Source: Christensenella massiliensis (GTDB taxonomy: Bacteria > Bacillota > Clostridia > Christensenellales > Christensenellaceae). From it: a stretch of 64,000 bases of DNA. The stretch covers positions 1,612,001-1,676,000 of the forward strand of contig LT700187.1 in the NCBI GenBank assembly GCA_900155415.1. The letters run 5' to 3'. Of the stretch, positions 1 through 64,000 are shown one piece after another. A program made the translations under genes and the position numbers. Position 1 is the first letter of the stretch, and the number at the start of each line of letters is the position of its first letter. The notes beneath the pieces are model-generated. The model did no database searches and was not told where the DNA came from. It saw nothing but the letters and a program-made list of their open reading frames with translations.

Positions 1-1
1 A

Positions 2-88
2 GTGATGCTACACAAAAATTTATCTCCCGAAGAACAGGCGATGATGCGCGCGGCAATGGATCGGGCGTTTGAGGAGGAAAGGAAATGA
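2..88 (+). CDS. Short or 5'-truncated early phage ORF
   Basis: The frame is open from the first base of the window and ends at TGA 86-88, overlapping the next ATG at 85 as ATGA, which suggests translational coupling. It could start at GTG 2 or ATG 5, giving about 28 residues, or be the tail of a longer gene outside the window. The visible residues are charged and helical (ending FEEERK). No family is recognisable. Confidence 0.45.
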   Translation: MMLHKNLSPEEQAMMRAAMDRAFEEERK

Positions 89-366
89 GATTGAAATATC
101 AAAACGGATTCATATTCGAAGGTCATACATTCGTCGTGGATAAATCCGACATACGAAATGCGAAAGATGAGCAGTTTGTGGAAGGAGTGGCACTCTTGCC
201 GGAGGTACATGGGCGGTGGATATACGTGCCAAAAGAAACTGATGAAGGCTGTGATACATGGCGGTGCAGTGTTTGCGGTGCGCGTTTCGTAACTGAGTTT
301 GGGTTTGAGGAGCAAAGTTTTTGCACAGAGTGTGGGGCGGAGATGGACGGAGGAGAGGGAGAATGA
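85..366 (+). CDS. Small phage protein with a zinc-ribbon-like Cys pair
   Basis: 93 residues, with an AGGAGGAAA-like ribosome site just upstream. The C-terminal third carries two cysteine knuckles (CSVCGARF and CTECGAEM) spaced like a zinc ribbon, so it probably binds zinc. The N-terminal part has no recognisable domain. It is joined by ATGA overlaps to both neighbours, so it belongs to a tightly coupled early operon. Function unknown. Confidence 0.7.
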   Translation: MRLKYQNGFIFEGHTFVVDKSDIRNAKDEQFVEGVALLPEVHGRWIYVPKETDEGCDTWRCSVCGARFVTEFGFEEQSFCTECGAEMDGGEGE

Positions 367-797
367 AATCAAATGATACTATTTCTGTGATAGAAAAATT
401 AGTATTCGTGTACGAAAACTTAAATATTTTAAACAACGAATTCATTAGGGAACATTTAGATTTTGCAATAAAATCCATAAAAAATATGGAAAAAGAATTT
501 GCGGCATATAAGCAGGCAAAGAGCGATGGACGGCTTGTGGTGCTGCCGTGCACCGCAGGAAACACGGTGTGGGTATTGGACCGGGACGGAGCGCCACGGG
601 AAATGATATTGGATGAACCTGATATACGGTGTCATTGCAAAAAAGAGGACAATTTATGTATGGCATTATGTGACGCGAAAAATACAGGAGTATGCGCTTA
701 TCGTTTAAAAAATGATGGATCAGACCTTGGCAAAAAAATATTTCTCACCCGCGAAGCAGCCGAGGCAGCGCTTTCAGAAATGGGGGAGCAGGAATGA
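363..797 (+). CDS. Conserved phage hypothetical protein
   Basis: The start at 363 is preferred over an upstream in-frame ATG (321) because ATG 363 overlaps the previous stop as ATGA and has GGAGGAGAGGG before it. The protein has about 144 residues. It shows the pattern GRLVVLPCTAGNTVWVLD, a cysteine-bearing middle (CHC, C, C) and a C-terminal GKKIFLTREAAEAAL. This is a recurrent architecture of uncharacterised proteins in Firmicute phages, recalled rather than searched. It probably acts early; biochemical function unknown. Confidence 0.7.
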   Translation: MKSNDTISVIEKLVFVYENLNILNNEFIREHLDFAIKSIKNMEKEFAAYKQAKSDGRLVVLPCTAGNTVWVLDRDGAPREMILDEPDIRCHCKKEDNLCMALCDAKNTGVCAYRLKNDGSDLGKKIFLTREAAEAALSEMGEQE

Positions 798-886
798 CAC
801 GCAAAACCAAAACAGCGCTTAAGATCATCGGCACGGCGATATTAGCCCTCATGGTGCTTACGCTGATCGCGAGAGGGGCGGGGTGA
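794..886 (+). CDS. 30-residue single-span membrane micro-protein
   Basis: ATG 794 overlaps the previous stop (ATGA). The product has a basic start (TRKTKTALK) followed by one hydrophobic helix (IIGTAILALMVLTLI) and ends in ARGAG. It would be an N-in single-pass membrane peptide. The coupling to the upstream gene supports real translation. Function unknown; small phage membrane peptides of this kind are common. Confidence 0.5.
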   Translation: MTRKTKTALKIIGTAILALMVLTLIARGAG

Positions 887-890
887 GAAG

Positions 891-1082
891 ATGACGGTAA
901 CAGAACTAAATCATACAGATGAAAAAAGAAAAGAGACGGCGCAGCAGCTCGGAATATCCGAAGCGCAGTTGGAGACGATCTATAAACAAATAAAAGAGGC
1001 GAAGCCATTATATCATTACGGGTACGACTGTGATCGGATATTGGCTTATATCAATAAAAATGCCGGACGAATAACGATTTGA
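891..1082 (+). CDS. Small early phage protein
   Basis: 63 residues, starting 4 nt after the previous stop with a weak GAGAAG ribosome site. The segment TAQQLGISEAQLETIYKQIK looks like a helical HTH-like stretch, but too little is present to name a fold. It sits in the same polycistronic early run. Function unknown. Confidence 0.55.
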   Translation: MTVTELNHTDEKRKETAQQLGISEAQLETIYKQIKEAKPLYHYGYDCDRILAYINKNAGRITI

Positions 1083-1097
1083 GATTGGAGGAACGAA

Positions 1098-1394
1098 ATG
1101 AAAGAACTGAAAGAGGCGGTAAAAGTGCTGATGCACGAGGAATACGAGAGAGCGGCGGAGAGATTCGGGGAGAAATTCAACAGCCCGCATGAAGCGTATG
1201 CGGTGATTAAAGAGGAAGTGGAAGAAGCGCAAAAAGAAATGAGGTATACATTAGGCCAAACGGAAGTATATTGGATCAGAATAAAGGAAAACAGGATAAC
1301 GGACGGTACGCTTGAAGTGATTGAAGAGCGCGCTCTAAACGCCGCCTGCGAGTGCATACAGGTTGCGGCTATAGCGTATAAGGCGAGGAAGTAA
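1098..1394 (+). CDS. MazG-like phage protein (tentative)
   Basis: 98 residues after GATTGGAGG. The segment HEAYAVIKEEVEEAQKEM, followed by a C-terminal helix ECIQVAAIAYK, resembles small phage proteins related to MazG-type nucleotide pyrophosphohydrolases, where EExxE-type acidic motifs bind Mg2+. The second acidic motif expected in true MazG enzymes is not obvious, so catalytic activity is uncertain. Context is the early operon, where nucleotide-pool enzymes are common. Confidence 0.5.
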   Translation: MKELKEAVKVLMHEEYERAAERFGEKFNSPHEAYAVIKEEVEEAQKEMRYTLGQTEVYWIRIKENRITDGTLEVIEERALNAACECIQVAAIAYKARK

Positions 1395-1402
1395 GAACTG
1401 TT

Positions 1403-1576
1403 ATGAATGAAATGTCGAATATTGAAGGACTCGATGAACAATTGAGGAGTAAACATAAAACGGAATTTGGAATACTTTATCCATGCGGATATTTGGACTA
1501 TTGCGACTATTGCGATTGGGACGATAGGGATTACCCATGCGCAAAGGCTAAGTTAAGAATGGAGAACGAGGCATGA
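1403..1576 (+). CDS. 57-residue cysteine-rich phage protein
   Basis: ATG 1403 opens a 57-codon frame ending at TGA 1574-1576, which overlaps the next ATG (1573) as ATGA. It carries a dense Cys/Tyr/Asp motif, CGYLDYCDYCDWDDRDYPC, that could bind a metal. The coupling and the non-random cysteine spacing support a real gene. Cysteine motifs of this type recur in gut-phage small proteins; function unknown. Confidence 0.6.
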   Translation: MNEMSNIEGLDEQLRSKHKTEFGILYPCGYLDYCDYCDWDDRDYPCAKAKLRMENEA

Positions 1577-1794
1577 CCAGAGACGATACCCGCGCCAAAG
1601 GCGCGAAGAAGCACGAGGAAACAAATTACGAGCGGTATTTTTCTACGCCCCAAAAGGCGGCAAAATCAATAGTAACACTATCAGAGATGTGTGTGGATTT
1701 TTGCCTGAATAAATGCGACGACTATGACAGCATTACTGACGAAAAGTGCGAAAAATGCGCGCTCGAATGGCTTATGCGTCCTGCGGAGGAATGA
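1573..1794 (+). CDS. Small phage protein with Cys motif
   Basis: 73 residues, translationally coupled to the previous gene. After a basic N-terminus comes NYERYFSTPQKAA, then cysteines arranged as C-x3-C-x3-C (MCVDFCLNKC) and C-x2-C (CEKC), suggesting a small zinc-stabilised fold. The same NYERYF...P.KAA opening occurs in many Firmicute phage hypothetical proteins (recalled). Function unknown. Confidence 0.6.
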   Translation: MTRDDTRAKGAKKHEETNYERYFSTPQKAAKSIVTLSEMCVDFCLNKCDDYDSITDEKCEKCALEWLMRPAEE

Positions 1795-1795
1795 T

Positions 1796-2167
1796 ATGTG
1801 GAAGAAAATCGCGTTTACATTACTGATCGTGTTAGCTTTGATCATGATGACCTCCTGTTCGGACTCGATCAATGAGGGGGATGTCTACGATAAGGAGTTT
1901 AAACCAGAATATACGACAGTATCGGTTCTGCCAATGACAATAAGCAATGGAAAAACGGTAACCACAATTATGGTACCATACGCCATTCACTACCCGGATA
2001 GATGGGTGATCTACATAAAGGCTTACGATGAAGAGACGTGTAAGTGGATCAATGAAGATTTTTATGTATCAGAAGAAGTTTATGACAGCGTAAATATTGG
2101 TGACTATTTCGTATTTGATGAAGACATGGGAACTCGTGATGAACCGTATACTAAAACAAGAAAGTGA
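1796..2167 (+). CDS. Phage-encoded lipoprotein
   Basis: Start ATG 1796 lies 1 nt after the previous stop; an upstream in-frame ATG at 1724 would bury the signal peptide and is rejected. The 123-residue product begins with lysines, a hydrophobic core and the lipobox MMTSC (Cys21 lipidated), so it should be an outer-face membrane lipoprotein. The mature domain is acidic and beta-rich (YTTVSVLPMTISNGKTV) with no named family. Lipoproteins in temperate phages sometimes block superinfection (established for the Ltp type). That role is only a hypothesis here. Confidence 0.65.
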   Translation: MWKKIAFTLLIVLALIMMTSCSDSINEGDVYDKEFKPEYTTVSVLPMTISNGKTVTTIMVPYAIHYPDRWVIYIKAYDEETCKWINEDFYVSEEVYDSVNIGDYFVFDEDMGTRDEPYTKTRK

Positions 2168-2174
2168 ATAGGGA

Positions 2175-2423
2175 ATGAGAAGAAAACGATTTATAAGGTT
2201 ACTTATGGCAAATGGGTATCAACGGAATCAGGCAAACGAAATTGCAAAAAGCGTACAGGATATATGTGCGAAACGATCATATGATTCGATATGGAATGAT
2301 CCTGTCTTTCGGCTTTCATATATATTTATATTTGGAGTATGCAAATATCTTGCAAAATTAAGAACTGCGGCGGATCGTGTTTCTGATGCTGCCAAAAATA
2401 TGACACAACAGATAAGGCCATAG
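2175..2423 (+). CDS. Small phage hypothetical protein
   Basis: 82 residues, 7 nt after the lipoprotein gene. It has a basic start (MRRKRFIRLL), an ANEIAKSVQ helix and a hydrophobic aromatic stretch (FRLSYIFIFGVCKYL) that might touch the membrane. No family recognised. It is the last gene before a 90-nt gap that precedes the late regulator. Confidence 0.5.
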   Translation: MRRKRFIRLLMANGYQRNQANEIAKSVQDICAKRSYDSIWNDPVFRLSYIFIFGVCKYLAKLRTAADRVSDAAKNMTQQIRP

Positions 2424-2513
2424 AAGTGGCAAAACAGAAAGAGCGGCATAGAGCCGCCCAATCTGTGTCTATAACGATTCGCTGAATTTATTATATCACA
2501 GGGAGGGCGGTTT

Positions 2514-2957
2514 GTGCAGACAAAATATAAAATAGACCGGGACACGCGGACGCTTATCTTGAAATATATCCGTAAATATGATGAATACCGGAAATGGTAC
2601 GAATGTGAGCGCGACAGGATTCTCTATCCAAGTCCGAAACAAGCGGACGGTATGCCGGGGAGCGGAAAGTTAAGCGATCCTACGCTTTCATCGGCGGAGA
2701 GGTTAGAATTTCTTGAAAAGGAACATAAGTCAAGAGTAATAAGGGCGATCGATCAGGCGCGGCACATGATAGGGACGGACATAAGCCAAACGTTGGAGCA
2801 GGAAGAGACACTTCGGCGGTGTATTTGGCTTTCCTGCCTCAATGCAAGGGAATATCCGTTTGAGGCATTTGACGGACTTATATTTGTATCGAGGAGACAA
2901 TTTTATAGATACAAGAATCAGTTTATGAACGATATAAAATATTTGCTTGGATTGTAA
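2514..2957 (+). CDS. RinA/ArpU-like phage late-gene transcriptional activator
   Basis: 147 residues from GTG 2514, behind the strong site AGGGAGG. The N-terminus holds basic helices (RTLILKYIRKYDEYRKWY) and the C-terminus a sigma-like HTH, SRRQFYRYKNQFMNDI, as in the RinA/ArpU regulators that switch on the packaging and structural operon of Firmicute phages (established for those families). Its position directly before the late promoter and terminase module fits. Naming to a specific family is by pattern recognition only. Confidence 0.72.
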   Translation: MQTKYKIDRDTRTLILKYIRKYDEYRKWYECERDRILYPSPKQADGMPGSGKLSDPTLSSAERLEFLEKEHKSRVIRAIDQARHMIGTDISQTLEQEETLRRCIWLSCLNAREYPFEAFDGLIFVSRRQFYRYKNQFMNDIKYLLGL

Positions 2958-2959
2958 AG

Positions 2960-2992
2960 TTGGCACTGGGCGTCCAAACTGTGGCTTATAAT
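2960..2992 (+). promoter_or_regulatory. Probable late promoter of the phage
   Basis: TTGGCA (2960-2965) and TATAAT (2987-2992) are separated by 21 nt, too long for an unassisted sigma-70 promoter. TGGCACT at 2961 and the related GTGGCTT at 2981 could be activator half-sites. Placed immediately after the RinA/ArpU-like gene, this looks like an activator-dependent late promoter. Transcription would begin near 2999 and read the structured RNA and then the packaging genes. Confidence 0.5.
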
Positions 2993-2999
2993 AATAGTG

Positions 3000-3396
3000 T
3001 AGAATTATAGCCGCAACGAGGTGGAACCACTTTCAAGGTGCAAAAATCCACAAGGAACACCTTATAAGATTCCCTGCAGGGAATTGAGAAAGTCACGTGA
3101 AAGCGGGTAGGCGCATACCGCTATAATCAGACGGCATTTGGGAAGCTGTCGAGTGCCAGCGGGAACAGCCGTGCGCCCAAGCTGGCTGATACCCGAAAAA
3201 ACCAAGCCGTAGGTTTCCTACACAGATAAGAGCAGGTTTTAGAGCGGAATAGGATTAAATGATTGCCGCTTGCCCGCAGCGACGAATAAATAGCGGGCTT
3301 GAAACAAGGCGGTATAGCCGCAACGATATAAAGTGATCGCGTTGTGCATGCTTGCGGGGCGCACAACCCTTAAAGACTCCTTAGGGTGTCTTTTTG
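3000..3396 (+). ncRNA. Large structured non-coding RNA between late activator and packaging genes
   Basis: This stretch lacks a convincing gene but is dense in paired elements: AAGGTG/CACCTT (3035-3063), ATTCCC-TGCA-GGGAAT (3069-3084), AGCGGGTA/TACCGCT with one bulge (3102-3122), GTAGG-TTT-CCTAC (3209-3221), nested GCCGCTT/AGGCGGT and GCCCGC/GCGGGC (3265-3313), and GTTGTGC/GCACAAC (3341-3367). The 14-mer TATAGCCGCAACGA is repeated exactly at 3006 and 3313, near the two ends. It ends in a terminator-like hairpin. I do not recognise it as a known Rfam class. A leader RNA, packaging RNA or trans-acting RNA are all possible. Confidence 0.6.
3372..3396 (+). terminator. Terminator-like hairpin at the 3' end of the structured RNA
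   Basis: AAAGAC and GTCTTT flank a short CC/GG stem with one mismatch, followed by TTTTTGTTTT. The stem is modest, so part of the transcription may read through into the packaging operon, or the late activator may act as an antiterminator. Confidence 0.5.
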
Positions 3397-3418
3397 TTTT
3401 GGAAAGAGAAATTGGGAA

Positions 3419-3607
3419 ATGAACAAATGCTTATCTAAAAAAGCGCTTCAAATACTGGAAGAGGAGCGGATATTTAAGATAAGAGAAGAGAGTGGAAAGT
3501 ATTTCATCATAGAAAACTGTGATGAATATTTTTCATTAGAACTCACACCGGATATATGCAGGGGATTGATGGAGGCATTCAGTAAGATATGCGACATTTT
3601 AGAGTAG
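3419..3607 (+). CDS. Small phage protein
   Basis: 62 residues from ATG 3419; an earlier in-frame ATG at 3386 lies inside the terminator hairpin and is rejected. The product reads MNKCLSKKALQILEEERI and later YFSLELTPDICRGLMEAF, a plain soluble alpha/beta protein with no known domain. It is the first gene after the structured RNA and overlaps the next gene by 19 nt. Confidence 0.5.
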   Translation: MNKCLSKKALQILEEERIFKIREESGKYFIIENCDEYFSLELTPDICRGLMEAFSKICDILE

Positions 3608-3777
3608 AGAAGTATAACCCGGAGCATTATATAGATTTGACCGCCGCAATCGCGGTTTCAAGAGCAGACCGAAGAAAGACGATTGCGTTTGTGGCACGAG
3701 GCGGGAGTTATCGCATCGGAGATATTTATCGGTTTGAGTGGAAGAATGGGGTGCTTCATATATGGGAATACAAATGA
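3589..3777 (+). CDS. Small phage protein
   Basis: 62 residues, beginning inside the end of the previous gene and ending with an ATGA overlap to the next. It contains RADRRKTIAFVARGGSYRIG and ends IWEYK. No family recognised. Overlap on both sides argues for an operon of coupled small genes. Confidence 0.45.
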   Translation: MRHFRVEKYNPEHYIDLTAAIAVSRADRRKTIAFVARGGSYRIGDIYRFEWKNGVLHIWEYK

Positions 3778-4001
3778 CGACAAAGAGAAGAGAATTTCTA
3801 CTAAAGCTTGGATTCTTTCCGGTAACTGATGACTTCTGGTATGGAGCAGATGAACCGTATGCGGCCGGTAAATTTACATGGGCATTTAGAATGCCGTTAA
3901 GTCCAAATAGGATAATGCCGTTTAGTGAAGGCTATTTTGAAAAGCACACGGACGAAGAATTACAAAAAACAGCAATGGATCTGCTTTTACGTAAATGGTG
4001 A
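3774..4001 (+). CDS. Small phage protein
   Basis: Start ATG 3774 is preferred because it overlaps the previous stop (3775-3777); ATGs at 3738 and 3762 are alternatives. 75 residues, aromatic-rich (GFFPVTDDFWYG, FTWAFRMPL), ending LLLRKW. Its end overlaps the HNH gene by 7 nt. Function unknown. Confidence 0.45.
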   Translation: MTTKRREFLLKLGFFPVTDDFWYGADEPYAAGKFTWAFRMPLSPNRIMPFSEGYFEKHTDEELQKTAMDLLLRKW

Positions 4002-4297
4002 ACTACAACGGGATTCGATGGAAGAACGTCAGGGCGGCAGTGCTGCGGCGTGATGAATATCTATGCCAAGAGTGTAAACGGTATGGCAAGAGCACAGAAG
4101 CAACTACTGTCCATCATATACTGCCTGCAGATGAATGCGCAGGAGAATATGAACGATTCCAGTATAACAGCCGCAACCTTATATCGCTATGCCGGAAGTG
4201 CCATGAGCGGATGCACATAAGGAACAGCCGGGAGTTGAGCGAAGCAGGGGAAAGGCTATTGAGACGCAAAAGGATATTGAGGACGACAGAGGAATAA
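3995..4297 (+). CDS. HNH endonuclease, packaging-associated
   Basis: 100 residues. The Cys4/HNH core is visible: CQEC near residue 26, VHHI near residue 39, NLISLCRKCHERMH near residue 62. The His-Asn-His set coordinates the catalytic metal, while the cysteine pairs hold a structural zinc. HNH proteins directly upstream of terminase in HK97-like phages stimulate terminase cutting at cos (established for HK97 gp74 and relatives). Length and position fit that role rather than a homing endonuclease. Confidence 0.88.
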   Translation: MVNYNGIRWKNVRAAVLRRDEYLCQECKRYGKSTEATTVHHILPADECAGEYERFQYNSRNLISLCRKCHERMHIRNSRELSEAGERLLRRKRILRTTEE

Positions 4298-4328
4298 CGA
4301 CAACTTACGGGATAAGAAGGAGAAAGTC

Positions 4329-4607
4329 ATGATAAGCAGAGCAGAGTTTGCAAATAGCAGAAGTGGGCGTAATGAAGCTAAAAGGCGCAGAAACGCCAAG
4401 ACATGCAAATGGATCATTACTGTATCTTACTTTTTTATCGGTATATGCGCCTATTATGCGTGCATACGCTTAATACTTAATTCATGTGATGATGTTTTAA
4501 GCTGGATGGGAACGGCTGCAGCAGGAAATTTAATTCTTTGTGCCGCGATAGAAAATATTATGCGCCCATATACTGACAGGAATAAATCATCGCCCCCCCT
4601 CATTTAG
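4329..4607 (+). CDS. Small two-span membrane protein
   Basis: 92 residues after AAGAAGGAGAAAG. A basic N-terminus (RNEAKRRRNAK) is followed by two hydrophobic segments (about residues 35-57 and 64-80), predicting a hairpin membrane protein with N- and C-termini inside. It sits between HNH and terminase. Its last codons run into the C-rich tract of the possible cos region. Function unknown. Confidence 0.5.
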   Translation: MISRAEFANSRSGRNEAKRRRNAKTCKWIITVSYFFIGICAYYACIRLILNSCDDVLSWMGTAAAGNLILCAAIENIMRPYTDRNKSSPPLI

Positions 4608-4650
4608 ATTTTTCGGAAGAGCCGCGGGATACCGGGGAGAGGGAAACATT
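4590..4650. other. Candidate cos (packaging) region
   Basis: A sharply GC-rich patch, CGCCCCCCCTC followed by GCCGCGGGATACCGGGGAG, interrupts AT-richer surroundings just upstream of the small terminase gene and downstream of HNH. That is where cos sites lie in HNH-containing HK97-like phages (family knowledge). The cut positions cannot be read from sequence alone. Confidence 0.3.
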
Positions 4651-4688
4651 TCCAATAGAGCGCTAAATGACAGGCTTGTGGTAAATCT

Positions 4689-5072
4689 ATGACAAAAAAA
4701 GACAAGATAGAGAAAATAACCAAATATAAGACCGCCGCGCGGGAATCTGTCGTGCAGGATATGAAGCGGCTCGGAGTATATAAACCGGAGTTCGATGGGA
4801 TCATCGATCTGTATGCGGATATGGTCGCGCAGTACAATCTCGCGTGGGAAGAGTTTTTACAGGGCGGCTGTAACGCAGAGTGTAAAACAAAAGCCGGAGG
4901 CGTGAGAAAAACGGCGGCGGTAACCACAATGGAGGAATTAAGGCGGCAAATTGGCGCATATGCAGACAGATTGTGTATCACGCCGAAAACGCAGAGCGCA
5001 GGAGAAAAGAAAGCAGGGAGCAAGCTTGAAAAAGTCTTTGCTGAGATCACGCAACTTCAAGGAAGCGTATGA
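4689..5072 (+). CDS. terS: Phage terminase small subunit, P27 family
   Basis: 127 residues. The helical N-terminus ([37 protein letters not shown]) and the C-terminal stretch [24 protein letters not shown] match the P27-type small terminase layout, which recognises DNA and recruits the large subunit. It overlaps the start of the large subunit gene by 47 nt, the usual arrangement. The ribosome site is weak, so translation may be coupled or low. Confidence 0.85.
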
Positions 5073-6762
5073 ATACGCAAAGGGGGTAGCGGACGGAAGC
5101 ATCATAGCAAATAAATATAGGGTCAAGTGCTGTCAAAGATTTCTTGACGATCTGGAAAACGAAGAATATGATTTCCGGCTGCATGATGCGGAAACAGTCG
5201 TCATGATAATCGAAAGGACGTTTGTGCATAAGCAGGGGCAGAAGCTGGATGGTTCACCGTTACGCGGTGAGCCTTTTTTATTGGAGCCGTTCCATAAATT
5301 TATTATTTTTAATCTGCTTGGATTTTTCAAAGCCGGAACGAATATCAGACGGTTCAAGGAAGCCTTTATATATATCCCGCGTAAGAACATAAAAACGAGC
5401 TTTGCGGCCGCGCTTGCATGGGCTATATCGCTTTTGGAAATGCGGAGCGGCTCAAAATGTTATATCGTAGGCGCCGCGCTCAAGCAGGCGCTTGAAAGCT
5501 TTGATTTTATCCTGTTCAACGTACGCCAGATGGGGGAAGAGGAAAACTTCCGCATTCTGGACAACAATCAGGAGCACACGATCTCACGGGAATTTGAAAA
5601 CGGCTCCATATATATTCAGGCTCTTGCGGCGAACCCGGACAAGCAGGATTCGCTGAACTGTAATATTGCGATAGCGGACGAGATGCACGCATATAAGAAC
5701 GCGAAGCAGTACGACATCATCAAGGAGGCGATGAAAGCCTATACGAACAAGCTGATGATCGGGATCACGACAGCCGGAGATGATATGAACTCCTTTTGCT
5801 ATAATCGGCTGCAGTATTGCAAAAAGATACTCGATGGAACGGCAGAGAATGATTCATACTTTGTCTTTTTATGCGAAGCTGATGCGGACGAAAACGGGGA
5901 TATAGATTTTACGAGCGCGAGGGTGCAGCAGATGGCGAATCCGGCTTACGGCGTGAGTATAAGGCCGGATGATATCATGAACGACGCGATGATCGCGCTG
6001 AATGACCCGCAGATGCGGAAAGACTTTTTATCAAAGTCGCTCAACGTTTACACGGCATCGACAAAGGCGTATTTCAATATCGAAGAATTCAGAAACTCGG
6101 ATGTGGGATATAACTGGACGCTCGATGAGCTTGCGCAGCTTCCGGTGGAATGGTACGGCGGCGCCGACCTTTCAAAACTGCACGATCTCACGGCAGCCGC
6201 GTTATACGGAACCTATCAAGATGTAGATATCATCATATCACACGCATGGTTCCCAATCGTGGCCGCACGGTTGAAAGCGGAAGAAGATAACATCCCGCTC
6301 TTTGGGTGGAAAGACGACGGCTGGCTGGATATGTGCAACAGCGCGACGGTCAATCATGCCGATGTGGTGAAATGGTTTGTGGATATGCGGAAAAAGGGTT
6401 TTCGCATCAAGCAGATAGGACACGACCGAAAATTTTGCCGTGAGTATTTTATCGGGATGAAAAAGGCCAACTTCAAGACGATAGATCAGCCGCAGTATTT
6501 TTATAAAAAATCGCAGGGCTTCCGGCATATAGAGGAAAAAGCAAAAAACAAAAAGCTGTATTATCTGCACTCGGAAGCCTTTGAATATTGCGTGCAGAAC
6601 GTCCACGCGATCGAAAAAACGGACGACATGATACAGTACGAAAAAGTGATGCCAACGCAGCGGATCGATATATTTGACGCCGCTGTTTTTGCGTGCGTAA
6701 GATATCTGGAAAATCTGGAGCAGCGCGCGCAGCTAAAACAATGGCTGAAAAAAGGAGAGTAG
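5026..6762 (+). CDS. terL: Phage terminase large subunit
   Basis: Start TTG 5026 follows GCAGGGAGC and gives 578 residues; the in-frame ATG at 4951 would place most of an extension inside terS. The ATPase domain shows IPRKNIKTS as a Walker A variant (about residue 115) and [10 protein letters not shown] as Walker B (about 215), then a TTAGDD coupling motif. The RNase-H-like nuclease half has [13 protein letters not shown] and the terminal acidic [10 protein letters not shown]. It packages concatemeric DNA into proheads with TerS and the portal. A Terminase_1-type enzyme is likely. Confidence 0.93.
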
Positions 6763-6764
6763 GC

Positions 6765-7976
6765 ATGGGAATCTTACAGAAATTCATGGGTAAATTCAGG
6801 ACAAGAGCGGAGCCGAAGCAGGTGACGGTAGGGCTTGCGGATTTCGAAAATCTTGCCTGTATGGGATATACACGGCTCTCGGATAATCCGGAGGTAAGGA
6901 TATGCGTTGACCTCATATCCGACCTTGTATCAAACATGACGATCTATTTGATGCGGAACACAGAGCAGGGGGATGTGAGGATAAAAAACGGGCTTTCCCG
7001 AAAGCTGGATATTGAGCCGTACACGAATATGACAAAAAAAGACTGGCTGTATAACATCGTTCATACGATGCTGCTTGAGGGGAACGGAAACGCTTTCGTG
7101 CTTCCGAAGATACGCAGAACGGGCGGTGATTCGTATATCGCGAATCTGAAACCGATGCAGCCATTCATGACGTCGATCATACAACGCATAGACGATTATT
7201 CGGTCACCTATGGCGGAAGAATTTATAGCCCGGATGATGTGCTTCACTTTGTGCTGAGCCCTGACCCGGACTATCCGTACATGGGGCGGGGGTACAGGAT
7301 CACGCTGTCGGACATCGTGAACAATCTCCGACAGGCATCAAAAACAAAAGCGGATTTCATGACAGATAAATGGAGGCCGTCCGTCATCATATCCGTAAAC
7401 GGCATGACGGAAGAATTTGAAAGCGAAGCAGGCCGGGAGGAGATATTAAAAAAGTATATCTCGGAAACGGGAGGCGGAACAAAGCCGTGGGTAATACCGG
7501 ATGAGCTTATTAAAGTCGATCAGGTAAGGCCGTTAAGCCTTGCGGACCTTGCGCTCAACGACGCGGTGCAGCTGGATAAGAAAACAGTGGCGGGAATCTT
7601 CGGAGTTCCGCCATTTTTTGTGGGCGCGGGAGATTTCAAGCGGGATGAATACAACAATTTCATCCAAACGAAAATATTGTCGATCGCAACGATCATCCAG
7701 CAGGAATTGACTGCCAAGCTGCTGATCGATCCGGCGTATTACTTCAAACTAAACTACATGAGTTTGTACAGCTATTCGCTTGATACGCTCGCAAACATGG
7801 GAATGAACCTCTATACGCGCGGGATCGCGACCGGAAACGAGGTGCGGGATTTGATCGGCATGTCTCCGCGAGATGGATTGGATCAACTAGTGATCCTTGA
7901 GAATTATATCCCGCAGGGGATGATCGGAGAACAAAACAAACTGAATGGAGGTGAAACAAGTGGAGCACAGGAATGA
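6765..7976 (+). CDS. Phage portal protein, HK97 family
   Basis: Start ATG 6765 lies 2 nt after the terL stop, with GGAGAG upstream; 403 residues. Family signatures include DNPEVRICVDLISDLVSNM, NAFVLPKIRR, and PSVIISVNG followed by AGIFGVPPFFVG. It forms the dodecameric ring through which DNA enters the head and to which the tail connectors bind. The end overlaps the protease start. Confidence 0.95.
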   Translation: MGILQKFMGKFRTRAEPKQVTVGLADFENLACMGYTRLSDNPEVRICVDLISDLVSNMTIYLMRNTEQGDVRIKNGLSRKLDIEPYTNMTKKDWLYNIVHTMLLEGNGNAFVLPKIRRTGGDSYIANLKPMQPFMTSIIQRIDDYSVTYGGRIYSPDDVLHFVLSPDPDYPYMGRGYRITLSDIVNNLRQASKTKADFMTDKWRPSVIISVNGMTEEFESEAGREEILKKYISETGGGTKPWVIPDELIKVDQVRPLSLADLALNDAVQLDKKTVAGIFGVPPFFVGAGDFKRDEYNNFIQTKILSIATIIQQELTAKLLIDPAYYFKLNYMSLYSYSLDTLANMGMNLYTRGIATGNEVRDLIGMSPRDGLDQLVILENYIPQGMIGEQNKLNGGETSGAQE

Positions 7977-8535
7977 ACGGCAGATCAGGACGATGCCGTG
8001 CGTCCTGAAAACGCGGGACGAGCAAAACCCCGTGATCGAGGGGCACTTTGCCGTGTTCGATGTAGAGACAGAGCTTTATCACGGCGTGTTTGAAACGATC
8101 GACCGCGGGGCGTTTGACGGAGCGCTCGTAGACGACGTGAGAGCGCTTATCAACCACGACACGACATTGGTATTGGGCCGGAACAAAGCGGGCACTCTCG
8201 AGCTTGCAACGGACGATATAGGGCTTTTCGGTTCTATCAGGATCAACGTCGCTGATACGGACGCTATGAATCTTTATCACAGGGTGCAGCGCGGCGATGT
8301 GACGCAATGCTCGTTCGGGTTTGACATTCTGGACGAGGATTCGGAATACCGCGACGATGGGACGGCGCACTTCAAGATCAAAAAAGTGCGTTTGTACGAG
8401 GTTTCAGTCTGCACATTCCCGGCCTACCCGGACACCGGGGTAACGGCAAGAATGGCGCAGATCGAGGAACATAAAAAACGCGCTCTTGAGGCGTGGAAAG
8501 AAAAGCAAAAGGAGAGATTAAAAAAATGGCATTGA
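7960..8535 (+). CDS. HK97-family prohead protease
   Basis: GTG 7960 is the likely start because GGAGGTG lies 6 nt before it; ATG 7945 is upstream of that site. 191 residues. The fold signatures GHFAVFDVETELYHGVFETIDRGAF-like, LINHD (His near 66) and TQCSFGF (Ser near 118) fit the herpesvirus-type assembly protease, which trims the capsid delta domain before maturation. It overlaps the portal gene by 17 nt and the capsid gene by 10 nt. Confidence 0.94.
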   Translation: MEHRNERQIRTMPCVLKTRDEQNPVIEGHFAVFDVETELYHGVFETIDRGAFDGALVDDVRALINHDTTLVLGRNKAGTLELATDDIGLFGSIRINVADTDAMNLYHRVQRGDVTQCSFGFDILDEDSEYRDDGTAHFKIKKVRLYEVSVCTFPAYPDTGVTARMAQIEEHKKRALEAWKEKQKERLKKWH

Positions 8536-10208
8536 GAATGTTGATGCTCGATAAGAAGCTGCGCGAAAAGCGCGGCTTTTTTGATGAGTTGAAAAGCGTT
8601 GATTTTTCGCAGCGTGAAGCCGAGCTTGCCCAGTCTATCGAAGAGGCAAAAACGGATGAGGAACGGGCGGCCGTAGAAGAAGCGATCGCGGAATTTGAAA
8701 GCGAAAAGCGCGAAAACGAAGAAGCGCGCGCCGCGCTGGAAAAAGAGATCGGAGAGATCGAATCGGAGATTGCCGATCTGGAACGAGATGACCAACCGAA
8801 AGAACAGGAAGATAAAAAGGAGGAAAACAGAGGAATGGAAAAAGCTACGGAAAAGCGCGGGCTGCTCTACAGAGTGCCAGAAGAGCGCCGCGCAATGATA
8901 CTGAACGCGCCGGAAACGCGGGATTTTGTAGAACAGATCAAAACGGCTGTTGTGGAAAAAAGAGCGATCACGGGCGCAGGGCTTACGATCCCGGTCGTGC
9001 TGCTTGATTTGATTCGCGAGAACGTATTTGAATACTCCAAACTCGTGAACAGAGTGCGGCTGCGCTCCATTAGCGGAGAAGCGCGGCAGACGATCGCGGG
9101 CACTGTACCGGAGGCAGTATGGACAGAGATGTGCGCTAACCTGAATGAGCTTTCTTTTGCGTTCAATCAGGTAACGATCGACGGCTACAAGGTTGGTGGA
9201 TATGTGGCGCTTTGCAACGCCATATTGCAGGATTCCTACCTTGATATGGCGGCGGAGATCGTAACGATGCTCGGTCAGGCTGTTGGATTTGCGCTTGATA
9301 AAGCCATTTTATACGGCAAAGGCGCGGCGGGAAAAATGCCGCTTGGTATCGTGACGCGGCTTGCGCAGACGCAGAAGCCGAGCGATTACCCCGTAAATGC
9401 CCCGGCGTGGGTAGACCTGCATACGACCAACATTCTGCAGATCGCGACAGGTAAAACAGGCGCGGAGTTCTTCCAAGAACTCATTAAGGACATTGGAGCG
9501 ACGCGTACGCCTTACGCGCGCGGCAATATGTTCTGGGCGATGAACTCTGTGACGTATAACCAAATGATGTCGAACGCGACCGTGATCGACGCGACGGGCG
9601 CTATCGTAGCCCGCGTAAACGGCGTGATGCCCGTTGTAGGCGGGGATATCGTCGTACTTGAATTTATCCCGGACGGAGACATCATCGGCGGCTTTGGCGA
9701 CCTCTATCTGCTCGGCGAACGCCGGGGGATCGTGGTAGATCAGTCCGAGCACGTACAGTTCATTCAGGACAACACAGTGTTCCGCGCGACGGCGCGCTAT
9801 GACGGGCTTCCGGTCATTCCGAAAGCGTTTGTTGCGATCAACATCAACGGGCAGGCCCCGACGACTGAAATGGACTTCGCGTATGATTTTGCGAACCGTT
9901 CCGCGGCGCTGTCCGCTCTGTCGATCGCTTCCGCAACGCTCGCGCCTGCGTTTGACGAGGACGTGACGAGCTATACGGCTTCTACAACGGAAGCGAGCGG
10001 AAAGATCACAGCGACCGCAAAAGACCCGAGCGCTACTGTAAAAATCTACGTGAACGGCGCGGGCGCGGCAAGCGATACGCCTACATGGAATGACGGTGAA
10101 AACGTGGTGCTTGTGAACGTGACAAACGGACTTAACGAGCAGAACTATACCGTTATTGTTACCAAGACGGCTGCAGCAAAAATGGCGGCAAAGGCCGCGT
10201 CGAAATAA
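8526..10208 (+). CDS. HK97-fold major capsid protein with C-terminal Ig-like domain
   Basis: Start ATG 8526 (AAGGAGA upstream), 560 residues. Residues 1-100 are a charged coiled-coil scaffold (delta) domain expected to be removed by the protease. The HK97 fold follows from about residue 105 (GAGLTIPVVLLDLIRENVFEYS onward in pieces; LLGERRGIVVDQSE, FRATARYDGLPVIPKAF). From about 458 to 552 comes an extra cadherin-like/Ig-type beta-sandwich (LSALSIASATLAPAFDEDV, YTVIVTK), which should project from the shell as a decoration. The same type of domain ends the tail tube protein. Confidence 0.93.
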   Translation: MALRMLMLDKKLREKRGFFDELKSVDFSQREAELAQSIEEAKTDEERAAVEEAIAEFESEKRENEEARAALEKEIGEIESEIADLERDDQPKEQEDKKEENRGMEKATEKRGLLYRVPEERRAMILNAPETRDFVEQIKTAVVEKRAITGAGLTIPVVLLDLIRENVFEYSKLVNRVRLRSISGEARQTIAGTVPEAVWTEMCANLNELSFAFNQVTIDGYKVGGYVALCNAILQDSYLDMAAEIVTMLGQAVGFALDKAILYGKGAAGKMPLGIVTRLAQTQKPSDYPVNAPAWVDLHTTNILQIATGKTGAEFFQELIKDIGATRTPYARGNMFWAMNSVTYNQMMSNATVIDATGAIVARVNGVMPVVGGDIVVLEFIPDGDIIGGFGDLYLLGERRGIVVDQSEHVQFIQDNTVFRATARYDGLPVIPKAFVAININGQAPTTEMDFAYDFANRSAALSALSIASATLAPAFDEDVTSYTASTTEASGKITATAKDPSATVKIYVNGAGAASDTPTWNDGENVVLVNVTNGLNEQNYTVIVTKTAAAKMAAKAASK

Positions 10209-10495
10209 TGGCGTGGGGTGATACCGCCCTGCCTTTGGTAAAAGCCAACTTGAACATCACGCAGGATGTGAGAGACGAATATCTGACGGCGATCATAAAC
10301 GGCGTGGTGAAGCAGCTGCAGGATGAACAGGGGTTAGCTTTGGACGAGGCTGACCCCTATCATTTGCAGTTTGTCGTTGACTTTTGCGCGTGGCGTTACC
10401 GTGGCAGGGGCGAGGACGGCCCTATGCCGCAAAACCTGCGCTTCCGGCTCAATAACCTTATGATCCATTTAAGCGGCGGTGATGGCGGTGTATGA
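10208..10495 (+). CDS. Head-tail connector protein (gp6-like)
   Basis: 95 residues; ATG 10208 shares its A with the capsid TAA. The sequence pattern LPLVKANLNITQDVRDEYLTAII followed by YHLQFVVDFCAWRY is typical of the helical adaptor that sits under the portal (gp6/gp15 type). It is in its canonical place between capsid and head closure genes. Confidence 0.85.
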   Translation: MAWGDTALPLVKANLNITQDVRDEYLTAIINGVVKQLQDEQGLALDEADPYHLQFVVDFCAWRYRGRGEDGPMPQNLRFRLNNLMIHLSGGDGGV

Positions 10496-10817
10496 TTACG
10501 AACTTACGCTGATCGGCGCGTCGGAATGGGCACGGGATGACAGCGGAAACTATATCCCGAAAGAAACGCAGACTACCGTTTTATGCGACCTAAAAAGCGT
10601 GACGCGGAGCGAGTTTTATTCCGCGGCGCAGGCAGGCCTGAACCCGGAACAGGTATTTGAAATAAATGGTTTCGAGTACAACGGGGAAACGGAGGTCGAG
10701 TTTTTGGGGGAACGGTATTCCGTCATCCGTACCTACAGGACAAGCTATGAAACGATAGAGCTTACTTGCGAAAGGAAGGCAAAGCATGGCGAAAAGTCTG
10801 GAACAACAACTGAGTGA
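10482..10817 (+). CDS. Head closure / head-tail joining protein (SPP1 gp16-like)
   Basis: ATG 10482 is used; GTG 10479 is an adjacent alternative. 111 residues, beta-rich, with CDLKSVTRSEFYSAAQAGL, PEQVFEINGFEYNGE and YRTSYETIELTCERK, a pattern I associate with phage head-tail adaptors. It plugs the connector until tail attachment. It overlaps both neighbours. Confidence 0.82.
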   Translation: MAVYDYELTLIGASEWARDDSGNYIPKETQTTVLCDLKSVTRSEFYSAAQAGLNPEQVFEINGFEYNGETEVEFLGERYSVIRTYRTSYETIELTCERKAKHGEKSGTTTE

Positions 10818-11154
10818 CGTGCTTGTGCTCTATTCTCAAGAAGTGACAGAGCAAGTAAAAAAAGACGCAAAAACAACAGCGTATCATACGAAGGGAAAAA
10901 TACAGAAAAATTCCCCGAGCCGTTCCGGGAGGTACAAAAAGAACTGGGCCGTAAAAAAAGCGTATGAGAGCGCAAACGAAGTCCGGTATGTGATTTACAA
11001 CAAAAAGCCGACCTACAGGCTTACCCATTTGCTTGAAAGCGGTCATGCCAAAAAGGACGGAGGCCGCGTAAGGGCGTATCCGCATATCCGACCCGCCGAG
11101 CTTTGGGCGCAAAAGGAATTTGTAAATTTGGTTAAAAAGGCGGTGCAGAAATGA
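10786..11154 (+). CDS. HK97 gp10-like tail component
   Basis: 122 residues. TYRLTHLLESGHAKKDGGRV and AYPHIRPAELWAQKE are the diagnostic C-terminal motifs of the gp10 family, which completes the neck/tail junction. The basic N-terminal half fits DNA- or assembly-facing roles. It starts inside the previous gene and overlaps the next by 4 nt (ATGA). Confidence 0.88.
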   Translation: MAKSLEQQLSDVLVLYSQEVTEQVKKDAKTTAYHTKGKIQKNSPSRSGRYKKNWAVKKAYESANEVRYVIYNKKPTYRLTHLLESGHAKKDGGRVRAYPHIRPAELWAQKEFVNLVKKAVQK

Positions 11155-11483
11155 CTTTAAAGGAAATGATCGCCATGCTGGAAGAAACGGGGTTCCCGGT
11201 GGCCTACGGCCACTTCCCGAAAGAGGCCCCGCCGTCCGTTCCGTATATAGCGCTTACGATCCCGTATACAGACAATTTTTTTGCGGAAAACAAAGTGTGG
11301 AAGCAGATAGCATACGGAGATATTGAGCTTTGCACCGAACATAAGGACACGGAAGCGGAGAAAAAATTAACGGACGTATTGAATAGCCACAATATAACGT
11401 GGCAGAAAACGAGCGAGGACTTCATCGAGGACGATGGGGTCTTTTCTATATTCTACGAATTTGAGGAGGTATACGATGGCTAA
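11151..11483 (+). CDS. Tail terminator / completion protein
   Basis: 110 residues, coupled by ATGA to gp10. The small alpha/beta layout (MIAMLEETGFPVAYGHFPKE, YGDIELCTEHKDTEAEKKL, FSIFYEFEEVYDG) and the position before the tail tube gene match proteins that cap the tail tube and fix its length. The family call rests mainly on gene order and size. Confidence 0.75.
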   Translation: MTLKEMIAMLEETGFPVAYGHFPKEAPPSVPYIALTIPYTDNFFAENKVWKQIAYGDIELCTEHKDTEAEKKLTDVLNSHNITWQKTSEDFIEDDGVFSIFYEFEEVYDG

Positions 11484-12324
11484 CAAAGTACAATTCGGTT
11501 TGAGCAACGTATGGTTTGCCCTGCTGAATACTGGAGATGATGGAGAAGTAACATTCGGTACGCCGCATAAACACCCGGGCGCGGTCAATCTGACGCTCGA
11601 CCCGAACGGCAGCGACACACCGTTTTATGCGGATAATGTAACCTATTACACAGCGTCGGCGAATCAGGGCTATACCGGGTCTATTGAAATGGCGCTGTTT
11701 GACGAATGGTTCCAGACAAACGTGCTCGGGAATACGCTGGATGAAAACGGGGTAATGGTCGAGAACGCGAACACGAATCCAAAGCCTGTGGCGATCCTGT
11801 ATCAGGTGGAGGGAGACGAAAAGGCCGCGCGGCGCGTTCTGTACAACGTGCAGGTGAGCCGTGGTTCCGATACGGCGGCGACCAAGGGAGAGACGACGGA
11901 GCCGCAGACCTCTACCATGAACATTACGGTAAGCCCGCTCCCTGAAAACGGTATCGTAAGATCGCATACTACGCAGAACACCGACGAGGAAACATTCAAC
12001 AATTGGTACAGCAAGGTTTATGTTCCGTCCGGGGAATTTACGCCGGATGTGACCCTGAAAAGCCTGTCGCTTGGGGCTTTGACGCTTGAACCGACGTTTG
12101 CGCCGGAAACGACCGCATACACGTCGACAACGACGAACGCGACGAACACGATCAACGCGCAGGCTAACGATTCAAATGCTGCGGTGTCGATCATGGCGAA
12201 TGACGCGCCCGTATCAAATGGCTCTGCGATCACATGGCAGGAAGGCTCCAACACCGTAACGGTAACGGTGGAGAACGGCGGGCAGTCTAAGGTATACACG
12301 ATCACCGTAACAAAGGGCGCTTAA
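11476..12324 (+). CDS. Major tail (tube) protein, phi13-like, with C-terminal Ig-like domain
   Basis: ATG 11476 behind TTGAGGAGGT; 282 residues. The opening MANKVQFGLSNVWFALL and the tube-domain motifs FYADNVTYYTASANQGYTG and ALFDEWFQTNVLG fit phi13-type tail tubes. Residues about 194-282 are a cadherin-like/Ig beta-sandwich (LKSLSLGALTLEPTFAPET, YTITVTKGA) of the same type as the capsid's, probably exposed on the tail surface. Confidence 0.92.
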   Translation: MANKVQFGLSNVWFALLNTGDDGEVTFGTPHKHPGAVNLTLDPNGSDTPFYADNVTYYTASANQGYTGSIEMALFDEWFQTNVLGNTLDENGVMVENANTNPKPVAILYQVEGDEKAARRVLYNVQVSRGSDTAATKGETTEPQTSTMNITVSPLPENGIVRSHTTQNTDEETFNNWYSKVYVPSGEFTPDVTLKSLSLGALTLEPTFAPETTAYTSTTTNATNTINAQANDSNAAVSIMANDAPVSNGSAITWQEGSNTVTVTVENGGQSKVYTITVTKGA

Positions 12325-12521
12325 GCATTGACTGCCAAAACCTGAAATGGTATATTTAAGATGCCGAAAAACCTAATAAGTGACATAGCAAGAGTTTGCA
12401 CAAGGGCGCTTGCTTATTTGGACATAGCTTTTGTTATGTCGCTTAGGTTTTTCGGCAAAAAACTAATGAGCAAACGCCCTTTTGCGTTCGCTCCATTTTA
12501 TACCAATGGAGGGTTTGGGTT
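12325..12521 (+). other. Structured intergenic RNA element before the cargo genes
   Basis: GCCGAAAAACCTAA (12363-12376) is an exact inverted match of TTAGGTTTTTCGGC (12443-12456), enclosing GACATA/TATGTC pairs. GACATAGC occurs twice (12382, 12421) and either copy can pair with TATGTC, so alternative folds are possible. A second hairpin, GAGCAAACGC/GCGTTCGCTC with one mismatch (12468-12493), follows. AAGGGCGCTTGC near 12402 can also pair with GCAAACGCCCTT. There is no clean U-tract, so a regulated or processing structure is as likely as a terminator. Confidence 0.5.
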
Positions 12522-13325
12522 ATGAAAAGGTTATTGTGTGTCGTTTTGTGTATTTTACTGGCTGTCGCGATCGTGGGATGCGGTGCGCCGGAAGCAGAAC
12601 CGAGTGAAAGTGCGGAGGATCAAGAAAATAAAGTATATGACAATGATTTTATAGCTGATCTTGTGAAAGGCTGTGAAGCACGTTGGGATTATGCCAATAG
12701 CGAAGAAGCGGCAGAAGGCGATGAACCTACATACTTAAAAAATGGTATAAACATCGAGCTTGAGGCAATAAGTAAATATGCAAATCTTCCATTTGAAGAT
12801 AACGTATTAAAAGAAAAAGCGCTTGCATATATAAACGAATTAAACAACGGTATTGATGTTCTATCTACTTACGGAGCAGATGCTTTTTATGACAACTGGA
12901 GCGCTCATTATGACCATAGAACGCAGTTGCTTGTAGAAATAGATGAATTGTACCCGTTGACATTCGATGAAGAGTATCAAACAATATTTAATGAACTTAC
13001 GAGCAATGGAAGCCAAGTGATAGAGAATAACGAAAAAGAAGATGCAGCCAACAGTCTTCTAAGTCAGTTTGAATTCGTTGAAGCCGAGAATGAATCATCA
13101 TATTCTGGATTCAGGACATTTGAGGCTACCGTAGAGAATGCGACAGATTTTGACTTTGAAAATTATGGCGTTAATATAGATATACTGAATGCAGAGGGGA
13201 TTGTTATTGATACGCAATATTGTTCTGTGGATAACTGGACGTCTGGTAAAAAGGTAAAAGTGGAATTTGCGGTATTTGATGATGAGTTTGCTTCGTATGA
13301 AGTCAAATTAGATTATTATGCGTAA
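12522..13325 (+). CDS. Cargo (moron) lipoprotein
   Basis: 267 residues behind TGGAGGG. Signal peptide with lipobox AIVGC (Cys20), then an acidic linker (APEAEPSESAEDQ) and a soluble acidic domain. The last 90 residues (FEATVENATDFDFENYGVN, WTSGKKVKVEFAVF) look like a beta-sandwich of the FxLD type. Its base use is more AT-rich than the flanking tail genes, and it interrupts the otherwise contiguous tail operon. This suggests a later-acquired gene expressed for the lysogen, possibly a superinfection or host-surface function (inference). Confidence 0.7.
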   Translation: MKRLLCVVLCILLAVAIVGCGAPEAEPSESAEDQENKVYDNDFIADLVKGCEARWDYANSEEAAEGDEPTYLKNGINIELEAISKYANLPFEDNVLKEKALAYINELNNGIDVLSTYGADAFYDNWSAHYDHRTQLLVEIDELYPLTFDEEYQTIFNELTSNGSQVIENNEKEDAANSLLSQFEFVEAENESSYSGFRTFEATVENATDFDFENYGVNIDILNAEGIVIDTQYCSVDNWTSGKKVKVEFAVFDDEFASYEVKLDYYA

Positions 13326-13388
13326 TATGCCCGATTGGTAATGTTGCAAGTAAATACAAAATCGCTTTATTACAAACGGAGGGATATT

Positions 13389-14099
13389 ATGGCAAAATGT
13401 ATAAAGTGCGGAAAGAAATCTTTCTTTCTTGAAGTAGCAAAAAATGGCGAGTGTTGTGACTGCTCTTTGGAATCTGCAAAAGAAAAATTGACTGATGAAA
13501 TGTCTATTTCAAAAATAGCAGTTCAAAAATCATTTGAGTGTCCAACAAAATGCATAGCTGTGGCCATTGATGACGATAATCAAAAAATTGCAATTAGTGG
13601 AGTAAATACTACAGCCGACGAATCCTTTTTCGATTTTAAAATATATAATTTTATGGATATTGTTTCGGTTGATGTAGTTGAAGATGGAAACTCTGCAATT
13701 TCCGGGAATGTTGGTTCCACTATAATCGGAGGAATTTTATTTGGTGGGATTGGAGCTATTGCAGGCGCAGCGAAAGGAAAGAAAATAAAAAAAATATGTA
13801 AAACATTAGAAATCGAGATGCGGTTTGATAGTTTAAATGAGCCAGTACGCCAGTTAGTATATATTGATAAGACAACTAAAACAGATAGTTTTATTTACAA
13901 AAAAGCAATGCAAAATCTTAAAGAAGTATATGATATATTAAATTATGTCGTAATTCAAAATAAAAAATGTTCTGAACATTCATTGGAGAAACAAATTTCT
14001 CCAATAGATGATATACGAAAATACAAGGCTCTTTTTGATGACGGTATCATAACGCAAGAAGAATTTGAAACGAAGAAAAAGCAGTTACTTGGTATATAA
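13389..14099 (+). CDS. Cargo protein: zinc ribbon, Gly-zipper PH-like core and SHOCT tail
   Basis: Start ATG 13389 after ACGGAGGG; the in-frame ATG at 13335 lacks this site. 236 residues. CIKCGK...CCDC at the N-terminus is a zinc ribbon. The core has a glycine-rich membrane-like hairpin (GSTIIGGILFGGIGAIAGA) inside a PH-like beta region. The last 30 residues (DDIRKYKALFDDGIITQEEF) are a SHOCT domain, an oligomerisation motif. It is AT-rich like its neighbour. Function of the architecture is not established. Confidence 0.75.
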   Translation: MAKCIKCGKKSFFLEVAKNGECCDCSLESAKEKLTDEMSISKIAVQKSFECPTKCIAVAIDDDNQKIAISGVNTTADESFFDFKIYNFMDIVSVDVVEDGNSAISGNVGSTIIGGILFGGIGAIAGAAKGKKIKKICKTLEIEMRFDSLNEPVRQLVYIDKTTKTDSFIYKKAMQNLKEVYDILNYVVIQNKKCSEHSLEKQISPIDDIRKYKALFDDGIITQEEFETKKKQLLGI

Positions 14100-14194
14100 A
14101 TACAGTTGTTTATAGGAGAGTGAATTATTTATGGCAAAATAGAACGTTGGTTTTATTTTGCGAATGGTTTGACAATTAAAGTAAAATAATATAG

Positions 14195-14226
14195 AGGCAC
14201 TCACACACGTGAGTGTCTTTTATTTA
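14195..14226 (+). terminator. Terminator closing the cargo cassette
   Basis: AGGCACTCAC-ACAC-GTGAGTGTCT forms a 10-bp stem with one G.U pair, followed by TTTTATTTAT. Between 14100 and 14194 there is only a 3-codon ATGGCAAAATAG stub and AT-rich spacer. Confidence 0.8.
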
Positions 14227-14249
14227 TACAAAAAATCAAGAGGTGTGAA

Positions 14250-14642
14250 ATGGAAAAGGTAATAAAAATCGGAGAAAAAGACGTAAGGCTAAAAGCTAAC
14301 GCAATGCAGGCAATCATCTACCGCCGTGAATTTGGGCGGGATATCATGGAAGTTCAGGGCAGCATCATGAAGATGATGAAATTTGACAAAGCAGGAAACG
14401 CTGCTTTTAATTTAGACGGCATCGGCAATCTGGACAGCGTGGGGATCGTTCAAGTGATCTGGACAATGGCAAAGGCCGCTGACGCTTCCGTACCGCCGCT
14501 TGAGCAATGGCTTGAACAGTTTGATGCATTCCCCATCATGGACGTGTTTGCGGAAGCCTACGAGCTTATTTTGGCTAACTTTATTTCTACAACAAAAATA
14601 AAAAACAGAAAAGCGGCGGGGAGCTCACAACGCAAGGGTTGA
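14250..14642 (+). CDS. Tail assembly chaperone gpG analogue
   Basis: 130 residues starting MEKVIKIGEKDVRLKANAMQ after AGAGGTG. Size, acidic helical content and place between tail tube and tape measure identify it as the gpG analogue that coats the tape measure during tail assembly. Its 3' end carries the slippery heptamer used to make the longer gpGT form. Confidence 0.88.
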   Translation: MEKVIKIGEKDVRLKANAMQAIIYRREFGRDIMEVQGSIMKMMKFDKAGNAAFNLDGIGNLDSVGIVQVIWTMAKAADASVPPLEQWLEQFDAFPIMDVFAEAYELILANFISTTKIKNRKAAGSSQRKG

Positions 14643-14788
14643 TTGCGGCTGCGGTGAACAGCGGGTTTTCCGTCGCGGACTTTGAATTTATGACAATAGG
14701 AATGTTGCAGGACGCTCTTTCGGAATTTACGCCCGAAAAGGACAGGATATATATAGCAACGCAAGAGGACATCGACAAATATCTGTGA
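14250..14788 (+). CDS. gpGT analogue made by -1 programmed ribosomal frameshift
   Basis: At A AAA AAC (14600-14606), in phase with the gpG codons ATA AAA AAC, a -1 slip continues at CAG 14606. It adds 60 codons ending at TGA 14786-14788 (tail includes QGLIAAAVNSGF, FMTIGMLQDALSEFTPEKD). The extension has no start codon or ribosome site of its own and ends 9 nt before the tape measure gene, as in lambda-type G/GT. The gpGT form links the chaperone to the tube protein (established for lambda). Confidence 0.9.
14600..14606 (+). promoter_or_regulatory. -1 frameshift slippery heptamer
   Basis: AAAAAAC in the X XXY YYZ phase. A GC-rich stretch (AGCGGCGGGGAGCTC) begins 6 nt downstream and could supply a stimulatory stem. 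Confidence 0.88.
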
Positions 14789-14797
14789 GGTTAGGAT

Positions 14798-17700
14798 ATG
14801 GCACAAAGAATCAAAGGGATCACCGTTGAGATCGGCGGTGATACGCAGCCGTTAAATAAAGCGCTGAAAGATGTAAGCAAAACTGCGGCATCTTTAAACA
14901 GCGAACTGCGCATTATAGACAAGCTGCTTAAATTAGACCCGACCAATACGACGCTGTTAGCTCAAAAGCAGGAAGTGTTGGCAAAGTCTATAGAAAATAC
15001 AACCAAAAAACTGAATGCCCTTAAATCAGCGCAGGAGCAGGCAAAGGCACAGCTTGAACGCGGAGAGATCGGCGCAGACCAATACAGGGTCTTGGAGAGG
15101 CAAGTCATATCAACCGAAAATTCGCTGAACCGCTTGCAAAATGAAGCGCAGCAGACGGATGAAGCGCTCAATAATGCGGGAGACGCTGCGCAAAAAACCG
15201 GAAAAGATATGAACTCCCTAAGCGTGGGCGGTGTGGCTCTTGGTACGGTCTTAGGCAATGTTGCAACAAAGCTGTTAGAGTTTGCCGGGAGTGCGGTAAC
15301 ATTCTTGACCGATGCGGTAGAGGAAACAAAGGAGTTCCGCTCGGACTTGTCAAAGCTCGAACAGAACGCAAAAGCGGCGGGCACGGGCATAGACGATGTA
15401 ACTGACGATCTGGAATATTTTGTCGCAATCACCGACGAAACGGATTCCTCTGTAGAGGCTTTGTCTAACCTTTTAAAAGCGGGATTCACAGGGGAAACGC
15501 TGACCGACGCTGTGAACAATCTTTCCGGCGCTGTCGTTGCGTTCCCGGACACGCTTAAAATAGAATCCCTTGCAGATTCCTTGCAGGAAACGCTTGCGAC
15601 CGGAGAGGCGACGGGGCAGTATGGGGAGCTGTTAGAGCGCTTAGGCGTAAATCTTGAGGACTTTAACAAAGGATTGCAGAAATGCACGACCTCCGCGGAA
15701 AAACAGCAATATGCGGTGGATATCCTCGCCAAAAACGGCATGGCAGACCTCAACGCGCAGTATAAAGAAGCGAATGCGGATTTGATCGCGTATTCTACGG
15801 CGCAGACGCGATACACGGAAATGCTCTCCAAAGTAGGCGCGGCGATGCAGCCTGTTATGACGGCGCTCACCGATACCAAAACGTTACTTCTCGAAGGAAT
15901 GATACCTGCGCTTGAAACAACAGGGCAGGCATTGAGTGAAAAGCTCGCAAGCCCGTCCGTGCAAAATTCATTTAAAAAACTTGGTGAAGGGTTGGCTGAG
16001 GTTGCCTCTGCATTTGCGAATTTTGCCGTATTTATTATAGAGAATGGCGAAATGATTATAAAAATTATAGGAAGCATAGCAGCGGGCTTTGTTGCGTGGA
16101 AAATTTCGAGCATTATTCAGTCAATGGGTGGACTAAAGGCGGCTTTTCAGGCCATCATACCCGCCATAAAAAATATGGGAAAGGCAATAACGGCAGTATC
16201 TTCGTCCACAATAATCGGGGCGCTTGTTACGGTTGCGTCGATTATTGCAACTATTGCGGAATCGTTCTTGGGAGCGAGCGATGCAACAGAAACATTTAAG
16301 GATGAAATGGCTTCTTTAAAAGATGAGGCCGAAGGTATGGCGACTGAATTCGCTGCTACGCAAGAAACGCTTGCGATAAATGGAGAGACCATGAGGGGGC
16401 TTGTTACAGATATACAAGCATTAGATTCTTCTATAAAAAGCGGGAACCTTTCAGCGGCAGAAATGGCAGTTGCGCAAGGGCAACTTGCAGCCAAAACAGC
16501 AGAATACAATGCGGCGGCAGGTGAAGAAGTTCTAAAAATAGATGCCGCAACCGGAGCGATAGACGGTAGCACATCAGCGCTCGCCGATAATACGGAAGCT
16601 CTAATTGAAAACGCTCGAAAGGCAGCAGAAATAGAGGCTCTGCAAAAAGCGTTTGAGGCGCAGACCGAAGCGCAGGCACAGCAGGCGACGCAGCTTGCTG
16701 AAATTGATAAATACTACGACCAGCTTTCAGATGAACAGAAAAAATATATTGACCAAATGAAAGAAGAGGGTGTCAGCGTTGAGGCACTTTCTAATTTATG
16801 GTATGCGTCGCCTATTTGGGGAGGACAAGTAAATAATGAGATACGCGGAATTGTAGAAGGGCTGGAAGATTCTATCGACGCAGAGAAAGCGGCGGGGGAG
16901 CAGGCTGAATATTACACAGAAAAAGTGGGTGAAAGTGCGGCAGCTGATGCTCAAAGAAAAAATGCTATTGACGAGACAAATGAGGCTCTCTCGGGATTAG
17001 GAGAAGCAGAAGCGATCTACCTTATGCAACGTCTGGCAAATAACGAAGAATTAAGTCAGTCAGACCAAGATGCTCTTGACCTATGGAAATCAAACAATGC
17101 CGAAAGAGCCGCAGAACTGGAAGAACAACTGGCGAGAGAGAAAGAGATATATCAGGCCAGAGTAGACGCAGCGACGGATATGAATAACAAAATCGACCTT
17201 TCCAACCAGACATCATTGAAGCAAGCAACTGAGAATTTGGAACATAACACGCAAGTGACGCAGGAAATGGTCGCAAATCTCGATTCTTTGTATGGGAAAA
17301 TACCGGAATCGCTGTATACCTATTTAGAAGAGGCGGGAACAGATCAGGCAAGACTAATCTCACAATTAGCTAATGAAATGGAAGGTGGTGGAAGTGATGT
17401 AGCCACTCGTTTTGTGAACGCTTACCTCGCAGCGATTAATGCTGGGAAATCCCCTGCAGAAGCAGCGGCGTATGCATTTGGATCGGATACGCAGACAAGT
17501 GCTGGACAGGGTATTGATTCAAACAAGGCTGCACAGACAGAATTTGAATCCACCATGCAGGAAACGGTAGATAATGTCAGCGCAATGATAGGTGCTGATG
17601 GGCCGTTCTACTGGCTCGGTATCGGCATCATAAACCGCCTTGCGTCCGGTATGCGGGATATGGCATGGAAGCTGTATGATGTGGCGGACAATGTCGTCAA

Positions 17701-18010
17701 TACGCTGAAAAGCAAGTTTAATTTCGAGATATCCGTATCGAGCACAGGACGCGGCGCAAAGTTCCAAGGCTTTGCAACAGGCGGTATCATCTCGCGTGAA
17801 CAGATCGTGCGGGTAGCGGAGCGCGGACCGGAGGCGATCATACCGCTTGACCGTTTAGGCGGTATCATTCAGGGCGTATTAGATAACAACGGAGGCGGCA
17901 GCGGCGGCAACACGTATCAGCTCAATGTATATACAAGTGATTTAAGTGACGGCGCCCAAGTACGGCTATTCAAGAACTTCAGCAAATGGGCAGGCAGGAG
18001 GTTAGATTGA
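14798..18010 (+). CDS. Tape measure protein
   Basis: 1070 residues. The N-terminus (GITVEIGGDTQPLNKALKDV) and long helical repeats (residues about 20-130, 480-800) are typical. Hydrophobic segments appear near 430-490. The C-terminus has FATGGIISREQIVRVAERGP followed by EAIIPLDRLGG, the common tape-measure ending. It sets tail length and passes through the tube during DNA ejection. Its stop overlaps the Dit start as TTGA. Confidence 0.95.
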   Translation: MAQRIKGITVEIGGDTQPLNKALKDVSKTAASLNSELRIIDKLLKLDPTNTTLLAQKQEVLAKSIENTTKKLNALKSAQEQAKAQLERGEIGADQYRVLERQVISTENSLNRLQNEAQQTDEALNNAGDAAQKTGKDMNSLSVGGVALGTVLGNVATKLLEFAGSAVTFLTDAVEETKEFRSDLSKLEQNAKAAGTGIDDVTDDLEYFVAITDETDSSVEALSNLLKAGFTGETLTDAVNNLSGAVVAFPDTLKIESLADSLQETLATGEATGQYGELLERLGVNLEDFNKGLQKCTTSAEKQQYAVDILAKNGMADLNAQYKEANADLIAYSTAQTRYTEMLSKVGAAMQPVMTALTDTKTLLLEGMIPALETTGQALSEKLASPSVQNSFKKLGEGLAEVASAFANFAVFIIENGEMIIKIIGSIAAGFVAWKISSIIQSMGGLKAAFQAIIPAIKNMGKAITAVSSSTIIGALVTVASIIATIAESFLGASDATETFKDEMASLKDEAEGMATEFAATQETLAINGETMRGLVTDIQALDSSIKSGNLSAAEMAVAQGQLAAKTAEYNAAAGEEVLKIDAATGAIDGSTSALADNTEALIENARKAAEIEALQKAFEAQTEAQAQQATQLAEIDKYYDQLSDEQKKYIDQMKEEGVSVEALSNLWYASPIWGGQVNNEIRGIVEGLEDSIDAEKAAGEQAEYYTEKVGESAAADAQRKNAIDETNEALSGLGEAEAIYLMQRLANNEELSQSDQDALDLWKSNNAERAAELEEQLAREKEIYQARVDAATDMNNKIDLSNQTSLKQATENLEHNTQVTQEMVANLDSLYGKIPESLYTYLEEAGTDQARLISQLANEMEGGGSDVATRFVNAYLAAINAGKSPAEAAAYAFGSDTQTSAGQGIDSNKAAQTEFESTMQETVDNVSAMIGADGPFYWLGIGIINRLASGMRDMAWKLYDVADNVVNTLKSKFNFEISVSSTGRGAKFQGFATGGIISREQIVRVAERGPEAIIPLDRLGGIIQGVLDNNGGGSGGNTYQLNVYTSDLSDGAQVRLFKNFSKWAGRRLD

Positions 18011-18876
18011 GAAGATTCTATTTAGAGGACAATACAGGGCGGCGGCTTTCCCTGCAGGACAATAAACGCTTCATGTGGGAGCCGTCCGGCCTCGGCTATG
18101 CGGAGGACATCGGTTTCGCGCAGGTGGAATACGGCTTTTTCTCGGAATCCTCGCGGGATTACGCGCAGCCAAGCATCAGCGGGACAATGGTATTTATGCC
18201 GGATGTGCAGGAGCCGTATCAAACCTATCAGGAGTTTGTGGACTGGGTGAACAGCGCGGAGGGCCTGCAGCTTGTCTACGTACCGTATGGAACGCAGGAG
18301 TTGTATGTAGATGTGATCGTAACGGGGCTTGAGCTTTCGGAAAAGGAGCTGACAGGCGTCCTCGAATGCCCGGTCACATTCACGGGCACAAGCCCGTACC
18401 ACAAAAAGAACCCGCTGACGTTTCTGTTCAGGACGGAGGAAAGCATCAATCCAATGAAGTTTACGTTCAAGTTTCCGTTTAAGTTCTCGGACAGCGGAGC
18501 GGGAGACGCGCAGGTCTTTACTCCGCAGGGGCATTTCCCGGCGGCAATGGAGCTGTATATCAACGGGCCGTGTTCGAACATCTACTTCAAAGTGGAGGAC
18601 AGCGCCACAGGGGCGCTTATAGGCGCGCTCGACCTGTCCGGCGTATCGGTCGCGGCGGGAGACTACATCTACTATTCCTCCCGGCCAAACGCTGACGGCG
18701 TGTGGAAAGTGAGCGGCAACACACGCACCGACCTTGTGGAATCGCTCAACGAAAACGTGGCAAACTTCTTCACGATCCCGGTCGGAAAAGAAGTGCGGGC
18801 GACGCTGACAGCGGACACAACGGCAGGAACGGAGATCACGCACATTCTGCATGTGCACGAGTATTTCAAAGGGTGA
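18007..18876 (+). CDS. Distal tail protein (Dit)
   Basis: TTG 18007 is the chosen start: GGAGG lies just upstream and it overlaps the tape-measure stop (TTGA). ATG 17986 would lie inside the previous gene. 289 residues. The N-terminal Dit ring domain is visible (RRFYLEDNTGRRLSLQD, YAEDIGFAQVEYGFF, PYQTYQEFVDWVN, then TFTGTSPYHKKNPLT), followed by a galectin-like C-terminal half (AMELYINGPCSNIYF). It forms the hub at the tail tip. Confidence 0.9.
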   Translation: MRRFYLEDNTGRRLSLQDNKRFMWEPSGLGYAEDIGFAQVEYGFFSESSRDYAQPSISGTMVFMPDVQEPYQTYQEFVDWVNSAEGLQLVYVPYGTQELYVDVIVTGLELSEKELTGVLECPVTFTGTSPYHKKNPLTFLFRTEESINPMKFTFKFPFKFSDSGAGDAQVFTPQGHFPAAMELYINGPCSNIYFKVEDSATGALIGALDLSGVSVAAGDYIYYSSRPNADGVWKVSGNTRTDLVESLNENVANFFTIPVGKEVRATLTADTTAGTEITHILHVHEYFKG

Positions 18877-18880
18877 AGTC

Positions 18881-20482
18881 ATGATAACGTACATACGAGA
18901 TAGACATACATTCGCACTTAAGCATCACGCGACGGCGCTCACATACGACATGACCGTACAGTCAATATATGATGAGGTATCGGATTTCAAGATACGGGGG
19001 AACGAATCTTCGGCAAAGGCCGGGGATTTTTTCTTTACGGATGGATTCTTCGGGATCATCAAAGAGGTGGACAAGGACAGGGAAACACTGGACATCACCT
19101 GTAACGACATTGATACGCTCTTTTCCCGGGATATACCGGATGATCCCGGAACGGTCGGCGGGAGCATCGAGCAGTATATAAAATCGCTCATAGATAAATA
19201 TTATGTGAACCTGTCCGATGCGGTGTACGCCACGCCGTTTTTAACGGTGATCGCATCTACATCGACGGTGGGAAGCGCATTGCCGGACGTGGAAAACGGC
19301 GTCTGGAATGTGAAATCGTATCTGTCAAAGGTGCGGCGATTATATAACATTCATACTTCGTATTCCGTAGTAAACGGCGGCCTTGTGATGCGGCTCTTCC
19401 ATCGCGACAGACAGACGCACAAAATCTTCCTCGACCTTTCGGACTATGAGGTTTTAGAGGAATCGTTCGCGCATGAGGCGATTGGGAAGATAACGACCAT
19501 AGAGGAGGACACAGGAGCGCGGCGAGATTGGTACTTACTCACAGACGGCACTATAACGAACACCTACACCGATGAAAACCGGGTGGATGGCACATGGGAA
19601 ATATTAAATGTGAGCGAGGCTGCAAACGCTGCGGAGGAGGTCAAAAACAAATTCGCAGAGAACAGCGATTCACATCTCATAGAGTTTGCATGCAGCAAAG
19701 ATTATAACTTCTATGACGATCTGATCGTCCGCACAAAAGACGGGCAGGTTCTATCGAGTTACATCTCCGCGATCCGCAAAAGCAGCGACCGGAACAAGAA
19801 CGTATACAAGAGCGGCGAGCTGCGGATCATGCTGGACGAAAAGCTGAACCTTTGGAAGCGGGAACAGCCGCAGACGGCAGCGGGCGGAACGGGAGAGCAG
19901 GGGCCGCCCGGCCCGCAGGGGGAACAGGGCGAGAAAGGCGATACGGGAGCGGTGTTCACCCCGGCGGTAGACGCGGCTGGAAACATATCATGGAGCAACA
20001 ACGGCGGGCTTCCCAATCCTGCTACGCGGAACATACGGGGGCCGCAGGGGGAACAAGGCCCACAGGGAATACAAGGGAATACAGGCCCGCAAGGCCCGGT
20101 CGGTGCAACAGGCCCGGAGGGGCCGCAGGGAGAAGCCGGACAACCGGGCGCGGACGGAGCACCGGGAGAAAAGGGCGATCCGGGCGCTGTATTTACGCCG
20201 TCATTAAATGTAAATGGCGATTTGAGCTGGACAAACAACGGAGGGCTTGAGAATCCGGCTACGGTCAACATAAAAGGCCCGAAAGGCGATACAGGAGAGC
20301 AAGGGCCACAGGGAGAAACCGGGCCGCAGGGACCAAAGGGTGATACCGGACCGCAGGGGCCTCCGGGGTCGAGCGCGACGGTTGAGATCGCGCAGAGCAC
20401 GGGAACGTCCGCTGCTGCGGTCATGAGCCAGAACGCGGTAACGAATGAGTTGAACGAGAAGATAGGGATAAGGACTTTTTAA
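18881..20482 (+). CDS. Tail-tip protein fused to collagen-like repeats
   Basis: ATG 18881, 533 residues. Residues 1-330 are a tail-hub (Tal/gp18-like) domain starting [20 protein letters not shown]. From about 336 to 503 come Gly-X-Y collagen blocks rich in GPQG and GEKGD. They are interrupted twice by a 30-residue module, [20 protein letters not shown] and [20 protein letters not shown], each followed by an NP-A-NI-GP exit. The C-terminus ([19 protein letters not shown]) may trimerise. It likely forms a trimeric fibre stalk; the repeats are prone to length variation. Confidence 0.88.
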
Positions 20483-20494
20483 AGGAGGGCATAC

Positions 20495-20962
20495 ATGGCA
20501 TTAAACGGGCTAATATTTGACCAAAGGAACAACGATTCCAAAAACTGGCGGCGTATTCTGCATGGCATTCTCGGGGATGGGATCATAAGGGATTGCGATA
20601 TCACATTTACAGCAAATTCTATCACAGTGGGAGACGGGCAGTTCATTCTGTTGGGGGGCGTGATCGCAAATGACGGCGCGGAAACGATCTCCGTAACGCC
20701 AACGCTGACAGACGGGTATGTGCGGCTTAAGTGCAGAATAGATTTAACAAAAGAAGCGCAGGAAACTGGACCCGGTCCCGTCGAATGGCTGACGGATTTT
20801 TCCACAACAACGACGTTTCCGGCGCTGACACAGGAAGATATAAACGGCACGGGGAGTATCTATGAGGGCGAGATCGCTGTCCTGCAAATAGTGAGTGGGA
20901 ACATAACGGCGCTTATCAGTATGATGCCGAATGTGAGCGGAATGAACACAAGGGATTTTTAA
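20495..20962 (+). CDS. Phage tail/baseplate accessory protein
   Basis: 155 residues after AAAGGAGGG. Beta-rich: LNGLIFDQRNNDSKNWRRIL, ITVGDGQFILLGGVIAND, YVRLKCRIDLTKEA, YEGEIAVLQIVSGNIT. Similar small proteins occur between the tail tip and receptor-binding proteins of Clostridial siphophages (recalled). A structural role in the baseplate is likely, but no named domain is seen. Confidence 0.6.
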   Translation: MALNGLIFDQRNNDSKNWRRILHGILGDGIIRDCDITFTANSITVGDGQFILLGGVIANDGAETISVTPTLTDGYVRLKCRIDLTKEAQETGPGPVEWLTDFSTTTTFPALTQEDINGTGSIYEGEIAVLQIVSGNITALISMMPNVSGMNTRDF

Positions 20963-20973
20963 GGAGGAATAAC

Positions 20974-21591
20974 ATGGCAAATAACAGATGGATTCAGCAG
21001 GGCTCCGCGACCACACCAAGCGGGGCACAGTATGGCGACGACGTGATCTTAAAGGACGGGTCGTTTGCAGTAATAAATAGCAGTAATGTTCCCATATGGT
21101 TTGCAATACAGGAGGAGAGCCTTGTATATAAAGGGCAACTGACATCGGCAAGCAATCTGGACAATTATTTTGGCGAACCGGGTATCTATCAGGTGGCGGC
21201 AGCGCAGGGAACGCCAAGCGCGGATGCTTACGGAATATTGCTCGTATGCAAGGCGAATACTTATTCAATGCAGTTGTATTTTTCCCGTGTGCAGAACAGG
21301 GCGTATTTCAGAACGCAGGAGAATGGACAGGCGATCACGGCATGGTTCACACTTTTTACCGCTGGGAGTAACGGAACCGGGTCCGACTTCAACAACATTG
21401 CGAAAAGCGGGAGCTACGGGATATTCGGTTCCGGAACAGATAAACATGCGCCCTATGCGGGGGCGTACGGAACCTTGCAGGTATATCAGTCCAATCAATA
21501 TATCACACAAACGTTTATCAGCGTCACGGATGCAAAGACTTCTGTCCGCGCATATAACGGGAGCGTGTGGACGGCATGGAAAACGCTTTGA
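20974..21591 (+). CDS. Receptor-binding tail protein with two pyocin-knob-like domains
   Basis: 205 residues after AAGGAGGAATA. Two tandem copies of a knob-type fold are visible: FGEPGIYQVAA...YGILLVCKAN...YFRTQENG...ITAWFTL and NIAKSGSYGIFG...YGTLQVYQSN...SVRAYNGSVWTAWKTL. Knob domains bind cell-surface glycans in pyocin and phage fibres (established). As the last large tail gene it is the best candidate for host recognition. Confidence 0.82.
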   Translation: MANNRWIQQGSATTPSGAQYGDDVILKDGSFAVINSSNVPIWFAIQEESLVYKGQLTSASNLDNYFGEPGIYQVAAAQGTPSADAYGILLVCKANTYSMQLYFSRVQNRAYFRTQENGQAITAWFTLFTAGSNGTGSDFNNIAKSGSYGIFGSGTDKHAPYAGAYGTLQVYQSNQYITQTFISVTDAKTSVRAYNGSVWTAWKTL

Positions 21592-21603
21592 GGAGGAAAA
21601 GAC

Positions 21604-21942
21604 ATGTATAACCTTTATGTTAGAACGGACGAAAGCAATATCGTTACGGCTATGTATCTTGACCTGTTTGAAGAACCGAAAGAGGGAGATATCCCGGTAG
21701 AGAGCTTCGAGGGGGAATATGATTTTTCACTTCATTGCGACCGGGTATTGCAGGATAATGACGGACACTATAATTATAAGGTTTCGGACGGCAGGCTTAC
21801 GCTGCGTACCGATTCGGAAAAGGCGGACGATACATTACCGGAAACAGCAGAGGAAAAGGCGGAAAAATTCGATGCGCTTTCCGCGCTCCTTGTGGAAAAA
21901 GGGATATTGACGCAGGAAGAAATAGACGGGCTGGGGGAGTGA
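21604..21942 (+). CDS. Phage protein downstream of the tail fibre
   Basis: 112 residues after GAGGAGGAAAA. It begins MYNLYVRTDESNIVTAMYLD and ends in an acidic helix (EKFDALSALLVEKGILTQEE). The position suggests a fibre assembly or small tail accessory role, but there is no sequence proof. Confidence 0.6.
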   Translation: MYNLYVRTDESNIVTAMYLDLFEEPKEGDIPVESFEGEYDFSLHCDRVLQDNDGHYNYKVSDGRLTLRTDSEKADDTLPETAEEKAEKFDALSALLVEKGILTQEEIDGLGE

Positions 21943-21945
21943 GCG

Positions 21946-22299
21946 ATGGGCATCGTAGAAGCAGTCGTAACGGTAGCCGTGGCGATCTTGGGAGCGGGCG
22001 GCATCGTGACGATCTATCTAAAGCACCGACTGGATAAAGAGAGGGATGAAGAGCGCCGGAAACGGGAAGCGGAGGCGGAGCACCGAAAACAGCTTGTGTT
22101 GATCGAGAATGACATAGACCTTGCCAAAAGCAAGGAGTGGATGGCGCTCGGCAAGATATTGAAATCCATCGTGGACTGCCTGCACGGAGAAAAGCCGAAC
22201 GGACAGCTTACAGCGGCCTATGATAATTACTTAAAATCAGCGGAAGAATCCGAGCTTCTCTACAAAAAGAAGCGGATATTTCTGGATAGTGAACAATGA
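21946..22299 (+). CDS. Single-span membrane protein with coiled coil (lysis module)
   Basis: 117 residues. One N-terminal transmembrane helix (VEAVVTVAVAILGAGGIVTIYL) is followed by a highly charged coiled coil (DKERDEERRKREAEAEHRK). The place before endolysin and holin suggests a lysis-related or holin-accessory protein. It could also be a phage membrane-anchoring factor. Confidence 0.6.
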   Translation: MGIVEAVVTVAVAILGAGGIVTIYLKHRLDKERDEERRKREAEAEHRKQLVLIENDIDLAKSKEWMALGKILKSIVDCLHGEKPNGQLTAAYDNYLKSAEESELLYKKKRIFLDSEQ

Positions 22300-22318
22300 C
22301 GCATCTGCGTCTTTTTTA
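22298..22318 (+). terminator. Short terminator before the endolysin
   Basis: GACGC-ATCT-GCGTC followed by six Ts, overlapping the previous stop codon. It probably lowers late-operon transcription into the lysis genes rather than stopping it. Confidence 0.65.
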
Positions 22319-22335
22319 TTGGAAAGGAGTTTAGT

Positions 22336-23415
22336 ATGCAAAAAATAGCAAGACAGACAATGATCGATTTTGTCAAACAGGAAGCGGCGCGCGGCTCAAT
22401 TTATGTATGGGGCGCGCAGGGGCAGCGCGGCGGACAGATCACCGAGGATTGGATCAGAAAAATGGAAACGTCCGCAACGAACGCGAACAGAGCCATTTCT
22501 CTTTGGAAGAAAAATAAGGGGAAATACGATCCGAACATGATCGGCGCGTTCGATTGCTCCGGCCTGATCGGCGCGTGCCTCAACGCGAACGGAAACGCGG
22601 GATTTGACGATACGGCAGACGGCTATAGGAATCGGTGCGTTTCCATAGATAAAGGCGCCCTGCAGGCCGGCGATCTCGTTTTTGAGTACAGCAACGGAAA
22701 GTCCGGCCACGTCGGTGTATATATTGGAGACGGAAAGGTCATAGAGGCACGGGGCCGTGATTATGGAGTTGTAGAAACAGACCTGAATGCGCGGAACTGG
22801 AAGAAATACGGCAGACCGGATTTCATGTATACAGATGGAAATGCTCCGGCCGCACCCTCGAAGCCGACATACACCAAAAAGTCATTTACACTTGACCATG
22901 TTGTGAAGAAAGGGAGCAAGGAAGCGGTTGTTGGCTCTATCCAGAACAATCTAAAGGCGATCGGCTATGATATTGGCGCAGCCGGGCCGAATGGAGACGG
23001 GATCGACAACAACTTCGGCACAAAGACGGATGCCGCTGTAAGAGACGTACAGAAGAACGGCGGCGTGAAGATAGACGGACAGGTTGGAAAGAACACAACG
23101 CCGCTGCTCGGCGGGACATGGACGGAAAAGAGCGCACCCGCGGCGTCTATCCCGAAACTGAACAGGGTACTTAAATATGGCTGCAAGGGCGACGATGTGC
23201 GCATGATGCAGGAGCGCCTCAATGCACACAAGGCAAATGTGGGGAAAGCGGATGGTGAATTCGGAGATAAAACAAGGAGAGGGCTCCATGCGTTCCAACA
23301 GGCGAGAATCAACGAGGGCAGAGATGTTGGCTGCGGCTATAACGGAAACAAGCCCGATGATAAGTGCGGAGAATTGACGTGGGCAATGCTGTGGGAGCCC
23401 GCGCCGGGGGAATAA
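22336..23415 (+). CDS. Endolysin: NlpC/P60 peptidase with two peptidoglycan-binding domains
   Basis: 359 residues after GGAAAGGAG. Residues 1-165 form an NlpC/P60 domain with DCSGL (Cys74) and GHVGVYIGDG (His125), the catalytic dyad that cuts cell-wall peptides. Two PG_binding_1-like modules follow (about 180-260 and 275-355; KGSKEAVVGSIQNNLKAIGY and YGCKGDDVRMMQERL). No signal peptide is seen, so release depends on the holin encoded next. Confidence 0.93.
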   Translation: MQKIARQTMIDFVKQEAARGSIYVWGAQGQRGGQITEDWIRKMETSATNANRAISLWKKNKGKYDPNMIGAFDCSGLIGACLNANGNAGFDDTADGYRNRCVSIDKGALQAGDLVFEYSNGKSGHVGVYIGDGKVIEARGRDYGVVETDLNARNWKKYGRPDFMYTDGNAPAAPSKPTYTKKSFTLDHVVKKGSKEAVVGSIQNNLKAIGYDIGAAGPNGDGIDNNFGTKTDAAVRDVQKNGGVKIDGQVGKNTTPLLGGTWTEKSAPAASIPKLNRVLKYGCKGDDVRMMQERLNAHKANVGKADGEFGDKTRRGLHAFQQARINEGRDVGCGYNGNKPDDKCGELTWAMLWEPAPGE

Positions 23416-23432
23416 GGAAAGGAGAAAGTAAA

Positions 23433-23717
23433 ATGAGTAAAATCAACTGGAAAGTACGGGCGAAAAGCCCGCAGTTTTGGATCGGGCTTATTGGTGTGGT
23501 CATGTCGCCTGTCCTTGCGTATCTTGGGCTTGGGTTTGAGGACCTGACAACATGGGATAGTGTGGCGAACGTATTCGTACAGTTCTTCACAAATCCGTAT
23601 CTGATCGGCACAGCGGTCATGGCGGTCCTGTCGTTTATCGGGGTGCTGACCGATCCGACGACGAAGGGAATTGCGGACAGCGAACAGGCGCAGGAATATA
23701 CCGAGCCGAAGGGCTGA
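23433..23717 (+). CDS. Holin, phi LC3 type
   Basis: ATG 23433 follows GGAAAGGAG; the ATG at 23364 lies inside the endolysin gene. 94 residues with two transmembrane helices (WIGLIGVVMSPVLAYLGL and LIGTAVMAVLSFIGVLT). The ending DPTTKGIADSEQAQEY is the hallmark of phi LC3-family holins. It makes the membrane hole for the endolysin; here it lies downstream of the endolysin, not upstream. Confidence 0.92.
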   Translation: MSKINWKVRAKSPQFWIGLIGVVMSPVLAYLGLGFEDLTTWDSVANVFVQFFTNPYLIGTAVMAVLSFIGVLTDPTTKGIADSEQAQEYTEPKG

Positions 23718-23732
23718 TTGAACTCAAAAGAA

Positions 23733-23770
23733 GCAAAATGCGGAGATTTTCTCTCCGCATTCTTACTTCT
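23733..23770. terminator. Strong terminator after the lysis genes
   Basis: AATGCGGAGA (23737-23746) pairs with TCTCCGCATT (23752-23761), a 10-bp stem. The tail is CTTACTTCTT on + and only moderately A-rich upstream, so it ends the late operon and may also catch the leftward micro-gene. Confidence 0.8.
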
Positions 23771-23775
23771 TGAAA

Positions 23776-23871
23776 TCAAAGGTATATTTTAAATGCCTTC
23801 TTGCCGTAGTTTCGGGCATAGTATGTAATACCGTTTTTGGTAAACGATGCCCGGAATATATACTTTTTCAT
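23776..23871 (-). CDS. 31-residue phage micro-protein of the YYARNYGKKAF type
   Basis: Reading leftward from ATG 23869-23871, the frame encodes MKKYIFRASF, KNGITYY and YYARNYGKKAFKIYL. This matches the short conserved K-Y-x-R-A-F...YYA-YG-KAF-I pattern of small proteins next to phage immunity genes (recalled). A 29-codon frame from 23878 overlaps it in another phase and is rejected because it lacks this pattern. A matching promoter lies upstream (23937-23965). Confidence 0.6.
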   Translation of the reverse strand: MKKYIFRASFTKNGITYYARNYGKKAFKIYL

Positions 23872-23912
23872 TGTTCATGCTCGACCAATCCTTTCTGGCC
23901 AAGAATTTGTTC

Positions 23913-23965
23913 TTGCACATATTATCATATTGTGGTATAATAATGCTACATATTTTAGGGTGCAA
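23913..23965. promoter_or_regulatory. Symmetrical bidirectional promoter
   Basis: On +, TTGCAC (23913-23918), 17 nt, TATAAT (23936-23941). On -, TTGCAC (23965-23960), 17 nt, TATTAT (23942-23937). The two -10 elements overlap by 5 bases, so one site should fire in both directions. Leftward it serves the 31-residue gene; rightward it points against immA. Confidence 0.65.
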
Positions 23966-24004
23966 ATTGGGTTGTAACTTGGCCTTTGTTCCCATCTATT
24001 TTAG

Positions 24005-24040
24005 CAGCGGCTCCGCAATAGTCGCTGTTATTTTATTTTA
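24005..24040 (+). terminator. Rightward terminator ending a possible small RNA
   Basis: CAGCG (24005-24009) pairs with CGCTG (24023-24027), followed by TTATTTTATTTTA. With the rightward promoter at 23913 this would bound an RNA of about 90-100 nt whose 3' end reaches the immA stop codon. Confidence 0.45.
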
Positions 24041-24555
24041 CTTAACTGATAACTGGCCGCATCATACGACACTCCACAACGCTGAACGACCTCATCTAAT
24101 TTCATACCACGAACCAGATGCGCGGGTATCATGATTTCTCCTGCTAAACATTTGGCTTGCCATTCTGGATCGCAATACGTTGGTAAAGTTTCGCTGTAGT
24201 TTCGCTGTAGTTTTACCCCACTAATCTTAAGTAACAACGCGTGCGACATCTCGTGCATTACGGTCATGCGATCCCGACCAATCCCATTACATGCGCCATC
24301 ATAAACGCTTTGTCGAATCCTGATACAATTATGCTCGAGTGAGTAATCTGCATGTACACCAGGGGGGAGATCATTTTCCTCAACCACAGCATAGTAGAAA
24401 TCATCTTCTCCAATTATTTCGGGATAAAATTCTAAAAAATTCATGACGGGGAATCGAAAAATATTTTCTATCTTTAATTCTTTTCTTATATCAAAAGCAT
24501 ATCTTCGTAGATCATTTCGGCTAAGAGGTTCCGCCCTATAAAACGATTTTGCCAA
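24028..24555 (-). CDS. immA: ImmA/IrrE metallopeptidase
   Basis: 175 residues. The zinc motif HEMSH (101-105) plus a downstream acidic helix (WQAKCLAGEIMIP) identifies a COG2856/ImmA peptidase. ImmA proteins cleave the paired repressor ImmR to induce mobile elements (established for ICEBs1 and related phages). It lies 5 nt after immR in the same leftward transcript. Confidence 0.92.
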   Translation of the reverse strand: MAKSFYRAEPLSRNDLRRYAFDIRKELKIENIFRFPVMNFLEFYPEIIGEDDFYYAVVEENDLPPGVHADYSLEHNCIRIRQSVYDGACNGIGRDRMTVMHEMSHALLLKISGVKLQRNYSETLPTYCDPEWQAKCLAGEIMIPAHLVRGMKLDEVVQRCGVSYDAASYQLSKIK

Positions 24556-24560
24556 TTACA

Positions 24561-24923
24561 TTACCTCCCGGATGAATTCTGCACAATTTGCAGAATCTTA
24601 TCGGCCAAGTCATCTGGCATAGTGTCAAAAGCACGGGCGAAAACTAATGCCGCTTCTCGTTGTTTGTTTTTAGAGTTTTGCAAATTAAGCTTTATAACTT
24701 TGGTCGTTTGATCCGCGAGATCCATTAGTTCCATTTTTTCAGAACCGGATAACTCATAGTGATCAGCAATTCTGTCTACCCAGTCGAGAGGGACACTCTT
24801 TTTACCCGTTTCAACAGCAGATAAAAAAGAAGTAGACACATCTAAAAACGTCGCCATATCCTTTAATATCTCCCCACGATCAATCCTTAGATGCCGCAGA
24901 TATTTTCCAAATTCGGTTATCAT
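24561..24923 (-). CDS. immR: ImmR-like XRE-family phage repressor
   Basis: Start ATG 24921-24923 is preferred because AAAGGGAG precedes it; an upstream in-frame ATG (24956) overlaps the promoter. 120 residues: HTH_3 domain at 5-65 (FGKYLRHLRIDRGEILKDM, STSFLSAVETGKKSVP), then a C-terminal helix pair likely for dimerisation and ImmA cleavage. It should bind the dyad in its own promoter. Confidence 0.9.
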   Translation of the reverse strand: MITEFGKYLRHLRIDRGEILKDMATFLDVSTSFLSAVETGKKSVPLDWVDRIADHYELSGSEKMELMDLADQTTKVIKLNLQNSKNKQREAALVFARAFDTMPDDLADKILQIVQNSSGR

Positions 24924-24954
24924 GGTATCTCCCTTTCTTTGATTCCCTTTATGC

Positions 24955-24995
24955 AATATAACATATTAATGAAAAATAGTCAACCTATTGGTTGA
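24955..24995 (-). promoter_or_regulatory. immR promoter with overlapping operator dyad
   Basis: Leftward TTGACT (24983-24978), 17 nt, TATATT (24960-24955). The dyad TCAACCTATTGGTTGA (24980-24995) covers the -35, so ImmR probably represses its own synthesis. A weaker rightward promoter (TTGAAA near 24992, TTATAC near 25016) would share this operator. Confidence 0.75.
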
Positions 24996-25050
24996 AAAAT
25001 TTTATAAATCGTAATTTATACGTGTCCGGAACCGGATTAGACAACTAAAG

Positions 25051-25086
25051 ACCGCCTGCATCGGGTTGATGTGGGCGGTTTTTTGA
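25051..25086 (+). terminator. Rightward terminator next to the immunity operator
   Basis: ACCGCC (25051-25056) pairs with GGCGGT (25074-25079) with an inner GCATC/GATGT stem, followed by six Ts. It would stop a rightward transcript from the ImmR operator region after about 60 nt, before the next gene, in the manner of an early lambdoid terminator. Bases 25087-25260 hold an inverted repeat GCTTTCATT...AATGAAAGC (about 25113-25145) and no gene. Confidence 0.7.
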
Positions 25087-25260
25087 TTTTATAAACCTAT
25101 GTAGATAATTCTAATTTTATATTGCTTTCATTAAAAATGAGGATTAAAATGAAAGCACAAAACAGTTTTTACATACATCAGATACAAGGGAATAGTGTTT
25201 GAGATTGACGGCTGCCATTCATGCCGCCTATGCGTAGAAGCGCGAAAGGAGAGAGGCTTT

Positions 25261-25449
25261 ATGGAGTGGAAATTCATGGTTGTTCAGCGGCGCTATTGTA
25301 ACGGGGAATACGAAGCAGATATCTTTGATAAGAGGGATTTTTGCAAAGAGGATTTTCCCGAAAGTAAACAGTATGAGCAGAGATTCTGCCCGTGCGGGAG
25401 TTTTGAAAAAGCGGTGCAGGAGATGATGCACTGGCATTCGGATGCTTGA
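25261..25449 (+). CDS. Small phage protein
   Basis: 62 residues from ATG 25261 after AAAGGAGAG; GTG 25195 is an alternative giving 84. The sequence starts MEWKFMVVQRRYCNGEYEAD and ends KAVQEMMHWHSDA with three cysteines. It looks like a small alpha/beta protein. It sits alone between two strong terminators. Function unknown. Confidence 0.5.
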   Translation: MEWKFMVVQRRYCNGEYEADIFDKRDFCKEDFPESKQYEQRFCPCGSFEKAVQEMMHWHSDA

Positions 25450-25465
25450 TACATAATATGGAGAA

Positions 25466-25508
25466 AGGGCCGCTTGCGCTGATGCGTGAGCGGCCTCTTT
25501 TTTTTTAC
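25466..25508 (+). terminator. Strong terminator
   Basis: GGCCGCT (25468-25474) pairs with AGCGGCC (25489-25495) and is followed by a long T run. It insulates the next promoter from upstream transcription. Confidence 0.85.
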
Positions 25509-25537
25509 AAAATTTTTAATGTTTTTTAGTATTTTGC

Positions 25538-25566
25538 TTGACATACTTATATAAGTATAGTATAAT
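25538..25566 (+). promoter_or_regulatory. Consensus promoter with perfect palindromic operator
   Basis: TTGACA (25538-25543), 17 nt, TATAAT (25561-25566). The spacer is a perfect 16-bp palindrome, ATACTTATATAAGTAT (25543-25558), so a dimeric regulator bound there would block RNA polymerase. The ribbon-helix-helix protein encoded downstream is the obvious candidate (inference). Confidence 0.85.
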
Positions 25567-25594
25567 AAAAACATGGAAAGGGGGTGAACAAGAT

Positions 25595-25705
25595 GTGAAA
25601 AAGAAGACAAAAAAGAAGCTCTTAAAACTTCTGGAAATCGTAACAATGTTCGCCACATTGACCGAAGCGATAATCGAAGTAATAAGGCTTCTCAGCGGGG
25701 GCTAA
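25595..25705 (+). CDS. 36-residue basic amphipathic micro-protein
   Basis: GTG 25595 sits 9 nt after AAGGGGGTGA. The peptide starts with eight mostly basic residues (KKKTKKKL), continues LLKLLEIVTMFATLTEAIIE and ends VIRLLSGG. It is a strongly amphipathic or membrane-associated helix, similar in style to small toxic or membrane-targeting peptides. It is the first gene after the palindromic promoter. Function unknown. Confidence 0.55.
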   Translation: MKKKTKKKLLKLLEIVTMFATLTEAIIEVIRLLSGG

Positions 25706-25714
25706 GGCCCCCGC
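25695..25714 (+). other. Perfect GC hairpin over a stop codon
   Basis: GCGGGGGC-TAAG-GCCCCCGC has an 8-bp stem whose loop contains the TAA stop of the micro-protein. There is no T run after it, so it may protect the mRNA or limit read-through rather than terminate. Confidence 0.6.
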
Positions 25715-25772
25715 CCCTTATAGGGTGACTTAAGTATAACAGGATAAATTGAAAAATACAAGGGGTGATAAT

Positions 25773-25880
25773 ATGATAATGGATATAATATCTTTAGTAT
25801 TAAGTTGTATCGCCGCGGTTGCGAGTATTGCGGCGCTGGTGATCGTAAAACGACTTGAAAAAGCGGGAGATGATGAATAA
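25773..25880 (+). CDS. 35-residue single-span membrane micro-protein
   Basis: ATG 25773 after AGGGGTGAT. One hydrophobic helix (LVLSCIAAVASIAALVIV) follows a short acidic start; the tail KRLEKAGDDE is cytoplasmic by the positive-inside rule. Its TAA overlaps the next ATG by one base (TAATG), which couples it to the RHH gene. Confidence 0.6.
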   Translation: MIMDIISLVLSCIAAVASIAALVIVKRLEKAGDDE

Positions 25881-26056
25881 TGGCTGGAACGTCAAGTACT
25901 GTAAAAAACAGATGGAATAGGAAGAATTATGATTCGGTTCTTGTTATGCTTCCGAAAGGCATGAAAGAGCGGTTAAAAGCAGCGTGCGAAAAAGACGGGA
26001 TCAGCATGAACAGTATTTTTGTAAAAGCGGCTAAGAACTATCTGGGGGAGGAGTGA
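25880..26056 (+). CDS. Arc-type ribbon-helix-helix DNA-binding protein
   Basis: 58 residues. The segment NYDSVLVMLPKGMKERLKAA followed by GISMNSIFVKAAKNYL is a ribbon-helix-helix (beta strand SVLVMLP, then two helices). Such dimers bind palindromes like the one at 25543-25558, so autoregulation of this operon is likely. It lies directly upstream of the transposase gene. Confidence 0.75.
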   Translation: MAGTSSTVKNRWNRKNYDSVLVMLPKGMKERLKAACEKDGISMNSIFVKAAKNYLGEE

Positions 26057-26073
26057 CCTCCCCCATTCTTTAT
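26044..26073 (+). terminator. Terminator between RHH gene and transposase
   Basis: GGGGGAGG-AGTGA-CCTCCCCC, an 8-bp GC stem overlapping the RHH stop, then ATTCTTTATT. The U-tract is imperfect, so partial read-through into the transposase gene (start 26095) is plausible. Confidence 0.75.
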
Positions 26074-26094
26074 TAATTAAGGGGTCGGGGCATT

Positions 26095-27129
26095 ATGGGA
26101 CGGAGATTCAGACATTTATCCTTTACGGAAAGATTAAAAATTGAAACCTATTTAAAGTGTGGGAAAAAGCCGTGCGAGATCGCAAACGAGATAGGAGTAC
26201 ATTTCAGCACGATATATAGGGAAATCAAGCGTGGACAATATGAGCACCTTAATACCGATTGGACGACGGAAAAGAGGTACAGCCCGGACAAGGCGCACGA
26301 AAAATATAAAATGAATCTGAAAGCGAAAGGGCCTGAATTAAAGATAGGTTCGGATATTCGGTTAGCACAATACATTGAATATAAAATCATATATGAGAAA
26401 TATTCTCCGGGGGCAGTATTGGGTGAAATTCGTGCAAAAAACATACGCTTCGACACCACGATCAGCCGGGCAACGCTATACAGTTATATTGATAAAGGTA
26501 TTTTTTTGCATCTTACAAATAAAAATCTTCCGGTCAAGGCAAACAGAAAAAGAGGATATAAGCGCGTACGCCCTGCAAAAATACCGCGTGGCGAGAGCAT
26601 AGAACAAAGAGCAAAGGAAATTGACAGCCGCTGCACATTCGGACATTGGGAGATGGACACAGTAATAGGAAAGCAGACGAAAGGCCGCGTCCTGCTCGTT
26701 CTCACAGAGAGGCTCACAAGATGGGAAATTATAATACCGATGAAAGATAAGACGGCGGGAAGCGTAAAGCGGATCATTGACAGACTGGAACGGAAGCATG
26801 GCGCGGCGTTCCGCTCGATATTCAAAAGTATCACTGTGGATAACGGCCCGGAGTTTTCGGATTGTGCAGGTATAGAAAAATCCAAATACACGAAAGGAAA
26901 GCGAACGAAAGTTTACTATTGCCACCCATATAGCAGTTGGGAACGCGGCAGTAATGAGAATCAAAACAGAATGATTCGCCGGATGATTCCAAAAGGCGCG
27001 GATTTGAATAAAATACCCGTCAAGGTAATAAAAGAGGTTGAACGATGGCTAAACAACTATCCAAGAGGAATCTTCGAGTACAAGACATCAGAAGAATTAT
27101 TCCAAAAATACATAAAAGGAATTGCTTGA
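26095..27129 (+). CDS. IS30-like DDE transposase, possibly the phage recombinase
   Basis: 344 residues. An N-terminal HTH pair (LSFTERLKIETYL, CEIANEIGVHFSTIYREI) is followed by an rve-type integrase core with D188 (HWEMDTVIG), D249 (ITVDNGPEF) and E288 (GSNENQNRMIRR), the IS30 DDE set. Full length and apparently intact. Terminal inverted repeats of an ordinary IS30 copy were not found around it (26057-26094 against 27130-27187). It could be an IS remnant or the element's own integration enzyme. Confidence 0.9.
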   Translation: MGRRFRHLSFTERLKIETYLKCGKKPCEIANEIGVHFSTIYREIKRGQYEHLNTDWTTEKRYSPDKAHEKYKMNLKAKGPELKIGSDIRLAQYIEYKIIYEKYSPGAVLGEIRAKNIRFDTTISRATLYSYIDKGIFLHLTNKNLPVKANRKRGYKRVRPAKIPRGESIEQRAKEIDSRCTFGHWEMDTVIGKQTKGRVLLVLTERLTRWEIIIPMKDKTAGSVKRIIDRLERKHGAAFRSIFKSITVDNGPEFSDCAGIEKSKYTKGKRTKVYYCHPYSSWERGSNENQNRMIRRMIPKGADLNKIPVKVIKEVERWLNNYPRGIFEYKTSEELFQKYIKGIA

Positions 27130-27187
27130 AAAATTTTTTGCATTTATATCTTGACTTTGGAAAGCGCGAAAAAATTTGGCTGAAATC

Positions 27188-27216
27188 TTGACAACAACGG
27201 GGTTTAATGGTATCAT
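27188..27216 (+). promoter_or_regulatory. Promoter of the rpmG-secE-nusG-rplKA operon
   Basis: TTGACA (27188-27193), 17 nt, TATCAT (27211-27216). A near-consensus host promoter only 59 nt after the transposase stop. Confidence 0.85.
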
Positions 27217-27233
27217 ATAAAAGCATCTTTGAT

Positions 27234-27257
27234 AAAAGGCAGAGAGTGCCTTTTTTT
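27234..27257 (+). other. Terminator-like hairpin in the rpmG leader
   Basis: AAAAGGCA-GAGAG-TGCCTTTT is an 8-bp stem followed by further Ts. It begins about 11 nt after the expected transcription start. It could be an attenuator or a 5' stabilising hairpin. Confidence 0.6.
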
Positions 27258-27292
27258 AGATTGCCTAAAAACAAAAGACCGGAGGAAAGAAA

Positions 27293-27442
27293 ATGCGCAC
27301 GAAGATCACGCTTGCTTGCACGGAATGCAAACAGAGGAACTATGATACGATGAAGAATAAAAAGAACGATCCGGACAGACTTGAAATGTCTAAATACTGC
27401 AAGTTCTGCAAGAAGCATACCGTACATAAAGAAACCAAATAA
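27293..27442 (+). CDS. rpmG: Ribosomal protein bL33
   Basis: 49 residues from ATG 27293 after GGAGGAAAG. The four-cysteine zinc form is present: ACTEC near residues 8-12 and YCKFCKKH near 36-42. The ending HTVHKETK is typical. bL33 is a small protein of the large subunit. The C+ (zinc-binding) paralogue can be replaced by a C- form in zinc starvation in some Firmicutes (established). It heads the secE-nusG operon. Confidence 0.95.
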
Positions 27443-27460
27443 TTTTGAGGTGGCATTACG

Positions 27461-27733
27461 ATGGCTAAGACCAAACTGCTCGGCGAGGAACGGGAAAAGC
27501 ACCTGAAGGAGCAGAAAAAGCTCGCCAAAAAAAAGAATAAAAAGCAGAGAAGGAGCCCTGCCCGTTTCTTTAAAGACGTTTGGGGCGAAGTGAAAAAGGT
27601 AACGTGGCCGACGCGCAAGGACCTCTTTAAAACGACGTTTGCGGTTATTGTTTTCATTGTTATTTTTGCGGTTATCGTCGGACTGATGGATTGGGGCTTT
27701 GGTTCACTGTTCAGAACGTTCCTGCAGTCTTAG
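27461..27733 (+). CDS. secE: Preprotein translocase subunit SecE
   Basis: 90 residues. The basic cytosolic N-terminus is followed by the signature FFKDVWGEVKKVTWPTRKDL and one transmembrane helix (FAVIVFIVIFAVIVGLMDW). SecE clamps SecY in the Sec channel. It is in its usual place between rpmG and nusG. Confidence 0.96.
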   Translation: MAKTKLLGEEREKHLKEQKKLAKKKNKKQRRSPARFFKDVWGEVKKVTWPTRKDLFKTTFAVIVFIVIFAVIVGLMDWGFGSLFRTFLQS

Positions 27734-27748
27734 GAGAAAAAACTGTTT

Positions 27749-28378
27749 ATGAGTATGGATAAAAATGGACCGGAAGACGTCCTGATCCCCGAGGGGAATA
27801 CGAATATCGAGAGGCCTGCCGAAGAAAAAGAGGAGCGTCCTAAATTCCTGAAGCAGGAAAAGACGGATAAGCCCTATTGGTATGTTGTATACACCTATTC
27901 CGGTTATGAAAATAAAGTAATGGATAACCTCCTGAAAACAGTGGAAAACCATAATCTTCATGATACGATCATGGATGTCAAGGTACCGATGGAGGAATCT
28001 GTAGAAGTCAAAAACGGAAAGAAGCGCCATGTTTCCCGGAAAATGTTCCCCGGCTATGTCATGGTGAAGATGTTTCTGACCGATGAATCGTGGTATGTCG
28101 TACGGAACACACGCGGCGTGACCGGGTTTGTCGGACCGTCATCCAAGCCGATCCCGCTTTCTGATGCGGAAGTGCGGGCAATGGGAATCGAAAATGTACG
28201 AATCAGCCTTGATGTTGAAGTCGGAAATAATGTGATCGTGACCTCAGGGCCGCTCGAAAGCTTCGTCGGCGTAGTAGAGGAAGTAAATACGGAGCGCCAG
28301 AAAGTACGTGTTCTGGTTTCTATGTTCGGGCGTGATACTTCTGTAGAGCTTGACTTCGTACAGGTAAAACGGATTTAA
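27749..28378 (+). CDS. nusG: Transcription elongation/termination factor NusG
   Basis: 209 residues. The NGN domain starts at WYVVYTYSGYENKV (about residue 44) and includes FPGYVMVKM; the KOW domain is GPLESFVGVVEEVN near the C-terminus. About 43 acidic residues precede the NGN domain, longer than the usual few residues. NusG binds RNA polymerase and couples it to Rho or the ribosome. Confidence 0.96.
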   Translation: MSMDKNGPEDVLIPEGNTNIERPAEEKEERPKFLKQEKTDKPYWYVVYTYSGYENKVMDNLLKTVENHNLHDTIMDVKVPMEESVEVKNGKKRHVSRKMFPGYVMVKMFLTDESWYVVRNTRGVTGFVGPSSKPIPLSDAEVRAMGIENVRISLDVEVGNNVIVTSGPLESFVGVVEEVNTERQKVRVLVSMFGRDTSVELDFVQVKRI

Positions 28379-28458
28379 CAAAGGCTGCCGTACCCGGGAT
28401 ATTGCGGTGGAAAACGCCGCAGAGGAAAGAGGATGGCAGGAAGATAATTTGTTTCAGA

Positions 28459-28490
28459 GTGGGAGGCGTAATCCTCACGCCGCGCACCAC
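28459..28490 (+). promoter_or_regulatory. Probable L1-binding autoregulatory leader of rplK-rplA
   Basis: GTGG (28459-28462) pairs with CCAC (28487-28490), and GGCGT (28465-28469) with ACGCC (28477-28481), leaving an asymmetric internal loop. This resembles the L1 recognition site used for feedback on L11-L1 operons (family knowledge). It sits 20-60 nt before rplK. Confidence 0.6.
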
Positions 28491-28516
28491 ATCACATAAA
28501 AGAAGGAGAAAAGAAA

Positions 28517-28942
28517 ATGGCAAAAAAAGTTGCAGGGTATATCAAATTGCAGATACCCGCAGGAAAAGCGACGCCCGCGCCGCCGGTAGGTCCGGCTCTT
28601 GGACAGCATGGCGTCAACATTATGGACTTCACAAAGGCGTTCAATGAAAAAACGGCGCAGCAGGCCGGACTTATCATTCCGGTTGTTATCACAGTATATG
28701 CAGACCGTTCGTTCAGCTTTATTACAAAAACGCCTCCGGCAGCCGTACTGATCAAGAAAGCCTGCAAGATCGAGAAAGCTTCGGGCGTTCCGAATAAGCA
28801 GAAGGTCGCGAAGATCACGCGTGCGCAGCTGGAAGAGATCGCTACCCTGAAAATGCCCGACCTCAATGCGGCCAGCCTTGAGGCAGCGGTCAGCATGATC
28901 GCAGGAACAGCGAGAAGTATGGGCGTAGAAGTGGAGGGCTAA
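28517..28942 (+). CDS. rplK: Ribosomal protein uL11
   Basis: 141 residues, full length. [20 protein letters not shown] followed by [16 protein letters not shown] are the invariant N-terminal features; SMGVEVEG closes the protein. It forms the GTPase-associated stalk base with L10 and 23S rRNA. AAGAAGGAG precedes the start. Confidence 0.98.
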
Positions 28943-28945
28943 ACG

Positions 28946-29638
28946 ATGAAAAGAGGAAAGAATTATCAGGACAGTGTAAAGTCCTATGACAAAATGAATC
29001 TGTTTGACCCGGAAGAAGCGGTAAAGATCTGCAAAGAGACTGCCAAAGCGAAATTTGACGAGACGATCGAGCTTTCGGTAAAGCTGGGTGTAGATCCTCG
29101 CCATGCAGACCAGCAGGTCAGAGGCGCGGTTGTGCTGCCGCACGGAACGGGTAAAACGGTACGTGTGCTCGTGATCACCAAGGGGGATAAAGCAAAGGAA
29201 GCGCAGGAAGCCGGTGCGGATTTCGTAGGCGCAGAGGAAATGATCGAAAAGATCCAGAAAGAAAACTGGTTTGATTTTGACGTTATCGTAGCGACGCCCG
29301 ACATGATGGGCCAGATCGGCCGTATTGGTAAGATCCTCGGACCGAAAGGCCTTATGCCGAACCCGAAATCCGGTACGGTCACGATGGAGGTCGCAAAAGC
29401 GATTGCCGATATCAAGGCCGGTAAGGTTGAGTATCGCGTCGATAAGACGGCAATCATTCACGTGCCGATTGGAAAAAAGAGCTTCAGCGAGGATCAGCTG
29501 AAGGAAAATCTGAAGGCGATCATGGACGCGATCGTCAAGGCGAAGCCGTCCGCAGCAAAGGGCACGTATTTAAAGAGCGTCGTTCTTTCCGCAACGATGG
29601 GTCCGGGCGTGAAGTGCAATCCGCTGAGATTCATCTAA
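28946..29638 (+). CDS. rplA: Ribosomal protein uL1
   Basis: 230 residues, full length, starting 3 nt after rplK. Signatures: [40 protein letters not shown], and the C-terminal [10 protein letters not shown]. It binds the L1 stalk of 23S rRNA and its own leader mRNA. It is the last gene of this operon. Confidence 0.98.
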
Positions 29639-29655
29639 AGAGTGTATATAAAGAA

Positions 29656-29686
29656 AAGGAGACTCGTGAAGAGTCTTCTTTTTTAT
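29656..29686 (+). terminator. Terminator of the rplKA operon
   Basis: AAGGAGACTC-GTGAA-GAGTCTTCTT, a 10-bp stem with one G.U pair followed by TTTTT. Confidence 0.85.
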
Positions 29687-29771
29687 AACCGCTATAGCAA
29701 ATTCGGTGTGCAAAGAAAGGGCCGCCTGTAAAGACGAGCGGCCCTGATATTGCGGGAAGTAAGAAAGTGCA

Positions 29772-31367
29772 TTAGGACAGCCCGGCAGTCAAGGCCTCCT
29801 TGATCTTATCAATATTTTCTATAAGCTGGGGGTTCGCTGCAAGCGCTTCCTGTGCGGCTTCCCGGCCAACGTTGAAATAACGCCAGTCGCCGGCTGAAGA
29901 TTCGAGACTGCGCATCATGCGCCGCAGATGCCAAGCCTGTCTGAGCGTTTCATCATCTTGATACAGAAGTATCCTGTCGTTGCCTAAATATTGATAGGCC
30001 GCGGTATCATATTGGAATTCGTCCTCTGGAATGATCGTTATGGTGAAGTCGCTTTCATCCAGCAAACCAATATAATAGGGAAGCGCATCTGCACTGAGTG
30101 TGGTCAGGTAGGAGATATCTGCTTTTTCTCCTTGATTTTTGATATTTTCCCGTGCGATAAATGCGTCGATATTCCAAAAAGCAAGAATAAGGTAGCAGGT
30201 CATAAAGCAGAAAAAGGCACATTTTTTCAGATCGATGCGTGGGAGCCACAGTCGCAGGATAACGATGATCAGAAATGCGAAAAGGGCGGTCATAAAAAAC
30301 TGTGTAAAGAGGCGGAGCTGGGAAAAGCCGAAAGCCTGTTCGTAAAGCGTCATGCGGGAAAAAGACGATAGAAGCAGAATGAGAGTACAACCGAGAAGAA
30401 ATGCGGTTAAAATGCGCCGAATCTGAAACGCGGCAGGCGTGCACGGACAGCCGAAGCGGAGCAGCAGGAGGACCGTCAGCATGACGATAACAGCAGCGCC
30501 GAGGAGCTGCCAGAAGCCGCTGCGGGCATATTCCGCATAGGTCACTCCCGCAGGAACACGGCTGGAGAACAAATAGAAAAACTGGATGGCGCAAAAAACG
30601 GCAAGCACTGCCGATAACGCAAACAGTATGATCAAAGAGGCAGAGAAAGGAAACGTTGTTTCTTCTTTTGCCGCTGGGGCAGCGGACGGCTTTCGCGGGG
30701 CCCTATTTGCAAGAGACCAGAATAAACCGGAGAAGAGAACAAACAAAGCAAGGGCGATGAGTACGCGGCCAATAATGTCGCCCCATTCCAGACTGCCGAA
30801 TGCCGCGGTAAAGAAGTGGGCGAATACGGCGTCTCCAGATAAAAGCAAAGGAATGACAGCGAAAAGAATGGGAACGGCTATCGTGATCCCGATCAGTATC
30901 CCGGAAAAACGGCTACCGTTCTCATTTCTATATTGGCGGAACGCTCCGCCGATGCCGCCAAAGGAAAGGGAAAACCAACAGGAAAGGCTGTCGCCCACCA
31001 TGTGGACAGAATAAGGCGCGTAAAGCGCCTGTCCTGTGCCAAGCATGATTTGCTCACCCACAAGCAAAATGATCAGGCAGGCGTTGATTGAGAGCAGAAC
31101 AGGATCGTTGAACAGAACGAACGTAATGGAAAGAAGAACGGCATAGACAGAATGAAACGGTGCACGTACAAGAAGACGAAAAAATTTTTTACCGAAGGCT
31201 GCTGCCATAAGCAGATAGAAAGCTGCGAGGCTGAGCGGAACGTTGAGCCCGAACGGCTTTAGATGAAACAGATTATCGTAAAACAGGATGCAAAATAACA
31301 GCGCGGGAACCACACCCGCAAGAAGAAGCTTTAAAGTACTGATATTGTTTTGGTTTGTGGTATTCAT
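29772..31367 (-). CDS. DUF4173-type polytopic membrane protein
   Basis: 531 residues with about ten to twelve hydrophobic helices. The motif RVPAGVTYAEYARSGFWQLL is the signature I associate with DUF4173/DUF4153 proteins. The soluble C-terminal part (LSADALPYYIGLLDESD, WRYFNVGREAAQEAL) is also typical. Function is not established; such proteins often sit with two-component or cell-envelope genes. AAAGGAG precedes the ATG. It is convergent with rplA and no terminator of its own is evident before 29700. The gap 31368-31524 holds nothing recognisable. Confidence 0.8.
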   Translation of the reverse strand: MNTTNQNNISTLKLLLAGVVPALLFCILFYDNLFHLKPFGLNVPLSLAAFYLLMAAAFGKKFFRLLVRAPFHSVYAVLLSITFVLFNDPVLLSINACLIILLVGEQIMLGTGQALYAPYSVHMVGDSLSCWFSLSFGGIGGAFRQYRNENGSRFSGILIGITIAVPILFAVIPLLLSGDAVFAHFFTAAFGSLEWGDIIGRVLIALALFVLFSGLFWSLANRAPRKPSAAPAAKEETTFPFSASLIILFALSAVLAVFCAIQFFYLFSSRVPAGVTYAEYARSGFWQLLGAAVIVMLTVLLLLRFGCPCTPAAFQIRRILTAFLLGCTLILLLSSFSRMTLYEQAFGFSQLRLFTQFFMTALFAFLIIVILRLWLPRIDLKKCAFFCFMTCYLILAFWNIDAFIARENIKNQGEKADISYLTTLSADALPYYIGLLDESDFTITIIPEDEFQYDTAAYQYLGNDRILLYQDDETLRQAWHLRRMMRSLESSAGDWRYFNVGREAAQEALAANPQLIENIDKIKEALTAGLS

Positions 31368-31524
31368 AAAAATACTCCTTTTGTTTACTAAGGTATGAGG
31401 GAGGTACGGTTTCCTTTTATATACAGCCCCCGATCACGGTCATTTTTGCGTACCAAAATCCAATTGCCATGCACAAAATGAAACTGTGGGCAAGAAAGAG
31501 CAGATTTCATTGCAGAACAGGATA

Positions 31525-31740
31525 TTACAGCTCCTCGTCCGGAATGTATTCAAGGAGCTCGGACGGCTGACAATCGAGCGCCTTGCAAAGCGCATTCAGC
31601 GTAGAGAAGCGTATTGCCTTACATTTATTATTTTTTAAGATAGAAAGATTGGCAAGCGAGATATCTACTGCGGCAGAGAGCTCGTTTAAGCTGATTTTTC
31701 TTTTTGCCATCATTACGTCAAGATTTACTAAGATCGCCAT
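31525..31740 (-). CDS. Small XRE-family regulator (YozG-like)
   Basis: 71 residues, essentially one HTH: MAKRKISLNELSAAVDISLA followed by ILKNNKCKAIRFSTLNALCK and ALDCQPSELLEY. This short Cro/CI-like type is usually encoded with a DUF2975 membrane protein, as here (9 nt gap). It probably regulates its own operon through the inverted repeat upstream of the partner gene. Confidence 0.88.
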   Translation of the reverse strand: MAILVNLDVMMAKRKISLNELSAAVDISLANLSILKNNKCKAIRFSTLNALCKALDCQPSELLEYIPDEEL

Positions 31741-31749
31741 ACCGTCACC

Positions 31750-32193
31750 TCACACAGTCAGGTCGATCTCTTCACGGTACTCGGCAGCCCGTTCGATCAG
31801 ATGAGCTAAAACCTGCGCACACAGGATACCAAGAAGCAGGACCGCGATGCAGAGAAGCTTTGAAATAGAAGGAACAAAACAGAAAATAAAAATGAAATCA
31901 GCCATCAAAAGTCCAAGCGCAAGAGAAAGACGCTTTAAGCTTACTACGTTGCGCCGAACAAACGGATTTCCCGCTTTTACGCTCAAAATCAGCCTGCGCA
32001 GTTCCCATAAAAACCACAGCGCGATCGCGCCGGCGGAATAAAAGAAGATCATGCTCGGAACCAGATAAATGAAGTAGTACAGCACATAATCCGTCATAAA
32101 AGGCAATGCGACAAACAGTGCGGCGATTACCGCCATACAAATGAGCAGGATAACATTCAATATCCCTGCGATTTTTTTCCCGCCTGTTTTCAT
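31750..32193 (-). CDS. DUF2975 membrane protein
   Basis: Start ATG 32191-32193 with AAAGGGAGG before it gives 147 residues; a far-upstream in-frame ATG would read through the promoter. Four hydrophobic helices (VILLICMAVIAALFVALPFM, YYFIYLVPSMIFFYSAGAIA, LALGLLMADFIFIFCFV, LLCIAVLLLGILCAQVLA). The DUF2975 plus short HTH pair is a recurrent Firmicute module of unknown role. Confidence 0.82.
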   Translation of the reverse strand: MKTGGKKIAGILNVILLICMAVIAALFVALPFMTDYVLYYFIYLVPSMIFFYSAGAIALWFLWELRRLILSVKAGNPFVRRNVVSLKRLSLALGLLMADFIFIFCFVPSISKLLCIAVLLLGILCAQVLAHLIERAAEYREEIDLTV

Positions 32194-32227
32194 AGAAAAG
32201 GAACCTCCCTTTTGTACTTTCCTGTTT

Positions 32228-32283
32228 AGTATATGCGAATAATTATTATATGTCAATAAAAATTTATTGAAAAACAATAAATT
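32228..32283 (-). promoter_or_regulatory. Promoter and 9-bp inverted repeat of the DUF2975/HTH operon
   Basis: Leftward TTGACA (32256-32251), 17 nt, TATACT (32233-32228). Just upstream, AATTTATTG (32261-32269) and CAATAAATT (32275-32283) form a perfect inverted repeat with a 5-nt spacer, a likely operator for the encoded HTH protein. Confidence 0.7.
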
Positions 32284-32349
32284 AATAGTGAAAAACAATA
32301 TATCAAGAGAGAAATAAGAACTCTCCATATTTCTGCACGAAAAGAAACG

Positions 32350-32386
32350 CACAAAAAAAGGCGCAAATCTTTTGCGCCTTAAAAAA
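32350..32386 (-). terminator. Terminator of the small membrane-protein gene
   Basis: AAGGCGCAAA (32358-32367) pairs with TTTGCGCCTT (32371-32380), a perfect 10-bp stem with A-runs on both sides, so it can work in both directions. Confidence 0.85.
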
Positions 32387-32395
32387 GTATTTTTA

Positions 32396-32665
32396 TTAGA
32401 AAACAGCGGCGATACATCCGAGCGGAAGCAGAATGACCCAGAACAAAACGCCGAGGATAGCGAGTACGATACATACCGTGCCGATAGCTTTTCCGGCGCG
32501 TGCGTTTTTGTCGTTAGGGTCGACCTTGATGATCTTGCTTCCGGTCGCAACTGCTACGATCGCTAAAACAAAGCCGATGAAAGAAAGATATCCGAGATCT
32601 AAAACAGGGATCCACCCGAGGATATCGCACAAAAGGGCAAGCAGACCTAAAATCAATGATACCAT
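32396..32665 (-). CDS. Small three-span membrane protein
   Basis: 89 residues after GGAGG. Hydrophobic segments: LILGLLALLCDILGWIPVL, LSFIGFVLAIVAVATG and AIGTVCIVLAILGVLFWVIL, with a charged loop VDPNDKNARAGK between the second and third. The layout resembles the small DUF4190-like membrane proteins of Firmicutes. Function unknown; it is monocistronic. Confidence 0.65.
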   Translation of the reverse strand: MVSLILGLLALLCDILGWIPVLDLGYLSFIGFVLAIVAVATGSKIIKVDPNDKNARAGKAIGTVCIVLAILGVLFWVILLPLGCIAAVF

Positions 32666-32728
32666 AAGAATTCAAAACCTCCATTCTATAGTACAATAAC
32701 CCAACCGAAAGGTGGGCAAACGGAAAGC

Positions 32729-33256
32729 TCAATGCTTGGCCCTTGCACATACCGTTTCATAATCGAACATCTCATCCATTTCACAGATTTCGTTTACCAT
32801 AAGGGCGCGGATATAGTCGCTGTCTTTGGAAATAGAATGGATATAATATCCGTTTTTTAGATAAAAAGCAACTGTGGAGCGCATTTTAGAAGCCGTATGC
32901 AGCGTGATGGCACGTACTCCCATGGAAAGACACTCGATACGCACCTTTTCAAGCAGAAGACCGCCAATGCCAAGATTCTGCGCTTCCGGATCGATGGAAA
33001 AACGGCTGAGGTAGGCAATACCGTCTGAGAGCAGCTCAAAACGGACGCTGCCTACGGTCTCCCCGTCGATCTTAGCGACGAATACATTTTTGTTATGAAT
33101 ATCCGAGAGAACGTCACTGAGCGTTTCGTACAGCGCAGCTACGCTCTCACGTTTGCGTATCTCACGCGCATACAAATCGAACGCACGTTTTGTGATCTCA
33201 AGGACGTCCTGCGCATCCGCGTCGGTCGCGCGGGTGAGCGTGATCTGATCCATCAT
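32729..33256 (-). CDS. GNAT-family N-acetyltransferase
   Basis: 175 residues. Motif A (FSIDPEAQNLGIGGLLLEKV) provides the acetyl-CoA pyrophosphate loop; the motif B region is FYLKNGYYIHS. It lies 13 nt downstream of carB and is probably co-transcribed with the arginine genes. An N-acetyl transfer role linked to arginine synthesis is tempting but not supported by specific residues. ATG 33253 is an alternative start. Confidence 0.85.
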   Translation of the reverse strand: MMDQITLTRATDADAQDVLEITKRAFDLYAREIRKRESVAALYETLSDVLSDIHNKNVFVAKIDGETVGSVRFELLSDGIAYLSRFSIDPEAQNLGIGGLLLEKVRIECLSMGVRAITLHTASKMRSTVAFYLKNGYYIHSISKDSDYIRALMVNEICEMDEMFDYETVCARAKH

Positions 33257-33269
33257 GGCGCCCGCCCCC

Positions 33270-36200
33270 TTACCTATATTCGCCGAGCGGGATAATGCTC
33301 AGCTTATCGTCCGATTGAAGCACTTTCAGCATAGAGTTGACCGTATCCATAGATGTGATGCACGGCACGTTGAAGCTGACCGCCGTCCGGCGCAGCTTAA
33401 AGCCGCTGCGCGTCTTTTGTTTCCCGCGTGTGGGAGTGTTGACGATGAGCGCGAAATCCCCGGTCTTGATGCGGTCGAGGACAGTCTCATTCGGAACAAG
33501 CTCCGTTTCGAAGCCGTGCCCGCTGAAATATTGATGCGTGCCCGGAGTAGCAGCCAACTCAAAGCCGCATTCCCGCAGCTGCTTCGCAATGCCGAGCGCC
33601 TCTTCCTTATCGCGGTTCGCTACGCTGACGAGTATCTTTCCCTCTTTATCCGGGATGCTGCTTCCGGAGGCAAGGAACGCCTTTTTAAGCGCCTTGATGA
33701 AGGTCCGGTCCGTTCCCATTACCTCGCCTGTAGATTTCATTTCAGGCCCGAGGAAGGTGTCTACCGTAGCAAGCTTGGAGAACGAGAACACAGGCGCTTT
33801 TACCGTGACGAGGCGGGATTCCTTGTGGACGCCCGTCGCATAGCCCATACCCTTCAGCGTTTCCCCCAGCATGATGCGCGTTGCAAGGCCGACCATAGGC
33901 ACGCCCGTCACCTTGGAAAGGATCGGAACTGTCCGGCTCGCGCGGGGGTTGACCTCAATGACATATACGTTGTCTTTTTCGTCCATGACGAACTGAATGT
34001 TGAACAATCCCTTGATATTGAGCGCACGTCCGAGAGCGATACCGTAGTCCGCGACCTTTTTCTTTGCTTCCTTGGAAATCGTCTGCGTGGGATAGACGGC
34101 AAAGCTGTCGCCCGAGTGAACGCCTGCCCGTTCGATATGTTCCATGATCCCGACAATGAGCACGTCCTCGCCGTCGCACACGGCGTCGAGCTCGATTTCT
34201 TTTCCTACCACGTATTTGTCGATCAATACGGGCTTGTCCGGCGATACCTCCGCTGCCATCGTCATATATTCCGTCAGCTCCGCGTCGTTATATACGATCT
34301 CCATAGCCCGTCCGCCGAGCACATAGGAGGGGCGCACGAGCACCGGATAACCGATGCTTGCCGCAGCCTCGAGGGCATGCTCGAGAGAGAATGTCGTATC
34401 TCCCTTAGGAAGCGGGATATCGAGCTGCTTCAGTACGTGCAGGAACTTATCACGGTCCTCTGCACGGTCGATGTCCTCAACGGTCGTCCCGAGGACGGTT
34501 TTACCCGTGTCTACGATCGGCTTGGCAAGATTGATCGCCGTCTGTCCGCCGAACTGGACGATGACGCCCTCCGGCTTTTCTTTATCGATAATGTCGAGCA
34601 CACACTCTTTGGTGAGCGGCTCGAAATACAGCTTGTCGGACGTATCGAAGTCCGTAGACACCGTTTCCGGATTGGAGTTGATGATGATGGACTCATAGCC
34701 CATTTCCTTTAAGGTATTGACCGAATGAACGGAGCAGTAGTCAAACTCGATACCCTGACCGATCCGTATCGGCCCGGAGCCGAGCACGATGACCTTCTTT
34801 TTGTCCGTGCGCTCCACCTCGTCCTCGTTGTCATAGGTGGAATAATAATAGGGAGTAACGGCCTTGAATTCACCTGCACATGTGTCGACCTTTTTGAAGG
34901 AGGGATGGATGCCCGTCGCACCGCGCATATAGGTGATTTGCGACTCATGTGCGCCAATACAGTCAGCAATATAACCGTCGCCAAACCCGGCCTTTTTGCA
35001 CTTGCGCAGGAACCATGCGGGGAGATTCTCGATGGTATAGGTACGCAACTCCTTGGAAAGGTCTACGATATTCTTCAGCTTATTGATAAAGAATTTATCG
35101 ATTTTTGTGATTTCGTGCAGCTTGTCGACAGAGTAGCCATGTTCGAGCGCCTTGGAGAGCACGAAGATACGTTCGTCGTCCGGATTGCGGAGGGATTCAT
35201 CGATCTCGCTCAGCGTCCAGTCATCGATATTTTTCATGCCGAGGTTGTAATTGAGCTTTACGTCGAGGCAGTCTATTGCTTTCAGGAGCGATTCCTCGAT
35301 GCTCCGCCCGATCGCCATTACCTCGCCCGTCGCTTTCATCTGCGTACCCAGCGCGCGGTTAGCGCCCGTAAATTTATCGAACGGCCAGCGCGGCACCTTG
35401 GTGACCACATAGTCGAGTGTCGGTTCAAAGCAGGCGTAGGTTTTCCCGGTCACGGAATTTTTGATCTCGTCAAGATTATAGCCCACCGCGATCTTGGCCG
35501 CGACGCGGGCGATCGGATAGCCCGTCGCTTTGGAGGCGAGCGCGGAGGAGCGGGAAACGCGCGGATTTACTTCAATGACTACGTAGTCGTAGGAATTTGG
35601 ATCGAGCGCGTATTGGATATTGCAGCCGCCGCGTATGTCGAGCGCGCGGATGATCTTGATCGCAGAGGTGCGCAGCATCTGATATTCCCGGTCGGTCAGC
35701 GTCTGTGAGGGGGCAACGACGATGCTGTCGCCGGTGTGAACGCCGACAGGGTCGATGTTTTCCATGTTGCATACAATGATGCAATTGTCCGCGTTGTCAC
35801 GAATCACCTCATATTCGATCTCTTTCCAGCCCGCGACACTTTGCTCGAGGAGGACCTGATGAATGAGGCTCATCTTGAGACCGCGCGCCGTAATATCCAT
35901 CAGCTCGTCCATGTTATGCGCGACGCCGCCGCCCGTGCCGCCGAGCGTGTAGGCAGGACGGACGATGAGCGGGAAAGGACATTCCTGCGTGAATGCCTCC
36001 GCCTCTTCAAGGGAAGTGACGATGGTGGAGTGCGTCGTTTTCTGCCCGGTCCGTACCATCAGATCTTTGAACATTTCGCGGTCTTCCGCCAAACGAATAG
36101 ATTCAAGCTGTGTTCCAAGCAAGCGGATACCAAGTTTGGGAAGAATACCGCAATTGTCAAGCTCGATCGCCATATTAAGGCCGGTCTGGCCGCCGAGCGT

Positions 36201-36464
36201 GGCGATGATGCCCTGCGGCTTTTCTTTCTTCAGGATGCGGATCACCGTATCGAGGGTGATCGGTTCGATGTATACCTTATCCGCCATGTCAAGGTCGGTC
36301 ATAATGGTGGCGGGGTTGGAGTTGATGAGTACGACCTCATAACCCTCTTCTTTCAGGGCTTTGCAAGCCTGCGTACCGCTGTAGTCAAATTCTGCGGCCT
36401 GCCCGATGATGATGGGGCCGGAGCCGATCACAAGGATTTTTTCAATATCTGTCAGTTTTGGCAT
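33270..36464 (-). CDS. carB: Carbamoyl-phosphate synthase large subunit
   Basis: 1064 residues, full length. Two ATP-grasp halves are visible, each with its P-loop-like opening ([20 protein letters not shown] near 13; [20 protein letters not shown] near 560), then [16 protein letters not shown] and [15 protein letters not shown]. The C-terminal MGS-like regulatory domain includes [12 protein letters not shown]. It makes carbamoyl phosphate from bicarbonate, ammonia and ATP and needs the glutaminase CarA, which is not encoded next to it. Confidence 0.98.
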
Positions 36465-36497
36465 CTCGCATTCCTTTCTTTTGCAGGTTTAATCTTT

Positions 36498-36523
36498 TAA
36501 AAAAGCAGACGCCTGCGCCTGCT
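36498..36523 (-). terminator. Terminator-like attenuator between argD and carB
   Basis: Leftward AGCAGGC (36523-36517) pairs with GTCTGCT (36510-36504), loop GCAGGC, then TTTTTT. It would separate carB expression from argCBD unless read through. Confidence 0.65.
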
Positions 36524-36530
36524 TGATTTA

Positions 36531-37727
36531 TCATGAAAATAATTCGCCGAGCGCGCCGATCAGCAGATCGATCTGCCCGCGGCTGATACAATACGGAGGA
36601 GCGAAACGAAGCGTATTCGAACCGGCCGTACCGATCACGAAGCCCTTTGCGATCAGAGCGTGCTGCACTGCATGCGCGTCCTTTTTTTCCGAAAGCTCGG
36701 CGCCGAGCAAAAGCCCCATGCCGCGCACATCGGTCACGATCTTTGGAAAGCGCTCCTTGAGTGCAAGCAGCTGCTCTTTGAAATAGCCTCCCATGCTTTC
36801 GATACGGGAAAGCATATCGGAGTCCAAACGTTCCGTTACATAAAGCCCTGCCGCACAGGCAAGCGGATTGCCGCCAAAGGTGGAACCGTGGTCTCCCGGA
36901 CCGAAAGCGTCTGCAAACGGAGAAGAGGAGAGGCATGCGCCGATGGGCATACCGTTCCCGAGCGCTTTGGCAAGCGTTGTGATATCCGCATGTACGCCGT
37001 AATGCTCCTGCGCGAGAAGCTTTCCGGTGTGCCCCATGCCGGTCTGGACTTCGTCGATGATAAGAGGGATATCCTGCTGTGTGCACAGGGTGCGAAGCAG
37101 GGAAACGAACTCTTTTTGCAGCGGAAGAACGCCGCTTTCCCCCTGTATTACTTCGAGTATTACACCACATTTATCCGCTGTAACAGCGGCTTCCGCAGCT
37201 TCGATATCGTTTGCGTCGATATATGTGAAGCGGTAAGCGCCGGGGCGGAACGGTTCATGGAATTTTTCCTGCCCGGTTGCCGAAAGCGTCAGAAGCGTCC
37301 GGCCGTGAAAGCTCTTTTTGAGCGCAACGAACCGGTCGGAGCTGTTCCCCTTATCGGCCGCATATTTTTTTGCCAGCTTCAGGGCGCATTCATTTGCTTC
37401 TGCGCCGCTGTTCGCGAAAAATACGCGCTCAAAGCCTGTACGTTCGCACAGAAGCTGTGCGAGCCGCGTCTGAGGCTCGTTATAAAAATAATTACAGATA
37501 TGTATCACGCCGCTGTCGATCTGCCCTTTCAGAGCGGACGCAAAGCCCACGTCGGCATAACCGAGGCAGTTCACCGCGATACCGGCAAGAAAATCGATAT
37601 ATTCCTTATGGTCAGAATCCATAAGGACGGCGCCTTTCCCCCCGGTAAAAACAACGGGGAGGCGTGCGCCGAACGTTTTCATATAATACTGCTCGTCGAT
37701 CTGTTTCAGTTCCTCGTACGTCATCAA
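36531..37727 (-). CDS. argD: Acetylornithine aminotransferase
   Basis: 398 residues, class III PLP aminotransferase. FFANSGAEANECALKLAKKY binds the cofactor phosphate, IIDEVQTGMGHTG contains the PLP-ring Asp, and TTLAKALGNGMPIG holds the Schiff-base Lys254. It converts N-acetylglutamate semialdehyde to N-acetylornithine. ATG 37724 is an alternative start. It is 12 nt after argB. Confidence 0.95.
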   Translation of the reverse strand: MMTYEELKQIDEQYYMKTFGARLPVVFTGGKGAVLMDSDHKEYIDFLAGIAVNCLGYADVGFASALKGQIDSGVIHICNYFYNEPQTRLAQLLCERTGFERVFFANSGAEANECALKLAKKYAADKGNSSDRFVALKKSFHGRTLLTLSATGQEKFHEPFRPGAYRFTYIDANDIEAAEAAVTADKCGVILEVIQGESGVLPLQKEFVSLLRTLCTQQDIPLIIDEVQTGMGHTGKLLAQEHYGVHADITTLAKALGNGMPIGACLSSSPFADAFGPGDHGSTFGGNPLACAAGLYVTERLDSDMLSRIESMGGYFKEQLLALKERFPKIVTDVRGMGLLLGAELSEKKDAHAVQHALIAKGFVIGTAGSNTLRFAPPYCISRGQIDLLIGALGELFS

Positions 37728-37739
37728 AAAATCCTTCCT

Positions 37740-38618
37740 TTAGCCCGTCACCATCGTACCGATACCGGAATCTGTAAAGATTTCAAGAATGATCGGATGA
37801 GGGATCGTTCCGTTCAGGATATGGGTGCGTTTCACGCCCTTTTCGATCGCGGCCAGACAGCTCTGCACCTTGGGCAGCATACCGCCCGTGATCTTCCCCT
37901 CGTCGATCATATTAAGTATATCCGTTTTGGACGCTACATACAAGAGGGATTCGGGATCATCTTCATTGGTGCGTATGCCGTCTGTATCCGTCAGGAAAAT
38001 GAGCTTTTCCGCCTTGAGAGCTGTGGCGATCGCTCCGGCAACGGTATCCGCGTTGATGTTGTAGCTTTCGCCGTGATCGCCCGTCCCGACCGGCGCGATG
38101 ACCGGGATATACTGGTCGTGGGCGAGGGTGTTGAGGAGCGTCGTATTGATCGACGTGATCTGCCCGACGTTGCCGAGGTCAACGCCGTTTTTCGGCGGCG
38201 CCTTGACCGCCTTGATAATGTTGCCGTCGATACCGCAGAGGCCGATGGCAGACGCGCCCATACCGTTCAGCTTGGCGACGATCTCTTTATTGATTTTCCC
38301 GGTAAGCACCATCTGTACGACTTCCATCGTTGCGTCGTCCGTCACGCGCAGGCCATCGACGAAGTTCGGCTTGATGTCAAGTGAGTCAAGCATGTGATTG
38401 ATGTCCGGCCCGCCGCCGTGTACGAGGATGGGATTCATGCCCACGAACTTCAGGAGGGTAACGTCCTCCATGATCTTCTGCGTAAGCTCATCGTGCATCA
38501 TGGCTGCGCCGCCGTATTTGATAACGATCGTTTTTCCAAACAGACGCTGGATATAAGGCAGAGCCTCGATCAGCACATGAGCACGTTCCAGATATTTTTC
38601 CATTTTTTGATCTTCCAT
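37740..38618 (-). CDS. argB: Acetylglutamate kinase
   Basis: Start ATG 38618 (MEDQKMEKYLERAHVLIEAL) is chosen for length; in-frame starts at 38630 (ATG) and 38627 (GTG) sit closer to AAAGGA. About 292 residues. Signatures: GKTIVIKYGGAAM, ILVHGGGPDIN, YNINADTVAGAIATAL, and GGMLPKVQSCLAAIEKGV for the arginine-sensitive-type fold. It phosphorylates N-acetylglutamate, the second step of arginine synthesis. Confidence 0.95.
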   Translation of the reverse strand: MEDQKMEKYLERAHVLIEALPYIQRLFGKTIVIKYGGAAMMHDELTQKIMEDVTLLKFVGMNPILVHGGGPDINHMLDSLDIKPNFVDGLRVTDDATMEVVQMVLTGKINKEIVAKLNGMGASAIGLCGIDGNIIKAVKAPPKNGVDLGNVGQITSINTTLLNTLAHDQYIPVIAPVGTGDHGESYNINADTVAGAIATALKAEKLIFLTDTDGIRTNEDDPESLLYVASKTDILNMIDEGKITGGMLPKVQSCLAAIEKGVKRTHILNGTIPHPIILEIFTDSGIGTMVTG

Positions 38619-38664
38619 ACTATTCACCATTTCCTTTAATAAGAGGCGGCAATACCGCCGGTAG

Positions 38665-39699
38665 TTACAGATACCATGCCGTCCGGGGCAGCCCCAGCGT
38701 TTCATCTAAGCCGTTCATGAGATTAAAATTCTGGATCGCCTGTCCTGCGGCGCCCTTGATGAGATTATCAGTACAGGAAACGATAATGATCCTTCCGGTA
38801 CGCTCCGAGAGTTCAAAACCGATCATGCAGTTGTTGGAGCCGACTACATATTTCAGCTCAGGCAGCTTTCCGTGCGGCAGAACGTGTGTGAAAGGGGCGT
38901 CCGCATAGTAGCTTTCGTATACTTTGGAAATTTGCTCCGCGGTAACGCCCTCCGCGAGCTCTGCGTAAATCGTCGCGAGAATGCCGCGTTTGACGGGCAG
39001 GAGATGCGGTGTGAACAGGAGGCAAATATCCTTGCCGGAGAGCTTGGAGAGCTGCTCCTCGATTTCCGAGGTATGCCTATGCAGCGGTACGGAATATGCT
39101 TTGAAGTTATCCGCCGTTTCACAATAGGAGAAAGCGAGCTTTTCTTTCCGGCCCGCTCCGGTCACACCGGATTTCGCGTCGATCACGATACCGTTTTCCC
39201 GAATGACGCCCTCCGCAAGCAGCGGCGCGAGCGCCAAAATACTCGTCGTCGTATAACAGCCCGGATTGGCTGTAAAAGAGGATTTTTTCACATCGTCTCC
39301 GAAAAATTCGGGCAGTCCGTAAACGGCGGAAGCATTTTCCTGCTTCGCGGTATGCGGGATACCATACCATTTTTCATAAATATCGGTATCGTCATAGCGG
39401 AAATCCCCCGAAAGGTCGATGACCTTGTGCCCGGACGCAAGCAACGCGGGCGCGGCCTTGAGAGACTGGCCGTGCGGCAGACAGAGAAATACGAAATCAC
39501 CCGCATCCGGACCGCTTTCCTCTCCGGTGAGCCCGACGCTTTGGTTCGGAATAAAATTTGCATAGATATCTTTCATCTCTTTTCCGGCAAAGCTTTTGGA
39601 TACAGCCTTATTGATATGCACGTCCGGGTGCGCAGAAAGGAGGCGCAAAAGCTCCGCGCCCACATAGCCGGTCGCCCCGATCACGCTGACATTTACCAT
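38665..39699 (-). CDS. argC: N-acetyl-gamma-glutamyl-phosphate reductase
   Basis: Start ATG 39699 after AAAAGGAG; a longer in-frame start at 39795 would cross the promoter. 344 residues. NADP-binding VSVIGATGYVGAELLRLL at the N-terminus, the active-site Cys148 in ANPGCYTTTS, and the C-terminal GAAGQAIQNFNLMNG. First gene of the leftward arginine operon. Confidence 0.97.
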   Translation of the reverse strand: MVNVSVIGATGYVGAELLRLLSAHPDVHINKAVSKSFAGKEMKDIYANFIPNQSVGLTGEESGPDAGDFVFLCLPHGQSLKAAPALLASGHKVIDLSGDFRYDDTDIYEKWYGIPHTAKQENASAVYGLPEFFGDDVKKSSFTANPGCYTTTSILALAPLLAEGVIRENGIVIDAKSGVTGAGRKEKLAFSYCETADNFKAYSVPLHRHTSEIEEQLSKLSGKDICLLFTPHLLPVKRGILATIYAELAEGVTAEQISKVYESYYADAPFTHVLPHGKLPELKYVVGSNNCMIGFELSERTGRIIIVSCTDNLIKGAAGQAIQNFNLMNGLDETLGLPRTAWYL

Positions 39700-39760
39700 A
39701 ATAAAAACAACTCCTTTTGTAGGGGAACCGTTTTGCGTGCCCCTGAATTTCAAACTGATA

Positions 39761-39795
39761 TTAATAATTATACATTCAAATGAATAATTATGCAA
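39761..39795 (-). promoter_or_regulatory. argC promoter covered by tandem ARG boxes
   Basis: Leftward TTGCAT (39795-39790), 17 nt, TATAAT (39772-39767). Two boxes close to the ArgR consensus TGAATAATTATTCA lie on it: TGAATAATTATGCA (39781-39794) over the -35/spacer and TGTATAATTATTAA (39774-39761, leftward) over the -10, centred 20 bp apart. ArgR with arginine should shut off the operon. Confidence 0.85.
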
Positions 39796-39839
39796 TAGGG
39801 GTTATAAGAAAATAGTGCCAAATAAGAGAGAAAATTCCA

Positions 39840-39868
39840 TTGTATGAAAAATTTTTTTGTGATATATT
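39840..39868 (+). promoter_or_regulatory. Promoter of the cobalamin riboswitch transcript
   Basis: TTGTAT (39840-39845), 17 nt, TATATT (39863-39868). It starts transcription just before the riboswitch aptamer. Confidence 0.65.
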
Positions 39869-39884
39869 TTAAAACATAAATAAA

Positions 39885-40076
39885 ATCGATTTTGGTGCCG
39901 GGAAACCGGATAATAGGGAAAGCGTATGCCGCTGCAGCCCACCGCTGCCGTGTGACGGAGCAACTGCGCCGGACTGGAAACAGACTGGAGCTTGCGGGAA
40001 ACCGTATAAATGCCACTGGCCAAAAGGCCGGGAAGGCGCGCAGGATGCGATGAAGTCAAGCCGGAAAACCTGCCGA
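39885..40076 (+). promoter_or_regulatory. Cobalamin (AdoCbl-type) riboswitch
   Basis: The conserved elements occur in order: GGTGCCGGGAAACCGGATAA then GGGAA, GCTGCAGCCCACCGCTGCCG, GTGACGGAGCAA, the B12 box ATGCCACTGG (40010-40019), GGCCGGGAAGGCGCGCAGGA, and GATGAAGTCAAGCCGGAAAA ending CCTGCC. This is the standard cobalamin aptamer. It predicts B12-dependent repression of the downstream importer and identifies cobalamin or a corrinoid as the substrate. Confidence 0.95.
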
Positions 40077-40163
40077 ATCGTGAAACGATGTTTTTTTCTT
40101 CGGCGGGGAGAAAGGAAAACGCACAGTGCCTTTTCTGCTGTTTAAGCCGGAAAGGTATTTTTA
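40077..40163 (+). terminator. Expression platform of the cobalamin riboswitch
   Basis: ATCGT-GAA-ACGAT (40077-40089) is followed by seven Ts, and a second hairpin CCTTTTC/GGAAAGG (40129-40155) is followed by TATTTTT. Either could be the ligand-controlled terminator. CCTGCCGAA and TTCGGCGGG around the first hairpin can form an alternative 9-bp stem. Confidence 0.6.
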
Positions 40164-40222
40164 TGTACGCAGGCCGCGCCCGGGAAAAGCAAGCAGTTAC
40201 TATTTTATACAGGAGGACAGTT

Positions 40223-41197
40223 ATGAGGAAAAGATGGATCGCACTATTTTTGTGTGTCGTGCTCTGCGCTGCGGCGCTTGCGGGGTGCGCTGCGCAGCCG
40301 GCGGAAGAAACAGGAACGCCGGAGACGTCTGAAAGCCCGGAGGCAAGTGTTTCCGCTGAAGCGGCTGAACCTTCCGGAACGGCAGAGGCAGACGGCGTGA
40401 CCGTAACAGATATGGCGGGAAATGAAGTGACGGTCAAAAAGGCAGACAAGATCGTTTCCCTTACGCCCGCGGGTACGGAGATCGTATGCGCGCTCGGCGC
40501 GGCGAAGCAGCTCGTTGGGGTGGACGCATATTCGGATTATCCGGAGATTACGGAGTCTATAGAGGTCGTCGGTGATTTCAACGGACCGGACGTGGAAAAA
40601 GTGGCGTCTCTTGAGCCTGACGTTGTGCTGGCAGGAACCGGCTTGCAGGAAGATGCTGTCGCCCAGCTTCAGGAGCTCGGGATCGCGGTCGCAGTCGTAG
40701 AGGCGACGACGTTTGACGAAATATCGGGTTCGATCGAACTGATCGGAGAGATCATCGGCGCGCAGGAAGAGGCCCAAACGGTGATTGGAGAGATCGACGC
40801 TGCGGTAGAAGAAGCGCAGGCGAACCAGCCGGCGGAAAAGAAAACTGTTTATTACGTCATGAGCTATGGTGAAAACGGCAACTGGACGAGCGGCCCGGGA
40901 AGCTTCATCAACACGATGATCGAGCTTGCAGGGGGAAAATGCGTGACGGAGGACGCCGAATATCCGTGGATCGAATATCCGGTGGAGGACCTTGTGGTCG
41001 CAAATCCCGACATCATACTCGTAGGAGAGACGATGGGAAGTGAAGCGGACGGATTGGCGCAGGCGCAGGGCTATCAGGACCTTGACGCGGTCAAAAACGG
41101 AAAGGTCTATGAGATCGACGCGAACGTGTTCACACGTCCCGGTCCGCGGATCGCGGAAGCGATTGCGCAGCTCAGCGAGATCTTAAACGAACAATGA
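40223..41197 (+). CDS. btuF: Cobalamin/corrinoid ABC transporter substrate-binding lipoprotein
   Basis: ATG 40223 after AGGAGGACA; an upstream in-frame ATG (40010) lies inside the riboswitch. 324 residues. Signal peptide with lipobox ALAGC (Cys22), a Ser/Glu-rich linker, then a class III (BtuF/FhuD-type) fold with KIVSLTPAGTEIVCALGA and EPDVVLAGTGLQ. The riboswitch upstream argues for a corrinoid rather than a siderophore ligand. Confidence 0.9.
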   Translation: MRKRWIALFLCVVLCAAALAGCAAQPAEETGTPETSESPEASVSAEAAEPSGTAEADGVTVTDMAGNEVTVKKADKIVSLTPAGTEIVCALGAAKQLVGVDAYSDYPEITESIEVVGDFNGPDVEKVASLEPDVVLAGTGLQEDAVAQLQELGIAVAVVEATTFDEISGSIELIGEIIGAQEEAQTVIGEIDAAVEEAQANQPAEKKTVYYVMSYGENGNWTSGPGSFINTMIELAGGKCVTEDAEYPWIEYPVEDLVVANPDIILVGETMGSEADGLAQAQGYQDLDAVKNGKVYEIDANVFTRPGPRIAEAIAQLSEILNEQ

Positions 41198-41213
41198 TCC
41201 GGCGGAACAGGAT

Positions 41214-42224
41214 ATGAAAAAAAGGACTGTAAAATTCGGAATACTTCTTTCGGCGCTCATCATAGGCGGCATAGCCGCCTTTGTGTGCGCCTTTTTCATT
41301 GGAAGCTCCGGGTTTTCGGTCGCAGAATTCGGGCGGATCATAGACGGCTCTGCCTCACAGACCGTATATAATATTTTCCTGAATATCCGGCTCCCGCGCG
41401 CGGTGGGAGCATTTCTTGTCGGTGCGGCGCTTGCCGTTTCCGGCTGCTGCCTTCAGGGCGTATTTAAAAACCCAATGGCAGATTCCTTTGTGCTCGGCGT
41501 TTCGTCGGGAGCGGCGCTCGGCGCGACGGTCGCCATGACGTTTCTGACGGGCATGAGCCTTTTCGGCGCGGGAACAACTGCCGTATTCAGCTTTGCCGGT
41601 GCGCTCGTTGCCGTATTTATCGTGTATAACATTTCACGCATACGCGGAAAGGTATCGACGTTTTCCCTGCTTCTTTCCGGTTTTTCCATGAGCGCGCTGT
41701 TTTCGGCGATCATTTATCTTATTATGCTGCTCAACCGGGACAAGATGGAAAATGTCGTCATGTGGAACATGGGAAGCCTTGCGAATATGACATGGGATAA
41801 GATATGGGTCGCGCTTCCCGTCATCCTTTTATGCTCTGCGCTGCTGATGTTTCATGCAAAGCCGCTCAATATCATGCTGAACGGAGACGAGGTCTCGCAG
41901 AGCCTCGGAGTGGATACGCATAAGACGCGCAGGAATATGCTTATTTTAACGTCTTTGCTTTCCGCGGTCGCGGTGTCGATCAGCGGGATCATCGGCTTTG
42001 TCGGCCTGATGGTGCCGCATCTTCTGCGCATGATCGCCGGGCCGGACAATAAAAAGCTGATGCCGCTCTGTTTTGTGGGCGGCGGCATGTATCTGCTCAT
42101 TTGCGATGTGATTGCCCGCGTGATCCTGAACGGGCAGGAGATGCCCGTGGGTATCGTAACGTCTATCTTCGGTGTGCCGTTCTTTATTTTTCTGCTGCGG
42201 CGCGGAAACAGGGGAGGGATCTAA
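41214..42224 (+). CDS. btuC: FecCD/BtuC-type ABC transporter permease
   Basis: 336 residues with about ten transmembrane helices. Family motifs: NIRLPRAVGAFLVGAALAVS, CLQGVFKNPMADSFVLGVSS and GIIGFVGLMVPHLLRMIAGP, the last contacting the ATPase. It lies 16 nt after the binding protein and abuts the ATPase gene. Confidence 0.93.
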   Translation: MKKRTVKFGILLSALIIGGIAAFVCAFFIGSSGFSVAEFGRIIDGSASQTVYNIFLNIRLPRAVGAFLVGAALAVSGCCLQGVFKNPMADSFVLGVSSGAALGATVAMTFLTGMSLFGAGTTAVFSFAGALVAVFIVYNISRIRGKVSTFSLLLSGFSMSALFSAIIYLIMLLNRDKMENVVMWNMGSLANMTWDKIWVALPVILLCSALLMFHAKPLNIMLNGDEVSQSLGVDTHKTRRNMLILTSLLSAVAVSISGIIGFVGLMVPHLLRMIAGPDNKKLMPLCFVGGGMYLLICDVIARVILNGQEMPVGIVTSIFGVPFFIFLLRRGNRGGI

Positions 42225-42995
42225 GTGGGAATCTGTATCAGGAACCTCGATTGCGGAGTAGGCGATACGCCGATCCTGCACGATATCTCCCTTACATTGA
42301 ATACGGGGATGATAGGCATCATAGGACCGAACGGCGCGGGAAAGACGACGCTTCTGCGGACGATTTCCGGCTATTTAAAGCCCGAAAGGGGAAGTGTGGA
42401 GATCGACGGAACGAACGTGCGGGAGATCGGTGTTAAGGCGCTGGCGAAAAAGATGGCGCTCGTGCCGCAGAATTATGCCTTGGAATATGATTTTACCGTG
42501 CTTGAAACTGTGCTCATGGGGCGCAATCCTCATAAAAAGACATTTGAGGGAGACAGCATGGAGGATATCCGTCTCGCGCGGGCGGCGATTGCCAAAACGG
42601 GGATCGCGCACCTTGAAAACCGGTCTGTGATCGGGCTTTCCGGCGGGGAATGGCAGCGCATGATCATTGCGCGGGCGCTTACCCAGCAGTCGAGCATCCT
42701 GCTGCTCGACGAGCCGGTCTCGAGCCTCGATATCAAGCATCAGGTGGGGATACTGTCTCTCGTAAACGAATTGGTACGGGACAGCGGGCTTTTATGCGTA
42801 TGCGTCCTGCACGATCTGAATCTTGCAAGCCACTATTGCAGCGAGATCGTGCTGATGAAGCAGGGGCGCATTGTCCGGCACGGGCCGACCAGAGACGTTT
42901 TGCAGAAAGATATCCTCGAGGAGGTCTACGATACGAAAATCCGTATGCTGCATGAAAATGACGGTTCCACCTATATTTTCCCGGAAATGCCGTGA
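42225..42995 (+). CDS. btuD: ABC transporter ATPase, BtuD/FecE type
   Basis: 256 residues from GTG 42225, directly after the permease stop. Walker A GPNGAGKTT (about 34-42), signature LSGGEWQRM, Walker B ILLLDEPVSSLD and the H-loop VLHDLNLA are all intact. It powers corrinoid uptake. End of the three-gene operon. Confidence 0.95.
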   Translation: MGICIRNLDCGVGDTPILHDISLTLNTGMIGIIGPNGAGKTTLLRTISGYLKPERGSVEIDGTNVREIGVKALAKKMALVPQNYALEYDFTVLETVLMGRNPHKKTFEGDSMEDIRLARAAIAKTGIAHLENRSVIGLSGGEWQRMIIARALTQQSSILLLDEPVSSLDIKHQVGILSLVNELVRDSGLLCVCVLHDLNLASHYCSEIVLMKQGRIVRHGPTRDVLQKDILEEVYDTKIRMLHENDGSTYIFPEMP

Positions 42996-43011
42996 TCAAA
43001 ACAAATAAAGG

Positions 43012-43041
43012 AAGCCGCACCGGTAAGGAGCGGCTTTTTTG
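43012..43041 (+). terminator. Terminator of the corrinoid importer operon
   Basis: AAGCCGC (43012-43018) pairs with GCGGCTT (43030-43036), followed by TTTTTG. Confidence 0.85.
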
Positions 43042-43119
43042 TTATATCCGGCGCATGTATGAGGAAGCGTCGAAAGGATTTGTTTTGTACATCGATTTTG
43101 ATGCGGATATGCGGCAGTC

Positions 43120-43129
43120 ATGCTATAAT
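43120..43129 (+). promoter_or_regulatory. Extended -10 promoter of the surface protease gene
   Basis: TGCTATAAT (TG-N-TATAAT, -10 at 43124-43129) about 64 nt before the start codon. No good -35 is visible at the right distance. Confidence 0.5.
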
Positions 43130-43192
43130 ATCTGTAGTATAAAATGAACAGGCGTGCGCATGTGCGGGCGCATAGGATGGAGAATCGACAGA

Positions 43193-46100
43193 ATGAAAAA
43201 AACAGTAAGCTTATTTTTAGCGGTGGTTTTGGCTGTAACGGCAGTATTTTCCTGTGCGCCGCTTGCTTTTGCATCGGAGTTTCTTGTCGTGGAAAATTGC
43301 GAAGAACCAGACGAAAGCGGCCTCTATACGGCGCAGGAGGATACAACGGTAAGGATTGCGGATCCTGCCTCCGTGCAGGGGCAGCCGCTTCACTATATGC
43401 TGATCTTCACGTTGAAGAACAAGGAAATGAGGGTCACGGAGCAAATAGAATATGAACCGTCGCAACCGCTGCGCCTCACCGATGCGATCATTCGGGCAAT
43501 AGAGGACGGCGTGCTTACGCAGGAAGAGCTTGAGGGCGTCAGTGTTGCCATTCTGAGCATGACAGTCGGAGATGAAGACGCGGCCCTGTCGGAGGATATA
43601 CGTTTTCTTCCGGCGGCCTGCGCGCCGGTCGAATTTTTACAAGAGGAGGGGCAATATCCTGTTTCTGAGGAGATCGGTCTTTCTACACAAACGCAGGACG
43701 CAGAGATACGCTATACGCTGGACGGGACCTCTCCGCTCCATGAAAGCGCGCTGTTTTACGATAGGAACACGGGGATCGTATTGACGGAAGATATGAATAT
43801 CCGCGCAAGCGCGCGCAAGGCTGGGCTCAAAAGCAGTGAAATAGTACAGGCGGCCTATACGGTGGCAAAAAGCGGAGCGGTCGCGGCTTCTCCCGTGCCG
43901 GGAACTGTTCCTGCTGGAACGGAGGTCACTCTTTCGGCTGCTGAAGGAGAAACTATCCTCTATACGACGGATGGAAGCGTACCGGAAAAGGGCGCGGCCG
44001 GAACGGAGGACGCAGGAACAAACCGGGCGTCCGTAACGGTAAACGGGGATATGGTGATCAGCGCCCGAACCTATAACGGGGCTGCCGCACCGGGAGATGT
44101 GCAGCGTTTTTCCTATCGGGTGTCGGGTGCGGGTGACACTTACGAACCAAACGACAGCGCCGTTTCCGCAACGGAGGTCTCCTTTCCCGCAAAGCTGAAA
44201 GCGACGCTCCATACCGCTTCCGATGTAGATTATTATAAATTCCACTACAACTACCAAATGCCTGTAGAGCTGCTGCTCTTTCAGCCGGATGATGACAACG
44301 CGGCCTATACGCTCAGCCTGCTTGACGAAAGCGGAACAGAGGTCGCGCGCAGCGAATTGGAGGGCGATCAGCGCATCACAGCAAAATTGAGCGAAGGAGA
44401 CTATTATGCCGTTGTACAGGGAAACGGCGGATATTTTACGGAGCAGGAATATACGCTCGTGCTTTCCAAGCAGGCTGCGGAGGGGATCGATCTTTCTGAA
44501 TATAACATGCTGAACGCGATGCTCAATGCAGACTCATCTGAAGATTGCTACACGCCGACGGAGGGGCGCGGCGGTATTCTTTCAGGCGGGGACGTCTATA
44601 TGGCGCTCGCCTATCTTGCGCGATGGAGCGGCCCGGTCCTCGAGGCAGACGATCCGTATATGCTGGATGAACTGGATTATTTTGATTTTACCTATAACGA
44701 GGTGCCCGCGCGGTATCATTTGCGGCAGGCGATCCTGCTGCCCGACCGGGAGAAGAACGCGGAGGATACGCTGCATTATAAAAACGCGATCTATACCTAC
44801 GGGGCGATTTACTGCGGGCTGCGGCATATAGAGGGAGAAAACGGTTATTACGACGAGACGGGCTCCTACTATTATAAGCCGGAGGAGGATATGGCGGGCG
44901 GCGGCCACGCGATCTCGCTCGTAGGCTGGGACGATACGGTCCCGGCGGAAAGCTTCACCGTAACAGTGGACGGAGAAACCTATACGCCGGCGGGAGACGG
45001 AGCGTTTATTGCGAAAAACAATTACGGAACAGAAAAGGGACAGAACGGTTTTTTCTATATCTCCTATTATAGTGCGGACCTTTCGGCAAACTCGGCCGCG
45101 GCAATTTTTGTGGATGATCCGGCAGACAGCTACGATAACATCTATCAGTATGACATGCTGGGCTATACTAATTATTATGAGCCAAGCCAATATTCGCGCG
45201 GAAAGGTGCTGTACACAAAAAATGTGTTTGAAGCGGCGGGAGATCAGGCGATAAAGGCAGTCTCTTTCTATGCGATGCATGAGGAGCAGGACTACGATGT
45301 CTATATCGAAGCGAATGGGGAGACGAAGCATGTCGCCAGCGGAACGCATAAATATAAGGGATATTATACGGTAGAGCTCGGTGATGGGATGCTGGTTTCA
45401 AGCGGTGAAACATTCAGCGTGATAATACGCCTGCAAAACCGTGACGGAAGCGATGTTGCGGCGGCGATCGAAATGCCGATATCGGGGAGGTCGGAACGGG
45501 CGAAAGCGCAGGCCGGACAGAGCTTTACAAGCGCGGACGGAAGGACGTGGACAGATATCTCGCAGCAGTATTCGGCCAATAACTGCATCAAGGTATTTAC
45601 GGACGGTGAAGGAGGCGGCACGAACGAAGAAGACCAAGGCGAGCCGGGAACGGCGCTGCGCGTCTCCCAGCTTTCCGGAACCGGCATTTCTGCTCCGGCA
45701 GCAACGGCGGATACGGCTTCGGCGAGCGGTCAAAACCGGACGGCGGCTCTTCCGCAGGGAGAGACGGCAGCGCCGGCTACTGAGCTTCCGGAGAAATTTG
45801 ACCTGCGGGATGCAGGCGCGGTCACACCGCCGAAAAATCAGGGCTGGATCCCCTCGTGCTGGACGTTCGCGGCAATGAGCAGCGCGGAAAGCATCCTGCT
45901 GCGGCAGAATAATATCGCGGAAAAGCTTGGGGTGGAAAGCATAAGCATAAACAGCGCGGATTCAGTAGACCTAAAAGCGGAGGGAACGGCCGAGTTTACA
46001 GCGGCGGCGGTCGTCATGCCGGATGAAGAAGAATTTTCCGGTGTGAAATGGAGCTATGCGGGCGACCTCGACAGTATTGAGATCAAAATGGAGGATTCGG

Positions 46101-46414
46101 TAAGCGGAGAGCAGACAGTCCTTTTTACTGCGAAGCTTCCCGGAACGGTGACCATTACGGCAACGAGCACGGCGGATGATACGAAGTCAGTCAGCAAGAC
46201 GATAGAGATCACACAGGCAAGTCCGCAGCCTGCACCGGGTCCAAGTTCTCAGCCGGACGGAAACGGCGGAACGGGGCAGGATACGGCTGGGGTACAAGAT
46301 TCTCCAAAGACGAACGACGGCAAAGATATGACGCTGTGGATCGTGCTTGCCGTTGCTGCGGCCGCGGCAGTCGTTGTGGCTGTCATCCTGCTGAACCGGA
46401 AAAAGAAGCAATAG
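43193..46414 (+). CDS. Surface papain-like cysteine protease with catalytic halves in swapped order
   Basis: 1073 residues from ATG 43193. Order: signal peptide (1-28); two chitobiase-C-like beta domains (about 155-315, each with YT-DG-P); a PPC-like domain (about 320-425); then a papain C-half with His572 (GGGHAISLVGWDD) and Asn609 (AKNNYG); a lectin-like domain; and only then the papain N-half with DLRDAGAVTPPKNQG and Cys889 (SCWTFAAMSS). In ordinary C1A enzymes the Cys half comes first. An Ig-like domain, SPKTND, a membrane helix and RKKKQ end the protein, suggesting wall or membrane anchoring. Confidence 0.85.
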   Translation: MKKTVSLFLAVVLAVTAVFSCAPLAFASEFLVVENCEEPDESGLYTAQEDTTVRIADPASVQGQPLHYMLIFTLKNKEMRVTEQIEYEPSQPLRLTDAIIRAIEDGVLTQEELEGVSVAILSMTVGDEDAALSEDIRFLPAACAPVEFLQEEGQYPVSEEIGLSTQTQDAEIRYTLDGTSPLHESALFYDRNTGIVLTEDMNIRASARKAGLKSSEIVQAAYTVAKSGAVAASPVPGTVPAGTEVTLSAAEGETILYTTDGSVPEKGAAGTEDAGTNRASVTVNGDMVISARTYNGAAAPGDVQRFSYRVSGAGDTYEPNDSAVSATEVSFPAKLKATLHTASDVDYYKFHYNYQMPVELLLFQPDDDNAAYTLSLLDESGTEVARSELEGDQRITAKLSEGDYYAVVQGNGGYFTEQEYTLVLSKQAAEGIDLSEYNMLNAMLNADSSEDCYTPTEGRGGILSGGDVYMALAYLARWSGPVLEADDPYMLDELDYFDFTYNEVPARYHLRQAILLPDREKNAEDTLHYKNAIYTYGAIYCGLRHIEGENGYYDETGSYYYKPEEDMAGGGHAISLVGWDDTVPAESFTVTVDGETYTPAGDGAFIAKNNYGTEKGQNGFFYISYYSADLSANSAAAIFVDDPADSYDNIYQYDMLGYTNYYEPSQYSRGKVLYTKNVFEAAGDQAIKAVSFYAMHEEQDYDVYIEANGETKHVASGTHKYKGYYTVELGDGMLVSSGETFSVIIRLQNRDGSDVAAAIEMPISGRSERAKAQAGQSFTSADGRTWTDISQQYSANNCIKVFTDGEGGGTNEEDQGEPGTALRVSQLSGTGISAPAATADTASASGQNRTAALPQGETAAPATELPEKFDLRDAGAVTPPKNQGWIPSCWTFAAMSSAESILLRQNNIAEKLGVESISINSADSVDLKAEGTAEFTAAAVVMPDEEEFSGVKWSYAGDLDSIEIKMEDSVSGEQTVLFTAKLPGTVTITATSTADDTKSVSKTIEITQASPQPAPGPSSQPDGNGGTGQDTAGVQDSPKTNDGKDMTLWIVLAVAAAAAVVVAVILLNRKKKQ

Positions 46415-46429
46415 CATGGCGCGGGACGC

Positions 46430-46458
46430 TTGAAAAAAGCGTATCAAAATGATAAACT
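46430..46458 (+). promoter_or_regulatory. proS promoter
   Basis: TTGAAA (46430-46435), 17 nt, TAAACT (46453-46458), 35 nt before the start codon. No T-box leader is present. Confidence 0.6.
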
Positions 46459-46493
46459 ATTAGAGTTTCAGTACATATTTGAAGGAGAGAGCT

Positions 46494-47936
46494 ATGGCAA
46501 AGCAGACAGGCGGTTTTGTGGAACACATCACGCCGCAGAGCGAAGATTTTTCACGGTGGTATACGGACGTCATCAAAATGGCGGATATGGTCGACTATTC
46601 CGAAGTGAAGGGCTGCATGGTCATCAAGCAGTACGGTTATGGAATATGGGAGCTGATCCAGCGTCAGCTTGACGACAGGTTCAAAGCGACGGGGCATAAA
46701 AACGCGTATTTTCCGTTACTGATTCCCAAACATTTGTTGGAAAAGGAAGCGGAGCATGTAGAGGGGTTTGCTCCGGAGGCTGCATGGGTCACGATCGGCG
46801 GAAAAGAGAAGCTGGCGGAGCCGCTGTGCATTCGTCCCACGTCCGAAACGATCATCTGCTCCATGTACTCCAAGTGGGTGCAGAGTTACCGCGACCTGCC
46901 CGTGCTGCTCAACCAATGGTGCAACGTTATGCGTTGGGAAAAGAGTACCCGTCCTTTCCTGCGGACTTCTGAATTTTTATGGCAGGAAGGGCATACCGTA
47001 CATGCAACACAGGAGGAAGCAGAGAAAGAAACGGTGCGCATGCTGAACGTTTACCGCGAATTTATGGAAAATGTGCTTGCAATCCCCGTGATTGCAGGGC
47101 AGAAGAGCGAAAAGGAAAAATTCGCGGGCGCGGACCACACCTATACGGTGGAGGCGATGATGCTGGACGGAAAGGCGCTCCAGATGGGAACGTCGCATAA
47201 TCTCGGACAGAATTTCGCTAAAGCCTACGATATCCAGTTCCTCGACCGGGACGGGCAGCTGAAGTATGCATGGCAGACCTCATGGGGGGTTTCCACCCGT
47301 ATGATCGGCGGTCTCATCATGGTACACGGGGACGAACGCGGATTGAAGCTGCCGCCGCGCGTCGCGCCGATCCAGTGCGTGATCGTTCCGGTGGCCGCGC
47401 ATAAAGAGGGCGTATTGGAAAAAGCGCAGGAGCTTTACGATATTTTAAAAGATGCGGGAATACGCGTAGAGCTTGACGACCGCGACCAAAGCCCGGGCTG
47501 GAAGTTCAACGAATGGGAGCTGAAGGGCGTTCCGGTGCGGCTTGAAATCGGCCCGCGCGATATCGAAAAGGGCGCGTGTATGCTTGCTCGCAGAGACACC
47601 TGCGAAAAGGCAGCCTATCCACTTGAAAATATCGGGGAGACTGTGCAGGAGCTGCTCGACCGTATCCACGACGATATGCTTGCGGGCGCGCTTGCGCACC
47701 GTGAGGAACGCACGTTTGATGCGCATAACTGGGAAGAATTTATGCAGGGAATCGAAGAGGGACACGGATTTGTCCGCGCAATGTGGTGCGGAGAGACAGA
47801 GTGTGAGGAAGCGATCAAAGAAAAAACAGGAGTGACGACCCGTTGTGCTCCGTTTGAGCAAAAGGACCTCGGAGAGGTCTGCGTTCACTGCGGAAAGCCT
47901 GCAAAGAAGATGATGTATTTTGCAAAATCCTATTGA
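46494..47936 (+). CDS. proS: Prolyl-tRNA synthetase, archaeal/eukaryotic-type short form
   Basis: ATG 46494 with GAAGGAGAG before it; 480 residues. The class II core shows LCIRPTSETIICSMYSKWVQ, RWEKSTRPFLRTSEFLWQEG and GVSTRMIGGLIMVHGDERGL. There is no INS editing insertion. The C-terminal part carries cysteines for zinc (WCGETECEE, CVHCGKP) and ends AKSY, as in the ProS type 3 branch. It charges tRNA-Pro. Confidence 0.97.
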   Translation: MAKQTGGFVEHITPQSEDFSRWYTDVIKMADMVDYSEVKGCMVIKQYGYGIWELIQRQLDDRFKATGHKNAYFPLLIPKHLLEKEAEHVEGFAPEAAWVTIGGKEKLAEPLCIRPTSETIICSMYSKWVQSYRDLPVLLNQWCNVMRWEKSTRPFLRTSEFLWQEGHTVHATQEEAEKETVRMLNVYREFMENVLAIPVIAGQKSEKEKFAGADHTYTVEAMMLDGKALQMGTSHNLGQNFAKAYDIQFLDRDGQLKYAWQTSWGVSTRMIGGLIMVHGDERGLKLPPRVAPIQCVIVPVAAHKEGVLEKAQELYDILKDAGIRVELDDRDQSPGWKFNEWELKGVPVRLEIGPRDIEKGACMLARRDTCEKAAYPLENIGETVQELLDRIHDDMLAGALAHREERTFDAHNWEEFMQGIEEGHGFVRAMWCGETECEEAIKEKTGVTTRCAPFEQKDLGEVCVHCGKPAKKMMYFAKSY

Positions 47937-47966
47937 TCCTGCGCTATATTGCCAAAAGAGACCTAT

Positions 47967-48006
47967 AAGGCCGCTCCGGACAGATGTTTCCGGACGGCCT
48001 TTTTTA
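47967..48006 (+). terminator. proS terminator
   Basis: AAGGCCG and CCGGA pair with TCCGG and CGGCCTT across an 8-nt loop with small bulges, followed by TTTTT. Confidence 0.85.
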
Positions 48007-48058
48007 TGCGAAATACCGGTTATTGTGAAAGTATTAGCCTCAGAATTTAATATTGTGC

Positions 48059-48064
48059 TATAAT
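48059..48064 (+). promoter_or_regulatory. Extended -10 promoter of the flavodoxin gene
   Basis: TGCTATAAT, with the -10 at 48059-48064, 21 nt before ATG 48086. No convincing -35. Confidence 0.45.
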
Positions 48065-48085
48065 AAAAAACGGGAGGCAACGGAA

Positions 48086-48496
48086 ATGGTGGAGATACGG
48101 TATTTTTCAAAATCGGGCAATACGAAGGCGATCGCCCAGTCCATTGCTGCTGCAGTCGGCGCGGAGGCGCACGACATAAGCACGCCGCTTTCAGGCAAGG
48201 CAGATATTTTGTTCCTTGGAGGCGCAGTATATGCGTTTCGCATTGCGGGAAAGCTGAAAAAATTTATCAAAACGCTTTCACCGGAAGCGGTAGGAAAAGT
48301 CGTGGTTTTCAGCACGGCCGGAAATCCGGCAGGCGCGTCGCAGCTCATCAAAAAGCAGCTGCGGAAATGCGGTATCGTGCCGGCCGCAGAGGAGTTTCAC
48401 TGCGTGGGCAGACTGGCAGAGGATGAAGCGGTGCAAAAACAGGCGGCACAGTTTGCGCGGGAGACTATAGACAGGTTGGATCATGACAAAAGATAG
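48086..48496 (+). CDS. Flavodoxin-like protein
   Basis: 136 residues from ATG 48086 after ACGGGAGG. The FMN phosphate loop YFSKSGNTKAIA is clear, followed by GKADILFLGGAVYAFRIAGK and KVVVFSTAGNPAG. It probably carries electrons at low potential. The adjacent nitroreductase (12 nt away) shares the transcript and may be a redox partner (inference). Confidence 0.88.
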   Translation: MVEIRYFSKSGNTKAIAQSIAAAVGAEAHDISTPLSGKADILFLGGAVYAFRIAGKLKKFIKTLSPEAVGKVVVFSTAGNPAGASQLIKKQLRKCGIVPAAEEFHCVGRLAEDEAVQKQAAQFARETIDRLDHDKR

Positions 48497-48508
48497 GAGG
48501 TATGCTAT

Positions 48509-49027
48509 ATGGGCTTTTTAGAACTTGCAAAAAAAAGGTATTCTGTACGGAAATATAAAAACACGCCGGTAGAAGAAGAAAAGCTGAAACGGATACTCGA
48601 GGCGGGCCGCGTCGCGCCTACCGGAAAAAATAATCAGCCGCAGCGGCTGATCGTGGTAAGAAGCGAAAAAGGGCTTGAAAAGATCGGTAAGGCTGCGCGT
48701 ATTTACGGCGCTCCCTGCGTGATCATCGTATGCAGCGATACGCAGGAAACATGGGAGCGTCCGTTTGACGGGAAGAAGCTGACGGATATTGATGCGAGCA
48801 TCGTGACAGATCACATGATGCTGCAGGCGACGGAGCTCGGACTCGGCACCTTGTGGATCTGTTGGTTCGACCCACAGGTGCTGCGTGCAGAATTTGAGAT
48901 ACCGGAGCATCTGGAGATCGTGAGCCTGCTCGCCGTGGGATATGCAGACGGCGAGCCGCAGAGCCCGGAGCGGCACGGCAGAATGCGCCTGCCGCTCGAA
49001 AAAACTGTATTTTATGAAAACATGTAA
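48509..49027 (+). CDS. Nitroreductase-family flavoprotein
   Basis: 172 residues after ATAGGAGG. FMN contacts RYSVRKYKNTPVEEEKL, VAPTGKNNQPQRLIVV and TELGLGTLWICWFDP are typical of the NfsA/FRP-like fold. The natural substrate cannot be told from sequence; these enzymes reduce nitroaromatics, quinones or flavins. Confidence 0.9.
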   Translation: MGFLELAKKRYSVRKYKNTPVEEEKLKRILEAGRVAPTGKNNQPQRLIVVRSEKGLEKIGKAARIYGAPCVIIVCSDTQETWERPFDGKKLTDIDASIVTDHMMLQATELGLGTLWICWFDPQVLRAEFEIPEHLEIVSLLAVGYADGEPQSPERHGRMRLPLEKTVFYENM

Positions 49028-49069
49028 CAGCCTTCGGGCTTCTCGAATAAGCTATTTGGTTTTCAAATC

Positions 49070-49098
49070 AAAAGGACGTGCTGAAGCACGTCCTTTTT
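49070..49098 (+). terminator. Terminator after the nitroreductase gene
   Basis: AAAGGACGTGC-TGAA-GCACGTCCTTT, a perfect 11-bp stem followed by TT; A-run upstream allows use from both sides. Confidence 0.88.
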
Positions 49099-49136
49099 GT
49101 GCGGCAACGGATAAGCGGCAACTGCGGGCGCGGCAT

Positions 49137-49718
49137 TTATTGCTCTTGGACCGCGCGGTCAAAATTGGCGACGCCGTTATAAAGAACCTGAAAGATCAGA
49201 CGTGAAACTTGGTCTGCAGACTCCGGCGTTCCATCCTGAAGCCACTTTTGCAGGATACTGATGCAGCCTGTGATGCCGAACACAGACAGATAGTCTTTTG
49301 TACGCGTGTCGAGGCCGGAATAGATTTGTACGGGCATGATGTCGGGCAGCTTCATGATCTCCCGCTGGATATCGGGCTCGCAGTGATCGCTTAAGAGCGC
49401 TTTGAAAAGCGGCGCGTTTTCCTGAACGTATTCAAGGATCAGGCTGAGGACCTGAAAGGAAATAGGGCTTCCGCTGCCGACCGTCTGCTGCTCCAGATGC
49501 TTTGTGATGTTTTGCAGCACCTCCTGCTCCATGTGGTGCAGGAGGTCGTATTGGTCGTGGAAATGCGCGTAAAACGTACTTCGGTTAACGTCGGCCAGCT
49601 CGCATAACGACTTCACGGAAATTTTAGAGATATGCTCCTCCTGCATTAATGTGATGAGCGCGTTTTTTAAAGCATCGAGCGTATATTTCACACGGCGGTC
49701 TGTTTTTCGGGTGTTCAT
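49137..49718 (-). CDS. TetR/AcrR-family regulator
   Basis: 193 residues. N-terminal HTH: ALITLMQEEHISKISVKSLC followed by ELADVNRSTFYAHFHDQYDL. The C-terminal half resembles the TetR_C_8 group. It is divergent from the MMPL operon with about 158 nt between, so it most likely represses the exporter until a lipophilic ligand binds. Confidence 0.92.
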   Translation of the reverse strand: MNTRKTDRRVKYTLDALKNALITLMQEEHISKISVKSLCELADVNRSTFYAHFHDQYDLLHHMEQEVLQNITKHLEQQTVGSGSPISFQVLSLILEYVQENAPLFKALLSDHCEPDIQREIMKLPDIMPVQIYSGLDTRTKDYLSVFGITGCISILQKWLQDGTPESADQVSRLIFQVLYNGVANFDRAVQEQ

Positions 49719-49734
49719 ATTAAGCCTCCAAATT

Positions 49735-49835
49735 TAAAAATATTGTAACAATCCAACGTTTTTCTGCGTTCTGTTGTATAACCGACATATCAAACGGGAT
49801 TGTTGGTTGTAATCCAACAGTGTGTTGATTATAAT
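49735..49835. promoter_or_regulatory. Divergent promoter region with TetR operator candidates
   Basis: Rightward TTGTAA (49807-49812), 17 nt, TATAAT (49830-49835). Dyads built on GTTGG/CCAAC lie over it (GTTGGTTGTAATCCAAC, 49802-49818), and related TTGTAACAATCCAAC occurs at about 49744-49758 near the regulator's own start. These repeats are good operator candidates for the TetR protein. Confidence 0.65.
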
Positions 49836-49876
49836 ACAAATCGTATCATATTACAACAGGACGCTGTGGAGGAGAA

Positions 49877-51928
49877 ATGAACGGGCTAACAGGATTCATC
49901 ATAAAACGTAAAAAAGCGATCCTGATTTTTTTTATTGCCGCAGCGGTAATATGCGCGGTGCTGCAGTCGTTTGTAAAGGTGAATTACAATATGGTGGACT
50001 ATCTTCCGCCGGACGCGCAGTCTACGAAAGCGCTCGAGATCATGGAAGCGGAATTCGATACGGATATGCCGAACGCGAGCGTAATGGTAAAGAACGTATC
50101 TGTCGAAGAGGCGCTGGAATATAAAAATGCGCTGACGGAGCTTCCCGGCGTTTCCGGCGTGATGTGGCTGGATGACGTGCTGGACCTAAAGCAGCCGCTT
50201 GAGGTGGCAGATCAGGATACAGTCGCAGAATATTACAAAGACGGTACTGCTTTATATACTGTAACGATCGAGGACCAGCGGGAGCAGGAAGCGTCGGATG
50301 CGATCAGAAATTTGATTGGCACGGAAAACGCGCTTGCCGGGGAAGCGCCTGATCTTGCGACGATGCAGGAGGCGACGAGTGCGGAGGTTGGCAACGCCAT
50401 GGCGATCCTGCTGCCCATCATTATCGTGATCCTGATCCTTTCGTCCTCCTCGTGGATCGAACCGCTGCTCTTTCTGGTCACGATCGGCGTGTCGATCCTC
50501 ATCAACATGGGAACCAATATTTTCGTGGGCGAGATATCCTTTATGACCAATTCGGTAAGCCCGATCCTGCAGCTTGCGGTCTCGCTCGATTATGCGATTT
50601 TCCTTTTGCACAGCTTTGCGGCAAACAGGGAAAAATACAGCGATGTGAACGACGCCATGCGCCATGCGGTCAGGGAATCGATGTCCACTGTGGCGGCCAG
50701 CGCGGCAACGACGCTGTTTGGGTTCCTCGCGCTCACCTTTATGAACTTTCAGATCGGCGCCGACCTCGGATGGAATCTTGCGAAAGGCATCATTCTGAGC
50801 TTTGTGACAACGATGGTGTTCCTGCCGGCGGTCACGCTGTGCACATTTAAGCTGATCGACAAAACAAAGCACAGGCCTTTGCTGCCAAGTTTTCGGAATA
50901 TCAATAAGGTGTTTTCCCGTGTGGCGGTTCCGGCGCTGATCCTCGTCGCCGTTCTCATCATACCGAGTTTCCTCGGGCAGGGGCAGACCGGATTTGTATA
51001 TGGGAACGGCAGCGCGGCGCAGGCCAGCGAAAGCGGACGGGATAAGCTGGAGATACAGGAAGAATTCGGGCAGTCTACGGTTATGGCACTTCTTGTTCCG
51101 CGGGGAGATGCGGCAAAAGAGCTGGAGCTCAGCCGGGAGCTTGAGCGGATGGAGCATGTGACGGGTGTGATGTCGTACGCAAATACGGTGGGAACGGCTA
51201 TTCCGTCCGGATTTTTAGATAAAAATATAACAGGACAGTTTTATTCGGATCATTACGCACGGATCGTGGTATACACAGATACGGAAACGGAAGGGGATCT
51301 GGCGTTTCGCGTCGTGGAAGAGATCACGGCGGCAGCAAAGAGCTATTATGGAAATGAAGTATATTCCGTGGGTGAGAGCGCCAATCTCTATGACATGAAA
51401 ATGGTCGTGCAGACAGATAATCAATTCGTGACGCTGCTTGCGGTTGCTGCGATTTTCCTTGTGCTGCTCGTCACATTCAAATCGGGCACATTGCCATTCA
51501 TACTGCTGCTGACGATCGAGGCAGGAATATGGATCAACTTGGCGATCCCCTATTTCACAGGCACGTCTATCAATTTCATCGGTTATCTGGTGCTCAATAC
51601 GGTACAGCTCGGAGCGACGGTCGACTATGCGATTTTGCTCACCAACACCTATACGAGATACCGAAAAGTTATGCCGCAGAAAGAAGCGATGCACAGAGCA
51701 ATGGGAGATTCCTTCAAGTCGATCCTTGTGTCGGCCGCAACGCTGTCGGCTGCTGGCTTCACCTTATATGCGACGTCTTCGAATCCGGCGGTCTCCGATA
51801 TCGGACTGCTGCTTGGCCGGGGAACGCTGCTGTCTCTTTTCATGGTGATCTGCTTTCTGCCCGGTATGCTGCGGCTGTTTGACAAGGTGATCGCTAAAAC
51901 TACCTATAAAGCGGGGTTTTATCAATGA
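49877..51928 (+). CDS. MMPL/RND-family exporter
   Basis: 683 residues after GGAGGAG. Two halves, each with one helix, an extracellular domain and five more helices. Conserved segments are SPILQLAVSLDYAIFLLHSF and LNTVQLGATVDYAILLTNTY (the SLDYAIFL/TVDYAILL proton-relay region in TM4 and TM10). MMPL proteins export lipids or hydrophobic compounds using the proton gradient. It is translationally coupled (ATGA) to the next gene. Confidence 0.92.
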   Translation: MNGLTGFIIKRKKAILIFFIAAAVICAVLQSFVKVNYNMVDYLPPDAQSTKALEIMEAEFDTDMPNASVMVKNVSVEEALEYKNALTELPGVSGVMWLDDVLDLKQPLEVADQDTVAEYYKDGTALYTVTIEDQREQEASDAIRNLIGTENALAGEAPDLATMQEATSAEVGNAMAILLPIIIVILILSSSSWIEPLLFLVTIGVSILINMGTNIFVGEISFMTNSVSPILQLAVSLDYAIFLLHSFAANREKYSDVNDAMRHAVRESMSTVAASAATTLFGFLALTFMNFQIGADLGWNLAKGIILSFVTTMVFLPAVTLCTFKLIDKTKHRPLLPSFRNINKVFSRVAVPALILVAVLIIPSFLGQGQTGFVYGNGSAAQASESGRDKLEIQEEFGQSTVMALLVPRGDAAKELELSRELERMEHVTGVMSYANTVGTAIPSGFLDKNITGQFYSDHYARIVVYTDTETEGDLAFRVVEEITAAAKSYYGNEVYSVGESANLYDMKMVVQTDNQFVTLLAVAAIFLVLLVTFKSGTLPFILLLTIEAGIWINLAIPYFTGTSINFIGYLVLNTVQLGATVDYAILLTNTYTRYRKVMPQKEAMHRAMGDSFKSILVSAATLSAAGFTLYATSSNPAVSDIGLLLGRGTLLSLFMVICFLPGMLRLFDKVIAKTTYKAGFYQ

Positions 51929-53820
51929 TAAGCAAAAGAAATATAAATCGGAAAAAAAGACTGGAGCGGAAACAAAAGCGAATGAAATACACGGTATCCG
52001 TCAGCATCGCTGTTGCGCTTTTATTGGTAACCACGATAGGGGCGGGCATATCGTCCGCTGCCACAAGCCCGGAGCAAATTCCGGAGCGGACCTCCGTGGG
52101 AAGCAACGGTCCGGCACAGATCAAGGAAAAAGACGAGATCGTCTATGCGGCTCTTTCAGCAGAGGGGAATGCCGAAGCCATTTATGCGGTGAACCATTTC
52201 GAGCTGCAAACAGGCGGAACAGTAACGGATTACGGTACATATGAAAGCGTTGTCAACCTGACGGACAGCAGGGATATCACGCAGGACGGTGAGGCGGTGA
52301 CCTTTTCCGCGAATAAAGGAAATTATTATTATCAGGGAAACATGAAAAGCACGGAGCTGCCATGGCGTTTTAATTTCTCCTATTCGCTGGACGGGCAAAA
52401 AATGAGCCCACAGGAAATCGCAGGAAAGTCCGGCGCGTTGGAGCTCAAGATCACATCCGCTCAAAACAGCAGCACAGACCCAACGTTTTATGAGAACTAT
52501 ATGCTGCAGATCACGGTAACGCTGGATACGGAGAAGTGTACGGATATCGATGCGCCGGGGGCGACAGTCGCGAGCGCGGGAGCGGATAAAGCTATCGCCT
52601 ATACGGTCCTGCCGGGCAATGATGCGGATTTCACCTTAAAGGCAGACGTAACAGATTTTACAATGACGGGAATATCCGTCTCCGCCGTTCCCTATTCTAT
52701 GAGCATGGAATTTCCCGACATCGAGGGACAGCTCGGCGAATTGGAGCAGCTTCCAGATGCGGTCGCACAGTTAAATGAGGGCGCGAAAGAGCTGAAAAGC
52801 GGAACAGAGAAGCTGAAAACCGGAAGCGCCGGGCTGGTGGATGGTTCACAGAGTATAGAAGTGGGGCTTGCTCAGCTTGCCGGAAACGCAGAGCAGCTTA
52901 CGGACGCATCGCAGCAGATAGATACTGCGCTCGTGCAGATCGCTTCTGCGCTTCAGACGGGAGGAGAGGTAGACATCAGCCAGCTTGCACAGCTTCCGCA
53001 GGGGCTCGCAGAGCTTTCGAATGGGTTAAAAGCAATATCCGGACAGATTGGAACGCTGAAAGACGGTTTTGCACAGGCCTATGGCGGCCTCGACGCGGCA
53101 ATGCAGGGCATAAAGGCTGCAGTCAGCGAGGAACAGATCGCCGCGCTGGAAGCGGCGGTCGCCGGTCAGGAGGAAGAAGAAACTGCAAATGCGCTGATCG
53201 CGCAGTATCGGGCGGCGCAAACGGCAAAGAGCGTCTATGATAACGTCAATGCGGCGTTTGACGGTGTGAATGCTGCATTGGAGCAGCTGCCGTCTTCCGT
53301 CGAGACGATAGCGGGCATGCTGGATGCAGTTTCTGCACAGGCAGGCAGCGCACTGGAAGAAATGGGAGGACTCGAGCAGCTTGGTATGCTGACAGAGGGG
53401 CTTACGGCGCTTTCGGAGAGTTACGCTTCTTTCCATAGCGGCCTTACGGGATATTTGAATGGAGTACGGGAACTGGCTTCGGGCTATGCGGATTTCCATG
53501 CAGGGCTTGAATCCTTTGATGGCGGCGTAGGAGAATTAGATGACGGCGTAGGAGCGTTTTCCGACGGTACCGAGGCGATGAACAACGAAATGGCGGATCT
53601 GCCCGATATGATCCAAGAAGAGATCAATAAGATGAAAGAGGAATATATGCCGTCCGATTTTGAGCCGGTATCGTTTACTTCGCCTCAAAATACGGATACG
53701 GACTTCGTACAGTTTGTGCTCCAAAGCACGGGGATCGAAAAGCAGGAAGAACCCGAACCCACGCAGAACGAAGAAGAGCCGGAAACGTTTTGGGACCGCC
53801 TGATTGCGTTGTTTCAGTAA
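51925..53820 (+). CDS. YhgE/Pip-like heptad-repeat export partner
   Basis: 631 residues, ATG overlapping the MMPL stop. One N-terminal membrane helix (YTVSVSIAVALLLVTTIGAG), a beta-rich domain, then about 290 residues (272-558) of leucine/glycine heptads such as GAKELKSGTEKLKTGSAGLV. The C-terminus is acidic and lacks further spans. It looks like an extracytoplasmic coiled-coil adaptor for the MMPL protein. Similar heptads occur in YhgE/Pip and ESAT-6-linked proteins. Confidence 0.8.
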   Translation: MISKRNINRKKRLERKQKRMKYTVSVSIAVALLLVTTIGAGISSAATSPEQIPERTSVGSNGPAQIKEKDEIVYAALSAEGNAEAIYAVNHFELQTGGTVTDYGTYESVVNLTDSRDITQDGEAVTFSANKGNYYYQGNMKSTELPWRFNFSYSLDGQKMSPQEIAGKSGALELKITSAQNSSTDPTFYENYMLQITVTLDTEKCTDIDAPGATVASAGADKAIAYTVLPGNDADFTLKADVTDFTMTGISVSAVPYSMSMEFPDIEGQLGELEQLPDAVAQLNEGAKELKSGTEKLKTGSAGLVDGSQSIEVGLAQLAGNAEQLTDASQQIDTALVQIASALQTGGEVDISQLAQLPQGLAELSNGLKAISGQIGTLKDGFAQAYGGLDAAMQGIKAAVSEEQIAALEAAVAGQEEEETANALIAQYRAAQTAKSVYDNVNAAFDGVNAALEQLPSSVETIAGMLDAVSAQAGSALEEMGGLEQLGMLTEGLTALSESYASFHSGLTGYLNGVRELASGYADFHAGLESFDGGVGELDDGVGAFSDGTEAMNNEMADLPDMIQEEINKMKEEYMPSDFEPVSFTSPQNTDTDFVQFVLQSTGIEKQEEPEPTQNEEEPETFWDRLIALFQ

Positions 53821-53872
53821 AAAGATTACGGGTAAAAACTGATTTTTTGATTTGAAAACCGGAACGAAAGAA

Positions 53873-53912
53873 AGCAGGAAAAGGCCTGTAACCTTTTCCT
53901 GCTTTCCTGTCG
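53873..53912 (+). terminator. Hairpin terminator of the MMPL operon
   Basis: AGCAGGAAAAGG (53873-53884) pairs perfectly with CCTTTTCCTGCT (53892-53903). The tail TTCCTGT is weak. Bases 53913-54104 show nothing recognisable. Confidence 0.7.
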
Positions 53913-54104
53913 CGGAGGCTGCTATTCTGTTTCATAGTATAAAAAACATGTTCCAAACGCCGTCCATTCCCGGCTTGATAGTTCCGTGTATAACTCGTTA
54001 TATAAGGCTCTTTCATTTGCTGCGCTTTCGTTGTAGATTTTTATGTTGCCTTACTGGGTAATACCCTGTTTATACGGATATTCTCAAATTTTTAACTGTA
54101 TTAT

Positions 54105-54140
54105 AAAAAAGGCATAAACAAAAAGGGTTTTGTTTATGCC
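54105..54140 (-). terminator. tRNA-Ala terminator
   Basis: GGCATAAACAAAA (54111-54123) pairs perfectly with TTTTGTTTATGCC (54128-54140). Reading leftward, six Ts follow (complement of 54105-54110). Confidence 0.88.
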
Positions 54141-54146
54141 ACGGTA

Positions 54147-54223
54147 TGGTGGAGCATACCGGATTCGAACCGGTGACCCCCACACTGCCAGTGTGGTGCG
54201 CTAGCCAGCTGCGCTAATGCCCC
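54147..54223 (-). tRNA. tRNA-Ala (anticodon GGC)
   Basis: Read leftward, the cloverleaf is complete: acceptor GGGGCAT with ATGCTCC (one G.U pair), D arm GCGC...GCGC, anticodon stem CCACA/TGTGG around loop CTGGCAG (anticodon GGC), T arm with GGTTCGAATCC, and encoded CCA. It decodes GCC and GCU. Confidence 0.95.
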
Positions 54224-54233
54224 GTTGCGCACT

Positions 54234-54262
54234 ATTATATCATACAAAATTTTACTTGTAAA
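54234..54262 (-). promoter_or_regulatory. tRNA-Ala promoter
   Basis: Leftward TTTACA (54262-54257), 17 nt, TATAAT (54239-54234), 11 nt before the mature 5' end. Confidence 0.75.
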
Positions 54263-54335
54263 TTGTTTTTAAGCGCAGGATTATTTTTGCAGGCCGGACA
54301 CATCGCGTTCAAACTTCGTTCATACGCGGAAGTTA

Positions 54336-54344
54336 TGATATAAT
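54336..54344 (+). promoter_or_regulatory. Extended -10 promoter of the ABC/FtsX operon
   Basis: TGATATAAT, with the -10 at 54339-54344, supports a translation start at 54386 rather than the ATG at 54356. Confidence 0.5.
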
Positions 54345-54385
54345 AGTAAAAACGGATGATCCCCGAAGGACAGGGAAAAGGACGG

Positions 54386-55099
54386 ATGCAGGAAATGGGA
54401 TGCTTTGTTGAAGTAAAAGACGTATACAAGAGATACCGCATGGGCGAGGTGATGATCACCGCGTCGGACGGCGTATCTTTTGAAATAGAAAAGGGAGAAT
54501 TTGCGGTGATCGTAGGTTCTTCCGGCGCAGGAAAAACAACGGTGCTGAATATTCTCGGCGGGATGGACCAATGCGATGAAGGGCATATCATGGTGGACGG
54601 AAAAGAGATCAGCCGTTATTCTCCGCGCGAGCTTACGGAATACCGCCGCTTCGATATCGGCTTTGTATTCCAGTTTTATAATTTAGTACAGAATCTGACG
54701 GCAAAGGAAAATGTCGAACTTGCGACACAAATATGCCGGGCGCCCAAAGATGCGGAGACGGCTCTGCGGGAAGTAGGGCTTGCGGAACGTATGGATAATT
54801 TCCCGGCACAGCTGTCCGGCGGGGAGCAGCAGCGCGTCTCTATTGCGCGCGCCCTTGCAAAAAATCCGAAGCTGCTTCTGTGCGATGAGCCGACGGGCGC
54901 GCTTGATTCCGAGACGGGGAAAACGATCCTGAAGCTTTTGCAGGATACTTGTCGGAGAGACCACATGACGGTGATCGTCATCACGCATAACCATGCGATC
55001 ACCCCGATGGCTGATCGGGTCATTACGATGAAAAACAGCAAAGTCGTGGATATCAGCTTGAACAGCAGCCCGACTCCGGTGGAGAAAATAGAGTGGTAA
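54386..55099 (+). CDS. ABC transporter ATPase, MacB/LolD type
   Basis: 237 residues from ATG 54386, after AAAAGGACGG. Walker A GSSGAGKTT, signature LSGGEQQRVSIARAL, Walker B LLLCDEPTGALD and H-loop ITHNH are intact. The D-x-G-x-V-F-Q-F-Y-N-L region (IGFVFQFYNLVQNLT) fits the LolD/MacB/FtsE group that drives mechanotransmission rather than bulk transport. It pairs with the FtsX-like permease 4 nt downstream. Confidence 0.94.
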   Translation: MQEMGCFVEVKDVYKRYRMGEVMITASDGVSFEIEKGEFAVIVGSSGAGKTTVLNILGGMDQCDEGHIMVDGKEISRYSPRELTEYRRFDIGFVFQFYNLVQNLTAKENVELATQICRAPKDAETALREVGLAERMDNFPAQLSGGEQQRVSIARALAKNPKLLLCDEPTGALDSETGKTILKLLQDTCRRDHMTVIVITHNHAITPMADRVITMKNSKVVDISLNSSPTPVEKIEW

Positions 55100-55103
55100 G
55101 GAT

Positions 55104-58100
55104 ATGAAATCGAAACTAGTCAAGGAAACGCTGCGGGAAATATGGAGGAGCCGCAACCGTTTCTTCTCAATCATGGGGATCGTCGCGCTGGGAGTAGGCT
55201 TCTTTGCAGGCGTAAAAGCAAGCTGCCCGGATATGAAGCTCACAATGGCGCAATATTACGAAGATACCGCGCTTGCGGATATCCATCTTGTTTCTACGTA
55301 TGGCTTCAACGAAAACGATTTAGAGGCGATCAGCACAGACGGGGATATCCGCGCGATGATGCCTGCCTATTCTGTCGATGCATTTGTAGACGTTGGGGAA
55401 CGGTCGGACACGATCGTCAAGGTGCTTTCTCTTAACGCGGAAGAGCTGGACAGCGCAGACACGCTGAACAAGCCCGTGCTGAAGGAAGGACGCTGGCCGG
55501 AAAATACAGGGGAATGTGTAGTCGAACAGAATATCCATTCTCCGGAAGAATTTCAGATCGGCAATACAGTAACGCTGGTCGCCGGGCAGGAAGACGAGGA
55601 TATCGGAGATACGCTTGCACAGGATACGTTTACTATTGTGGGGATCGTGGAATCTCCGCAATATATTTCCTTTGACCGCGGAAAAACACAGGTCGGGGAC
55701 GGAGAGATCGACACGTTTATGATGGTCCCGGAAGAGGATTTTACGCTGGACGTCTATACGGACGTCTATCTGACGCTCAAGCAGACGCAGGGCCTTTCAC
55801 CGTTTGAACAGCCATATAAAGATGCAGTGGAGGAAGCTGTCGGACGTTTTGAGCAGATCGCAGAAACGCGCGAACAGGAACGGTATGATGAAATCATAGA
55901 CGATGCGCAGGCAGAACTTGACGATGCGAAACGGCAGCTTGCAGATGGAGAAGCACAGCAAACAGCCGAGCTTGCGGACGCCCGGTCGCAGTTAAACGCC
56001 GCGCAGACGGAGCTCGACAGCGGGCGCGAGGAGCTGAACGCAGGAAAAAGGAAATATAACAGCGAGATCACGGCGGCGGAACAGCAGCTTGCAGACGCAA
56101 GGGCAGAGCTCGACAGCGGATGGGAGCAATATAAGACGGGTCTTGCAGAATATCAAAACGGTCTTGCGGAATTTGAAGAACAGGAGCCGGAGGCGCTTGC
56201 AGCTCTGCAGGAGCTTGAGAAGCAGCGGGACGCGCTGAAAGCGCAGGTACAGGATGGAGAAGCGCAGATCGCGGCAGGACGGAACCTCGTGTCGGGAATC
56301 GGGAACATCGCGGACGCTTATGCGGATATAGCGGGCGACCTTTCCAATCTGCCGGCAGACGCCGCGGCGGTGGTGCAAAACGCGGGAGCACTGGACGCCA
56401 TGCTGCCGCCGGGCACGCTGCCTTCCGGGATTACTGTGAAAGGCACGTTGGAGCAATATATTTCCGCACAGCCCGGGAGCGCAGAGAAAAGCAGGGCAGG
56501 GCTTATCCTCAGCATGGCGGAAAGCGGAATAAGCAGCTATCTTGATACGCAGGAAAAGGAGCTCGCACCGGCAAAAGAGGGGCTTGAACAGCTTGCGGCA
56601 GGCATTGCGGACGCACAGCAAAAGCTGAACAGCGCACGGGAAAAGCTGGAAAGCTCCAAACAGGAACTGAACAGTGCAAAGGCAGCGCTTGAAACGGGAG
56701 AAGCGGAACTGGCGGCAGGACAAGAGGAATTGGAGAGACAAAGAGCGGAAGGCCTGCAGTCTCTGTCCGATGCGGAACGGTCGCTTGAGGAGGGACAGCA
56801 AGCGCTTGCCGATGCCCGGACAGATTATGAAGAAGGGAAACGGGAATCTGATCAGGAACTCTCTGATGCGCGTACTGAGATAACCGATGCAGAAGCAGAG
56901 CTCTCCGGCCTTGAAAAGCCGGTTTGGTATGTATGGGATCGGGATGAAAATCCGGGCTATTCCAGCTATCAGGAGGATGCAGAAAAGGTCGATGCGGTCG
57001 CGCAGGTATTTCCGGTATTTTTTATCCTTGTGGCGGCGCTCGTCTGCCTTACGACCATGACCCGCATGGTAGAAGAACAGCGGACGCAGATCGGAACGCT
57101 GAAAGCGCTCGGTTATTCCAACCGGACGATTATGGCGAAATATTTATGGTATGCCATTGCGGCGAGCCTCATCGGCAGCATTGTGGGATTGCTCGTTGGC
57201 TTTACGCTGTTCCCGACGACGATCATCCATGCCTATCAGCTCCGTTATTTTATGCCGGAGCCTATCACGCCGTTCCGGTGGGATTATGCGGTATGGTGCA
57301 CAGTCGTGGCGGTATTGGTCACGGGCCTTTCCGCGTGGGCGGCAGGATATGCGGAGCTGAAAGAGCAGCCGGCGCAGCTGATGCGGCCGAAATCGCCTCC
57401 GTCCGGCAAGCGTGTGCTGCTCGAAAAATGGACGTGGCTGTGGAACAGGCTGAATTTTACCAAAAAGGTAACGGTACGCAATCTGTTTCGATATAAGAAG
57501 CGCGTGCTGATGACGGTGGTCGGCATCGCAGGCTGCACGGCGCTGATGCTGACAGGCTTTGGCCTGCAATATTCGGTCGGGGCGATCGTTCCCAAACAAT
57601 TTGAAGAAATATTCGTTTATGACGCGATGGGCGCAATGGAGGAAAACATTACGCCGGATGAAGTCGAAGCGGTGCGCGGACAACTGGAAAGCACGCAGGG
57701 GCTTGAAAGCGACATGATGATCCTTTATCAGGGAATGGATGCGGAAGCGGGAAACAAAAAGGCAAGCGTGACCACGTTTGTGCCGGAGGAACCGGAGCGC
57801 ATCGGAGAATATATCACGCTGCGCACACGGGAGGGCCACGAACCCATTGCGCTCGGAGACAGCGGCGCGGTCGTCAACGAAAAGCTGGCGAAGCTCCTTG
57901 GCCTGAGGGAGGGCAGCAGCTTTACGCTTACCGACGCGGACGGCAAACAGGTGGAGCTGCAGGTGGCGGCTATCACGGAAAACTATGCGATGAATTTCGT
58001 TTATCTGTCTCCTGCATATTATAGTCAGGTGTTCGGCGAAGAAGCGGCTATGAATACGTTCGTATTCAATACGGCGGACGGCGCGGACCTCAGCTCGCTT

Positions 58101-58589
58101 TCAGAGACGATACTCGGCTATGAGCATGTGCAGGGGATATCCTATGCGGAAAGCTCTGTCACGCAGTTTTCCGATATTGCGGACAGCCTTGGGAGCATCG
58201 TTCTTGTGCTGATCCTATCGGCGGGGCTGCTCGCATTTATCGTGATGTATAATCTGGTCAATATCAATGTGACGGAGCGGATACGCGAGCTTGCGACGAT
58301 CAAGGTGCTCGGTTTTTATGACAAGGAGGTATCGGCCTATATCTATCGGGAAAACAACATCTCGGCGGTAATCGGGATGCTCGCCGGCCTGATAGGCGGG
58401 ATATTCCTTGAACGGTTCGTGATACAAACCGCCGAGGTAGATATCGTGATGTTTGCACCCGAGATCCCGTGGACGGCGTTTGTGTACGCAGGCGCGCTTA
58501 CGCTGGCATTCACCTTTATTGTAAATTTTGTCCTGCATTTCAAGCTCAAGAAGATAGACATGGTGGAATCCATGAAATCCATTGAATAA
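55104..58589 (+). CDS. FtsX-family ABC permease with very long extracellular coiled coil
   Basis: 1161 residues. TM1 (FFSIMGIVALGVGFFAGVKA) is followed by a MacB periplasmic-core-like domain to about 250, then about 345 residues of Ala/Glu/Leu coiled coil (252-598), interrupted near 400-470 by a small non-coil domain. Three helices (about 625-740), a second extracellular domain and three C-terminal helices follow (about 1030-1150). MacB-type permeases use ATP to move an extracytoplasmic lever. The coil could contact wall hydrolases or secreted substrates (inference). Confidence 0.9.
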   Translation: MKSKLVKETLREIWRSRNRFFSIMGIVALGVGFFAGVKASCPDMKLTMAQYYEDTALADIHLVSTYGFNENDLEAISTDGDIRAMMPAYSVDAFVDVGERSDTIVKVLSLNAEELDSADTLNKPVLKEGRWPENTGECVVEQNIHSPEEFQIGNTVTLVAGQEDEDIGDTLAQDTFTIVGIVESPQYISFDRGKTQVGDGEIDTFMMVPEEDFTLDVYTDVYLTLKQTQGLSPFEQPYKDAVEEAVGRFEQIAETREQERYDEIIDDAQAELDDAKRQLADGEAQQTAELADARSQLNAAQTELDSGREELNAGKRKYNSEITAAEQQLADARAELDSGWEQYKTGLAEYQNGLAEFEEQEPEALAALQELEKQRDALKAQVQDGEAQIAAGRNLVSGIGNIADAYADIAGDLSNLPADAAAVVQNAGALDAMLPPGTLPSGITVKGTLEQYISAQPGSAEKSRAGLILSMAESGISSYLDTQEKELAPAKEGLEQLAAGIADAQQKLNSAREKLESSKQELNSAKAALETGEAELAAGQEELERQRAEGLQSLSDAERSLEEGQQALADARTDYEEGKRESDQELSDARTEITDAEAELSGLEKPVWYVWDRDENPGYSSYQEDAEKVDAVAQVFPVFFILVAALVCLTTMTRMVEEQRTQIGTLKALGYSNRTIMAKYLWYAIAASLIGSIVGLLVGFTLFPTTIIHAYQLRYFMPEPITPFRWDYAVWCTVVAVLVTGLSAWAAGYAELKEQPAQLMRPKSPPSGKRVLLEKWTWLWNRLNFTKKVTVRNLFRYKKRVLMTVVGIAGCTALMLTGFGLQYSVGAIVPKQFEEIFVYDAMGAMEENITPDEVEAVRGQLESTQGLESDMMILYQGMDAEAGNKKASVTTFVPEEPERIGEYITLRTREGHEPIALGDSGAVVNEKLAKLLGLREGSSFTLTDADGKQVELQVAAITENYAMNFVYLSPAYYSQVFGEEAAMNTFVFNTADGADLSSLSETILGYEHVQGISYAESSVTQFSDIADSLGSIVLVLILSAGLLAFIVMYNLVNINVTERIRELATIKVLGFYDKEVSAYIYRENNISAVIGMLAGLIGGIFLERFVIQTAEVDIVMFAPEIPWTAFVYAGALTLAFTFIVNFVLHFKLKKIDMVESMKSIE

Positions 58590-58620
58590 GACGGAAAATA
58601 TCCGGTTTTTCTGAACGGAG

Positions 58621-58653
58621 AAAAGACGCATGCAGTGAGCGTGCGTCTTTTTG
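58621..58653 (+). terminator. Terminator of the ABC/FtsX operon
   Basis: AAAGACGCA (58622-58630) pairs with TGCGTCTTT (58642-58650), followed by TTG. Confidence 0.8.
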
Positions 58654-58721
58654 CTTAGGATACAAGTTTGATGCAAGGGGGCTCTATAATATGAGAAACG
58701 ATAAGCAGGGAGGGAACGGTA

Positions 58722-59798
58722 ATGAGCCATTCAAAAGCGGTCAAAGTGCTGCTGGGAACTTTGGCAGGCCTTATTGCCGCTGCAATATTGCTTGCCTGTC
58801 AAATAGCGGGAGTGTGGCAGGCGCTGCGTGCGGACCCTGCGTCGGTCTTTGTGTCACAATACATTGGGAACGGCGAAACCGGCGAAAGGCCAGCATTTGG
58901 AGACAGCTTGGGCGCGCAGACTGTGACGTATAACGGAGCGGAATACCGTAAAAAACAAAATGTGGTCACAGTATTGCTCATGGGGATAGACTGGGACGGC
59001 TCGGAGCAGCGGGCGGACGAGGGCAAGCGCAGCGATATGACGATGCTTTGTGCCGTGGAACTGGACAGCGGGAAAGTAGCCTTATATTCGCTGCCCCGTG
59101 ATACCCGCACGAACGTTTATAAAGTAAGCGGAGAAACGGGCGAGGCAGAGGGAAAAGCCTATGAGACCAAGCTGTGCCACGCCTATCAAATGGGCTATAT
59201 CGCAGCCGGAGACGAGGCAGGCGCAAGAAATCAAATGCTTGCGGTCAGGGAGCTGATCGAATGCGGCGGACAGCTCAATATTCCGGTAGAATATTATGTG
59301 TCGATAGACCTTGAGCATCTTCCTCAGCTTGCAGAAGCACTGGGCGGCGTTGAGGTCACGCTGGAGCAGGATATGAAGGGCGTGGGAGAGGAGGGAGAGA
59401 CCGTCGTTTTGAATGAAGAGACGACGCGCCTCTATCTCCAAAACCGCAAGGGCGTAGCAGACGGAGAAATGGACCGGCAGAGGCATCAACAGCAGTTTAT
59501 GAAATCCTTTATCGGCTCTGTGAAAAAAATGGGCGCTGCGCAGGCGGCGACGCGGCTTTTTCCACAGCTTTCCGGCAAGGTCATACAGACGGACCTGAAG
59601 CTCGAACAAATACTTGCGCTGGCAGACGTGATAGACAGCGTAGAGAACGTAGACGATATCGCATTAGAGACGTTTCCGGGCCCGGAAGACTGGGAAACGC
59701 TGCACGATCCTCTGCTCGGGAAGAACACGGATTATTTCATGATGGATCGTGATATTTTGATGGAGGAAATGCTGCGGCTCTACTATGACAAAAAATAA
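58722..59798 (+). CDS. LytR-CpsA-Psr family protein
   Basis: 358 residues after AGGGAGGG. N-in signal anchor (LGTLAGLIAAAILLACQIAG), then the LCP domain: VLLMGIDWDG, GKRSDMTMLCAVELDSGKVA, LYSLPRDTRTNV and the later NRKGVADGEMDRQRHQQQF, where Asp/Arg residues bind polyprenyl pyrophosphate and Mg2+. LCP enzymes transfer wall polymers from lipid carriers to peptidoglycan. A TATAAT at 58685 is a possible -10. Confidence 0.92.
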   Translation: MSHSKAVKVLLGTLAGLIAAAILLACQIAGVWQALRADPASVFVSQYIGNGETGERPAFGDSLGAQTVTYNGAEYRKKQNVVTVLLMGIDWDGSEQRADEGKRSDMTMLCAVELDSGKVALYSLPRDTRTNVYKVSGETGEAEGKAYETKLCHAYQMGYIAAGDEAGARNQMLAVRELIECGGQLNIPVEYYVSIDLEHLPQLAEALGGVEVTLEQDMKGVGEEGETVVLNEETTRLYLQNRKGVADGEMDRQRHQQQFMKSFIGSVKKMGAAQAATRLFPQLSGKVIQTDLKLEQILALADVIDSVENVDDIALETFPGPEDWETLHDPLLGKNTDYFMMDRDILMEEMLRLYYDKK

Positions 59799-59804
59799 AA
59801 ATGA

Positions 59805-59845
59805 GCAGAGCAAAAAGACGCCGTACCGGCGTCTTTTTGCTCTGC
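59805..59845 (+). terminator. Long terminator between the LCP gene and uvrB
   Basis: A perfect 19-bp stem with loop TAC (GCAGAGCAAAAAGACGCCG at 59805-59823 pairing with 59827-59845). The arms carry A5 and T5 tracts, so it can stop transcription in either direction. Confidence 0.88.
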
Positions 59846-59926
59846 AGGATATAGATTAAAAATCGTATTTCCAGTGTAAAATGTGGTATAATATAGGGTA
59901 ATCGTTTTTTAGACAATGGAGGTACT

Positions 59927-61885
59927 ATGGAGCGTTTTGAACTGCATTCCCGCTACGCGCCGGCAGGCGACCAACCGAAAGCGATCGACGAATTGGTGCG
60001 GGGGATCGAAGAAAAGAAAGAGGCGCAGGTTCTTCTCGGCGTTACGGGAAGCGGAAAGACGTTCACGATGGCGAACGTGATCGCGCGTACACAGCGGCCG
60101 GCGCTGATCCTCGCGCACAATAAAACGCTGGCGGCGCAGCTATGCAGTGAATTCAAAGAATTTTTTCCCAACAATGCCGTGGAATTTTTCGTGTCCTACT
60201 ACGATTATTATCAGCCGGAGGCCTATATTCCCGGCCGGGACCTCTATATCGAAAAAGACGCCAGCATCAACGATGAGATCGATAAAATGCGCCATTCCGC
60301 CACTTCATCGCTTCTCGAACGGCGGGATGTGATCGTTGTGGCAAGCGTGTCGTGCATCTATTCGATTGGCGCGCCCGAAGATTACGGAAAGCTTGCCGTC
60401 GCCCTGCGGGAGGGAATGGAATATCCGCGGGAGGAGCTTCTTGAAAAGCTGGTGTCTATCAATTATACGAGAAACGATACGGATATGTCGCGCGGGACGT
60501 TCCGGGTACGCGGAGAGATCGTAGAGATATTTCCGGCCGGGCAGAGCGAGAAAGCTGTCCGCGTGGAATATTTCGGAGACGAGATAGAACAGCTCTCCGA
60601 GATCGACGCGCTTACCGGCAGAAAGTTGAGTATTTTGAAATACACCATCATTTTCCCGGCATCCCACTATGCCATGGACCATGAAAAGGTGCTTGCACAC
60701 CTGCCGGATATCAGAAAAGACCTCGCGGCTCAGGTCGAACTGTTCAAGGAGCAGGGCAAGCTGCTTGAAGCGGAACGCATCCAACAGCGCACCCTGTATG
60801 ATATCGAGATGCTCAAAGAGCTGGGTTATTGCTCGGGCATCGAGAATTATTCGCGCTATTTCGACGGGAGGTTGCCCGGGCAGCCGCCCTATACGCTGAT
60901 GGATTATTTCCCGGATGACTATTTATTATTCGTGGACGAATCCCATGTGACGCTGCCGCAGGTGCGGGCGATGTATAACGGAGACCGTGCGCGTAAGCAG
61001 ATGCTGGTAGATTACGGCTTCCGGCTGCCATCGGCGTTCGATAACCGTCCGCTGCGGTTTGAAGAATTCAATGAAAGGGTGCATCAGGCAGTATACGTTT
61101 CCGCGACCCCGGCGGAATACGAACGGGAGCGGGCCGGAGGAAGCGTAGTAGAGCAGATCGTCCGTCCGACGGGGCTTCTCGACCCGGCGATCGAGATACG
61201 CAAAACGGAAGGACAGCTTGACGATCTGCTTGGGGAGATCGGAGATATCGCCGCGCGCGGGCGGCGCGTGCTTGTGACGACGCTCACCAAACGGCTTGCG
61301 GAGCGCCTGACAGAGTATTATACGGAAATGGGTATCCGCGTGAAATATATGCACTCGGATATCGACACATTAGAGCGGATAGAGATCGTGCGCGGCCTGC
61401 GCCTTGGGGAGTTCGATGTTTTGGTGGGCATCAATCTGCTGCGCGAAGGACTTGATATCCCGGAGGTGGAGCTCGTCGCAATACTTGACGCCGACAAAGA
61501 GGGGTTCCTGCGGAACGAGACTTCGCTGATCCAGACCATCGGCCGCGCTGCGCGGAACGCGGAGGGGCGCGTGATTTTATATGCAGATACCATCACGCGG
61601 TCGATCAAGGCCGCCGTAACGGAAACAGAACGCCGCCGCGCGCTCCAGAAAAAATATAATGAGCAGCATGGTATCACGCCGACGACGATATCAAAAGAAG
61701 TGAGCGAGGCGCTGGCCATCTCGCAGAAAGCGGAGCCGGAGGATATCGCGAAGCTGCCGAAGGAAGAACGGGAAATGCGCATCGACCTGCTGACACAGCA
61801 GATGAAAGAGGCGGCGGCAGAGCTTGAATTCGAGGCGGCGGCCAAGCTGCGGGATATGATAGAGGAATTGAAGAATAACGCATAA
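59927..61885 (+). CDS. uvrB: Excinuclease ABC subunit B
   Basis: 652 residues, full length, with GGAGGTACT before the ATG. Walker A GVTGSGKT (38-45), the DNA-gripping hairpin [16 protein letters not shown]-type motif [17 protein letters not shown] and the QTIGRAARN arginine motif. The C-terminal UVR domain ([20 protein letters not shown]) contacts UvrC. It verifies lesions handed over by UvrA. A TATAAT at about 59888 is the likely -10; no LexA box was seen. Confidence 0.98.
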
Positions 61886-61962
61886 ATCAAGAGCAAAACG
61901 GAGCGCGGCCAAGGCGCCGGCGTATCCGCCCGATAGATTTGAAGGAATATTTTGGAGGAAAA

Positions 61963-64000
61963 ATGGACTATTTACGCATCAAAGGCGCACGTGAGCATAA
62001 TCTGAAAAACATTGATATCACGCTTCCGCGCGACAAATTTATTGTCATCACAGGGCTTTCGGGCAGCGGAAAATCGTCGCTCGCGTTCGATACGATCTAT
62101 GCCGAGGGCCAGCGGAGGTATGTGGAGTCGCTGTCCGCGTATGCGCGGCAGTTTTTAGGGCAGATGGAAAAGCCGGACGTAGACCTCATCGAGGGGCTTT
62201 CCCCCGCGATCTCTATTGACCAAAAGACGACGGCGCGCAATCCGCGTTCCACGGTGGGAACGGTAACGGAGATACACGATTATTTAAGATTGCTCTATGC
62301 CCGGGCGGGGGATGTATACTGCACGAAATGCGGAAAAAAGATCTCACGGCAGACTGTGGACCAAATGGTGGATCAGGTCATGAAGAACCCGGAGGGAACG
62401 AAGCTGATGATACTCGCCCCTGTGATCCGCGCCAAAAAGGGCGAGCATAAAAAAATATTGGAAAACCTTGCGAAAGAGGGATATGTACGTGCCGTAGTGG
62501 ACGGAGAAACACGGGAGCTTGACGAGGAGATCAAGCTGGAAAAACAGAAAAAGCATTCGATTGCCGCCGTGGTGGACCGCATCATCGTAAAGCCTGAGAG
62601 TGCAAAGCGTGCGGCGGATTCCATCGAAACGGCGCTGCGCATGGCGGGCGGGCTCGTTGTTATCCGCGATATGGCAACGGGCGAAGAAACGCTGATGAAT
62701 GAAAACTTTGCGTGTGCGGACTGCGGTGTGAGCATCGAGGAGTTAACGCCGCGCATGTTCTCTTTCAACAGTCCGTTCGGCGCGTGCCCGGAATGTACGG
62801 GGCTCGGGATGCTGCTGAAGATCGACCCCGATCTCATCGTTCCGGACAAGACCAAAACGCTGCGAGAAGGGGCGGTCAAGGCCTCCGGCTGGAATTTTGG
62901 AACAGTGGGAACGATTGCGAAAAATTATCTCGACGCGATGATGAAGCGTTACGGCTTTGATATGGATACGCCCTACGAAGAATTGTCCGAAGAAGTAAAA
63001 CACGCCCTGCTCTATGGCACAGACGGCGAAAAGCTGCGCGTGGAATATGACGGCATGGGCGGAGCAGGCTATTATAATGCCGCATTTGAGGGCATCATTC
63101 CTAATCTGGAGCGGCGGTATGCGGAGACGACGTCCGAATATATGAAGGGCGAGATTGAAAGCTATATGGTGGAAACGCCGTGCCCCGTATGCCATGGGCA
63201 GCGCTATAAGCCGGAAACGCTCGCCGTAAAGATCGGCGATAAAAATATTGCGGAGCTGTCGGATATGTCGATTCGCGCGGCGCGGGAGTATGTAAATACG
63301 GTCCAGCTCAGCAGCAAGCAAAAAATGATCGCGGAGCGCGTCCTAAAGGAGCTCAACGCCCGGTTCGACTTCCTAATCAACGTGGGGCTCGATTACCTCA
63401 CGCTTTCGCGCGCGGCGGGTACGCTTTCGGGCGGGGAAGCCCAGCGCATTCGCCTTGCGACGCAGATCGGGAGCGGGCTGATGGGCGTGCTGTATATCCT
63501 CGATGAGCCGAGCATCGGCCTGCATCAAAAGGATAACGATAAGCTCCTTGCGACGCTGAAGGGCCTGCGTGACCTCGGAAATACGCTCATCGTGGTGGAA
63601 CATGACGAGGAAACGATGCTGAATGCCGATTATATCGTAGATATCGGACCGGGAGCGGGCGCGCACGGCGGAGAAGTCGTTGCAGAGGGAACTCCGAAAC
63701 AGATCATGGCCAATAAAAAAAGCATTACGGGGCAATATCTTTCCGGCAAAAAGCTGATCCGCATCCCGGCGAAGCTGCGCGAGCCTAAGCAGTGGATCAC
63801 GGTGCGAGGCGCGCGGGAGAACAATCTGCAGAATATAGACGTTTCTTTCCCAACTGGCGTTATCACGGCGGTGACGGGCGTTTCGGGCAGCGGAAAATCG
63901 TCGCTCGTGAACCATATCCTCAAAAAAGCGGCGATGCAGAAATTTTATCACTCAAAAGACAGGCCGGGCAGGCACGACCGCATCGACGGCCTCGAATATG
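61963..64000 (+). CDS. uvrA: Excinuclease ABC subunit A (3' end outside window)
   Basis: ATG 61963 after TTGGAGGAA; 679 codons are visible and the frame is open at the window end. First P-loop GLSGSGKSS (31-39), zinc-finger cysteines CTKCGKK and CADCG...CPECTG, first signature [29 protein letters not shown], and the second P-loop GVSGSGKSS near the end. About 260 residues, with the second ABC signature, are missing. It is 77 nt after uvrB and probably co-transcribed. Confidence 0.97.

Follow-up and report, generated by a model that had tools for sequence, protein, structure and literature searches.

Reversed order of the two C1A halves in a Cwp84-like surface protein of Christensenella massiliensis, a probable natural circular permutant

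Permuted versions of the papain-like fold have been described for NlpC/P60 proteins (C92, LRAT), PPPDE/C97 and LupA, as far as the accessible text of the relevant papers goes (PMC10318531, PMC3142127). In the available part of the former, cluster I, which includes the C1 peptidases, is said to keep all core elements (PMC10318531). The closest described relatives of the protein discussed here are the Cwp84-like proteases (PDB 4ci7, 4d59), which combine a C1A peptidase with a lectin-like domain, have the Gln, Cys and His in common with it, and are its best matches both in sequence and in fold. In Cwp84 the order given in the accessible sections of two reports is propeptide, Cys, His and lectin, followed by cell-wall-binding domains (PMC4089489, PMC4356305), whereas in our protein it is His, lectin, linker and Cys. 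Unlike Cwp84, it also carries chitobiase- and PPC-like domains N-terminal to the protease and ends in a putative anchor of the sortase type. The window is the whole stretch of 64,000 nucleotides that was analysed (contig LT700187.1, positions 1,612,001 to 1,676,000, forward strand), and coordinates given without a contig refer to it.

Gene layout and order of the two halves

The gene at 43193-46414 (+) is a single intact frame, the translation of which is a secreted-type protein of 1073 residues counted from the ATG at 43193; a GTG at 43154 is a second possible in-frame start. All features described below lie on the same strand. The N-terminus (residues 1-27, 43193-43273) reads like a signal peptide ending in AFA. 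A chitobiase C-terminal/Fn3_assoc domain (Pfam PF13290, PF13287) is found at residues 152-218 (43646-43846), the best of two stretches. A PPC-like (pre-peptidase C-terminal) domain probably occupies residues 314-428 (44132-44476), as judged from the homologues L126, L127 and L009, where PF04151 scores 30, 26.5 and 25.2 bits (cut-off 25.9, with L009 just under it); Pfam lists no PPC match in the window protein itself.

The His/Asn half of the C1A domain covers residues 431-640 (44483-45112), with the codons of catalytic His572 at 44906-44908 and of Asn609 at 45017-45019. It is directly followed by a lectin-like domain (Pfam Lectin_like PF18560, E 2.4e-36; residues 650-803, 45140-45601), which is a trait of Cwp84-like C1A and lectin-like proteases. 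A linker of 61 residues (45602-45784), predicted with low confidence and likely flexible, leads to the Cys half (45785-45919), in which the codons of oxyanion Gln883 and of catalytic Cys889 lie at 45839-45841 and 45857-45859, respectively. Predicted strands of low confidence suggest an Ig-like beta region at residues ~912-1010 (45926-46222; the AF2 model ends at 981), over which Pfam gives no match. The coding sequence closes with a putative sortase-type anchor (46301-46411) composed of SPKTND, a hydrophobic stretch and RKKKQ.

The Peptidase_C1 family (PF00112) is split in this protein into two stretches, the best of which aligns residues 865-907 with profile positions 1-44 in Pfam. When the whole genome was searched with PF00112, two matches were obtained at E <= 0.001, both inside the window gene and in swapped order: profile 57-204 at 44543-45067 and profile 1-45 at 45785-45919. 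The whole protein (51.3 bits) and each half (30.2 and 27.2 bits) exceed the curated cut-off of 20.7. The linear order is His, Asn, Cys and departs from the Cys, His, Asn order of C1A enzymes. Comparison with Cwp84 (4ci7) by phmmer again pairs the halves in reverse: query 463-791 aligns with chain 133-452 at 67.9 bits, and the segment 865-903 of the query with chain 65-103; the latter match is weak alone (12.5 bits), and the Cys stretch scores better against papain (27.4 bits). Since the same order occurs in eight other genes, 30-81% identical to the window protein, chance is excluded, and the swapped order in 43193-46414 is confirmed as real.

An earlier, sequence-only reading had the His/Asn half precede the one with the Cys, and this is borne out by the profile positions and by these eight further genes. 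Its coordinates and its numbering of His572, Asn609, Gln883 and Cys889, counted from the ATG at 43193, hold as well, and the spacing of about 280-320 residues that it gave corresponds to 317 residues from His to Cys and 280 from Asn to Cys. A broken copy of a second C1A gene was rejected as an explanation on the basis of the PF00112 search, which gives no other match genome-wide at E <= 0.001. None of the four Pfam families listed for the protein at E up to 1 is an NlpC/P60, LRAT or C92 family. Pfam detects both halves, and NCBIfam lists nothing at E 0.01, which calls for caution in annotation.

The source genome contains four sortase matches, two of which (G000:C1 1215683-1216207 and 1506029-1506553) have equal scores and frame lengths and are perhaps a recent duplicate. 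The anchor motif of the window protein, SPKTND (46301-46318), compares with TPKTGD in four other surface proteins encoded by this genome and with PRTGD and PQTGD in its orthologues L006 and L007, respectively; the window protein thus has Asn where Gly is usual. Four large surface-protein genes (L002, L004, L005 and L003, at G000:C1 746253, 750436, 755427 and 2108018) have near-identical C-terminal ends, which suggests recent duplication or recombination. The window gene is flanked by an ABC transporter gene, of the iron/cobalamin type by eye, and by proS, also recognized by eye. Both flanks recur at L033 and only proS at L007, and neither is found within 5 kb of L032 (C. hongkongensis). Because the flanks differ among relatives, no functional link is claimed for the neighbourhood.

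Relatives, phylogeny and break point

Counted by genomic place, the permuted order is present in nine genes: the window gene, five others in the same family and three in a distant genus. Within the family, PF18560 occurs in 6 of 18 genomes, each time in a gene of the permuted order. The window genus accounts for five of these genomes, out of six, with G001 lacking the gene; the sixth is one of two genomes of another genus (G012) and has the gene as a fragment at a contig end with the N-terminus outside it. Named records among the permuted genes are those of Christensenella hongkongensis (L032) and C. intestinihominis (L033). At the level of the order, PF18560 was found in 32 of 297 genomes. 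Outside the family, 27 of 31 PF18560 places were examined, and 26 are Cys-first and one (L048/L073) is without a Cys half.

In the class sample the permuted profile A2 matched in 67 of 391 genomes, and among the places listed for it the match runs end to end only in G000, G002 and G663. These account for three of the 30 loci returned from the sample; 26 are Cys-first and L113 has no Cys match. L112 has a weak Cys match of 15 bits. The family to which G663 belongs has the permuted gene in 3 of 40 genomes, all from a single genus that was represented by five genomes in the search. No further end-to-end match was found in the corresponding order (67 genomes, E <= 1e-35), in the phylum sample (10 of 398 genomes matched, E <= 1e-30) or in the class of G849 (10 of 63 genomes matched, E <= 1e-30). 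Three of four long partial matches were examined and are Cys-first (G684, G677 and G676); the fourth is G683:C27, 39-476.

Altogether, the 130 ORF rows represent at least 83 Cys-first genes and two without a Cys half, and a listing of homologues by order of the halves sets these at least 83 genes beside the nine permuted ones. After duplicate filtering there were eight permuted rows against nine by place, as near-copies were merged and some fragments retained. All counts of relatives refer to samples and best matches and do not form a census. The Cys-first relative L076:2155-4290 (-) has about 129 extra residues between its Cys and His halves; a long insertion in L115 was ruled out, the segment measuring 29 residues. 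In the distant genus, the permuted proteins (L126:1287-5747 (+), L127:2359-6852 (-) and L128:1301-5761 (+)) are 1487-1498 residues long and possess an extra front region. In L126 and L127 this region shows by eye a zinc-metalloprotease-like HELQH motif, so that one chain may hold two proteases; no Pfam family is listed for it at E 0.01. The gene next to the permuted gene of L126 matches Peptidase_S8.

The His/lectin half was used to calculate a maximum-likelihood tree of 78 rows, nine permuted and 69 Cys-first. One branch (96/90) separates all nine permuted rows, which amounts to one change, and one change was also found in 98% of 200 bootstrap trees. The permuted rows adjoin the Cys-first rows L108 and L110 (93/82) and lie within the Cys-first diversity under midpoint rooting, the root as drawn being a midpoint only. 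In C1A enzymes the Cys-first order is the rule. From this and from the placement in the tree it follows that the permuted state is derived. The circular permutation proposed in the sequence-only reading is thus supported by the profile positions, the Cys-first relatives and the single change in the tree. The two permuted groups are divided by long branches (0.57 and 1.26), which indicates either an ancient arrangement or its transfer. As the same rearrangement occurs in relatives from two bacterial lineages, it has the appearance of a genuine redesign that is inherited, and not of an error. Duplication followed by trimming is a plausible origin. No intermediate with two Cys halves occurs among the permuted ORFs, and no leftover Cys half precedes the His half, with one Cys-half match per permuted ORF (L010 starts at a contig end).

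The earlier proposal that the chain enters the protease exactly where the halves normally join holds, as a short loop is found at this point in Cys-first proteins. The loop measures 2-12 residues in the 27 genes (40 rows) in which both halves align to their ends; these are 27 of 70 Cys-first genes, the alignment of the other 43 falling short where the His half begins or the Cys half ends. On the permuted side, the linker between the lectin-like domain and the Cys half has 50-70 residues.

Predicted fold, mechanism and alternatives

An AF2 model of residues 426-981 was obtained with a 30-row alignment in which the halves of Cys-first proteins were entered as separate rows (pTM 0.73, mean pLDDT 69.1). 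In this model, which includes the His/lectin half, pLDDT is 84-88 over the four ten-residue blocks that make up the Cys half. Of the 38 ten-residue blocks of the His/lectin part, 19 are at 80 or above and 28 at 70 or above; both blocks of model residues 21-40 are below 40. The catalytic helix begins at Cys889 in the model, and a three-residue strand (KFD) in the Cys half has no partner strand within that half. In a control restricted to the Cys half and the Ig region, which had a smaller alignment (19 against 30 rows), pLDDT fell to 45-51 and pTM to 0.23 and the KFD strand was lost. This drop suggests, with the fewer rows of the control in mind, that confidence in the Cys half depends on the other half. 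The model and the control indirectly support the earlier proposal that the fold closes across the lectin-like domain, and they bear on whether the C-terminal segment can pack on the His/Asn half. A papain fold with one active site may result, in line with the AF2 confidence and the control. The best Foldseek matches are Cwp84 structures (4d59: E 8.2e-20, TM 0.70 by target length), but Foldseek follows chain order and this result is silent on where the Cys half lies.

In view of the above, the protein is very probably a working, single-origin natural circular permutant of the Cwp84-like clostridial surface proteases, with proteolytic activity, export and wall anchoring presumed. The fold would have been broken in the short loop that follows the catalytic helix, and its N-terminal segment, which bears the oxyanion Gln and the catalytic Cys, would have been relocated behind the lectin-like domain and joined to it by the linker of 50-70 residues. 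During export the His/Asn half and lectin-like domain would emerge first and the Cys half near last. The Cys half could then swing back along the linker and pack on the His half, as the model predicts, by which a papain-like site would be rebuilt. The C-terminus, beside the Cys half, would fix the protein to the wall. From the order of the halves and the anchor-like tail we infer that completion of the site may be delayed until the C-terminus has been exported, and that the Cys half may sit by the wall.

The propeptide of Cwp84 (residues 33 to ~91) wraps the lectin-like domain and then lies in the active-site groove, according to the accessible parts of two reports (PMC4089489, PMC4356305). 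A route of comparable length is therefore at hand for a linker that leaves the lectin-like domain and reaches the Cys half. In the permuted proteins the linker holds the propeptide's place before the Cys half and is similar in length, with no sequence similarity detected by hhalign. A linker that is a relocated propeptide by sequence was rejected on this ground (E 0.31 and 0.63), in a comparison of the nine linkers with the segments that precede the Cys half in 69 Cys-first rows, signal peptides being included in some of them.

An extension of this mechanism, which we consider unlikely, is that the protein is a zymogen by topology. There would be no removable propeptide, and the enzyme would be inactive since its Cys half leaves the cell last and is held by a linker in the propeptide's place, between the lectin-like domain and the active-site groove. 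If the zymogen reading were true, activity would be confined to the wall, and cutting of the linker would give a two-chain enzyme with the Cys half wall-bound and the His/lectin part free to leave.

The same linker bears on an exchange between molecules, which the sequence-only reading had raised tentatively, together with a coupling of activation to anchoring. The Cys half would complete the His half of a neighbour on the wall, and activity would depend on surface density. Its length, its pLDDT of mostly below 50 in the window model and the poor folding confidence of the Cys half alone are compatible with trans-complementation. However, the single-chain model already gives the Cys half high confidence and nothing in the sequence demands a dimer, which makes this option very unlikely.

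It is harder still to credit that the permuted domain has ceased to cleave peptides and now acts as a module for binding or as a scaffold. The unrecognised propeptide and the absence of the gene from G001, a member of the same genus, would fit such a role, but Gln883, Cys889, the Trp of Cys-Trp, His572 and Asn609 are invariant in all nine permuted rows despite identity to the window protein down to 30%. The role of Asn609 is uncertain, since the Asn proposed as catalytic in Cwp84 is reported to lie outside the active site in the available text (PMC4089489). Finally, a misassembly or local rearrangement in one strain has a negligible probability, being contradicted by a source genome that is one contig of 2.56 Mb and by eight genes with the same order from other assemblies, two of them also present as named records.

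Comparison with known permuted systems

Permuted papain-like folds are already known, and among the open-access PMC papers listed for the topic we found no report of a permuted C1A enzyme. The accessible text of a paper on the origin of the papain family (PMC10380794) does not contain 'permut'; papain appears only in the reference list within the available part of PMC12667903, and the sole mention of permutation in that of PMC4070553 concerns PDZ domains. The present case would be a natural circular permutation, apparently of single origin, in the classic papain (C1A) family and in a surface enzyme of a gut bacterium. With Cys-first relatives available, survival of the fold across an inserted domain and replacement of the propeptide are directly testable.

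The permuted NlpC/P60 proteins (YaeF/YiiX, LRAT) likewise have the Cys part behind the His part and the break away from the active site, according to the accessible text (PMC3142127). They belong to cluster II and C1 to cluster I in the part of the classification available (PMC10318531). PPPDE/C97 and LupA have a permuted papain-like fold too, yet they are not C1A enzymes and are described there as deubiquitinases or deSUMOylases (PMC10318531). In BcPPNE a loop formed by residues 103-110 joins the permuted sub-domains, as stated in the available sections of that report (PMC3142127), whereas in the window protein this connection is made by a whole lectin-like domain and a linker.
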